Source: Clostridia bacterium
GTDB lineage: Bacteria > Bacillota > Clostridia > Oscillospirales > Acutalibacteraceae
Length of the DNA stretch: 35,245 nucleotides
Assembly: GCA_017423825.1 (NCBI GenBank)
Contig: JAFPCP010000052.1
Span: 1-35,245, forward strand
Direction: 5' to 3'
Shown: positions 1 through 35,245 of the stretch, piece after piece
Layout: each line of letters opens with the position of its first letter
Numbering within the stretch: position 1 is the stretch's first letter
Position numbers and translations under genes: made by a program
Notes under the pieces: generated by a model
The model's database searches: none
Told to the model about the DNA's origin: nothing
What the model saw: only the letters and a program-made list of their open reading frames with translations

Positions 1-656
1 CCCGTCTCCTTGACGGTGTACAGCAGATGCCAGAAGTGGCCGTCTTTCTCCTCGTATTCCACCTCGGCATCCGAGATAGAGGTGTTACAAGTGGGGCACC
101 AGTTGACCATCCGGTTGCCGCGGTAGATAAGCCCCTGTTCATACAGGCGCACAAACACTTCTTTTACGGCGGCGGAGCAGCCCTCGTCCATGGTGAAGCG
201 TTCCCGCTCCCAGTCACAGCTGGAACCGATGGTTTTGAGCTGGCTGACGATGCGGTTGCCGTAGGTTTCTTTCCAATCCCAAGCGCGTTTGAGGAACCCT
301 TCTCGGCCGAGCATATCCTTGGTCAGCCCTTCCTTGCGCATCGCCTCCACCACCTTGGCTTCGGTTGCAATGGAGGCGTGGTCGGTGCCGGGCATCCACA
401 GGGTTTCGTATCCCTGCATGCGGCGCCAACGCACCAAAATATCCTGCAATGTATTATCCAAAGCATGGCCCATATGCAGTTGTCCGGTGATGTTCGGGGG
501 CGGCATCATGACCGTGTAGGGTTTTTTCTCTTTTCCGTCAGCATCTTTGGCGTGAGCGGTTGCGTGGAAATAGCCGCCATCCAACCAAAAACGGTAGATG
601 CGGTTTTCCACCTCCTGCGGCTCATACACCTTTGCCAACTCTTTATGTTGTGCCAT
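1..656 (-). CDS. valS: Valine-tRNA ligase, N-terminal part (runs off left edge)
   Basis: Class I aminoacyl-tRNA synthetase that charges tRNA-Val with valine in the cytoplasm. Only the first 218 residues are in the window. Reading from the ATG at 656 (SD AGGAAG just upstream), the protein carries the family signature [15 protein letters not shown] with the class I HIGH motif as HMGH at residues 61-64, then the conserved [11 protein letters not shown] segment and the start of the editing-domain region with a CPTC zinc pair near residue 200. It is the last visible gene of a minus-strand run after metG and a flavin reductase gene; the 69-base gap upstream contains only a weak hairpin (CCCCG/CGGGG) and no T-box, so it is probably co-transcribed from the metG promoter. 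Identity is secure from the motifs; the C-terminal anticodon-binding part cannot be seen. Confidence 0.96.
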
Positions 657-725
657 GTTGTTTCTTCCTTTCTGTATCAGCAAAATCCGGTTAGACCCCG
701 CTTGCGGGGATGCGTTTGCGGCGGC

Positions 726-1235
726 TTAGTCTTCCCGCCGCAACACCCGCACGACCTCCCCCACATACACACGGTGGTAGTCCGCGTCGGGGTAGTGTTG
801 CGCTAGGGAGGTGTCTATAAAACGAGCGGGGTCGATGTCTTGTGTGTATAGCTTGCGGCACACAAGCACCAGACGCGCCTCGTCAAAATACGGTGCTTCT
901 CGGTCGGTGCAAGGGGTGAGTCCGGCATCCGCGATTTTATCCGTGTCGCGGCCGGATACGCGTCCGCACAGTTCCAAAGCCGACCGATAGGACGGCTCGA
1001 AGAAAGACAGAGAATAAAAATCTCGGTCTTCCATAAATCCATAGGTGTGGCGCGTGGGTCGCACGAAGCAATAACTCACCGGTTTGTTCCATAAAACGCC
1101 GAGTCCGCCCCAGCTGGCGGTCATGGTGTTCATGGAATCCGTTTCGCCGGCGGTTATGAGCATCCAGTCTTTTCCAATGAGTGTGAACGGGTTATCCTGT
1201 ATGGCGAAAGGGTTAATTTCTGTAAACATAGCCAT
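726..1235 (-). CDS. Flavin reductase family (FMN-binding) protein
   Basis: A 169-residue protein that fits the flavin-reductase-like, FMN-binding split-barrel family. Visible family features are the N-terminal NPFTLIGKDWMLITAG stretch followed by NTMTASWGGLGVLWNKPV, where the T-A-S-W-G-G-L-G segment corresponds to the flavin phosphate contact, then the RPTRHTYGF and FYSLSFF strands. Such proteins bind FMN and usually reduce flavin or another small acceptor with NAD(P)H; the substrate cannot be read from sequence. The start is the ATG at 1235, five bases after a perfect AGGAGG site that itself overlaps the end of metG (nine bases between the genes), so translation is probably coupled. It is sandwiched between two aminoacyl-tRNA synthetase genes with no evident functional link. 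Family confident, function not. Confidence 0.85.
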   Translation of the reverse strand: MAMFTEINPFAIQDNPFTLIGKDWMLITAGETDSMNTMTASWGGLGVLWNKPVSYCFVRPTRHTYGFMEDRDFYSLSFFEPSYRSALELCGRVSGRDTDKIADAGLTPCTDREAPYFDEARLVLVCRKLYTQDIDPARFIDTSLAQHYPDADYHRVYVGEVVRVLRRED

Positions 1236-1244
1236 GAGTCCTCC

Positions 1245-3203
1245 TTAGCTGATGGAACTGCCGGGTGTCATGCCGTCCACAAACAGCACTTTGACATCCT
1301 CTTCGCCGTCTTCTGTGTGGTCGGTGGCGGCCAAAATCATGCCTTGGCTCTCCACGCCGCACAGGGTGGCGGGTTTGAGGTTGGCGACCAATACCACCGA
1401 GCGTCCTACAAGCACGTCCGGGGTGTACCATTTGGCAATGCCGGAGCAAACGGTGCGGGGGGTGTCGGTGCCGTCGTCGAGAGTGAGTTTTAATAATTTT
1501 TTAGCCTTTTTGATAGGCTCGCACGCGGTGATTTTCGCCACGCGCAGGTCAATTTTCGCGACCGTGTCGATGCCGATTTCCGGCAGGAAGGTGATGCCGG
1601 GCATCTCTTCTTGCGTTTCGGCAGCGGCCTGTGCCGCTTGCTTTTCTGCGGCAATTTCGGCGAGAAATTTCTCCGCGTCAATGCGGGCGAAGAGGGGAGA
1701 CGGAGTCCCCACCGTATAGGCGGGCACCGCGCCATAGGCGGCGCTGTCCATAGCGGTATAGGCGCTGTCTACCTGCAACTGTGCCTGTATAGCGGCGCCG
1801 GTAGAGGGCATGAAGGGCGTCAGCAAGATGCCCAGCACGCGGATGCAATCCAACAGATTATACAACACCGCTTCCAGCCGTTCGCGGTCTGCTTCGTTCT
1901 TGGCCAGCGCCCACGGGGTGGTTTCGTCGATGTATTTGTTGCAACGTTTGGCGAGGTTCATCACAACCTCCGCCGCGTCGGCGTTGTGCCAGGTGTCCAT
2001 GAGCTGCGTGTATTTGGCGACGGTCGCATTGCAGAAATCCGCCAATTCGGTGTCCAACGCATCGGTGAGAGCTGGGCGCCGTACGGTGCCGCCAAAATAT
2101 TTGTTGGTCATGGCGATGCTGCGATTGACCAGGTTGCCGAGTGTGTTGGCAAGGTCCGCGTTGTAGCGGTTGATGACCGTCTCATAGGTGATGGTTCCGT
2201 CCTGCGCGAACGGGATTTCGGTCAGCAAATAATACCGAATGGCATCCACACCGAAGCGTTTCGCCAGGTCGTCGGCATACAGCACGTTGCCTTTGGATTT
2301 GCTCATTTTATCTTCGCCAAACAGCAACCAGGGGTGGCCAAGCACCTGCTTGGGCAACGGCTCGCCGAGCGCCATGAGAATAATCGGCCAATAAATGGTG
2401 TGGAAACGCACGATGTCTTTGCCGATGACGTGCAGGTCAGCGGGCCAGAATTTGTTGTACAATTCCGTTGAACCGTCGGGGGAATAGCCACAGCCGGTGA
2501 TGTAGTTGGTCAGGGCGTCCAGCCACACGTACACCACGTGTTTATCGTCAAAATCCACCGGCACGCCCCAGGTGAAGGAGGAGCGGGACACGCACAGGTC
2601 GTTAAGACCGGGTTTGAGGAAATTGTTAATCATCTCGTTGCGGCGGGATTCCGGCGCAAAGAAGTCGGGATTTTCCTCGTAATAGCGCAGCAGTTTGTCT
2701 TGGTATTTGCTCAAACGCAGGAAATAGGCTTCTTCCTTTGCGTCGGTGCAGTCGCGTCCGCAATCGGGGCATTTGCCGTCCACTAGCTGGCTGGGGGTAA
2801 AAAAGGATTCGCACGGCACGCAGTATTTGCCTTCGTAACTGCCCTTGTAAATGTCGCCCTGCTCATACAAGCGGCGGAAGATTTTTTGCACCGCTTTGAC
2901 GTGGTCGTCGTCGGTGGTGCGGATAAAGCGGTCGTAGGTCACGTCCATGCAATCCCACACCTCTTTAATGCAAGCAGCGGCGCGGTCGACGTAGGCTTGC
3001 GGGGTGATACCCTCCTTGACCGCGTGTTGTTCGATTTTTAACCCGTGCTCGTCCGAGCCAGTGAGAAAATATACGTCAAACCCCATCATGCGCTTGTAAC
3101 GAGCAATCATATCCGCCAACACAATATCGTATGTGTTGCCGATATGCGGTTTGCTGCTCGCGTAAGCGATGGCGGTGGTAAGATAGAATGTCGGTTTTTC
3201 CAT
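1245..3203 (-). CDS. metG: Methionine-tRNA ligase with C-terminal tRNA-binding domain
   Basis: Charges initiator and elongator tRNA-Met with methionine. The 652-residue length is normal for the bacterial form with a C-terminal OB-fold. Domains in order: Rossmann catalytic half with the HIGH motif as HIGN at residues 20-23; a zinc knuckle around residues 127-150 (CVPC then CPDCGRDC); the KMSKS loop DKMSKSKGNV near residue 300; an alpha-helical anticodon-binding domain; and from about residue 545 a Trbp111-like tRNA-binding domain (TVAKIDLRVAKITACEPI, then VCSGIAKWYTP and SQGMILAA). Start is the ATG at 3203, nine bases after AGGAGG. A good sigma-A promoter lies just upstream (3238-3265), and the gene heads a metG - flavin reductase - valS operon. 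No T-box is seen in the short leader. Confidence 0.97.
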   Translation of the reverse strand: MEKPTFYLTTAIAYASSKPHIGNTYDIVLADMIARYKRMMGFDVYFLTGSDEHGLKIEQHAVKEGITPQAYVDRAAACIKEVWDCMDVTYDRFIRTTDDDHVKAVQKIFRRLYEQGDIYKGSYEGKYCVPCESFFTPSQLVDGKCPDCGRDCTDAKEEAYFLRLSKYQDKLLRYYEENPDFFAPESRRNEMINNFLKPGLNDLCVSRSSFTWGVPVDFDDKHVVYVWLDALTNYITGCGYSPDGSTELYNKFWPADLHVIGKDIVRFHTIYWPIILMALGEPLPKQVLGHPWLLFGEDKMSKSKGNVLYADDLAKRFGVDAIRYYLLTEIPFAQDGTITYETVINRYNADLANTLGNLVNRSIAMTNKYFGGTVRRPALTDALDTELADFCNATVAKYTQLMDTWHNADAAEVVMNLAKRCNKYIDETTPWALAKNEADRERLEAVLYNLLDCIRVLGILLTPFMPSTGAAIQAQLQVDSAYTAMDSAAYGAVPAYTVGTPSPLFARIDAEKFLAEIAAEKQAAQAAAETQEEMPGITFLPEIGIDTVAKIDLRVAKITACEPIKKAKKLLKLTLDDGTDTPRTVCSGIAKWYTPDVLVGRSVVLVANLKPATLCGVESQGMILAATDHTEDGEEDVKVLFVDGMTPGSSIS

Positions 3204-3237
3204 GAAAGGGACCCTCCTTTTTGCTTTACAACTGCTT

Positions 3238-3265
3238 ATTTTACCATATATAGAAAAAAATACAA
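3238..3265 (-). promoter_or_regulatory. Sigma-A promoter of metG operon
   Basis: On the minus strand, -35 TTGTAT (3260-3265) and -10 TAAAAT (3238-3243) are separated by 16 bases in an AT-rich stretch about 35 bases before the metG start codon. It is the only good candidate in the divergent gap and would drive metG, the flavin reductase and valS. Confidence 0.65.
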
Positions 3266-3323
3266 TATTTTTCCCGGATTTTTCTTGTTAAACAGATAAA
3301 AAATCAAGAGATGGATAAAAAAC

Positions 3324-3352
3324 TTGATTATTCTCTCGAAAGGTGCTATACT
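3324..3352 (+). promoter_or_regulatory. Sigma-A promoter of the solute-binding lipoprotein gene
   Basis: -35 TTGATT (3324-3329) and -10 TATACT (3347-3352) with an optimal 17-base spacer, 72 bases before the ATG at 3424. A small hairpin TAGCCT/AGGCTA (3368-3387) lies in the leader; its role is unknown. Confidence 0.7.
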
Positions 3353-3423
3353 TACGGTGCTTATGGTTAGCCTATACGTAGAGGCTATGGCTTGCCACAA
3401 GATAAAAAAGGGGGGGACTGGAT

Positions 3424-4923
3424 ATGCCGCAGCGACTGCGCGTTTGTTTGGCGTTGTGCGGTTGTTTGGCTTTGTTGTCCGGTTGTGCCGGACAACCCAC
3501 GGTATCCGATTCCCCGACGGAATCCCTTTCCTCGACGATACCGGGGCAAGGTCCGTCCAGCTTCGCTTTGCCATACAGCCACGATGACACGTTGAATCCT
3601 TTTGCCGCTTCGACCGAGGTGAATTTGCGTCTGGCCACCCTGCTGTACGACAGTTTGATGACGGTGGACGCCGCATTTGTACCTCGGCAGGCATTGGCCT
3701 CTTCGGTCAAGCGCGTGGATGCCACCCACCTTGCCGCGGTGTTGCGGGAGGGGGCGGTTTTTTCCGACGGTTCAGCTGTGACGTTGCAGGACGTCACGCG
3801 CTCGTTCGAATTCGCCAAGGCATCCGCAAATTATAAGACGCTGTTGTCAAACGTGACAGCGGCTAAGGCAGACAAACAAACCAGGCGGGTGATTTTCACG
3901 TTAGCGGGTGCCGACCCGCACGCGGAGGCTTGCCTGTCTTTCCCGATTATCAAGTGTTCCACCGTCACCAAGGAGGCGGGAAAAGCGCCGGTGGGTGGTG
4001 GCGTTTATCGGTTGCAGAACACCGATGTCGGGGATACGCTTGTGGCCAATCAACGGTATCGCGAGCGCCCGCAGTATACCACCATCGGGTTGCGGCATCT
4101 GCCCAACTCCGATGCCATGTATTATGGCTTATCTGCGGGGGATATCACCTATTATTTTAACGATTTGAACAGCGGGGAAATCCCGCGTGTTTCCGGTGCA
4201 AACCTAGCAGTGGATATGAATGCGTTGCTCTTTGTGGGCATCCACAGTCAGCACGCCGCTTTATCCCAACCGGCGGTGCGGCAGGCGTTGTCGCTATTGC
4301 CCGACCGCCCGGCTTTGGCTACGGGTGCGTATTCCGGCTGGGCGCAGGGTTCATCCTTGCCGTTTCACCCCGCATGGAAATCGGTGGCAGACCTCGCATT
4401 ACCCGTGGCTGCCCGGGATTTAGACGGAGCGCTTGCACGGCTGACGGCTGCCGGATATGGCAACGCCGCCGACGGCAAACCATTGAATTTGCAACTCGTG
4501 TATTGCACGGACAACCGCGTGCGCGCAAGGGTGGTCACCTTGCTGTGCACCCAGATGGAAAGTGCCGGCATACAAATCACCCCGGTGCCGCTTTCTTACG
4601 CGGACTATATGGCTCGCTTAAAAGCCGGAAAATACGACTTGTATTTAGGAGAAATCCGCCTGACCGCCGACATGAGCTTGCGGCCGTTGCTGGCGGGTGG
4701 CGCCGCCTCTTATGGGATACAACGCTCGGGCGCGTCCGCCGTTGCTTATGCGCGGTATCTCAATGGAGAAATAGATCTAAAAGCGTTTTTGGATGCTTTT
4801 TCCGAGGATGTGCCGTACATTCCGCTGTGTTGGTTGTCGGGGTTTGCGGCGTATGACCGGCGGCTGACAAGTGTGACACCTACGGGATACGATGCCTATT
4901 ATGGCATCGCGGCCTGGAAATAA
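3424..4923 (+). CDS. ABC-transporter solute-binding lipoprotein, family 5 (OppA/DppA-like)
   Basis: A 499-residue extracytoplasmic binding protein of SBP family 5, the class that captures peptides, nickel or similar ligands for an ABC importer. The N-terminus is a lipoprotein signal with lipobox LSGC and lipidated Cys21. Family features follow: NPFAASTEVNLRLATLLYDSLMTVD near the start of the mature protein, VLREGAVFSDGSAVTLQDVTRSFEFAK, GGGVYRLQNTDVGDTLVANQRYRERPQYTTIGLRHLP shown here only in part, and the C-terminal YIPLCW strand. Start is the ATG at 3424 after a G-rich SD. No permease or ATPase genes lie beside it, so it is an orphan subunit here and the ligand is unknown. It is followed after 65 bases by asp23-like and fakA with no terminator, so read-through is possible. 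Confidence 0.85.
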   Translation: MPQRLRVCLALCGCLALLSGCAGQPTVSDSPTESLSSTIPGQGPSSFALPYSHDDTLNPFAASTEVNLRLATLLYDSLMTVDAAFVPRQALASSVKRVDATHLAAVLREGAVFSDGSAVTLQDVTRSFEFAKASANYKTLLSNVTAAKADKQTRRVIFTLAGADPHAEACLSFPIIKCSTVTKEAGKAPVGGGVYRLQNTDVGDTLVANQRYRERPQYTTIGLRHLPNSDAMYYGLSAGDITYYFNDLNSGEIPRVSGANLAVDMNALLFVGIHSQHAALSQPAVRQALSLLPDRPALATGAYSGWAQGSSLPFHPAWKSVADLALPVAARDLDGALARLTAAGYGNAADGKPLNLQLVYCTDNRVRARVVTLLCTQMESAGIQITPVPLSYADYMARLKAGKYDLYLGEIRLTADMSLRPLLAGGAASYGIQRSGASAVAYARYLNGEIDLKAFLDAFSEDVPYIPLCWLSGFAAYDRRLTSVTPTGYDAYYGIAAWK

Positions 4924-4988
4924 ACAGAAAAAAGTCTGTCAAGCAAGACAGTTAGCATACGGATAGTATTAAGAAAGGTGTGTTGTAT

Positions 4989-5345
4989 ATGATTCGCATT
5001 GAAAACCGCTACGGCACCATCGAAATTTCACAGGAGTATTTCCGCTATCTGGTGGGCAATGCTGTGTCCGCCTGTTATGGCGTTGCGGGCATGGTGCGCA
5101 ACGGTCCCCGTCAGGGCTTGCGTTCGGTGTTGTCCCGGCGCACCTATGCGGACGACGGCGTGCGTGTCCGGGGAGAGGGAGCTCGCCTGGTCGTGGATAT
5201 CCACATTGAAGTGATTTACGGCATGAACATTGCCGCTATATCTAAAAGCATTGTCAATAAAGTGCGTTATACCGTAGAAGAGGCCACCGGCCTGACTGTT
5301 AAAAAGGTGAATGTGTTTGTTGACGGGATGAAACCGGAAACCTAA
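4989..5345 (+). CDS. Asp23/Gls24 family protein (YloU-like)
   Basis: A 118-residue Asp23/Gls24 domain protein. The family pattern is visible: IEISQEYFRYLVGNAVSACYGVAGM at the N-terminus, a DGVRV...LVVDIHIEVIYGMNI strand pair and the terminal VEEATGLTVKKVNVFVDGM. Members are small, abundant cytoplasmic or membrane-peripheral proteins tied to envelope stress; the YloU subgroup sits next to yloV/fakA in many Firmicutes, as here (65 bases upstream of fakA). I chose the ATG at 4989, eight bases after AAAGGTG; the in-frame GTG at 4980 would overlap that SD. Molecular role is not settled for the family. Confidence 0.88.
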   Translation: MIRIENRYGTIEISQEYFRYLVGNAVSACYGVAGMVRNGPRQGLRSVLSRRTYADDGVRVRGEGARLVVDIHIEVIYGMNIAAISKSIVNKVRYTVEEATGLTVKKVNVFVDGMKPET

Positions 5346-5410
5346 TTTCCTGTCAAAAACAGGTACCATGGTCGGCGTTGTCTCGACCGCGTGAAAAGGA
5401 GTGCTTACCA

Positions 5411-7084
5411 TTGATACAAGGAGCCATGTTGCGTGACGCTATGATATCGGCGTCGAACGCCCTATCTAACGTCAAGCAAGAAGTGGATGCTCTTAACGTC
5501 TTCCCTGTGCCGGACGGCGATACGGGCACGAATATGTCTATGACCATTGCCAATGCCGCAAGAGAATTGAGCCGTTTGGGCGACACCACCGTGACCGAGG
5601 TGGCGGACGTCGCATCCTCGGCTTTGTTGCGGGGCGCGCGGGGTAACTCGGGTGTTATTCTTTCGCTGTTGTTCCGCGGTTTTTCCAAGGGCTTGAAAGG
5701 AAAAACAGAGGCGGATGGTGCGGATTTAGCCGAGGCGTTGACTCTCGGCGTGGAAGCGGCGTATAAAGCCGTTATGAAACCCACCGAAGGAACCATCCTG
5801 ACGGTTGCCAGAGAAGCGGCCGCTGTCGGTAAATCTTTGGCGGAAAGCGATGCTGACCCGATTGCGGTGTGGAGTGCCATTTGCGAAGAAGCAGAGGCTT
5901 CTTTGGCGCGCACGCCGGATTTGCTGCCCCAGCTCAAAAAAGCGGGCGTGGTGGACGCCGGTGGTAAGGGTCTGTGCGTTGTCATGGAGGCCATGTTGGA
6001 CGTGTTCAAAGGCGGCGCGATTGTGGAGGGCGGCGCCCCGATGCCGGCTCCGGCTGTCAAGCAGACGAAAAGCACCGTCGGCAGTTATGACCAGGACATT
6101 GAATTTGCCTATTGTACCGAGTTTATTGTCGGGCGGGATCCTTCGTGTAAGCGTGACCCGCTGAAATTGCGCGCGTATTTAGAGTCCATCGGCGACTGTG
6201 TGGTTGTCGTGGATGACGAAGAAATCATTAAGGTGCACGTGCACACCAACCATCCCGGCAAGGCGATGGAAGAGGCGCTGCATTATGGCCAGTTTGAGAC
6301 CGTTAAGGTGGAGAACATGCGCATCCAGCACGAAAATGCAGGCTGGGTAGAGGACGAGGACGCATCTGCCGCCCAGCCGGTGTTGGAACGCGCCGAGCCG
6401 GAGAATGAGTATGGCTTCGTATCCGTGGCGGCCGGTGACGGCTTGCAGTCTTTGTTCCATGATGACTTGGCGTGTGACCAGGTGGTGTCCGGCGGTCAGA
6501 CGATGAACCCGTCCACCGACGATATTCTCTCGGCCATCGAGGCAACACCCGCCAAAGTGGTGTACGTGCTGCCGAATAATAAGAATATTATTTTGGCCGC
6601 GGAGCAGGCGGTGCCGCTCGCGGATCGTCGTGTGTGTGTGTTACCCACCCGCACGATTCCGCAAGGTATTGCCGCCATGTTGGCGTTCAATCCCGACAGC
6701 GACGTGGAAAGCAACCTGATTGAAATGCAACGGGCTGCGGACAACGTGTCCACCGGTTCCATCACCTTCGCCGCGCGCGACAGTGATTTTGAAGGACATA
6801 AAATCAAAGAGGGCGAGATTTTAGCCCTGGATAACGGCAAACTCAGTTTTGTAGATGCGACGGTGGCGCATGCGGTGCCGAAACTGGCGAAAACGCTGGC
6901 AAACAGCCGCTTTGCCGCCGGAAAAGACGTCAATTTCGTGACCGTGATTTACGGCAGCGACGTCACCGAAGAAGAGGCCGAGGCAGCGTGCGATGCCATT
7001 CGCGCGAAACTGGGTGATAAGGTGGACGTGTCCGCCATCCCCGGTGGCCAGCCGGTGTATTATTATTTCCTGTCTGTGGAATGA
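5411..7084 (+). CDS. fakA: Fatty acid kinase ATP-binding subunit FakA (DAK2 domain, YloV-like)
   Basis: FakA phosphorylates fatty acids presented by a FakB carrier to acyl-phosphates, which feed phospholipid synthesis. The 557-residue product has the N-terminal DhaL/DAK2 nucleotide domain with the metal-binding signature DALNVFPVPDGDTGTNM (Asp35 and Asp37), GARGNSGVILSLLFRGF and GTILTVAREAA, a KAGVVDAGGKGL linker, then the middle domain beginning at AYCTEFIV and a C-terminal DegV-like half. I place the start at TTG 5411, nine bases after AAAAGGAG: this gives the family N-terminus (Met-Ile-Gln-Gly...Leu-Arg-Asp) seen in YloV proteins. The ATG at 5426 has an SD only two bases away, and an upstream in-frame TTG at 5378 has none. 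No fakB is in the window. It ends at a strong terminator (7121-7155). Confidence 0.93.
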   Translation: MIQGAMLRDAMISASNALSNVKQEVDALNVFPVPDGDTGTNMSMTIANAARELSRLGDTTVTEVADVASSALLRGARGNSGVILSLLFRGFSKGLKGKTEADGADLAEALTLGVEAAYKAVMKPTEGTILTVAREAAAVGKSLAESDADPIAVWSAICEEAEASLARTPDLLPQLKKAGVVDAGGKGLCVVMEAMLDVFKGGAIVEGGAPMPAPAVKQTKSTVGSYDQDIEFAYCTEFIVGRDPSCKRDPLKLRAYLESIGDCVVVVDDEEIIKVHVHTNHPGKAMEEALHYGQFETVKVENMRIQHENAGWVEDEDASAAQPVLERAEPENEYGFVSVAAGDGLQSLFHDDLACDQVVSGGQTMNPSTDDILSAIEATPAKVVYVLPNNKNIILAAEQAVPLADRRVCVLPTRTIPQGIAAMLAFNPDSDVESNLIEMQRAADNVSTGSITFAARDSDFEGHKIKEGEILALDNGKLSFVDATVAHAVPKLAKTLANSRFAAGKDVNFVTVIYGSDVTEEEAEAACDAIRAKLGDKVDVSAIPGGQPVYYYFLSVE

Positions 7085-7120
7085 TTGGCGGCGTTCGCCG
7101 AGCAGTGTGAAAATTGCAAA

Positions 7121-7155
7121 ACAGCGGAGCGGGATATCCGCTCCGCTGTTTCTTT
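7121..7155 (+). terminator. Intrinsic terminator after fakA
   Basis: A perfect 12-base-pair stem (7121-7132 with 7138-7149), five-base loop GATAT and a TTTCTTT tail. It lies 37 bases after fakA and only about 15 bases before the ymdB start, so it either ends the asp23-fakA message or acts as an attenuator in front of ymdB; I see no separate ymdB promoter. Confidence 0.85.
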
Positions 7156-7170
7156 GCTGAAAGGGGAACA

Positions 7171-7944
7171 ATGGATATGCAAATTCTTTGCGTAGGAGAT
7201 GTTGTGGGGAGCGCCGGTTGCGCTCACTTGGAGCAGGTGCTCCCGCGGGTTAAGCGGGAATTGGCTGTGGATGTGTGTGTCGTCAACGGTGAAAATGCGG
7301 CGGATGGAAATGGGATAACCCCCCTTGCGGCACAGCGTATTTTTGCCGCCGGTGCTGACGTGATTACGGGTGGCAACCACACCTTCCGTCGACGTGAATT
7401 TTATGAGTGTTTAGAGGAGAATGAAACCCTCTTACGCCCCGCCAACCTGCCACAGGGTGCACCCGGGCGCGGCATGACGGTGGTGGATCGCGGTCGCTAT
7501 CAGGTGACCGTCATCAACTTACAAGGCACCGTGTATATGGAGTCTTTGCGTTGTCCGTTTGAAACGCTGGATGCCTTGCTGGAAGAGGCGGGAAATCCGC
7601 GTTTTTGCGTGGTGGATTTTCACGCGGAGGCGACAGCGGAGAAAAAGGCACTCGCTTTTTACGTGGATGGGCGGGTTTCTGCTGTGTATGGCACCCACAC
7701 GCATGTTGCCACGGCGGACGAGCAAATTTTGCCGCAAGGCACCGGCTTTATCACGGATGTCGGCATGACCGGTCCGATGGTGTCTTGCCTGGGTGTAGAG
7801 CCCGCGCTTGCGATTGAAAAAATGCGCACCAAGCTGCCGGTACGGTTTGCTGTGGCAGAAGGTCCCTGCGCCATGGATGCAGTATTATTTACGCTGGATG
7901 ATGCTACCGGTCGCACGATGGAAGTGCGGCGTGTGCGGATTTGA
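7171..7944 (+). CDS. ymdB: YmdB family metallophosphoesterase
   Basis: A 257-residue calcineurin-like phosphoesterase of the YmdB/TIGR00282 type, which in Bacillus hydrolyses 2',3'-cyclic nucleotides and affects biofilm choice. Metal-binding motifs are visible: GDVVGSAG at the N-terminus, NGENAADGNGI, TGGNHTF, DFHAEATAEKKALAFYVDGRVSAVYGTHTHV (the terminal GTHTHV carries the paired His) and TDVGMTG. The start is the ATG at 7171 or the ATG six bases on at 7177; AAGGGG at 7161-7166 lies 4 or 10 bases away respectively, and the second gives the usual family beginning (Met-x-Ile-Leu). It is followed 17 bases later by the DUF6062-like gene, with which it is probably co-transcribed. Confidence 0.92.
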   Translation: MDMQILCVGDVVGSAGCAHLEQVLPRVKRELAVDVCVVNGENAADGNGITPLAAQRIFAAGADVITGGNHTFRRREFYECLEENETLLRPANLPQGAPGRGMTVVDRGRYQVTVINLQGTVYMESLRCPFETLDALLEEAGNPRFCVVDFHAEATAEKKALAFYVDGRVSAVYGTHTHVATADEQILPQGTGFITDVGMTGPMVSCLGVEPALAIEKMRTKLPVRFAVAEGPCAMDAVLFTLDDATGRTMEVRRVRI

Positions 7945-7961
7945 TAAAGGAGGGGTTTCGT

Positions 7962-8657
7962 ATGCGTTACGATATCACAAACATCCCGGTTGCCGAGATG
8001 TTTGAACAGCGGGACGGTTGCCCCATCTGTCGTATCCGCAACATGCTTGAAGAACGGGCGGTAGAGTATATCACCGGCGCCGCGATGATGGAGCCGGATA
8101 TCCGTATGGAAACCAACAAACAAGGGTTCTGTTTAGACCATTATCAGCAGATGATCAAAAAGCGCAATCGGCTCAGCGTGGCGCTCATGTTGGAAAGCCA
8201 CCTGGACGAGATAGCGGCAAACCGCTTGTCCGGCCGGCCGGCGCCCGCCAAGCGTTCCCGCAAGGCGGCCGGGCAATCCGAGGGGGAGCGGTCGCATTGT
8301 TACATATGTACCCAGTTGGAGGACGGCATGCAGAAAATGCTCGCCACCGTTTGCCGCACCTGGGAAGCGCAGCGCGATTTTCAGCGCTTGTTTGAAGAAC
8401 AGCCTTGCCTGTGCTTGCCGCATTTCACCGCCCTGGCACAAGCGGCTGACATACATATCAGCAAGAAAGAGCGGAGTTATTTTGTCAAAGCCGCGTCCAA
8501 TCTGGCAAAAGGCTATTTGGAAAATGTGCGTGCCGACGTGCATCACTTTTGCGAGATGTATGATTATCGCAATGCCGGCGAGAATGCCGATTGGGGTAAT
8601 TCCAAAGACGCGATCGAGCGTGCTGTATGGTATTTGACCGGGCGCTCGCTGGAATAA
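7962..8657 (+). CDS. Conserved Clostridia protein, DUF6062-like, with duplicated CxxC/CxxH modules
   Basis: A 231-residue protein I recognise as the DUF6062 type found in Clostridia; no function is established. Two similar cysteine modules are visible. The first has Cys20-x2-Cys23 (CPIC) followed about 35 residues later by Cys57-x2-His60 (GFCLDH); the second has Cys113-x2-Cys116 (CYIC) followed by Cys151-x2-His154 (CLPH). The order and spacing (34 and 35 residues between pairs) suggest an internal duplication with one metal, probably zinc, per module. The two halves are joined by a basic, Ala/Pro-rich linker (residues 91-110). The C-terminal third is helical. Start is ATG 7962 behind a strong AAAGGAGGGG. 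It follows ymdB directly and ends at a bidirectional terminator. Confidence 0.8.
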   Translation: MRYDITNIPVAEMFEQRDGCPICRIRNMLEERAVEYITGAAMMEPDIRMETNKQGFCLDHYQQMIKKRNRLSVALMLESHLDEIAANRLSGRPAPAKRSRKAAGQSEGERSHCYICTQLEDGMQKMLATVCRTWEAQRDFQRLFEEQPCLCLPHFTALAQAADIHISKKERSYFVKAASNLAKGYLENVRADVHHFCEMYDYRNAGENADWGNSKDAIERAVWYLTGRSLE

Positions 8658-8675
8658 AATCGACGCATCAAACAA

Positions 8676-8712
8676 AACACAGGCCGCCGGCGATTTGCCG
8701 GCGGCCTGTGTT
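8676..8712. terminator. Bidirectional terminator / perfect inverted repeat
   Basis: A perfect 16-base-pair inverted repeat (8676-8691 with 8697-8712) around a five-base loop sits between two converging genes, 19 bases past the plus-strand stop and 4 bases past the minus-strand stop. The A and T runs at the ends are short, so it relies on stem strength (very GC-rich). Confidence 0.75.
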
Positions 8713-8715
8713 GGT

Positions 8716-8988
8716 TTATAAAGCTATATGCTGGAACAGCCATAACAGCGCGGCGCCCATTCCGGTGAAGAACAACCCAAACAAGCCTCGTTGCAACCAT
8801 AATCGCCGCCGTTGGCGACGTAATCCGGCGTACGTTTCCGCTTGGCGCACCACCTTTTCCGCCATGCGGTGCAATCCTTCTTCGTTGGTTTGCGCGATAT
8901 CTGCCCGCACGACCAGAAAAGCCCGCTCAAAATAGCGGCTGCCGGTGTTGGTAACCTCTATCATTTGCCGATTAATGCCCTTGATCAA
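8716..8988 (-). CDS. Small tail-anchored membrane protein, conserved in Clostridia
   Basis: A 90-residue protein of unknown function. About 65 hydrophilic residues (MIKGINRQMIEVTNTGSRYF at the N-terminus, then a coiled, charged region ending in GLRRQRRRLWLQR) precede one hydrophobic segment, residues 69-88, that would anchor it by its C-terminus with the basic stretch on the cytoplasmic side. I chose the TTG at 8988 because AAGGAGGG lies seven bases upstream; the next ATG, at 8964, has no SD. From memory the N-terminal motif (Ile-Lys-Gly-x-Asn-Arg-Gln, often from a TTG start) recurs in Clostridia hypothetical proteins, but I cannot verify that. A promoter with some likeness to forespore sigma-F/G sites lies upstream. 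Confidence 0.7.
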   Translation of the reverse strand: MIKGINRQMIEVTNTGSRYFERAFLVVRADIAQTNEEGLHRMAEKVVRQAETYAGLRRQRRRLWLQRGLFGLFFTGMGAALLWLFQHIAL

Positions 8989-9027
8989 AAAACTCCCTCC
9001 TTATGCACCTGCCTGTTTTGTGCATTT

Positions 9028-9057
9028 TAGTATAGGAAAAAGCACCTTCATTTATGC
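9028..9057 (-). promoter_or_regulatory. Possible promoter of the small tail-anchored gene, forespore-sigma-like
   Basis: On the minus strand GCATA (9053-9057) and TATACTA (9028-9034) are 18 bases apart. This resembles the sigma-G type pattern GHATR-18-CATWHTA with one mismatch (T for the first C). TATACT alone could equally be a sigma-A -10, but no good -35 TTGACA-like box stands at 17 bases. The promoter call is moderate, the sigma assignment weak. Confidence 0.3.
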
Positions 9058-9102
9058 TGAGTATTACTATCTGTAAAACTTTCTTTGCTGCGTCAGAACG
9101 TG

Positions 9103-9190
9103 TTTTTCACAAAAATTGTGGAAAACTCGGTTGAAAATGTGAAAAACCCTTGATAAATGGGGGTTTACGTTTCGATCGGTTTGTGGATAA
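9103..9190. other. Cluster of four DnaA-box-like 9-mers
   Basis: Within 88 bases four 9-mers match the relaxed DnaA-box pattern TTWTNCACA on one strand or the other: TTTTTCACA at 9103-9111 (direct), and its reverse form TGTGNAWAA at 9117-9125 (TGTGGAAAA), 9138-9146 (TGTGAAAAA) and 9182-9190 (TGTGGATAA, the perfect box TTATCCACA in reverse). The second and third start 21 bases apart, two helical turns. The surrounding interval 8989-9420 has no gene; it otherwise holds small hairpins (AAACCC/GGGTTT around 9145-9167, GGGT/ACCC around 9223-9236), AT-rich runs and the proS promoter. There is no dnaA, dnaN or other origin gene nearby. Confidence 0.5.
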
Positions 9191-9307
9191 AAACCCCATA
9201 CATGACAAGGTGTGATTACTTTGGGTTGAATGACCCTTACAGCAAGCGGTGCATTTCAGGTAGGAGAAATATTTTTTTGTTTTTCAGGAGGAAGTTTGCA
9301 ATTTTGG

Positions 9308-9336
9308 TTGAAAATTCCGGTAAACTTCGGTATAAT
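9308..9336 (+). promoter_or_regulatory. Sigma-A promoter of the proS operon
   Basis: -35 TTGAAA (9308-9313) and perfect -10 TATAAT (9331-9336) with a 17-base spacer. The start of transcription near 9343 leaves a leader of about 78 bases with a weak GTAAT/ATTAC hairpin; it is too short for a T-box and has no GGTGG-type core. Confidence 0.85.
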
Positions 9337-9420
9337 AATATATTGTGTAATTATGTGTATTACGGGCATGGACTGCGCAAGGTGATTTTGGTGTTCTGTC
9401 CCGAAGAAAGAAGGGTCAAT

Positions 9421-10860
9421 ATGGCAGAAAACAAAAAAATGGTGGAGGCCATCACCTCGATGGATGAGGATTTCGCCAAGTGGTATACCGACATTGTGAA
9501 AAAGGCGGAATTGATTGAATATACCAGCGTCAAGGGTTGTATGGTGATTCGCCCTTACGGTTATGCTATCTGGGAGAATATTCAACGCATCCTTGACGGG
9601 ATGTTTAAGGAAACCGGGCATGAAAACGTCAATATGCCTATGTTCATTCCGGAGAGCCTGTTGCAGAAGGAAAAAGACCACGTCAAGGGCTTTGCGCCGG
9701 AGGTGGCGTGGGTTACTCACGGCGGCAGCGAAAAACTGGAAGAGCGGCTGTGCGTGCGTCCCACGTCCGAAACGCTGTTTTGCGAGCATTTTGCTAATAT
9801 TATACATTCTTATCGCGATTTGCCGAAATTATACAACCAATGGGTGAGCGTGGTGCGTTGGGAAAAGACGACGCGGCCGTTTTTGCGCTCGCGTGAGTTT
9901 TTGTGGCAGGAGGGGCACACCGTGCACGCCACCGCCGCGGAGGCTATCGAAGAAACCGAGCGGATGCTGAACGTGTATACGCGCTTTTGCGAAGAATATC
10001 TGGCCATGCCGGTAGTGCAAGGGCGGAAAACCGAAAGCGATAAATTCGCGGGTGCGGAGGCGACCTATTGCATTGAGGCGCTCATGCACGACGGCAAAGC
10101 CTTGCAGGCGGGAACCTCACACTATTTTGGGGACGGCTTCGCCAAGGCGTTCGATATTATGTTCACCGACAAAAACAACGAGAAACAATACGTCCACGAA
10201 ACTTCGTGGGGTATGACGACGCGTTTGATTGGAGCCATTATCATGACGCACGGCGACGACAACGGCTTGGTGTTGCCGCCGGCGGTGGCACCGGTGCAGG
10301 TGGTCATCGTGCCGATCGCTTCGCACAAACCGGGCGTGCTGGACACCGCCGCCGCGCTGAAAGAGCGTCTGGCGAAGGTAGCGCGCGTGAAACTGGATGA
10401 CAGCGACAACAGCCCTGGCTGGAAGTTTGCGGAACACGAGATGAAAGGCGTGCCGCTGCGTTTGGAAATCGGTCCGCGGGATATTGAGCAGAATCAATGC
10501 GTCGTTGTCCGTCGTGACACACGGGAGAAAACCGTGGTATCGTTGGATGAATTGGAAACGCGTATTCCGGCCTTGTTGCAGGAGGTGCGGGATGGCATGT
10601 ATCAAAAGGCGCTGGAAAACCGCGAAAAACGCACCTACGCCTGCACCGAGATGGGGCAGATTACCGCCGCTTTGGAGAAAAACGGCGATGGTTTCATTAA
10701 GGCCATGTGGTGCGGCGACGAGGCGTGTGAGGACCGGGTGAAGGAAGAAACCGGTGTTGGTTCTCGGTGCATCCCGTTGGAGCAAGAGACGTTGGCCGAC
10801 ACCTGCGTGTGTTGCGGCAAGCCGGCCCGTCATATGGTGTATTGGGGCAAAGCGTATTAA
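9421..10860 (+). CDS. proS: Proline-tRNA ligase, short (archaeal/eukaryote-like) type
   Basis: Class II synthetase that charges tRNA-Pro. The 479-residue product is the short form lacking the large bacterial editing insertion. Motif 2 and substrate-pocket segments are visible: [20 protein letters not shown] (shown here as two adjoining parts of the motif region), [27 protein letters not shown], then [17 protein letters not shown] and [16 protein letters not shown], then the anticodon-binding domain ([11 protein letters not shown]...[12 protein letters not shown]) and a C-terminal zinc-like end with CVCCG. The start is the ATG at 9421 with a GAAAGAAGGG SD; an open in-frame extension back to 9157 crosses the promoter and is not coding. 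It heads the plus-strand operon that runs to ddl. Its leader has no T-box. Confidence 0.96.
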
Positions 10861-10893
10861 ACGGCATTTTATACAGATAGAGAGGTTGACAGC

Positions 10894-11487
10894 ATGAATC
10901 AGTTAGCGATGCCTGCACAGGGCGAAACCGTAGCCATTATGCACACGACGATGGGGGACATTTCCATCCGGTTGTTTCCGGAGTTGGCCCCGAAAACGGT
11001 AGAAAACTTCACAACCCATGCAAAAAACGGCTATTATGACGGCATTGTGTTTCATCGGGTGATTAAAGATTTCATGATACAGGGCGGCGATCCGACGGCC
11101 ACCGGTTGCGGCGGCGAGAGCATTTGGGGCCGCAATTTTGAGGATGAATTTACGCCGGAACTGCACAACCTGCGGGGGGCTTTATCGATGGCGAACGCCG
11201 GACCCGGCACCAATGGCAGCCAGTTTTTCATTGTGCAGGCTGACCAGGTGCATCCGCAGTTTATTCCGCAAATGAAGCAACTGCCGGATATGTTCCCGGA
11301 GGCTTGCGTGCAAGCGTACGAGCAGGTGGGCGGCACGCCGCATTTGGATTTCCGTCACACGGTGTTTGGGCAAGTGTATGCGGGCATGGACGTCGTGGAT
11401 GCGATCGCTGCGGTGGCCACCAACGGCAACGATAAACCGTTAGAGGATGTGGTCATCCTCGGTGTGGATGTCCAGACGATAGCCTGA
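10894..11487 (+). CDS. Cyclophilin-type peptidyl-prolyl isomerase, cytosolic
   Basis: A 197-residue cyclophilin that should catalyse cis-trans isomerisation of X-Pro bonds. The catalytic set is present: Arg55 in FHRV, Phe60 and Gln63 in [15 protein letters not shown] at residues 108-112, and His155 in HTVFG. The position of the cyclosporin-contact Trp of human CypA appears to be His150. A 25-residue insertion (about 120-148) precedes the last strand pair, as in many Firmicute cyclophilins. No signal peptide is seen, so it is cytosolic. Start is ATG 10894 after AGAGAGG. It lies 33 bases after proS and 79 before a paralogue with a lipoprotein signal. Confidence 0.93.
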
Positions 11488-11566
11488 TGTGTCAGCGTGG
11501 GTGGCACTCTCTGTCACCGTCATGAAAAAACAGGAACGGAATATATAACTTAAAGGAGACTCGACT

Positions 11567-12463
11567 ATGCGAAATCGCAAAGCGTTTGTTTGTATGCTGG
11601 CTGTATTGGTTACGGTGTTGTCTTTCGCGGGCTGTAACCGCAACACACCGTCGCCGGACTCTACGGCTAAGACGGGGCAGGGCACCGATGTGTATTCTTC
11701 TGCTGACTATGGTTTTCAACTGGAAATGCCGGAGATTGGTGACCAAATCGCGATTGTGCACACAACGATGGGGGACATCTGCATTCGCTTTTTCCCGGAA
11801 GCGGCACCCAAAGCGGTGGAAAACTTCCTCACCCATGCCAAAAACGGTTATTACGATGGCATCACGTTCCATCGCGTGATTAATGATTTTATGATACAAA
11901 CGGGTGATCCCAAAGGCGATGGCACCGGCGGCGACAGCATCTGGGGCCGCACTTTTGTCGATGAGTTTGACAAGAAATTACTCAATTTGCGGGGATCTTT
12001 GGCGATGGCGAATGCCGGTCCCGGTACAAACGGCAGCCAGTTTTTCATTAACCAAGCCGGTCCGTCGGGCAGCACCGCGGCTGAGCTGAAAAAGAGTTTT
12101 GATTATGACACGCTGTATGCCCAATACGAAGCAACGTATAACCAATACGTAACGTATTACGGCGAGCAAATCACCGGCACGTACGGCACGGTGGATGAGT
12201 TTATTGAAGGATACATCGGCGGCATCAGCCCGATATCCACGTTGGTGCCGGATGCGGTGTGGGAGTTGTATGCCGAGCATGGCGGTAACATCCATCTCGA
12301 TGGCGCGTGGCGCAAAACCGGCGGGCACACGGTGTTCGGGCAGGTATATGCGGGCATGGATGTGGTGGATGCGATCGCTGCTGTGCCAGTGAGCGAGAGC
12401 AACAACAAACCCTTGCAGGATGTTAAAATTATAGACATAGATGTTGCCACATACAGCGAATAA
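11567..12463 (+). CDS. Cyclophilin-type peptidyl-prolyl isomerase, lipoprotein
   Basis: A 298-residue cyclophilin carrying a lipoprotein signal (MRNRKAF then a hydrophobic core, lipobox SFAGC, lipidated Cys23), so it acts outside the membrane, probably in folding of secreted proteins. Catalytic residues are Arg103 and Phe108/Gln111 in FHRVINDFMIQ, Phe159-160 in NGSQFF and His254 in HTVFG. It closely resembles the upstream cyclophilin over the core ([54 protein letters not shown]), indicating tandem duplication. A long Tyr-rich insertion (about residues 165-250) replaces the shorter one of the paralogue. Start is ATG 11567 behind AAAGGAG. The 79-base gap before it holds a GGTGGCA/TGTCACC hairpin without a T tail. 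Confidence 0.93.
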   Translation: MRNRKAFVCMLAVLVTVLSFAGCNRNTPSPDSTAKTGQGTDVYSSADYGFQLEMPEIGDQIAIVHTTMGDICIRFFPEAAPKAVENFLTHAKNGYYDGITFHRVINDFMIQTGDPKGDGTGGDSIWGRTFVDEFDKKLLNLRGSLAMANAGPGTNGSQFFINQAGPSGSTAAELKKSFDYDTLYAQYEATYNQYVTYYGEQITGTYGTVDEFIEGYIGGISPISTLVPDAVWELYAEHGGNIHLDGAWRKTGGHTVFGQVYAGMDVVDAIAAVPVSESNNKPLQDVKIIDIDVATYSE

Positions 12464-12486
12464 ACCATACGGAAGGGGGCGGCGCG

Positions 12487-13281
12487 ATGACCATCGAGAT
12501 ACAAGGCAAAACGGTTGCCTATTATGATTCCGAGCCGGAGGGTACTTCTGGACGGCCGGTGGTGCTGTTTCTCCACGGATGGGGTGCCCCGGCGGCGACC
12601 TATTCGGTGTTGCTGGACCATTTGGCGGGATATTGCCGGGTGGTCGCCCCCGATTTGCCGGGCTTCGGCGGCAGTGCCGAACCCGAAACACCCTGGTGTG
12701 TGGATGATTACGCGGATTGGGCGTTGGCGTTTGCACAGGCTCTGGGCTTGCAACGCGTGATACTTATGAACCACTCTTTCGGCGGCCGTATCAGCATCAA
12801 ATGGCTGTCGCGGCGTCCGCTGCCTGTGGCGGTGGAGCGGGCGGTGTTTATAGACGCAGCCGGCATCCGCCCCAAACGTACAGCGTCTTACTATTGCAAA
12901 GTATATAGTTACAAACTGATGAAACGGATACTCACTTTGCCGGGGATACGCACGTGGTTTCCCGACGGAGTTGAAAAAGCCCGGCAGCGGCGCGGCTCGT
13001 CGGATTATCAAAATGCCTCTGCGCTTATGCGCCAGACCATGGTGCGGTGCATCAATGAGGATTTGACGGGGTTGCTCCCGTCGATTCCGGTGCCCACCCT
13101 GCTTATTTGGGGCAGCGCCGATACCGCCACACCGCTATCGGATGGCCGTTTGATGGAACAGCGTATTCCGGATGCTGGTCTGGTGGTGTTGGAAGGCGCC
13201 GGCCATTTCTCCTTTGCGGAGCAATGGGGTGTGTGCCGCCGTGTATTGGATAGTTTTCTGAAACCGCCCGCAGAGGGCTGA
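12487..13281 (+). CDS. Alpha/beta hydrolase fold protein
   Basis: A 264-residue alpha/beta hydrolase. The fold is marked by FLHGWG (oxyanion region, residues 28-33), the nucleophile elbow NHSFGG with Ser97, an acid Asp212 in WGSADTATP and His240 in GAGHFSF, so the Ser-Asp-His triad is complete. The elbow is N-H-S-F-G rather than G-x-S-x-G. No signal peptide is seen. It lies 23 bases after the cyclophilin lipoprotein gene and 16 before membrane-anchored murF, in an operon ending in ddl; the position next to cell-wall ligases hints at an envelope-related substrate but nothing in the sequence shows it. Start ATG 12487 follows GGAAGGGGG. Confidence 0.88.
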   Translation: MTIEIQGKTVAYYDSEPEGTSGRPVVLFLHGWGAPAATYSVLLDHLAGYCRVVAPDLPGFGGSAEPETPWCVDDYADWALAFAQALGLQRVILMNHSFGGRISIKWLSRRPLPVAVERAVFIDAAGIRPKRTASYYCKVYSYKLMKRILTLPGIRTWFPDGVEKARQRRGSSDYQNASALMRQTMVRCINEDLTGLLPSIPVPTLLIWGSADTATPLSDGRLMEQRIPDAGLVVLEGAGHFSFAEQWGVCRRVLDSFLKPPAEG

Positions 13282-13297
13282 AACGAGGTAATGGTGC

Positions 13298-14851
13298 ATG
13301 GAATTGGCCATGAAACTGTGGATGGCCGCGGCGGCCGTTTTGAACACGATCGCGCAGGCTGTGTATTTCACGCATATGCTACAACTGAATTCCTATCGTC
13401 CCGAACGGTATAAAAAATGGTGTGCCGATAACGACGGGAAACTGGTCAACGTGCGTCGGCTGTTGCCGTTTGTGTGTGTGTTGCTGTTGTGGTTACGGGG
13501 GCGTGCGCCGACATGGACTATGTTTGCGGGCGGTGGCATCCTTTTGACTGTCACCGCGTTGCTCAACTGGCCCAAGAAGGCGAAAAAGCCGCTCGTCTAC
13601 ACCGCCCGCGTATGGCGTGCGTTTGCCACACAGGGGCTGTTTTTGGCGGCTTTCCTGGTCATTTATTGGCTGTGGACGCCTGCCCGCGGGGTGGGGCTGC
13701 TGGGGCTGTACAACTGTGTTATATGGTTGTGGGTGGGCCTGGCGAATCGCGTCAACACCCCGGTGGAAAACCGTATTGCCGCCGGATTTGTGGCGGATGC
13801 CCGCCGTCGTCTCGCGGCGCATCCCGATTTGCTGGTGATAGGTGTCACCGGCAGTTACGGCAAAACCAGTGTCAAGAATTTTCTCGCTGCTCTGCTGGCA
13901 GTGAGGTATAACGTCTTGATGACGCCCGGCAGTTATAACACCACCATGGGTGTCGTGCGGACGGTGCGGGAGATGCTTCGTCCCACGCATCAGGTGTTTA
14001 TTGCAGAAATGGGCGCCAAGCAACCGGGCGATATCCGGGAGATTTGCGAATTGGTGTCCCCGCGATACGGTGTCATCACCTCTATCGGGGAACAACACCT
14101 CGAAACGTTCGGCACCATAGACGCCATTATCGACACAAAATTCGAGCTTGCGGACTCTATTGGGACAGATGGAGCAGTGTTTCTTAATTACGACAACGAG
14201 TATATCCGTTCGCGGCAGGTGGTGGCACCGACGGTTACCTATGCCGCCTATGGACAGGCGGATTATACGGCTTCGGACATGACGGTGGATTGCCACGGCT
14301 GTCAATTCACGCTTACCGCACCCGATGGGGAAAGTTGCCGTTATACGACGCGCTTGTTGGGTGCCCATAACATTCAAAATTTAGCCGGATGCATGGCGCT
14401 TGCCCATCGGTTGGGTATTTCGCTAAAAGAAATGGTGTATCCGGTGCGTATGTTGCATCCGGTGGAGCATCGCTTGCAATTGTTGCCTAACGGATACATC
14501 GACGATGCGTACAATTCCAACCCCGCCGGTTTCCGTAGTGCGCTCGACACGCTGGCCGCATTTGATGCCCAGCGCGTGTTGGTGACGCCCGGTATGGTGG
14601 AGTTGGGTGACAGACAGCATGCGCTCAATCGCGAACTCGGTGTATACGCGGCCACCCGCTGCGATTATGCGGTGTTGGTGGGTTTGCGGCAAGCCCCGCC
14701 GTTAAAGGAAGGGCTGTTGGAGGGTGGATTCCCGCCGGATAAAGTGTTTATTGCCGCCACGTTACAGGAGGGCTTGGAGATGGTTCGCGCTCTCCCACAG
14801 GCGCAGCAACGGATTGTGTTGTTAGAAAACGATTTACCGGATAATTTTTAA
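13298..14851 (+). CDS. murF: Membrane-anchored UDP-MurNAc-tripeptide-D-Ala-D-Ala ligase (MurF-type)
   Basis: Mur ligase that would add D-Ala-D-Ala to the UDP-MurNAc-tripeptide, the last cytoplasmic stem-peptide step. The 517-residue protein has an unusual N-terminal membrane region of about 150 residues with some five hydrophobic segments (roughly 5-25, 52-66, 70-88, 107-128, 130-147), then the Mur domains: P-loop GVTGSYGKTS from residue 182, AEMGAKQPGDIREICELVSPRYGVITSIG cut here into its two halves by the Mg-binding His motif QHLETFGTID, the NIQN central segment, HRLQ...DDAYNSNPAG and TPGMVELG. Ddl, which makes its dipeptide substrate, is 23 bases downstream. Start ATG 13298 has GAGG nine bases upstream. 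The membrane extension would place the enzyme near MraY. Paralogous amide ligases are a less likely alternative given the ddl linkage. Confidence 0.85.
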   Translation: MELAMKLWMAAAAVLNTIAQAVYFTHMLQLNSYRPERYKKWCADNDGKLVNVRRLLPFVCVLLLWLRGRAPTWTMFAGGGILLTVTALLNWPKKAKKPLVYTARVWRAFATQGLFLAAFLVIYWLWTPARGVGLLGLYNCVIWLWVGLANRVNTPVENRIAAGFVADARRRLAAHPDLLVIGVTGSYGKTSVKNFLAALLAVRYNVLMTPGSYNTTMGVVRTVREMLRPTHQVFIAEMGAKQPGDIREICELVSPRYGVITSIGEQHLETFGTIDAIIDTKFELADSIGTDGAVFLNYDNEYIRSRQVVAPTVTYAAYGQADYTASDMTVDCHGCQFTLTAPDGESCRYTTRLLGAHNIQNLAGCMALAHRLGISLKEMVYPVRMLHPVEHRLQLLPNGYIDDAYNSNPAGFRSALDTLAAFDAQRVLVTPGMVELGDRQHALNRELGVYAATRCDYAVLVGLRQAPPLKEGLLEGGFPPDKVFIAATLQEGLEMVRALPQAQQRIVLLENDLPDNF

Positions 14852-14874
14852 TGGTTTGGAAAGGGTGACTGCAT

Positions 14875-16068
14875 ATGAAAACAAGAGTGGCTGTCATTTT
14901 CGGTGGACATAGCGTCGAACACGAGGTGTCGATTATTTCGGGTCTGCAAGCGTTGGGCGCTTTGGATACCGCTAAATACGAGGCGTTTCCTCTTTACATT
15001 TCCAAAGATAATCGTTTTTATGTCGGAGATATTTTGCGCGAGATTGCGCATTTCCGCGATATGCCCGCCTGCCTTGCGCAAGCAACGGAAGTGTTACCGG
15101 TTGCGCGGGATGGCTGTGTGCAGTTGATTCGTCACCCCGCAAAGCGTTTTGGTAATCCGGTGGTTGCCGTTTTTGATGTCGCCATCCCGGTGGTGCATGG
15201 CACCAACGTGGAGGACGGAACGCTCATGGGGTTGCTGGAAATGCTCAACATACCCTATGCCTCGTGCGACGTGACGTCTTCCGCTCTCGGCATGGATAAA
15301 TTTGCCATGAAAGCGGCGCTGAAACAGGCGGGCGTCCCCGTTTTGGAAGCGCTTTCATTCACCGGCAAAGAGTACGCCGCCGACAGCGAAGCCGTGTGCG
15401 ACGCGATTGAACAGCGAATAGGCTATCCGGTGATTGTGAAACCGGTGAATTTGGGTTCTTCCGTCGGCATCTCCAAGGCCACTTCGCGCTCCTCTTTGAT
15501 AGAGGCGATGGATTTGGCGGTGAGTTTCTCGGCGCGCGTGTTGGTGGAGCGGGCGGTGCCCAATCTGCGCGAAATCAACTGTTCGGTGTTGGGCGATTAT
15601 GAGCAAGCGCGCGCCTCGGCGTGTGAAGAGCCGCTGAATGCAGAGGATATATTGACCTTCGGGGACAAATATTTATCCGGTAATGGCGGAAAGAGCGGCG
15701 GCTCGAAAGGCATGACGGATTTGAAGCGCCGCTGTCCGGCGGAATTACCCGAGGGCATGACTGAGCAGGTGCAACAGTTGGCCGTCAAAACGTTTCAGGC
15801 GCTGGGATGTTTGGGTGTGGCGCGTATTGATTTCCTCAACGATAAAGAAACCGGCGAATTGTGGGTAAATGAGATCAACACCATTCCCGGCTCGCTATCC
15901 TTCTATTTGTGGCAGGAGGTGGGGGTGTCTTTCGCGGAGCTTATGGATGAATTGATTCGTTTAGCGTTCAAGCGTCAGCGTGAGAGGGAGGCGCTAACCT
16001 TCACTTACGAAAGCAACATTTTATCCGGCACCTCTTTTGGCGCAAAAGGCAGCAAAGGCAAAGCCTAA
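14875..16068 (+). CDS. ddl: D-alanine-D-alanine ligase
   Basis: ATP-grasp enzyme that joins two D-alanines for peptidoglycan precursors. The N-terminal signature VIFGGHSVEHEVSIISG, the VVHGTNVEDGTLMGLLEML segment (as VVHG then EDGTLMG), the PVIVKPVNLGSSVGISKA ATP-binding strand and the C-terminal VNEINTIPGSLSFYLW are all present. At 397 residues it is longer than the common 300-370, owing partly to a Gly/Ser/Lys-rich loop (FGDKYLSGNGGKSGGSKGM) and a charged C-terminal tail. Start ATG 14875 follows GGAAAGGG. It is the last gene of the proS-ddl operon, ending at the terminator 16103-16133. Confidence 0.94.
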   Translation: MKTRVAVIFGGHSVEHEVSIISGLQALGALDTAKYEAFPLYISKDNRFYVGDILREIAHFRDMPACLAQATEVLPVARDGCVQLIRHPAKRFGNPVVAVFDVAIPVVHGTNVEDGTLMGLLEMLNIPYASCDVTSSALGMDKFAMKAALKQAGVPVLEALSFTGKEYAADSEAVCDAIEQRIGYPVIVKPVNLGSSVGISKATSRSSLIEAMDLAVSFSARVLVERAVPNLREINCSVLGDYEQARASACEEPLNAEDILTFGDKYLSGNGGKSGGSKGMTDLKRRCPAELPEGMTEQVQQLAVKTFQALGCLGVARIDFLNDKETGELWVNEINTIPGSLSFYLWQEVGVSFAELMDELIRLAFKRQREREALTFTYESNILSGTSFGAKGSKGKA

Positions 16069-16102
16069 GTTGTTTTTGAAACCGCGAATAAAACAATCGG
16101 AG

Positions 16103-16133
16103 AGCCTGTTTCCGTGCGGAAACAGGCTTTTTT
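16103..16133 (+). terminator. Intrinsic terminator after ddl
   Basis: Perfect 11-base-pair stem (16103-16113 with 16118-16128), GTGC loop and a T6 tail, 35 bases after the ddl stop. Confidence 0.92.
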
Positions 16134-16175
16134 GCGGATATTTTGCAAAAAAGTAGAGAAAATAGGAAGAAATGT

Positions 16176-16204
16176 TTGACGAATGGGTTGTATAGGTATA
16201 CAAT
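16176..16204 (+). promoter_or_regulatory. Sigma-A promoter of the folT-folC operon
   Basis: -35 TTGACG (16176-16181) and -10 TACAAT (16199-16204), 17-base spacer. Transcription would begin near 16211, just before the riboswitch aptamer at 16218. Confidence 0.85.
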
Positions 16205-16217
16205 AGGGATACATTTA

Positions 16218-16333
16218 TTGCAGAGTAGACGATGTGCGCTGAGGCGTTTTGCCTCTTAGTGTTGTGGGATGGGAAGTTGCCTACAAACAAGAAACCCGAC
16301 CGGGTTTGTGATGCATCGTTGCATCCGCTGCGG
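16218..16333 (+). promoter_or_regulatory. Tetrahydrofolate (THF) riboswitch aptamer
   Basis: The sequence carries the conserved THF-aptamer elements in order: AGAGTAGACGATG at the 5' side (16222-16234), GGGATGGGAAGTTGCC in the pseudoknot loop region (16266-16281) and GCATCGTTGCATCCGCT at the 3' side (16313-16329). Pairings I can trace: P1 GCAG 16220-16223 with CTGC 16328-16331; P2 16228-16234 with 16314-16320 (seven pairs, one G-U); hairpin GAGGC/GCCTC 16241-16255; TTGT/ACAA 16262-16286; hairpin AAACCC/GGGTTT 16292-16307. It precedes a folate transporter gene, the classic setting for this class, and should turn expression down when reduced folates are plentiful. Confidence 0.92.
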
Positions 16334-16342
16334 GATGTAGGA

Positions 16343-16384
16343 CTACTCTCCTTAAATGCGTCTGTCGGACGTAATGAAAGGAGA
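16343..16384 (+). promoter_or_regulatory. Riboswitch expression platform sequestering the folT SD
   Basis: TCTCCTT (16347-16353) is a perfect complement of the folT Shine-Dalgarno AAGGAGA (16378-16384); the loop between contains a smaller CGTC/GACG stem. The overlapping CTACTCT (16343-16349) is a perfect complement of AGAGTAG (16222-16228) in the aptamer core. The two pairings exclude each other, so ligand binding that occupies the core would free the anti-SD to close the ribosome site. No terminator with a U-tract is seen, which argues for control of translation. Confidence 0.7.
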
Positions 16385-16391
16385 ATTTTTT

Positions 16392-16958
16392 ATGCAAAAA
16401 AACAAACAAACAGGTGACGTCTTTTCCTTGCAGATGCTGGTGTGTTGTGCGCTGCTTGTGGCGCTGAGCATCGTGTGCGGCAAGTTTTTACAAATCCCTG
16501 TGGGAGAGATGCTGCGGTTCAGTTTTGAAAACCTGCCGATTTTGCTCGCCGGGATTTTGTTCGGGCCGCTCGCCGGTGCTCTGGTCGGGGTTGTAGCCGA
16601 CTTGCTTGGCTGTCTGGCGGTGGGCTACGTCATCAATCCGTTGATAACGGTTGGCGCTGCGCTCATAGGATGTGTGGGCGGTTGTGTGTATCGCTGGTTG
16701 CGCGGGATGCCGACGGCGGGCCGCATACTGCTGACGGTGGTGGCGGCGCATATGATAGGTTCGGTGCTGGTTAAGACCTTCGGCCTTGCACAGTTTTATG
16801 ATATTCCTTTTTGGCTGCTGTTGTTGTGGCGGTTGCTCAATTACACCCTCGTAGCGGGTGCGGAGTTCTTTTTGTTGTATATGCTTTTGCGGAACAAGGG
16901 CGTTCGCCGGATGGTGGATTCCTTTCGCCGGGATGGCGGAAACGGAGACATATCATGA
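16392..16958 (+). CDS. folT: Folate ECF transporter S component
   Basis: A 188-residue, roughly six-helix membrane protein of the FolT type, the substrate-binding subunit that takes up folates with a shared ECF energy module (not encoded here). The family stretch LRFSFENLPILLAGILFGPLAGALVG, broken here after residue-rich ILLAGI, followed by ADLLGCL and NPLITVGAALIG, is characteristic. The start is ATG 16392, eight bases after AAAGGAG; an in-frame ATG at 16356 lies upstream of that SD inside the riboswitch platform and is not used. The THF riboswitch in front and folC behind (stop and start overlap as ATGA) support folate as substrate. Confidence 0.92.
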   Translation: MQKNKQTGDVFSLQMLVCCALLVALSIVCGKFLQIPVGEMLRFSFENLPILLAGILFGPLAGALVGVVADLLGCLAVGYVINPLITVGAALIGCVGGCVYRWLRGMPTAGRILLTVVAAHMIGSVLVKTFGLAQFYDIPFWLLLLWRLLNYTLVAGAEFFLLYMLLRNKGVRRMVDSFRRDGGNGDIS

Positions 16959-18205
16959 CCTATCAAGAGGCATTAACCTATATTCATTCGATTAATTGGA
17001 CCTTTTGCAAACCCGGTTTGGAACGCATTAACGCCTTGTGCGAGGTGTTAGGCAATCCGCAACAGGGGTTGCGATTTATTCACGTGGCCGGCACCAACGG
17101 CAAGGGCTCTTTTTGCGCTATGATAGAGTCAATTTTGCGCGGTGCCGGGTATAAGACCGGCCTGTTTACCTCGCCGTACATGAAAGTGTTTAACGAGCGT
17201 ATGATGGTAGACGGGGTGATGATTGCAGACGATGAGTTGGCCGAATTGACCGCCTATGTGCGCCCCTTTGCGGACGCCATGGAGGATAAACCGACGGAGT
17301 TTGAACTGATTACCGCGCTGGCGTTTTTGTATTTTCAGCGGCATGGCTGTGACGTCGTGGTGTTGGAAGCCGGCATGGGCGGCCGTTTGGATTCCACCAA
17401 CATCATACAACAGCCGTTTTTATCAGTGATTACCGGTGTGGCGCTGGACCACACAGCGTTTTTGGGTGACACGATAGAAAAAATCGCCACAGAAAAAGCG
17501 GGCATTATTAAAAGTGGATGCCCTGTGTTATACGGTGGCGAGGACAAGGCGGCGCACGATGTGGTGCGGCGGTCGGCCGCTGCGGTCGGCTCGGCGGTTC
17601 ACACCGTGGATTATGCGCATCTCACCTGTACCCGCGCGACATTGGAGGGCTCGGTTTTTGACTTTGAGGGGTGGCGGCAGATGGAATTGTCGTTGCTGGG
17701 CACCTACCAGCCGCGTAACGCCGCGGTGGTGCTCAAAGCGGTGGAAATTTTGCGCGAACAGGGCTTGCCTATTTCAGAGCAGGCGGTGCGCGGCGGTTTG
17801 CAAGCGGTGCGCTGGCCGGGTCGATTCGAGTTGTTGTGTGCCGAGCCGCCGATTATCTTCGATGGCGCCCACAATGCGCAAGGTGTGCGTGCGGCGGTGG
17901 CCGGCGTGCGTCAGTATTTTCCCGGGCAGAAGGTGTACGTGCTCACCGGCGTGCTGGCGGATAAGGATTATCACGCCATTGCCGCCGCGCTGGCGGAGAT
18001 TGCCTGCCGTGCGTATGTGATTACGCCGGACAATCCCCGTGCCTTACCGGGTGAGGAGTATGCCGCTCTGTTGCGCACGCACGGGGTGGAGGCACAGGCG
18101 TATGAGTCGGTGAGGGATGCTTATCGACAGGCGGTGGCAAAATCTGCGGGAGATAACACGCCGCTTGTGTGTCTCGGTTCGTTGTATATGTATGGCTCTT
18201 TATAA
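16955..18205 (+). CDS. folC: Folylpolyglutamate synthase / dihydrofolate synthase
   Basis: Mur-ligase-superfamily enzyme that adds glutamate to folates, which retains them in the cell. The 416-residue protein has the family N-terminus (INWTFCKPGLERINALCEVLGNP, here split by the conserved KPGL), P-loop VAGTNGKGSF at residues 44-53, TSPYMKVFNERMMVDG, the FELITALAFLYF helix, VLEAGMGGRLDSTN, TGVALDHTAFLGDT and DGAHNAQG near the C-terminal domain. The ATG overlaps the folT stop by the ATGA arrangement, so the two are translationally coupled under the THF riboswitch. Whether it also has dihydrofolate synthase activity cannot be read; no other folate-synthesis genes are next to it. A bidirectional terminator follows directly. 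Confidence 0.93.
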   Translation: MTYQEALTYIHSINWTFCKPGLERINALCEVLGNPQQGLRFIHVAGTNGKGSFCAMIESILRGAGYKTGLFTSPYMKVFNERMMVDGVMIADDELAELTAYVRPFADAMEDKPTEFELITALAFLYFQRHGCDVVVLEAGMGGRLDSTNIIQQPFLSVITGVALDHTAFLGDTIEKIATEKAGIIKSGCPVLYGGEDKAAHDVVRRSAAAVGSAVHTVDYAHLTCTRATLEGSVFDFEGWRQMELSLLGTYQPRNAAVVLKAVEILREQGLPISEQAVRGGLQAVRWPGRFELLCAEPPIIFDGAHNAQGVRAAVAGVRQYFPGQKVYVLTGVLADKDYHAIAAALAEIACRAYVITPDNPRALPGEEYAALLRTHGVEAQAYESVRDAYRQAVAKSAGDNTPLVCLGSLYMYGSL

Positions 18206-18245
18206 AAAAAGCGGTAAGCAGATAATCTGCTTACCGCTTTTTTCT
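18204..18245. terminator. Bidirectional terminator between folC and D,D-carboxypeptidase gene
   Basis: A perfect 13-base-pair inverted repeat (18211-18223 with 18225-18237) flanked by A7 on the left and T6 on the right, so it can stop transcription from both converging genes. Confidence 0.92.
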
Positions 18246-19226
18246 TTATTGAAAACTGATATCCAACAACCCACGTGCATCTTCGAAACGCCCGCTTTCG
18301 GTGGGGGAACCCATCACAACGGCGATGGATGTGCAACCGTTTCGTGTCGCGGATGCCACCAGACAATAGCCGGCTTCGTCGGTGGAACCGGTTTTCATAC
18401 CGGTGGCGTCTGCATAGGTGTAGATGTTATCCTTTTGCACCATGCGATTGGTGTTTTTCCACGTGGCGGTCTGCCCGGATAGAAGGGTTGCCTGCACCTC
18501 GGGTTGCTGCATGATGTGCGCGATGGTTTTTTGTTGTGAAGCAAAAGTGGCGATGCGCAACATATCGGCTGCGGTGGTGTAATGGTCGTCGCGGTGTATG
18601 CCGTCCGGGTTGGCGAAATGTGTGCCGGCACAGCCAAGGGCTTTTGCTTTGTCGTTCATTTTTTCGAGAAATATTTGCAAAGCCGCTTGTTTATCCAGTG
18701 CGGGATTGTCGGCGATAACGCGTCCCACTTGTACGGCAATTGCATAGGCGGCGTCGTTGCCGGAGGGGAGGAGTAATGCCTGCAATAAATGTTCCAGCGT
18801 CAGGCGTGTTCCCACCGTGAGATAAGCGCGGCTGGAACCGGGTGCAATCATATGCACCTCATCACCAAGCGTGAATGCCGTTGTGGGGTCCGGCACGTTT
18901 TCTAATGCCACAATGGCGGTCATCAACTTGGTCAAACTGGCCGGATAACAGGTCTGATTTTCATTTTTAGTGTATAGGATACGATTGTTGGTGATATCCC
19001 CCAGAATAATATAGGAAGCGGCGGTGTTGCGGTCGATAAAGTCTTTAGGCAATGTTTTGCCGGTGACCTTCGCGTCTGAGGAGGAGTCGTTGCTGTTTTG
19101 CATGGGCGTTTGCTGGCGTAAACCCACCAGCACCAGCGTCACAGCCAATACCACAGCCAGCAGAGCAGCCAGAACGATAACCCAAAGTTTCTTTTTTTTC
19201 GGTTTGCGGTGCAGATACTCTCCCAT
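18246..19226 (-). CDS. D-alanyl-D-alanine carboxypeptidase (peptidase S11, PBP5/DacF-like)
   Basis: Serine D,D-carboxypeptidase that trims the terminal D-Ala from peptidoglycan stem peptides. All three penicillin-binding motifs are visible in the 326-residue protein: SxxK as SLTK (Ser97, Lys100), SxN as SGN (Ser155, Asn157) and KTG at residues 278-280. The N-terminus has a very basic stretch (HRKPKKKK) and a single hydrophobic helix (about 14-36) that acts as an uncleaved anchor, with a Ser-rich linker to the catalytic domain. It stops soon after the catalytic domain, without the C-terminal beta domain of PBP5. SpoIID lies upstream on the same strand, but this gene has its own promoter (19265-19293). 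Start ATG 19226, SD AAGGACGG. Confidence 0.93.
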   Translation of the reverse strand: MGEYLHRKPKKKKLWVIVLAALLAVVLAVTLVLVGLRQQTPMQNSNDSSSDAKVTGKTLPKDFIDRNTAASYIILGDITNNRILYTKNENQTCYPASLTKLMTAIVALENVPDPTTAFTLGDEVHMIAPGSSRAYLTVGTRLTLEHLLQALLLPSGNDAAYAIAVQVGRVIADNPALDKQAALQIFLEKMNDKAKALGCAGTHFANPDGIHRDDHYTTAADMLRIATFASQQKTIAHIMQQPEVQATLLSGQTATWKNTNRMVQKDNIYTYADATGMKTGSTDEAGYCLVASATRNGCTSIAVVMGSPTESGRFEDARGLLDISFQ

Positions 19227-19264
19227 AGTCGAATGCCGTCCTTTTTTGTCACAGTATTGTATTT

Positions 19265-19293
19265 ATCTTATACCAGGACAGCATAAAAAGCAA
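19265..19293 (-). promoter_or_regulatory. Promoter of the D,D-carboxypeptidase gene
   Basis: Minus strand -35 TTGCTT (19288-19293) and -10 TAAGAT (19265-19270), 17 bases apart; an overlapping TGG-TATAAG gives an extended -10 alternative two bases upstream. Confidence 0.55.
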
Positions 19294-19306
19294 GCCCTTT
19301 TCGATA

Positions 19307-20305
19307 TTATTCTATCACGACGCCGGTATAATAGTAGCACAAAATTTCTTTATATGTATATCCCTGTCTGGCGAGATAATCGGCGCCATATTGGCTCATG
19401 CCGACGCCGTGGCCGTAGCCATGCACCGTGAACAGCCAGCCGTCTTTTTGTCGAGTGACGGTAAAACTGGCGGAGCGCAAGCCGAACAGAGCACGCACTT
19501 TGGTGCCGGGAAGGTTGCTGTTGCCCACCGGGATAGAGGCGACGGTGCCGGCCGCAGAGAGGGTGGGTTCGCCAAACCAGGTGGTGGCATCGGCCGGGAG
19601 GGTGACGTTTTGTTCGCCGGCGAGTGCGTTTTTGATTTGCTCATCGCTGCACGTGACCTTGGTTTCATAGTCGGGGGACAGTTTATCCCCCGGACTGGCG
19701 ACGGATTGCAGATAGGGGATGTCGGTGCCCCAGACGGTTTTTGCAGATTCGGTGCAACCGTTGCTGATAGCAAAATAGCACGCATCAATGAGTTGGCCGT
19801 CCCGTCGGATGGTTTCGCCGAGCACGGCATCCACCACCTTGCATAGTTTGTTGTAATGTTCTGTGTAGGCGCTGCCCCAGCGTGCTTTCAGTTTCTCAGC
19901 GGTATATTCCGCGGGGAAGGAGGCGTCCGGTGTGGCAAAATCCGCGCCGAGCAAAGCCGCGTCCGGGTTGGCGCGCTGTGCTTCGCGCCGCCGACCGTAA
20001 TAGGTATAGGCGGCGACTGTTTGCGCTTTGAGCGCCTCTGTGTGATAGGTGGGGCTCATTTCAAACGCCAGCGTGCGAATCAAAAAATCGCGTTCATCCA
20101 GTTCCACCACCTGTTTGTCACAAAGGATGCGAAAAGTGGCCTGGTTTGCGTTTTTTTCGTCTGTGGCGTCGCTCTTGTCAAGCGACGTGCTGTCTTGCTG
20201 TTTTGGCGGGGCCGCCGCGGCGGTGGATTGGAATGGAAAAGCCGGCAGAGGCAACAACAACAGACAAAGTGCTGTCAACAGGATAAGCAATCCGTAACCT
20301 TTCAT
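19307..20305 (-). CDS. spoIID: SpoIID/LytB-domain protein (stage II sporulation protein D-like)
   Basis: SpoIID is a lytic transglycosylase that acts on glycan strands after SpoIIP has stripped the peptides, driving engulfment of the forespore. The 332-residue protein has an N-terminal signal anchor (MKGYGLLILLTALCLLLLPL), a low-complexity linker, the catalytic segment FEMSP with Glu82 followed by EALKAQTVAAYTY, the SNGCTESAKTVWG region and the C-terminal HGYGHGVGMSQYGA. I start at ATG 20305 with SD AAAGGAA and a proper signal directly after; an in-frame extension to 20359 has no such features. SpoIID-domain proteins also occur outside sporulation, but with the SigH-like factor in this window the sporulation reading is favoured. 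I see no convincing sigma-E promoter upstream. Confidence 0.9.
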   Translation of the reverse strand: MKGYGLLILLTALCLLLLPLPAFPFQSTAAAAPPKQQDSTSLDKSDATDEKNANQATFRILCDKQVVELDERDFLIRTLAFEMSPTYHTEALKAQTVAAYTYYGRRREAQRANPDAALLGADFATPDASFPAEYTAEKLKARWGSAYTEHYNKLCKVVDAVLGETIRRDGQLIDACYFAISNGCTESAKTVWGTDIPYLQSVASPGDKLSPDYETKVTCSDEQIKNALAGEQNVTLPADATTWFGEPTLSAAGTVASIPVGNSNLPGTKVRALFGLRSASFTVTRQKDGWLFTVHGYGHGVGMSQYGADYLARQGYTYKEILCYYYTGVVIE

Positions 20306-20343
20306 AATGGGGCGTTCCTTTCTTTGCTTGCATCCAATTTCTC

Positions 20344-20372
20344 TTGACTTTGAATGCAAATGGGATTATAGT
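20344..20372 (+). promoter_or_regulatory. Sigma-A promoter of the eight-helix membrane protein gene
   Basis: -35 TTGACT (20344-20349) and -10 TATAGT (20367-20372), 17-base spacer. The palindrome GTATATATAC (20373-20382) lies at the expected transcription start and could be an operator. Confidence 0.75.
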
Positions 20373-20465
20373 GTATATATACTCGGCAAAATGGGTTTGT
20401 CCTATATGGATACCTATGCGATATAGCGATTGGATATACCTGCAAAGAAAGGTGGGAACCAAAGC

Positions 20466-21443
20466 ATGGAAAAAAATGACATACAGAAAAAAGCCTCACG
20501 GATGCGGCTTATCATCTGGCTGGGTGTGATTGCATCGGTTGTGATATTTGCGCTGCGTGTGGTGCTGCTACCGATGGTGCGTGCGCTCGACACCGGCCGT
20601 TTTTCCATACGGGGATTGGTCGTTTGTTTGGTGCTCGTGTTTTTCGGTGTCCTGGCCATGCGGGTTCGTGGCTTGCGTTTGTCCCGCGTAGAAATCAGCG
20701 GGCGGTATAGCGTGTGGCTTACCTGCGGTTTGTGTATTGCGGGCGGTTCGATGGTGGTGACCTGCTTGTGGGATTTGGTTAATTGGTGGCTCACCGGCAA
20801 TATTCCGGCACCTGTGGCGGCGGAAATGACGTCTTTGACGTGGGCCAGCTTGCTATTGTCGCTCGCTTTCGGAGTGCTTGGCGGTGTGGTGCTTGTTTGG
20901 TTGGGTCTGCGTATCACCGGGGAGGGTGCCACGCGTGCTGGTATGGCCGCATGGAGCGTGTTGGCGCCGGTTTTGTGGATGTGGTTCCGCCTGTTCCGAT
21001 ATGAAATGTCGTACGTCAGCGTGACGAATTTGTCTGAGAGTTTTTACGATTTTGCTTTGTTCATTGTGGAATTGTTGTTTTTGTTTCAGTTCGCACGGTA
21101 TGTGTCGGGTGTCGGCAAACCCAACACCGGATCGTTGCTGTTTTATGCGGTGGCCATGGCCGCGTTCGGCATTTCCGGCCCGCTTGTTCGCGTGTGCACC
21201 TACCTGTTGGACGACGGCGGATTGTATATGACCGGTGGTTTGTCCGGCTTGCCGGATCTGGCTATCGGTGTGCTGGCACTTGTGTTGTCGTGTGCGTTGG
21301 CCGGTAGTGTGCGCAACGCTAAAGATAAAGAAGAAGAGGAGCTGTATCAACCTTCGGATATGGGGTTGCTTTTCTCGTTAGAGGATTTGCTGTCGTCGGA
21401 TGCACAGCGTGCCTCGTCTGAAGAAGGGGACAGCCAACAATAA
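20466..21443 (+). CDS. Uncharacterised multi-pass membrane protein
   Basis: A 325-residue integral membrane protein that I do not recognise. About eight hydrophobic helices can be drawn (near 14-37, 48-63, 80-103, 126-148, 157-172, 190-207, 220-245 and 255-280). After them comes a cytoplasmic, acidic tail of about 45 residues (KDKEEEELYQPSDMGLLFSLEDLL and a Ser/Glu/Gln-rich end). Few charged residues lie within the membrane part apart from short Arg loops. Start is ATG 20466, behind AAAGGTGGG; an in-frame TTG at 20430 lies upstream of that SD. Its last 97 bases are antisense to the 3' end of the minus-strand gene 21347-22108. Translation from this frame is supported by the helices up to about 21310; the tail is less certain. 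Confidence 0.72.
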   Translation: MEKNDIQKKASRMRLIIWLGVIASVVIFALRVVLLPMVRALDTGRFSIRGLVVCLVLVFFGVLAMRVRGLRLSRVEISGRYSVWLTCGLCIAGGSMVVTCLWDLVNWWLTGNIPAPVAAEMTSLTWASLLLSLAFGVLGGVVLVWLGLRITGEGATRAGMAAWSVLAPVLWMWFRLFRYEMSYVSVTNLSESFYDFALFIVELLFLFQFARYVSGVGKPNTGSLLFYAVAMAAFGISGPLVRVCTYLLDDGGLYMTGGLSGLPDLAIGVLALVLSCALAGSVRNAKDKEEEELYQPSDMGLLFSLEDLLSSDAQRASSEEGDSQQ

Positions 21444-22108
21444 AAACCGGTCCACACAGAAGATAACGTGTCTCGCAGCAATTCTTCAGCCGTAGGGCTG
21501 TAATAGGGGCGCACATCGTCCGGCGGCATTTCCGCCCGCCCGATGGAAAACCCCGCTGCATGTTCACTCAGCGCCAGACTGCCGTTGTGCAGCCTGGCGC
21601 TTTCTTTTGTTACGCTGAAAGCGTGCGCGTTCTCAAAAGGGACGGTGGCCCGCACGGATACCGCCAAACAACGGCGCTGTTCTTGTATACGCACCCACAC
21701 GGGTTGTTTTGGCGCGGCCAGGCAGGCTGTACGCAACAAGGCGACGGTGCCTAAACTTAACAGCCGCGGATGCAACAACGTGTGAAAATCAATGGCGGTT
21801 TCTTTGGCAGGGAAAAGCAGGAGTGGCTGGCCCATCGTAGCCGCCAATCGTTGGGCGGCGGTTAATAGGCTTTGCAGTAACGGTACGGGATTCCCCCACA
21901 CAAGCGGACGTGCGGAACCGCTTGCTTGCAACACTTCCCGGTCTTCGAGCGTCCCGAGCTGTTGCTGATGGCGGCGATAGATTTCCCGCTCGGTTGGAGT
22001 TTGCTCTTTGTACGGCGGGGCGGATAGAAAATAGGCGGCTAATCGTTCGCGTTGGTGTCCCTCTGTTTGAGCTGCGGAGAGGTTGACAGGCGGTTGTTTA
22101 CAGTCCAT
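21347..22108 (-). CDS. Uncharacterised protein with degenerate histidine-kinase-like ATPase fold
   Basis: A 253-residue soluble protein without clear identity. The centre (about residues 75-190) reads like the C-terminal half of a sensor kinase: two helices, AIDFHTLLHPRLLSLGTVALLRTA where an N box would stand, a VWVRIQEQRRCLAVSVRATVP beta hairpin, then KESARLHNGSLALSEHAAGFSIGRAEMP, which matches the usual ending (A-x-x-H-x-G-S-L-x-L, then two strands) of GHKL ATPases. The N-box Asn and the G boxes are missing, so it probably binds no ATP in the normal way. Start is ATG 22108, nine bases after AAAGGAG. The final 32 residues lie antisense to the neighbouring gene and are Ser/Asp/Asn/Glu-rich. 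Confidence 0.6.
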   Translation of the reverse strand: MDCKQPPVNLSAAQTEGHQRERLAAYFLSAPPYKEQTPTEREIYRRHQQQLGTLEDREVLQASGSARPLVWGNPVPLLQSLLTAAQRLAATMGQPLLLFPAKETAIDFHTLLHPRLLSLGTVALLRTACLAAPKQPVWVRIQEQRRCLAVSVRATVPFENAHAFSVTKESARLHNGSLALSEHAAGFSIGRAEMPPDDVRPYYSPTAEELLRDTLSSVWTGFYCWLSPSSDEARCASDDSKSSNEKSNPISEG

Positions 22109-22163
22109 AAAACGGGCTCCTTTTATTAATTGTGAATAGTGTTGCGTTCGTTCTATCGGCGAG

Positions 22164-22191
22164 TTTGTACAAAATTCCAAAAGTGTGCCAA
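22164..22191 (-). promoter_or_regulatory. Possible promoter of the degenerate kinase-like gene
   Basis: Minus strand -35 TTGGCA (22186-22191) and -10 TACAAA (22164-22169), 16-base spacer, 56 bases before the start codon; divergent from the gapA promoter. Confidence 0.45.
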
Positions 22192-22217
22192 ATTGGGTTA
22201 AAAATTAAACAAAGAAC

Positions 22218-22246
22218 TTGCAATCTTTTTTATTTTGGGGTAAAAT
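22218..22246 (+). promoter_or_regulatory. Sigma-A promoter of gapA
   Basis: -35 TTGCAA (22218-22223) and -10 TAAAAT (22241-22246), 17-base spacer, 36 bases before the gapA ATG and with an upstream A/T-rich tract that fits a strong promoter. Confidence 0.8.
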
Positions 22247-22281
22247 AAGTGCAGACTAAAAATATTGGAGGTATTTTCATT

Positions 22282-23301
22282 ATGGCAGTTAAAGTTGCAA
22301 TCAATGGGTTCGGCCGTATCGGCCGTTTGGCTTTCCGTCAGATGTTTGGCGCGGACGGCTACGAAATCGTGGCTATCAACGACCTGACAAAACCCAGCAT
22401 GTTGGCGCATTTGTTGAAGTATGATACGGCGCAGGGCCGCTATGACGGTCACACCGTCGTTGCTGACGACGAGGCCGGCACCATCACCGTGGACGGCAAG
22501 GTTCTGAAAATCTATGCCGAGAAGAATGCCGCGGATCTGCCTTGGGGCGAAATCGGCGTGGACGTAGTTTTGGAGTGCACCGGTTTCTACTGCTCCAAAG
22601 ACAAGAGCCAGGCGCACATCGACGCCGGCGCGAAGAAGGTCGTCATCTCTGCCCCTGCCGGCAATGATTTGAAGACCATCGTGTTCAACGTGAACCACGA
22701 GACCTTGACCGCGGATGACACCATCATTTCTGCGGCTTCCTGCACCACCAACTGCTTGGCGCCCATGGCGAAAGCGCTCAACGACTATGCGCCCATCCAG
22801 AGCGGTATCATGACCACCGTTCATGCTTACACCGGCGACCAGATGATCCTGGACGGCCCCCATCGCAAAGGCGACCTGCGCCGCGCTCGTGCCGGTGCCC
22901 AGAACATCGTGCCGAACTCCACCGGTGCTGCCAAAGCTATCGGCTTGGTTATTCCTGAGTTGAACGGCAAACTGATCGGTTCTGCGCAACGCGTTCCCAC
23001 CTGCACCGGTTCTACCACGCTGTTGGTGGCCGTTGTTAAGGGCAAAGATATCACTGTGGACGGCGTGAACGCTGCTATGAAAGCTGCCGCGACCGAGTCC
23101 TATGGCTACAACGAGGATGCCATCGTGTCTTCCGACATCATCGGCATTCGCTATGGTTCTCTGTTCGATGCCACCCAGACCATGGTGGCCAAGATTGACG
23201 ACGACACCTATCAGGTGCAGGTCGTTTCCTGGTACGACAACGAGAACTCTTACACCAGCCAGATGGTTCGCACCATCAAATATTTCGCTGAGTTGGGTTA
23301 A
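22282..23301 (+). CDS. gapA: Glyceraldehyde-3-phosphate dehydrogenase
   Basis: Glycolytic enzyme that oxidises glyceraldehyde 3-phosphate to 1,3-bisphosphoglycerate with NAD. The 339-residue protein begins with the Rossmann motif [11 protein letters not shown], has Asp34 in the NAD-preferring INDL position, the active site [12 protein letters not shown] with Cys154, His181 in [11 protein letters not shown], and the C-terminal [16 protein letters not shown] cut here only by its length. Start is ATG 22282 after GGAGG. It is monocistronic between its own promoter and a strong terminator. Codon choice is more C-ending and uniform than in its neighbours, as expected for a very highly expressed gene. 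Confidence 0.98.
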
Positions 23302-23321
23302 TTCGTTCCTACAAGCGTTTG

Positions 23322-23355
23322 AAAAGCCCGGTGGCTATGCCACCGGGCTTTTTTT
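23322..23355 (+). terminator. Intrinsic terminator of gapA
   Basis: Perfect stem of up to 14 base pairs (23322-23335 with 23339-23352) around a TAT loop, with a T run through 23355. Confidence 0.93.
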
Positions 23356-23464
23356 ATGCTTTTACCATACAATGGCGGCTGTATTATCCTGTGCCTTTTT
23401 TCTGTAAAAGTGCGTGGTAATTCGTGCAAAAGGCGGTAATAATTGGCATGTGTTTCTGTAAAAC

Positions 23465-23507
23465 AAAAAAGCGGCGCGCTCTTCATTGTGAGCACGCCGT
23501 TTTTTTT
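23465..23507. terminator. Terminator after plsC (works from the minus strand, possibly both)
   Basis: A ten-pair stem (23472-23481 with 23490-23499, one G-U) has A6 on the left and T8 on the right. It lies directly past the plsC stop. The stretch between this and the gapA terminator (23356-23464) shows no gene or clear signal. Confidence 0.8.
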
Positions 23508-23515
23508 GTTGTTGT

Positions 23516-24307
23516 TTATTTTTTGTTCAATCTGTTTTCGATGTGTTGCCTGGCGCAGTCGCTGATGGTGGCGGTTTGGTTTTCAGCCACAAAGGCGGCA
23601 TCCAACACGGTTTCCACCGTCAGATGGGCGATGCGCGGTGCGAACAAGCGACCGGACGTTTCGTAACGAATGGAAAGCACCGCGACGGGACATTTTGCCA
23701 ACTTTGCAATTTTGAAAGAGCCGCGGTGGAAGGGGAGCAGCTGTTTGTTCTTACTGCGTGTGCCTTCCGGGTAGATGCCGATGCAAAGTTTATCGGTTTG
23801 GATATATTCGGCTGCGCGGTGGATCGCTGTGAGGGCCCGGCGCGGGTTTTCACGGTCGATGGATAAAAAGGCGGCGTTGCGAAGGAAAGGACCTACCGCC
23901 GGTATGCGAAAGTTTTCCGGTTTAGAAACAAAAGCGAGGTGTGTGTTTTTCAAAGCCAGCAAGGTCACCATTGGATCAAAATTGGAAACGTGGTTGCAAA
24001 CCAGCAAGAACGGTTCTTGCGGCAATATATCCAGGCCGGTGGCATTTGTTTTGATGCCCATTATCGGCAGCAGCCACCTTAGCCAACATAAGATGGTGTT
24101 TCGGCATGCTGTGCGGCAAACGCTGGTGTCTTTACGGGGCAGGAGTAGAGAAATGCCCCACAAGATAAGCAAACTGATGGCAAACACGGCGATGTAGGCC
24201 GCTGGCAGTAAAAGGCATATCCACCACCAAGACAGGGTGGGATTGCCTATGTACACCAGGGCCGTAGCAGCTATGCTGACGGTTCCAAAAAGAAAATGCA
24301 ACAACAT
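23516..24307 (-). CDS. plsC: 1-acyl-sn-glycerol-3-phosphate acyltransferase (PlsC family)
   Basis: Membrane acyltransferase that should convert lysophosphatidic acid to phosphatidic acid. The 263-residue protein has two N-terminal hydrophobic segments (about 5-22 and 28-55), then the family blocks: HX4D as HVSNFD (His106, Asp111), FVSKPENFRIPAVGPFLR, FLSIDRENPRRAL and EGTR at 181-184 in YPEGTRS, followed by FHRGSFKIA. Start is ATG 24307, eight bases after GGAGG; the in-frame ATG at 24322 lies before that SD. The same window has fakA, whose acyl-phosphate product feeds the preceding step. No promoter stands out in the 78-base gap behind it. Confidence 0.92.
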   Translation of the reverse strand: MLLHFLFGTVSIAATALVYIGNPTLSWWWICLLLPAAYIAVFAISLLILWGISLLLPRKDTSVCRTACRNTILCWLRWLLPIMGIKTNATGLDILPQEPFLLVCNHVSNFDPMVTLLALKNTHLAFVSKPENFRIPAVGPFLRNAAFLSIDRENPRRALTAIHRAAEYIQTDKLCIGIYPEGTRSKNKQLLPFHRGSFKIAKLAKCPVAVLSIRYETSGRLFAPRIAHLTVETVLDAAFVAENQTATISDCARQHIENRLNKK

Positions 24308-24385
24308 GGTGTTGTCCTCCATGAAAATTAAGGAAATATAAACACAGTAACTATACCGCGTTTTAGCTTTGTCGTCAAGAGGTGA

Positions 24386-24907
24386 TTACACGCGTAACAA
24401 CGCCTGTCGCTCTTTATAATCAGGCATGATCTGTTTTACAAAAGCATAAAAAGCCGGGCTGTGGTTGGGATGCCGGATGTGCGCCAGTTCGTGCACCACC
24501 ACATAATCGATGGCTTGCTGGGGATACTGCATGAGTCGCCAGGAAAAACAAAGGCTGTTTCGACTGCTGCAACTGCCAAATCGTTTTTGTGCGCCGGTGA
24601 TTTTCACTCCGGTGGGTGTGACGCCCATGAGCCGGCTGTAATAGTCCACCCTCTGCCCAATGTATTCGGCTGCTTGTTTTCGCAACGCCTGTTGTTGTTC
24701 CGGCGTCACCTGCCGCGCAAGGGCGGCTTGTTGGCGTTGCTTTTGTGCTTGTATATGTTTGTCCAGCCAGGCGGTGTGCTTTTTCACAAACGTGTCGATT
24801 TCCCGCTGTGGGCACCGCCGCGGCGCGCGCACCACTACCTCGGCGTTGGGGGTAATTTCCAGCGCCAAGGTTTGTCGGTCAGAACGGATGAGGGTGTAGG
24901 AATACAT
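24386..24907 (-). CDS. YgjP/SprT-like zinc metallopeptidase domain protein (DUF45)
   Basis: A 173-residue protein of the YgjP-like metallopeptidase (DUF45, M48-type annotation) family. The zinc site is HELAH (His139, Glu140, His143) with the third ligand in HPNHSPAFY (His149), in the family order after GSCSSRNSLCFSWRLM and the YVVVHELAH helix. No membrane segment or signal, so cytosolic; physiological substrate unknown. The start is ATG 24907; only a weak SD (GGATGTGA) is present. A perfect 16-base palindrome of cre type lies 21 bases upstream of the start codon, between it and an extended -10 promoter, which suggests repression by a CcpA/LacI-family regulator. Confidence 0.88.
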   Translation of the reverse strand: MYSYTLIRSDRQTLALEITPNAEVVVRAPRRCPQREIDTFVKKHTAWLDKHIQAQKQRQQAALARQVTPEQQQALRKQAAEYIGQRVDYYSRLMGVTPTGVKITGAQKRFGSCSSRNSLCFSWRLMQYPQQAIDYVVVHELAHIRHPNHSPAFYAFVKQIMPDYKERQALLRV

Positions 24908-24927
24908 AATATCACATCCAAAAGGAA

Positions 24928-24943
24928 TTGTAAGCGCTTACAA
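24928..24943. promoter_or_regulatory. cre-type (CcpA/LacI-family) operator palindrome
   Basis: TTGTAAGCGCTTACAA is a perfect 16-base palindrome, and its core TGTAAGCGCTTACA fits the cre consensus TGWNANCGNTNWCA at every fixed position. It sits downstream of the likely transcription start of the metallopeptidase gene (roadblock position) and about 100 bases upstream of the mtnN promoter. Confidence 0.7.
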
Positions 24944-24988
24944 GCTGTTTTTTCGTCGGTTTTCATTGATTTGTAGGGGATGTAAGAC

Positions 24989-24997
24989 AGTATACCA
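24989..24997 (-). promoter_or_regulatory. Extended -10 promoter of the metallopeptidase gene
   Basis: Minus strand TGG-TATACT (TATACT at 24989-24994). The -35 position holds only TTCCAA, so activity would depend on the TG extension. Transcription would start near 24982 and run over the cre palindrome. Confidence 0.5.
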
Positions 24998-25045
24998 TGT
25001 TTTTCGTTTTTTGGAAAGGGCTGGAATATAATACTAGAAAAAGCA

Positions 25046-25074
25046 TTGCACCATAGCGGCAAGTGTGATACAAT
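25046..25074 (+). promoter_or_regulatory. Sigma-A promoter of mtnN
   Basis: -35 TTGCAC (25046-25051) and -10 TACAAT (25069-25074), 17-base spacer, 38 bases before the mtnN GTG. It may also serve the yfmF-folD genes, since no terminator with a U tract separates them. Confidence 0.78.
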
Positions 25075-25112
25075 AAACAGGTGAATAAACAGGCAAAAAG
25101 GAGCGTGATTCC

Positions 25113-25832
25113 GTGAACAGAATCGGCATCATCGGTGCTATGGATTCGGAGGTAGATACCCTGACGGCGCGCATGACGGATAGAAACGAGCAAGTGGTGG
25201 CCGGGCGTGCGTTTGTGACCGGTCGTTTGGGCGGTCGTGACGTGGTGGTCGTGAAGAGCGGCATCGGCAAGGTGGCCGCGGCTGTGACGGCGCAGATGTT
25301 GATTGACCGTTTCGGGGTGGACTATTTGCTCAACACCGGCATGGCCGGCGGTCTGGATAGCCGTTTGGCGGTGAAGGATTTGGTGATAGGTACCGAGGCA
25401 GTGCAGCACGATTTTGACCTGACGGCTTTCGGTCATGCCGCTGGATATTTGTATGGCGAAGATGACACGTGCCCTACGGTGTTTCGTGCGGATGCCCGTT
25501 TGGTGCAGGTGGCATTGGAGGCCGCCGCGCAGGTGTTGCCCGCTCCCGCGAAAGCGATTACCGGGCGTGTGGCGTCCGGGGATGTTTTTGTGGAGGATAC
25601 CGCGCTCAAACAACGGTTGATAGCCGACATGGGTGCGGCGGCGGCCGAGATGGAGGGCGCCGCTATCGCTCAGACTGCTTCTGAAAATGGCGTGCCGTTT
25701 TTGATTTTACGCACGATATCGGATTTAGCGGAACAAAAAGCGCATATTTCGTTTGATGAACTGGAAGTATACGCCGGGCAGCTGGCGGGGGACGTCACCA
25801 CCGCTTTGCTGGAACGCTTGGACAACACATAA
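25113..25832 (+). CDS. mtnN: 5'-methylthioadenosine/S-adenosylhomocysteine nucleosidase
   Basis: Hydrolyses MTA and S-adenosylhomocysteine to adenine plus the thio-ribose, in methionine salvage and the activated methyl cycle. The 239-residue protein has the family N-terminus IGIIGAMDSEV with general acid Glu13, KSGIGKVAAA, NTGMAGG, SGDVFV, and the ribose/base site AEMEGAAIAQ (Met180, Glu181) with catalytic Asp204 in RTISDLA, the equivalents of E. coli Glu12, Met173, Glu174 and Asp197. The start is GTG 25113 with AAAAGGAG ten bases upstream; no ATG competes. It has its own promoter. The next real gene is 163 bases downstream. Confidence 0.95.
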   Translation: MNRIGIIGAMDSEVDTLTARMTDRNEQVVAGRAFVTGRLGGRDVVVVKSGIGKVAAAVTAQMLIDRFGVDYLLNTGMAGGLDSRLAVKDLVIGTEAVQHDFDLTAFGHAAGYLYGEDDTCPTVFRADARLVQVALEAAAQVLPAPAKAITGRVASGDVFVEDTALKQRLIADMGAAAAEMEGAAIAQTASENGVPFLILRTISDLAEQKAHISFDELEVYAGQLAGDVTTALLERLDNT

Positions 25833-25847
25833 TTAAAAAGGCAATCG

Positions 25848-25875
25848 GGCAGACTAAAAAGAAAAGGAGTCTGCC
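25848..25875 (+). other. Hairpin presenting a Shine-Dalgarno in its loop
   Basis: GGCAGACT (25848-25855) pairs perfectly with AGTCTGCC (25868-25875); the 12-base purine loop ends in AAAAGG, so the SD AAAAGGAG straddles loop and stem just before an ATG at 25878. There is no T tail, so it is not a terminator. Confidence 0.5.
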
Positions 25876-25877
25876 GT

Positions 25878-26032
25878 ATGTTGCCACGTTATCAATTGCC
25901 ATCGTGTGGGCGGGGGTTGCCGTATTTGTTTCCGCCGCCGGGTGCGTTGTTTTTGCGCGCCTTACCAGTATCAAACTTACAAAGGAGAACGCCTTATGGA
26001 GTTGCACACCTTGTCCCTACCGCAGGATATGA
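25878..26032 (+). other. Possible small membrane-peptide ORF, frameshifted or with non-AUG start
   Basis: ATG 25878 has an excellent SD nine bases upstream, but its own frame encodes an Arg/Pro-rich run unlike a protein. One frame over, the codons from 25880 to the TGA at 26030-26032 give about 50 residues with a typical membrane helix (VATLSIAIVWAGVAVFVSAA, then CVVFARL) and a basic end. A single G missing after the ATG (ATG-GTT instead of ATG-TT) would join the start to this frame. The product would end 37 bases inside yfmF, a coupling-like overlap. It could be a sequencing or assembly error, a decayed gene, or chance. Confidence 0.3.
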
Positions 26033-27273
26033 CCTTGTTGCACCTGCCCGAACAACGGTTTCGCACCGTGCGGGTGACAGGTGTGTTTGCGGTGCCTTTG
26101 CGGCAGGAAGACGCAGCCGCGTATGCGGTGCTGCCGGGACTGTTAACGCGGCGCTGCCGCCGCTTGCCGACCACCGCGGCTCTTAGCCGCCGCTTGGAAG
26201 AGCTGTACGGCGCCAGCGTGGAGGCGGGCGTCAATCGCTTAGGACAGTGGCAGGTGCTGCGGTTTTCAATTTCCTTCCTCTGTAAAGCATATACCCTTAA
26301 CAAGGAAGATTTGACCGAGGATTGCACGCGGTTGTTGTTGGGTATGTTGTTTGATCCCGCGTTGGAAGAGGATGTTTTCCCGCAGACGGATTTTGAGCAA
26401 GAAAAACGTTGTTTGTTGGAACGATTGCAGGCCGAGATAAACGACAAGCGCCGTTATGCCTGTCATCAATGTGAGGCGTTGCTCGGGCCGGAGGATGCGT
26501 TGAGCGTCAATCCCTTAGGTACGCCGCAAACGGTGGAGGCTTTGACGCCTGTGGAGGCTGCTGCTGCCAGAGAGCGGTTGCTGTCCACCGCCCGTATTCA
26601 TTGGTTGTGCCAAGGGGTGGAGGATGTAAGCGCTCTCACACAGGCCATTCACAACCGCTTTGCCGGTTTGGCGTTTCGCAAGGCGGTGTCTTTGCAAGCG
26701 GATGTGGCCTTTACGGTTAAGGAGAGCCAACGCACAGATGAGATGGACGTGCAACAGGCAAAACTGGTGTTGGGATACCGCGTGGCTGTTACCGAGCCGG
26801 ATGACCAGGTGATGGCGGCGCGCTTGATGTGTTCTTTGTGGGGTGGTTGCCCGTCCTCGTTGCTGTTCCGGCACGTGCGGGAAGAGCAGAGCTTATGTTA
26901 TTATTGTGCGGCTTCCTACGACCGCTTTCACGGTGTGGTGTTGGTGGATAGCGGCGTTCAGACAGAGAACGTGCCGCTGGTGAAACAAGAGGTGCAACGG
27001 CAACTCGAAGCCATCCGTCACGGAGAGTTTTCCGACGAAGAACTGGAAGCCGCGAGATTGTATCTCATTCAGCATTTCACCTCGCTGGACGATACGCCCG
27101 CCGGACGAGAATCCTATTATGTCGGCCAGACGGTGTACGACAATTACCTGACGCCGGATGCGTTTGCCGGGCGTATGCTCGCGGTGACGCGGGAGGACGT
27201 GTGCCGCGCGGCGCAGTTAACGCATTTGGATTCCACCTATCTGTTGCGCCCGGTTGAGGAGGTGTCGGTATGA
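25996..27273 (+). CDS. yfmF: M16 family peptidase-like protein, YfmF type (no zinc motif)
   Basis: A 425-residue M16-family protein of the YfmF type. It has the fold signs, for example YAVLPGLLTRRCRRLPTTAALSRRLEELYGASVEAG cut across the place where HxxEH would stand, and the C-terminal substrate-side Arg/Tyr segment SLCYYCAASYDRFHGVVLVDSG in its two halves, but lacks HxxEH and so cannot bind catalytic zinc. Such proteins pair with a catalytic partner, here yfmH, whose ATG overlaps the stop by four bases. Start is ATG 25996 after AAAGGAG. An upstream in-frame start at 25906 has no SD. The pair probably forms a heterodimeric cytoplasmic peptidase. Confidence 0.88.
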   Translation: MELHTLSLPQDMTLLHLPEQRFRTVRVTGVFAVPLRQEDAAAYAVLPGLLTRRCRRLPTTAALSRRLEELYGASVEAGVNRLGQWQVLRFSISFLCKAYTLNKEDLTEDCTRLLLGMLFDPALEEDVFPQTDFEQEKRCLLERLQAEINDKRRYACHQCEALLGPEDALSVNPLGTPQTVEALTPVEAAAARERLLSTARIHWLCQGVEDVSALTQAIHNRFAGLAFRKAVSLQADVAFTVKESQRTDEMDVQQAKLVLGYRVAVTEPDDQVMAARLMCSLWGGCPSSLLFRHVREEQSLCYYCAASYDRFHGVVLVDSGVQTENVPLVKQEVQRQLEAIRHGEFSDEELEAARLYLIQHFTSLDDTPAGRESYYVGQTVYDNYLTPDAFAGRMLAVTREDVCRAAQLTHLDSTYLLRPVEEVSV

Positions 27274-28532
27274 TGCAGGCATTTACCCATCCCTTGTTGG
27301 GGGACACGATATACACCGGCGAGCACCCGTCCGGTTTGACGATTTTTGTATGGCCTCGTCCGACGGCGCGGTCTACCTATGCGGTGTTTGCCACGCGATA
27401 CGGCTCGGTGCACAATAGCCTGCCGACGCCGGAAGGCGGTAGTGAGACGGTGCCGGCGGGAATTGCCCATTTTTTGGAGCATAAACTATTTGAGAGCGAG
27501 GACGGGGACGCGTTTGCTCGCTTTGCGAATACCGGTGCCTCTGCCAATGCGTATACGAGTTTTGACCGTACGGCGTATCTTTTTCAGGCAACCGAAAACG
27601 TGTTGCCGTCTTTGGATATTTTGTTAGATTTTGTGCAGCACCCGTATTTTACGGAAGAAACGGTGCAAAAAGAGCAGGGCATTATCGGGCAGGAGATTCG
27701 CATGTGCGAAGATTCTCCCGGTCGGCTGTTGCTGTTCAATTTGCTCCGCGGATTATACCACACGCATTCGGTGCGGGTGGAAATCGCCGGCACGGTGGAG
27801 TCCATTGCGGACATCACACCGGATCTGTTGTATCGTTGTTACAACCAGTATTATAATCTGCACAACATGGCTTTGGTGGTGGCCGGACCCGTTACACCGG
27901 AGAGTGTGTGGGAAGCGGCAGATCGATTGCTGAAACCGGCCGCCCCGCTCGCGTTGCCGGCAATGCGATTGGATGAACCGGACACGGTGTGCTGTGCGTA
28001 TACCGAGGCGGTCATGCCGGTATCGGCGCCGTTGTTTTACGTTGGATTTAAGGAGCCGCAACGGGCGCTTGCAGCGCAGGACGCGGCGGGTGCGCTGGTG
28101 TTACTGGAACTGTTGGCGGGCGATAGTTCGCCGCTGTATACGCAGCTAATGCAACAGGCACTCATCAACGACCAATTTTCCTATGAATATTTCAATGGCC
28201 CGGGGTATGGTATCTGGCTGTTCGGCGGCGAATCTGCCGAGCCGGAACGCGTGCGGCAGTTGCTGTGTGAGCGGGTGGAAGAGTTGCAACAAAACGGCAT
28301 CGACGCCGCCGCATTTGAGGCGGTGCGCCGTGGCGTGTACGGCCGGTTGGTCAGCGAGTTGGAAGAGCCGTCCGCCTGTGCCGAGCTGTTGCTGGACCAT
28401 TGGGTTTCCGGCATGCAGCCGCTCGCTCCGCTCGATGCGCTGGCGGCCTTGACGCCGGAGGGATTGCACAAGCAGTTGTGTGAGCGGATACAGACACACC
28501 GGTGTAGTTTGTCGGTGGTGCGACCGGAATAA
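27270..28532 (+). CDS. yfmH: M16 family zinc peptidase, YfmH type
   Basis: The catalytic partner of YfmF. The inverted zinc motif HxxEH is present as HFLEH (His67, Glu70, His71) in GIAHFLEHKLFE, with the distal ligand in EQGIIGQEI (Glu142 likely) and the usual NAYTSFDRTAYLF strand between. Length 420 residues, normal for a half-clamshell M16 protein. The C-terminal half has the DDQFSYEY-like substrate segment as NDQFSYEYFNG. Translation is coupled to yfmF by an ATGA overlap with GAGGAGG upstream. It is followed after 52 bases by lgt; that gap holds an ACAGGGG/CCCCTGT hairpin without a T tail. Confidence 0.92.
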   Translation: MMQAFTHPLLGDTIYTGEHPSGLTIFVWPRPTARSTYAVFATRYGSVHNSLPTPEGGSETVPAGIAHFLEHKLFESEDGDAFARFANTGASANAYTSFDRTAYLFQATENVLPSLDILLDFVQHPYFTEETVQKEQGIIGQEIRMCEDSPGRLLLFNLLRGLYHTHSVRVEIAGTVESIADITPDLLYRCYNQYYNLHNMALVVAGPVTPESVWEAADRLLKPAAPLALPAMRLDEPDTVCCAYTEAVMPVSAPLFYVGFKEPQRALAAQDAAGALVLLELLAGDSSPLYTQLMQQALINDQFSYEYFNGPGYGIWLFGGESAEPERVRQLLCERVEELQQNGIDAAAFEAVRRGVYGRLVSELEEPSACAELLLDHWVSGMQPLAPLDALAALTPEGLHKQLCERIQTHRCSLSVVRPE

Positions 28533-28584
28533 AACGGTTCGACAGGGGAGGGTGCCCCTGTTACATAAGAAAGGAAGAATATCC

Positions 28585-29499
28585 ATGCTCGAACGGTTAT
28601 CTCATTACATAGAATTTCCTAATCTGGGTTGGCATTTTTCTTTGAGCGACACCTTGATAGAATTTTCTCTGCTTGGAGGTCACTTCACCATAAAATGGTA
28701 TGGTGTGCTGATAGCCATTGGTTTTTTGCTTGCGGTGATGTATGGCACATGGCGTGTCAAAGAGTTCGGCATAGATCCTGACCGCATGGTAGACGTTGTG
28801 CTGGTGGCCACCTTGATGGGATTTGTCGGCGCCCGATTGTATTATGTGTTTTTCAGCGCCAACACGGCGGCGTATCTAGCGAACCCGCTCTCGATTTTAT
28901 ACATCTGGGAAGGGGGCATCGGCATATATGGGGGCATTATTTTCGCATTTTTGTTTGGAATCCTCATGTGCCGAGCCTGTAAAGTGCCCATACTTGCCAT
29001 GTGTGATTTGGCCTCGTTAGGGTTTCTGATTGGGCAATCCGTGGGACGTTGGGGAAATTTCTTCAACCAAGAGGCGTTTGGTGGTAATACCACCTTGCCC
29101 TGGGGTATGACAGGCGACATCATTGCCTCCGGCGTGAATGGTAGCGGGTACGATACCGCTTTGCCGGTGCATCCCACGTTTTTCTATGAGTCTTTGTGGT
29201 GCGCGATTGGGTTTGTTTTGTTGCATATTTGGTCAAGGTGCGCCTATCGGTTTAAGGGGCAAATCTTATGCGGATATATGGTTTGGTATGGGTTCGGGCG
29301 CTTCCTGATTGAAGGTTTGCGCACCGACAGCCTGATGATCGGCGCGCTGCGCACCTCTCAGTTGGTGGCGGTGTTGGCGGTGCTCGGCGGTGTTGGTTTG
29401 TTTTTGTTTTTGCGGCGGCGGGCGATGGCTTTGCCGATGCAGTTGGAAACAATAGAGGAAGAATTACCGGAAGAAACAAAGGAGAAAACAAATGGCTAA
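28585..29499 (+). CDS. lgt: Phosphatidylglycerol-prolipoprotein diacylglyceryl transferase
   Basis: Membrane enzyme that moves diacylglycerol from phosphatidylglycerol to the lipobox cysteine of prolipoproteins. The 304-residue, multi-helix protein shows the Lgt blocks: [13 protein letters not shown], the [10 protein letters not shown] segment, [29 protein letters not shown] as the signature with essential Arg, [10 protein letters not shown] and [15 protein letters not shown]. It has a charged C-terminal tail rich in Glu. Start ATG 28585, SD AAAGGAAG. Its stop overlaps the folD start by eight bases. Likely clients in this window are the lipoproteins at 3424, 11567 and 33293. Confidence 0.96.
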
Positions 29500-30343
29500 G
29501 TTAATTGACGGAAAAGCAATAGCGGCTCAAATTCGCGATGAGGTAGCGCAGGAAACACAAGCGCTCAAATCCTGCGGTGTGACACCTGGATTGGCGGTGG
29601 TTTTGGTCGGGGAGGATCCGGCCTCCTGCACCTATGTGCGTAACAAACAAAAAGCCTGTGCGGACGCGGGCATTTATGCCGAGCAAATTACCTTGCCCGC
29701 CACCACGACGCAGGAGGAACTGTTGCGGGTGGTGCAGGAGCTGAATGCCCGCGCGGACATTCACGGCATTTTGTGCCAGTTGCCGTTGCCGGCGCATCTG
29801 GATGATAAGGCGGTTATCGCCGCCATCAGCCCGGAAAAGGACGTTGATGCATTTCATGCGGTGAACGTGGGGCATATCCTGATTGGCGATGAGGGCTTCC
29901 AACCCTGTACGCCGGCGGGTGTCATGGAAATGCTCACGCGCAGCGGCATTGCCGTAGAGGGGAAATCGTGCGTGGTTATCGGCCGCAGTAACATTGTCGG
30001 CAAGCCGATGGCGATGCTGCTTTTACACGCCAATGGCACCGTCACCATTTGTCATTCCCGCACGGTGGATTTGGCGGCGGTTTGCCGCGGAGCGGATATC
30101 CTAGTTGCTGCCATCGGTAAAGCAAAGTTTGTTACCGCCGACATGGTGAAACCGGGTGCTGTGGTCATTGACGTGGGCATCAACCGGGACGAAAACGGGA
30201 AACTGTGCGGCGACGTGGATTTTGCCGCGGTGGAACCGATTGCCGGTGCCATCACGCCGGTGCCCGGCGGTGTGGGACCGATGACGATTGCGATGCTGCT
30301 CAAAAACACTCTGACAGCTGCGCATCGTCAGACAGGAAAATAA
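29492..30343 (+). CDS. folD: Methylenetetrahydrofolate dehydrogenase / methenyltetrahydrofolate cyclohydrolase
   Basis: Bifunctional enzyme that interconverts 5,10-methylene-, methenyl- and 10-formyl-THF with NADP. The 283-residue protein has the active-site segment [10 protein letters not shown] with Tyr48 and Lys54, [26 protein letters not shown], the nucleotide loop [14 protein letters not shown], and [15 protein letters not shown]. It begins eight bases inside lgt (ATG 29492 with AAAGGAG upstream) and ends at a strong bidirectional terminator. With folT and folC it forms the folate side of this window, though folD has no riboswitch of its own here. Confidence 0.97.
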
Positions 30344-30352
30344 CCGAAAAAG

Positions 30353-30397
30353 AAAACCGCCCGCGGACACTGTTTTGTGTCCGCGGGCGGTTTTTTT
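30353..30397. terminator. Bidirectional terminator between folD and glyQS
   Basis: A perfect 18-base-pair inverted repeat (30353-30370 with 30377-30394), six-base loop, T7 on the right and A4 on the left, between converging genes. Confidence 0.92.
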
Positions 30398-30445
30398 ATT
30401 ATTGAAAACACCAAAGCGTGTTTTTCGACTGTTCGCCACGATGCA

Positions 30446-31849
30446 TCAAAGCGTTGTGCGGGCTTCGAGATAGGCTTTCAGCTCGGAAATGGCGACGCGT
30501 TCTTGTTGCATGGTGTCGCGGTCACGCACGGTCACGCAACCGTCGGTCTCGCTGTCGAAGTCGTAGGTGATGCAAAACGGCGTGCCGATTTCATCCTGCC
30601 GACGATAGCGTTTGCCGATGGAACCGGCGTCGTCAAAGTCCACCATGAAATCTTTGGAGAGTTGTGCGTGGACTTCCAGCGCCTTGTCGCTGAGTTTTTT
30701 GGACAGAGGCAGTATCGCCGCCTTGAAAGGAGCCAAAGCGGGGTGCAGACGCAACACCACGCGGGTGTCGTTCTTTTCGGCGTCGATGACTTCTTCGTCA
30801 TACGCATCGCATAACACAGCCAACACGCTACGCTCCACGCCGAGACTCGGCTCGATAACGTAGGGGATATAGTGCTCGCCGGATTCTTGGTCAAAATAGG
30901 TCAAATCCTTGCCGGAGGTGTTTTGGTGTTGTGTCAGGTCATAGTCGGTACGGTCGGCAACGCCCCACAATTCGCCCCATCCAAACGGGAACAGGAATTC
31001 GAAATCGGTGGTGGCTTTGGAATAGAAGCACAACTCCTCCGGATCGTGGTCGCGCAGGCGCAGGTTTTCTTCTTTCAGGCCAATAGCCAGCAACCAATTG
31101 CGGCAGAACTCGCGCCAGTAGGAGAACCATTCGAGGTCGGTGCCCGGTTTGCAGAAAAATTCCAGTTCCATCTGCTCGAATTCACGCACGCGGAAAATAA
31201 AGTTGCCGGGCGTGATTTCGTTGCGGAAGGATTTGCCGATTTGGGCGATGCCGAACGGCAGTTTTTTACGTGTGGTGCGTTGTACGCTCACGAAGTTCGT
31301 GAAAATACCTTGGGCGGTTTCGGGGCGCAGATAGACGGTGTTTTTGGCATCTTCGGTCACGCCCTGGAAGGTTTTGAACATGAGATTAAACTGACGAATG
31401 TCGGTGAAATTGTGCTTGCCGCAGGTGGGGCAGGGGATGGTGTGCTCTTCCACAAACTCCTTCATTTCCGCTTGGGAAAACGCATCGATCGGCTTGGGTA
31501 ACGTGTAGCCGTTTTCGGCGCACCAATCTTCGATGAGTTTGTCTGCGCGGAAACGCTCGTGACATTCCCGACAGTCCATCAGCGGGTCGGAGAAACCGGC
31601 CAAGTGGCCGCTGGCCACCCAGGTTTGGGGATTCATGAGAATGGCCGCGTCCAGCCCTACGTTATAGGGGTTTTCCTGGACAAATTTTTTCCACCAGGCT
31701 TTTTTGACATTGTTTTTCAGCTCGACACCTAAGGGGCCGTAGTCCCAGGTGTTTGCCAAGCCACCGTAAATCTCAGAGCCGGGGAAAATATACCCGCGCC
31801 CTTTGCATAAAGCAACAATTTTTTCCATGGTTTTTTCTGTGTTTTTCAC
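30446..31849 (-). CDS. glyQS: Glycine-tRNA ligase, alpha2 (GlyQS) type
   Basis: Class II synthetase that charges tRNA-Gly as a homodimer. The 467-residue protein shows the single-chain family blocks: [23 protein letters not shown] cut at its conserved Gly pairs, [18 protein letters not shown], a CREC...CPTCGKHNF zinc-like pair of knuckles, [38 protein letters not shown] with motif 2 Arg, [14 protein letters not shown] (motif 3) and the anticodon domain from about residue 365. The start is GTG 31849 with AGGAGG ten bases upstream; ATG 31828 is 31 bases from that SD. It has its own sigma-A promoter; the leader is only about 50 bases, so no T-box. It contains an 11-base palindrome CGCATGATGCG (31873-31883). 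Confidence 0.96.
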
Positions 31850-31902
31850 GATTTGAGAACCTCCTCAGACGCCGCATGATGCGTACAAATCATATGTAAT
31901 TT

Positions 31903-31931
31903 ATTGTAATATGAAAGAGTGAAAAAGTCAA
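31903..31931 (-). promoter_or_regulatory. Sigma-A promoter of glyQS
   Basis: Minus strand -35 TTGACT (31926-31931) and -10 TACAAT (31903-31908), 17-base spacer. The -35 box overlaps the left arm of the inverted repeat 31928-31980. Confidence 0.85.
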
Positions 31932-31980
31932 CCGTGTGGAGGCTTATATGGTGCAATAACACCTCGCAAGACACGGTTGA
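31928..31980. repeat. Nested 53-base inverted repeat upstream of glyQS
   Basis: TCAACCGTGT (31928-31937) is a perfect inverted match of ACACGGTTGA (31971-31980). Inside, GAGG (31939-31942) pairs with CCTC (31962-31965) and TTAT (31944-31947) with ATAA (31956-31959), giving a three-tier hairpin. There is no U tract on either side. The following bases to 32090 are AT-rich with no gene. Confidence 0.6.
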
Positions 31981-32090
31981 GATGGGGCAATTTTGTCAAA
32001 AAACCACTCATTTTCTCGCAAATTGTAGAAAAAATTATCAAAATAATTCGGATTTTTTTGTTATTTTTATGAATTTTTTCAAAATAGGTG

Positions 32091-32119
32091 TTGACAAGTC
32101 ATAAAAAATCAAGTAGACT
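32091..32119 (+). promoter_or_regulatory. Sigma-A promoter of the SigH-like gene
   Basis: Perfect -35 TTGACA (32091-32096) and -10 TAGACT (32114-32119), 17-base spacer, in an AT-rich stretch. Confidence 0.7.
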
Positions 32120-32182
32120 ATATGCATAATTGCTGTAGGTGGCACAAGTGCGTCTTATGGGTCTGCGGCTGTGTCTGGGGTG

Positions 32183-32758
32183 ATGGGGCTGGATAAGGGT
32201 AAGCAAAACGAACAGCCCCTGCCGGTCCGGTTGGCTGCTGCCGGCGACGAAGAGGCCTTTGCCGTTATCGTACAGCGTATGACACCGCTCATCCGCACGC
32301 AGGTGCGGCGCTGTCGGTGTGTTGGCGTAGAGGACGAGGATTTGGCGCAGGAGGCACTTTTGGCTTTGTTGGCCGCGGTGCGCACCTTCCGTCCGGAGGG
32401 CGGTGCGGCGTTCACCAGTTATGCCACCACCTGCATATACAATCGTTTGGTGTCGGTGGTGCGGCGTAGCAAGCCCCGCTTTCACCACGAACAACCCCTG
32501 GACGACAGGCCGGATTTGCCGGCCGGAGACGGTAGCGATCCGGTTTTGCGTTTGCAAGACCGTGAGGATGCAGCCCGTCTGTTACAACAATTACGCCGGC
32601 GGCTCACACCTTTGGAATATCGGGTGTTAATCACTCGTTTGAGCGATTGCTCATACCAAGAGGCGGCCGCGCAGCTAGGTGTTAGCACCAAAACCGTGGA
32701 CAATGCGGTGCAGCGTTTGCGGCACAAATTGTGCACCCCCTTTTCTTTTCGGCAATAA
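32183..32758 (+). CDS. Sigma-70 family factor, SigH-like
   Basis: An RNA polymerase sigma factor of 191 residues. Region 2 is clear: LAAAGDEEAFAVIVQRMTPLI (helix 1), DEDLAQEALLALLAAVRTFRPEGGAAFTSYA with the DLxQE core-binding motif, and CIYNRLVSVVRRSK. A short linker leads to region 4, LTPLEYRVLITRLSDCSYQEAAAQLGVSTKTVDNAVQRLRHKL, a helix-turn-helix in which the spacing and TKTVDNAVQR resemble SigH (KSIDNALQR). SigH in Bacillus and Clostridium starts sporulation and stationary-phase genes; with SpoIID in the window this role is plausible but not proved. The start is uncertain: ATG 32183 and in-frame GTGs at 32180 and 32171 all lack a good SD, which may mean weak or controlled initiation. Confidence 0.85.
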   Translation: MGLDKGKQNEQPLPVRLAAAGDEEAFAVIVQRMTPLIRTQVRRCRCVGVEDEDLAQEALLALLAAVRTFRPEGGAAFTSYATTCIYNRLVSVVRRSKPRFHHEQPLDDRPDLPAGDGSDPVLRLQDREDAARLLQQLRRRLTPLEYRVLITRLSDCSYQEAAAQLGVSTKTVDNAVQRLRHKLCTPFSFRQ

Positions 32759-32773
32759 CGGCATGCAGCCGTT
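32757..32773 (+). terminator. Weak terminator-like hairpin after the SigH-like gene
   Basis: AACGGC (32757-32762) pairs with GCCGTT (32768-32773) around ATGCA, starting in the stop codon and followed by only a short T run. Downstream, to 32880, lies a leader with a tRNA-reminiscent stretch but no identified RNA and no strong promoter. Confidence 0.35.
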
Positions 32774-32880
32774 TGCAATATATGCCCGGGTAGCTTAAAC
32801 AGAGCGCTGATTTTCAAAGGTGTTGGTTTTAATCTCTCGCAGGGCAGATATTATCATTATTCAAAGCGAGGTAACCATCC

Positions 32881-33159
32881 ATGTACGAGGACAAGACGTT
32901 AGTATGCAAAGAGTGCGGAAATGAATTTATCTTCACCGCCGGTGAGCAGGAGTTCTATGCCGAAAAAGGCTTTGTGAACGAACCTCAGCGCTGTAAAGCT
33001 TGCCGTGACGCCCGCAAGAATGCCGGCCGTCCCGAGCGCGAGATGCATGACGCTGTGTGCGCCAACTGCGGTAAAGAATGCAAAGTACCTTTCCGTCCCC
33101 GTGAGGACCGTCCGGTATATTGCAGCGAATGCTTTGCTGCCATGAAGGGCGAGAACTAA
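32881..33159 (+). CDS. Small double zinc-ribbon protein
   Basis: A 92-residue protein with four CxxC pairs: Cys9/12, Cys38/41, Cys60/63 and Cys81/84. The first two make one zinc ribbon (LVCKECGNEFIFTAGEQEFY, then PQRCKACRDAR) and the last two a second (VCANCGKECKVPF, then VYCSECF). This is the family annotated as zinc-ribbon domain-containing protein in Firmicutes; the first half resembles the plant-type probable zinc ribbon, the second the CxxCG...PVYCSEC ribbon. Function is unknown; nucleic-acid or ribosome contact is a guess. Codons are biased to preferred C-ending ones as in gapA, which suggests high expression. Start ATG 32881, SD GAGG. A strong terminator follows. Confidence 0.85.
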   Translation: MYEDKTLVCKECGNEFIFTAGEQEFYAEKGFVNEPQRCKACRDARKNAGRPEREMHDAVCANCGKECKVPFRPREDRPVYCSECFAAMKGEN

Positions 33160-33174
33160 TAGTAGTCTGAAAAG

Positions 33175-33207
33175 AGACCGCTTGTGCAAACAAGCGGTCT
33201 TTTTTTA
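33175..33207 (+). terminator. Intrinsic terminator after the zinc-ribbon gene
   Basis: Perfect 11-pair stem (33175-33185 with 33190-33200), GCAA loop, T8 tail. Confidence 0.93.
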
Positions 33208-33221
33208 TGCATGGGTTTTTG

Positions 33222-33251
33222 TTGACAGAGCACGCGCCTGTACAGTATAAT
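33222..33251 (+). promoter_or_regulatory. Sigma-A promoter of the lipoprotein-response regulator operon
   Basis: Perfect -35 TTGACA (33222-33227) and perfect -10 TATAAT (33246-33251) with an 18-base spacer, 41 bases before the ATG. Confidence 0.88.
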
Positions 33252-33292
33252 GAGAAGGTATATATTTAGTGTATAAAAAGGAGGCAGATGGG

Positions 33293-34657
33293 ATGAAAAA
33301 ACGCTGTGTTGTGCGCCTGTTCGCACAAATAGCGGTGCTTATCTGTCTGTGCACCGGTTGCAGTTTGGATGTGGAATCTTTTTTACAGCCCCCCCGCGCC
33401 CAGGGGGAACACCAGGCGATTCAGCTGGCGTTGGAAACCTATCTGGGGGAAAGCGGCACCGCGGTAGGCCGCTATTCGCTTCTCTATCCCTCGACGGGGG
33501 CGTATACGTCCGCGTTTGTGCTGTGCGACAGCAGCGGTCGTCCCACCCAAGAGGATGGAGACGGCGTAGCGATGGCGGTTGCGTTTTATGCGCTTGCCGC
33601 CGCACCCGAACAACCGCACGTGAATCTGTTATATCGGCAGGATGGAACATGGATTTCCGCCGATGACCGTGTAGGATACGGCGCGGATATTCAGCAGGTC
33701 GCGTTTGGAGATTTGGATGGAGATGGTTTGGCGGAGTTGTTGACCGGATGGAGCACCTACAATAGCCAGGACCATCGTTTGGCCGCTTTTTCGATGAAAG
33801 ACGGCTTGCGAGTTTTTTCTTCGGATTTAGTGTATACGCAGTTGTATGCCGGAGACATCACCGGCACCGGTCGGGATAGCTTGTTGCTTTTTCGCATCGG
33901 CAGCGAAAACATGGTGACCGCCACGCTGCAACAGATGCGCGACGGGCAGCTGGTGAGCACGGACACCGTGCGCTTGGATGGCCAGATTCAGCAGTTTAAG
34001 GGTATGACACTTTGTTCCTTGGCGCAGGGCGTGCAAGGGTTGTATGTGGACGCGCTGAAAACAGCAGACACACTCATGACGGAAATTCTTTACTACGCCG
34101 ATGGCAAACTGCACGCCCCGTTGTACGATGCCGCATCCAACGCGACCACCGAAACCGCCCGCGCGGCCAGCATCGCATCGAGAGACGTGGATGGCGATGG
34201 TCGTGTGGAGATTCCGCATTGCCGCTTGTTGCCGGGGCACACCGTCGCCGATAAGGACGTTTCCACGGCGTGGTTCACCACCTGGCGCGCATGGGATTAT
34301 GCCACCGGCTTGTGGAAGACCGGTCCGCAGGGGATTGTGAATATCGCGGATGGATATATGATTTGGCTGGATGAGGCGGTGCAAGACACCATGACCACAG
34401 CCTACGATGCCAACAGCCGCACCTTGGATTTGCAGGATACGGAAACCAAAGAGTTTTGGTTGCGTTTGAGCACCAACGGCCGCACAGAAGCACCTGCCCA
34501 GGGGATGGAGCGGATCACTTTGTTTGAAAGAGAAGAAGATGCGTTGCCTTTGGTCGTTTGGTTTAACCCCGATGTGCTAGATGAGCGAGAGATACGCATT
34601 TGGAGAATACAACGGTTGCAAGGGGGTGTCGTGCATGAAGAAGATATTAGTCTGTGA
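33293..34657 (+). CDS. Lipoprotein with calcium-loop (FG-GAP/VCBS-like) repeats
   Basis: A 454-residue predicted lipoprotein: MKKRCVVRLF, hydrophobic core, CTGC with lipidated Cys23. The exported part shows acidic loops of the DxDxDG kind, DLDGDGLAELL and DVDGDGRVEI, plus a degenerate DITGTGRDSLL, each followed by a short hydrophobic strand as in FG-GAP/VCBS beta-propeller blades that hold calcium. I do not recognise a catalytic domain. Start is ATG 33293, eight bases after AAGGAGG; an in-frame GTG at 33269 precedes that SD. Its last 23 bases overlap the response-regulator gene, so the two are translationally coupled; the protein may act as an extracellular sensor or accessory for the two-component system, which is inference from context. 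Confidence 0.8.
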   Translation: MKKRCVVRLFAQIAVLICLCTGCSLDVESFLQPPRAQGEHQAIQLALETYLGESGTAVGRYSLLYPSTGAYTSAFVLCDSSGRPTQEDGDGVAMAVAFYALAAAPEQPHVNLLYRQDGTWISADDRVGYGADIQQVAFGDLDGDGLAELLTGWSTYNSQDHRLAAFSMKDGLRVFSSDLVYTQLYAGDITGTGRDSLLLFRIGSENMVTATLQQMRDGQLVSTDTVRLDGQIQQFKGMTLCSLAQGVQGLYVDALKTADTLMTEILYYADGKLHAPLYDAASNATTETARAASIASRDVDGDGRVEIPHCRLLPGHTVADKDVSTAWFTTWRAWDYATGLWKTGPQGIVNIADGYMIWLDEAVQDTMTTAYDANSRTLDLQDTETKEFWLRLSTNGRTEAPAQGMERITLFEREEDALPLVVWFNPDVLDEREIRIWRIQRLQGGVVHEEDISL

Positions 34658-35245
34658 GGATGAGGCGTCCATCCGTTCCTTTGTGGTGGTGAATTTAGAG
34701 CGAGCGGGCTATACGGTCGTGCAAGCCACTTCCGGCGAGGAAGCTTTGGATGGCTATGCAGCGGACCCGACGATTGAGCTTGCGTTGCTGGATGTTATGT
34801 TGCCGGGGATAGACGGCTTTGAGACCTGTCGCCGTTTGCGGCAGCAAAGCGCCTCTATGGGCATTATCATGCTCACTGCCCGCACCCAAGAGATGGAAAA
34901 GGTGACGGGACTGAAAATGGGGGCGGACGATTATGTGACCAAACCTTTTAGTACGGCGGAACTGATTGCGCGTGTGGATGCGTTGCATCGCCGTGTGATG
35001 ACACAGGCGTCCTCCCAGTATAGAGAGCAACTTTGTGTTGGAGATTTCACGTTGGATTTGCGGTTTCATCGTTTGCTACAAAAAGGCGCCCCGATTGAAC
35101 TCACGCAGGTAGAATACCAGATTATGGAATGTTTTTTCCGGCATCCGGGAGAGATTTTGGAACGCGCGGTTTTGTTGGAGGCTGCGTGGGGCAAACACAG
35201 CACCGGCGATGAAAAAATCGTGGATGTAAACATTCGGCGTTTGCG
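34635..35245 (+). CDS. OmpR/PhoB-type response regulator (runs off right edge)
   Basis: A DNA-binding response regulator; 203 residues are seen. The receiver domain has the acidic pocket Glu8/Asp9, phospho-acceptor Asp53 in LLDVMLPGIDG, Thr81 in IIMLTAR and Lys103 in YVTKPF. From about residue 130 follows the winged-helix effector domain (VGDFTLDLRFHRLLQKG, LTQVEYQIMECFFRHPGEILERAVLLEAAWG, shown in its two parts, then VDVNIRRLR at the edge), which lacks only its last strands. Start ATG 34635 has AAGGGGG nine bases upstream and lies inside the end of the lipoprotein gene. A sensor kinase is expected beyond the window. Confidence 0.95.
   Translation, partial: MKKILVCEDEASIRSFVVVNLERAGYTVVQATSGEEALDGYAADPTIELALLDVMLPGIDGFETCRRLRQQSASMGIIMLTARTQEMEKVTGLKMGADDYVTKPFSTAELIARVDALHRRVMTQASSQYREQLCVGDFTLDLRFHRLLQKGAPIELTQVEYQIMECFFRHPGEILERAVLLEAAWGKHSTGDEKIVDVNIRRL

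Follow-up and report, generated by a model that had tools for sequence, protein, structure and literature searches.

The gap upstream of proS in the window (the whole 35 245-base stretch of DNA analysed here) contains a rigid array of three same-direction DnaA-box-like 9-mers, GTKGAAAACTCKGTKGAAARTGTKRAAAA. Its 29-bp core is the most conserved part of the gap, the same array is present in the dnaA–dnaN gap (oriC) of relatives, and across the family it accompanies a small divergently transcribed gene rather than proS. This conserved core is probably an origin-type DnaA-binding module situated outside oriC, which would sequester DnaA, control the small gene, or both. Clusters of DnaA boxes outside oriC have been recorded in a few model species and mostly described as loose groups of boxes; the array reported here belongs to this known kind and is new as a rigid version of it.

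Density of DnaA boxes in the gap

The small gene and proS are separated by a gap of 432 bases with a G+C content of 38% (Table 1). An earlier note on this DNA had reported four exact matches to TTWTNCACA within 88 bases of the gap, and all four were found, starting at 9103, 9117, 9138 and 9182; a fifth exact box is located at 9495, within proS. Two of the four, as the note had also stated, start 21 bp apart (9117 and 9138), and this distance is the outer spacing of the three-box array. The note's expectation of about one box per 16 kb was too low: the draft genome (1 372 555 bases in 84 contigs) contains 220 exact boxes, or one per 6 kb, compared with 127 matches to the reversed pattern. The density in the gap is far above chance, as had been claimed. 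Dinucleotide shuffles of the gap (n = 20 000) contained 0.13 boxes on average and none contained four, and uniform placement of the 220 boxes in the genome gave four within 88 bp in one of 20 000 trials. The genome-wide scan proposed in the note placed the interval first: with 217 of the 220 box places read, the four boxes in 88 bp at 9103–9190 form the densest cluster in the 1.37-Mb draft genome, followed by the gaps at mraZ (three in 30 bp), mnmG (four in 197 bp) and dnaA–dnaN (three in 250 bp).

The dnaA gene is on contig C64 and the cluster on contig C35, so that the cluster is outside the dnaA/dnaN region. Reading of the gap by eye revealed no DnaA-trio-type repeat, no unwinding element and no dnaA; because neither a DnaA-trio nor an unwinding element is seen there, the 9103–9190 site is not a second origin. 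The proS promoter, which had been placed about 120 bases beyond the last box, was found about 118 bases on. The frame open from 9157 to 10860 extends proS upstream, and it was not accepted as coding sequence in the gap. Rfam gave no match in the gap at the gathering threshold, and a permissive search returned sub-threshold matches only. Elsewhere in the window, a THF riboswitch (RF01831, 50.5 bits) is located at 16219–16332 on the plus strand, 3' of a Ddl-like gene.

Table 1. Features of the gap upstream of proS and of the genes that flank it
Feature	Position	Strand	Remarks
DUF6062 gene	7941–8657	+	PF19538; no more than 1 kb from the triplet in 14/118 loci, including other genera
Small divergent gene, 90-residue protein MIKGINRQ...	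8719–8988	-	TTG start; partner gene of the triplet
Imperfect palindrome ATTACTATCTGTAAA (family consensus WTACANNNTGTAW)	9063–9077		54 bp before triplet; conserved in genus
Extra box TTTTTCACA	9103–9111	+	Exact TTWTNCACA; in this species only, unconserved in genus alignment
Conserved DnaA-box triplet GTKGAAAACTCKGTKGAAARTGTKRAAAA	9117–9146	-	Same-direction boxes with starts spaced 12 and 9 bp; 29-bp core 9118–9146
Box A TTTTCCACA	9117–9125	-	Exact TTWTNCACA
Box B TTTTCAACC (TTTTCCACC in most congeners)	9129–9137	-	Off-consensus; position and spacing conserved
Box C TTTTTCACA	9138–9146	-	Exact TTWTNCACA; 21 bp from box A
Extra box TTATCCACA	9182–9190	-	Exact TTWTNCACA; in this species only, unconserved in genus alignment
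proS promoter TTGAAA-17-TATAAT	9308–9336	+	11/12 matches; conserved in genus
proS, proline--tRNA ligase	9421–10860	+	TIGR00408, E 1.8e-184

The three-box array and its partner gene

The regions upstream of proS were aligned for this genome and seven congeners in which the small gene adjoins proS. Among the 393 windows of 29 bp in the gap, 9118–9146, which reads GTGGAAAACTCGGTTGAAAATGTGAAAAA, is the most conserved, with a mean column identity of 97% compared with 61% across the gap. The conservation of the boxes in relatives with proS in place, which the earlier note had put forward as a check, thus holds for the unit at 9117–9146, present in all eight species aligned, but not for the outlying boxes at 9103 and 9182. 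The composition of the unit was also recognized only in part, for the 9117 and 9138 boxes belong to it and the off-consensus box between them had been overlooked. In AT-rich relatives all three boxes of the array (TTTTCAACA) deviate from TTWTNCACA.

The array was found at up to three mismatches in all 10 genomes of the genus and at up to two mismatches in 168 of the 250 family genomes, and the reversed control gave none in either search. Two sites recur in the genus. The first is the small-gene gap, in nine of the 10 genomes, with proS on the other side in eight (proS of the congener G005 is interrupted by a contig end), and the second is the gap upstream of mraZ–rsmH, in all 10 (Pfam MraZ and MraW). 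Another patch conserved in the genus, of the type AAAGTT...CCCCTTACA, lies at 9218–9240, past the triplet and ahead of the proS promoter. In several congeners (L003, L005, L006 and L007) the region upstream of proS has, on the 3' side of the triplet, words similar to TTTGTCGAA that resemble the Spo0A box; these are absent in this genome.

Of the 150 family genomes searched, 112 contain the small gene (MIKG[IV]NRQ...), and in 111 of these it gave a single match. Upstream regions were taken from 70 of the 113 places (the first 30 and 40 later ones), and 69 remained after removal of L340, which was too short; 12 places were passed over, namely 11 in which a listed array copy adjoins the gene, and G026. 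Within 600 bp upstream, 57 of the 69 homologues carry the array at up to six mismatches and 12 are without it, whereas none of 690 shuffles reached this level (the best had seven mismatches, seen twice). The array is always divergent, pointing away from the small gene, and in most loci is approximately 80–230 bp from its start, while the neighbour on the other side varies. The neighbours recorded in 118 array loci include the genes for 8-oxoguanine glycosylase (23), the small protein (20), RsmH (15) and DUF6062 (14).

The small protein itself has no match in Pfam or NCBIfam, and a PDB profile search gave one match, at E 0.2. Comparison of 25 homologues with Pfam yielded six families, each matched by one homologue at E 0.0019 or worse. 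AlphaFold2, using 25 homologues, predicted a beta-hairpin and two helices, of which the C-terminal one is long (mean pLDDT 81.5, pTM 0.47), and to judge from its hydrophobic C-terminus the protein is probably membrane-anchored.

The array at oriC and at other sites

From 24 relatives selected because they have large contigs and array copies on the list, the 23 in which dnaA was above the cut-off were taken together with this genome, and the 420 bases 3' of dnaA were searched in these 24 genomes. Ten genomes of five genera (G243, G034, G276, G166, G082, G150, G253, G264, G183 and G016) have the array there at one to four mismatches, and 15 of the 24 have it at up to six. Five of these, this genome among them, are at exactly six. 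The copy in the dnaA–dnaN gap of this genome is therefore a weak one, and none of 400 shuffles matched at up to six mismatches; when the oriC gaps of 22 of the 24 genomes were shuffled, the best match was mostly at 8–10 mismatches and once at six. Among the copies listed, G109, G200 and G146 also have the array at the 3' end of dnaA. A repeat, CTACTACTACTACTA, which we take to be of the DnaA-trio type, adjoins the boxes in the dnaA–dnaN gap of this genome. The DnaA-trio has been described for Firmicutes in the portion of PMC7561715 consulted. The proposal of the earlier note that the cluster is one of the DnaA-box clusters located outside oriC is thus supported by its rank in the genome, by its conserved core, and by the same three-box geometry inside the oriC of relatives.

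Upstream of mnmG the array occurs at five mismatches in this genome (none of 400 shuffles) and at two mismatches in G001. In this genome the region (L097:12550–12880) is a second one dense in boxes: besides the palindrome TTATACAAATTGTATA it has four exact DnaA boxes, together with several GTTGAAAAG/GTGGAAAA units. Upstream of mraZ in this genome (L035:2590–2670), AAGTGG repeats of the MraZ-box type are located beside a reversed DnaA-box triplet, TTTTCCACATTTTCCACACAGTTTTCCACA. MraZ box arrays are composed of AAGTGG-type repeats about 10 bp apart upstream of mraZ. The triplet was rejected as an array of this type: its starts are 12 and 9 bp apart, its units are GTKGAAAA, and the AAGTGG repeats form a separate block at the genome's own mraZ. 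In Bacillus subtilis, DnaA affects the ftsL operon (mraZ homologue yllB).

The distance of the copies from oriC was measured in single-contig relatives, this genome being in 84 contigs. Among the copies listed for five single-contig genomes (2.3–3.4 Mb), those outside oriC at up to two mismatches are separated from dnaA by 11, 146, 147, 195 and 258 kb; for the small gene this distance is 146 kb in G016 and about 21 kb in G129. A count by hand of the 34 non-oriC copies listed for multi-contig genomes placed 14 on the dnaA contig and 20 elsewhere, and distal copies, far from dnaA, may therefore exist.

The imperfect palindrome of Table 1 is located between the small gene and the array. At up to two mismatches, WTACANNNTGTAW was found within 100 bp of the array in 51 of 56 array loci compared with 36% of shuffles, and 32–37 bp before it in 40 of the 56 (approximately 35 bp in most genera). 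At up to one mismatch it was found in 32 of the 56 (26 of them at 32–37 bp) compared with 4% of shuffles. The distances of 54 bp here and 56 bp in G008 exceed the usual one by about two helical turns. In oriC, among 22 of the 24 gaps, a palindrome-like sequence within two mismatches of a looser pattern lies 36–37 bp before the array in G243, G276, G082, G150 and G264. At a distance of 28–60 bp the palindrome accompanies two of 17 mraZ copies of the array and none of nine dUTPase/U32 copies, these context labels being approximate ones assigned by script. The palindrome is a possible site for an accessory protein.

Interpretation of the array

A DnaA-binding module is the likeliest reading of the array, because boxes A and C are exact, the array is present in the oriC of relatives, and copies are located at mnmG and mraZ. 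From these sequences we infer binding and sequestration of DnaA at the triplet and an effect on transcription there. DnaA molecules would occupy the three same-direction boxes in a cooperative, head-to-tail fashion, and in many relatives a second factor at the fixed-distance palindrome would assist them. The array could then be a nearby store of DnaA, copied early and dampening re-initiation. It could also be an operator that couples transcription of the gene for the small membrane protein to the level of DnaA, and the two roles would be mutually compatible. Several points count against the DnaA-binding module: the departure of box B, and of all three boxes in AT-rich relatives, from TTWTNCACA; the 12 homologues of the small gene without the array; the weakness of the genome's own oriC copy; and the 20 of 34 listed non-oriC copies that are off the dnaA contig in multi-contig genomes.

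A plainer form of the same explanation, whose probability overlaps with that of the DnaA-binding module, is that the boxes would merely soak up DnaA, the linkage to the small gene being conserved synteny. The proximity of the copies to oriC in single-contig genomes is consistent with this, as are the six DnaA-box clusters of B. subtilis, which delay initiation and whose loss leads to early initiation according to the consulted portions of PMC5295017 and PMC13220808. However, the array keeps its direction and its distance from the start of the small gene while the other neighbour changes, and we regard plain sequestration as possible but doubtful.

It is distinctly unlikely, in our estimation, that the triplet serves as operator for a DNA-binding protein other than DnaA, one that would bind oriC as well and would control, among others, the small gene, mraZ and mnmG. 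Another oriC-binding protein could be the ligand because box B, and the TTTTCAACA versions in AT-rich relatives, depart from the DnaA consensus. Furthermore, the palindrome at a fixed distance probably implies another dimeric protein, and many copies of the array are in promoter-type gaps far from oriC genes. Against such a ligand, boxes A and C of this genome fit the DnaA consensus without deviation, several genera have the array within the dnaA–dnaN gap, and copies are located at mnmG, whose operon region is bound by DnaA in B. subtilis; the part of PMC4447404 consulted describes binding at oriC, upstream of trmE (trmE–noc operon) and at other strong regions.

The earlier note had also suggested that the boxes form a DnaA-regulated promoter region for proS, and the position of the array, flanked by the small gene and proS in all eight congeners aligned, would agree with this. 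However, the array was found at up to four mismatches in none of the 80 named proS loci from other taxa (up to 2.5 kb on either side), where the best match had five. In the 22 proS loci of relatives L009–L030 (21 loci from other genera and that of G001) there is one copy at two mismatches, and it is past the 3' end of proS (L026). In the congener G001, contig C24 bears the array together with the small gene, and C50 bears proS without an array upstream. Other genera keep the array at the small gene next to other neighbours, such as the 8-oxoguanine glycosylase gene. Given 57 of 69 loci for the small gene against none of 80 for proS, and the separation in G001, the triplet belongs to the upstream region of the small gene and proS is a local neighbour in the genus. 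Thus proS is a bystander, conservation of the array with proS is not found outside the genus, and a role as proS promoter element is very improbable. A chance cluster, which the AT-richness of the gap might favour, is refuted by the conservation of the triplet in the genus and the family and by the absence of four boxes from every gap shuffle, and its probability is negligible.

Clusters of DnaA boxes outside oriC in B. subtilis (Okumura et al. 2012, as cited in PMC5295017, PMC13220808 and PMC4447404) resemble the present site, as far as the consulted portions of these papers describe them, in having several boxes within about 100 bp, in intergenic regions away from dnaA; in single-contig relatives the present array too is near oriC. 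In contrast to them, the site described here has one rigid 29-bp three-box array, common to oriC and family-wide, associated with one small gene and mostly with a palindrome at a fixed distance. B. subtilis is sensitive to such clusters, and no datA or DARS loci are reported for it in the portions of PMC5295017 and PMC13220808 consulted. In Escherichia coli, DnaA boxes are enriched near oriC (PMC12371093, in part). The layout resembles that of datA of E. coli, which, as presented in the excerpt of PMC5742627, combines same-direction DnaA boxes with a second-factor site at a fixed distance, near oriC: there are three such boxes here, and the palindrome, as a putative accessory-factor site, is 32–37 bp away in 40 of 56 loci and 54 bp away in this genome. 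It differs from that description of datA in that the palindrome is beside the triplet and not between boxes, and no IHF-type site was identified. A core of three DnaA boxes is shared with E. coli DARS1 and DARS2 (PMC4585315 and PMC5742627, both consulted in part), but here all boxes have the same direction and starts 12 and 9 bp apart, and no Fis or IHF sites are known. The bipartite oriC of Firmicutes (Clostridioides difficile; PMC7561715, in part) likewise has DnaA-box arrays, and the same triplet is in the dnaA–dnaN gap of relatives; unlike that origin, the 9103–9190 site shows no dnaA, DnaA-trio or unwinding element. A search of titles and abstracts, with few subscription papers, on clusters outside oriC in this clade and in Firmicutes, and on DnaA boxes together with mraZ, did not find the array described.

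A bolder reading, which we consider unlikely though worth stating, is that triplet and palindrome form a composite datA/DARS-like element of a Clostridia family, and that the small membrane protein belongs to the same circuit of initiation control. A protein bound at the palindrome would shape a complex of three DnaA molecules, altering the nucleotide state or the availability of DnaA soon after initiation. One exact geometry is common to oriC and to distant sites and is kept across the family with one partner gene. This gives a defined site, a partner gene and a candidate accessory-factor site with which to probe datA-like control of DnaA in Firmicutes.
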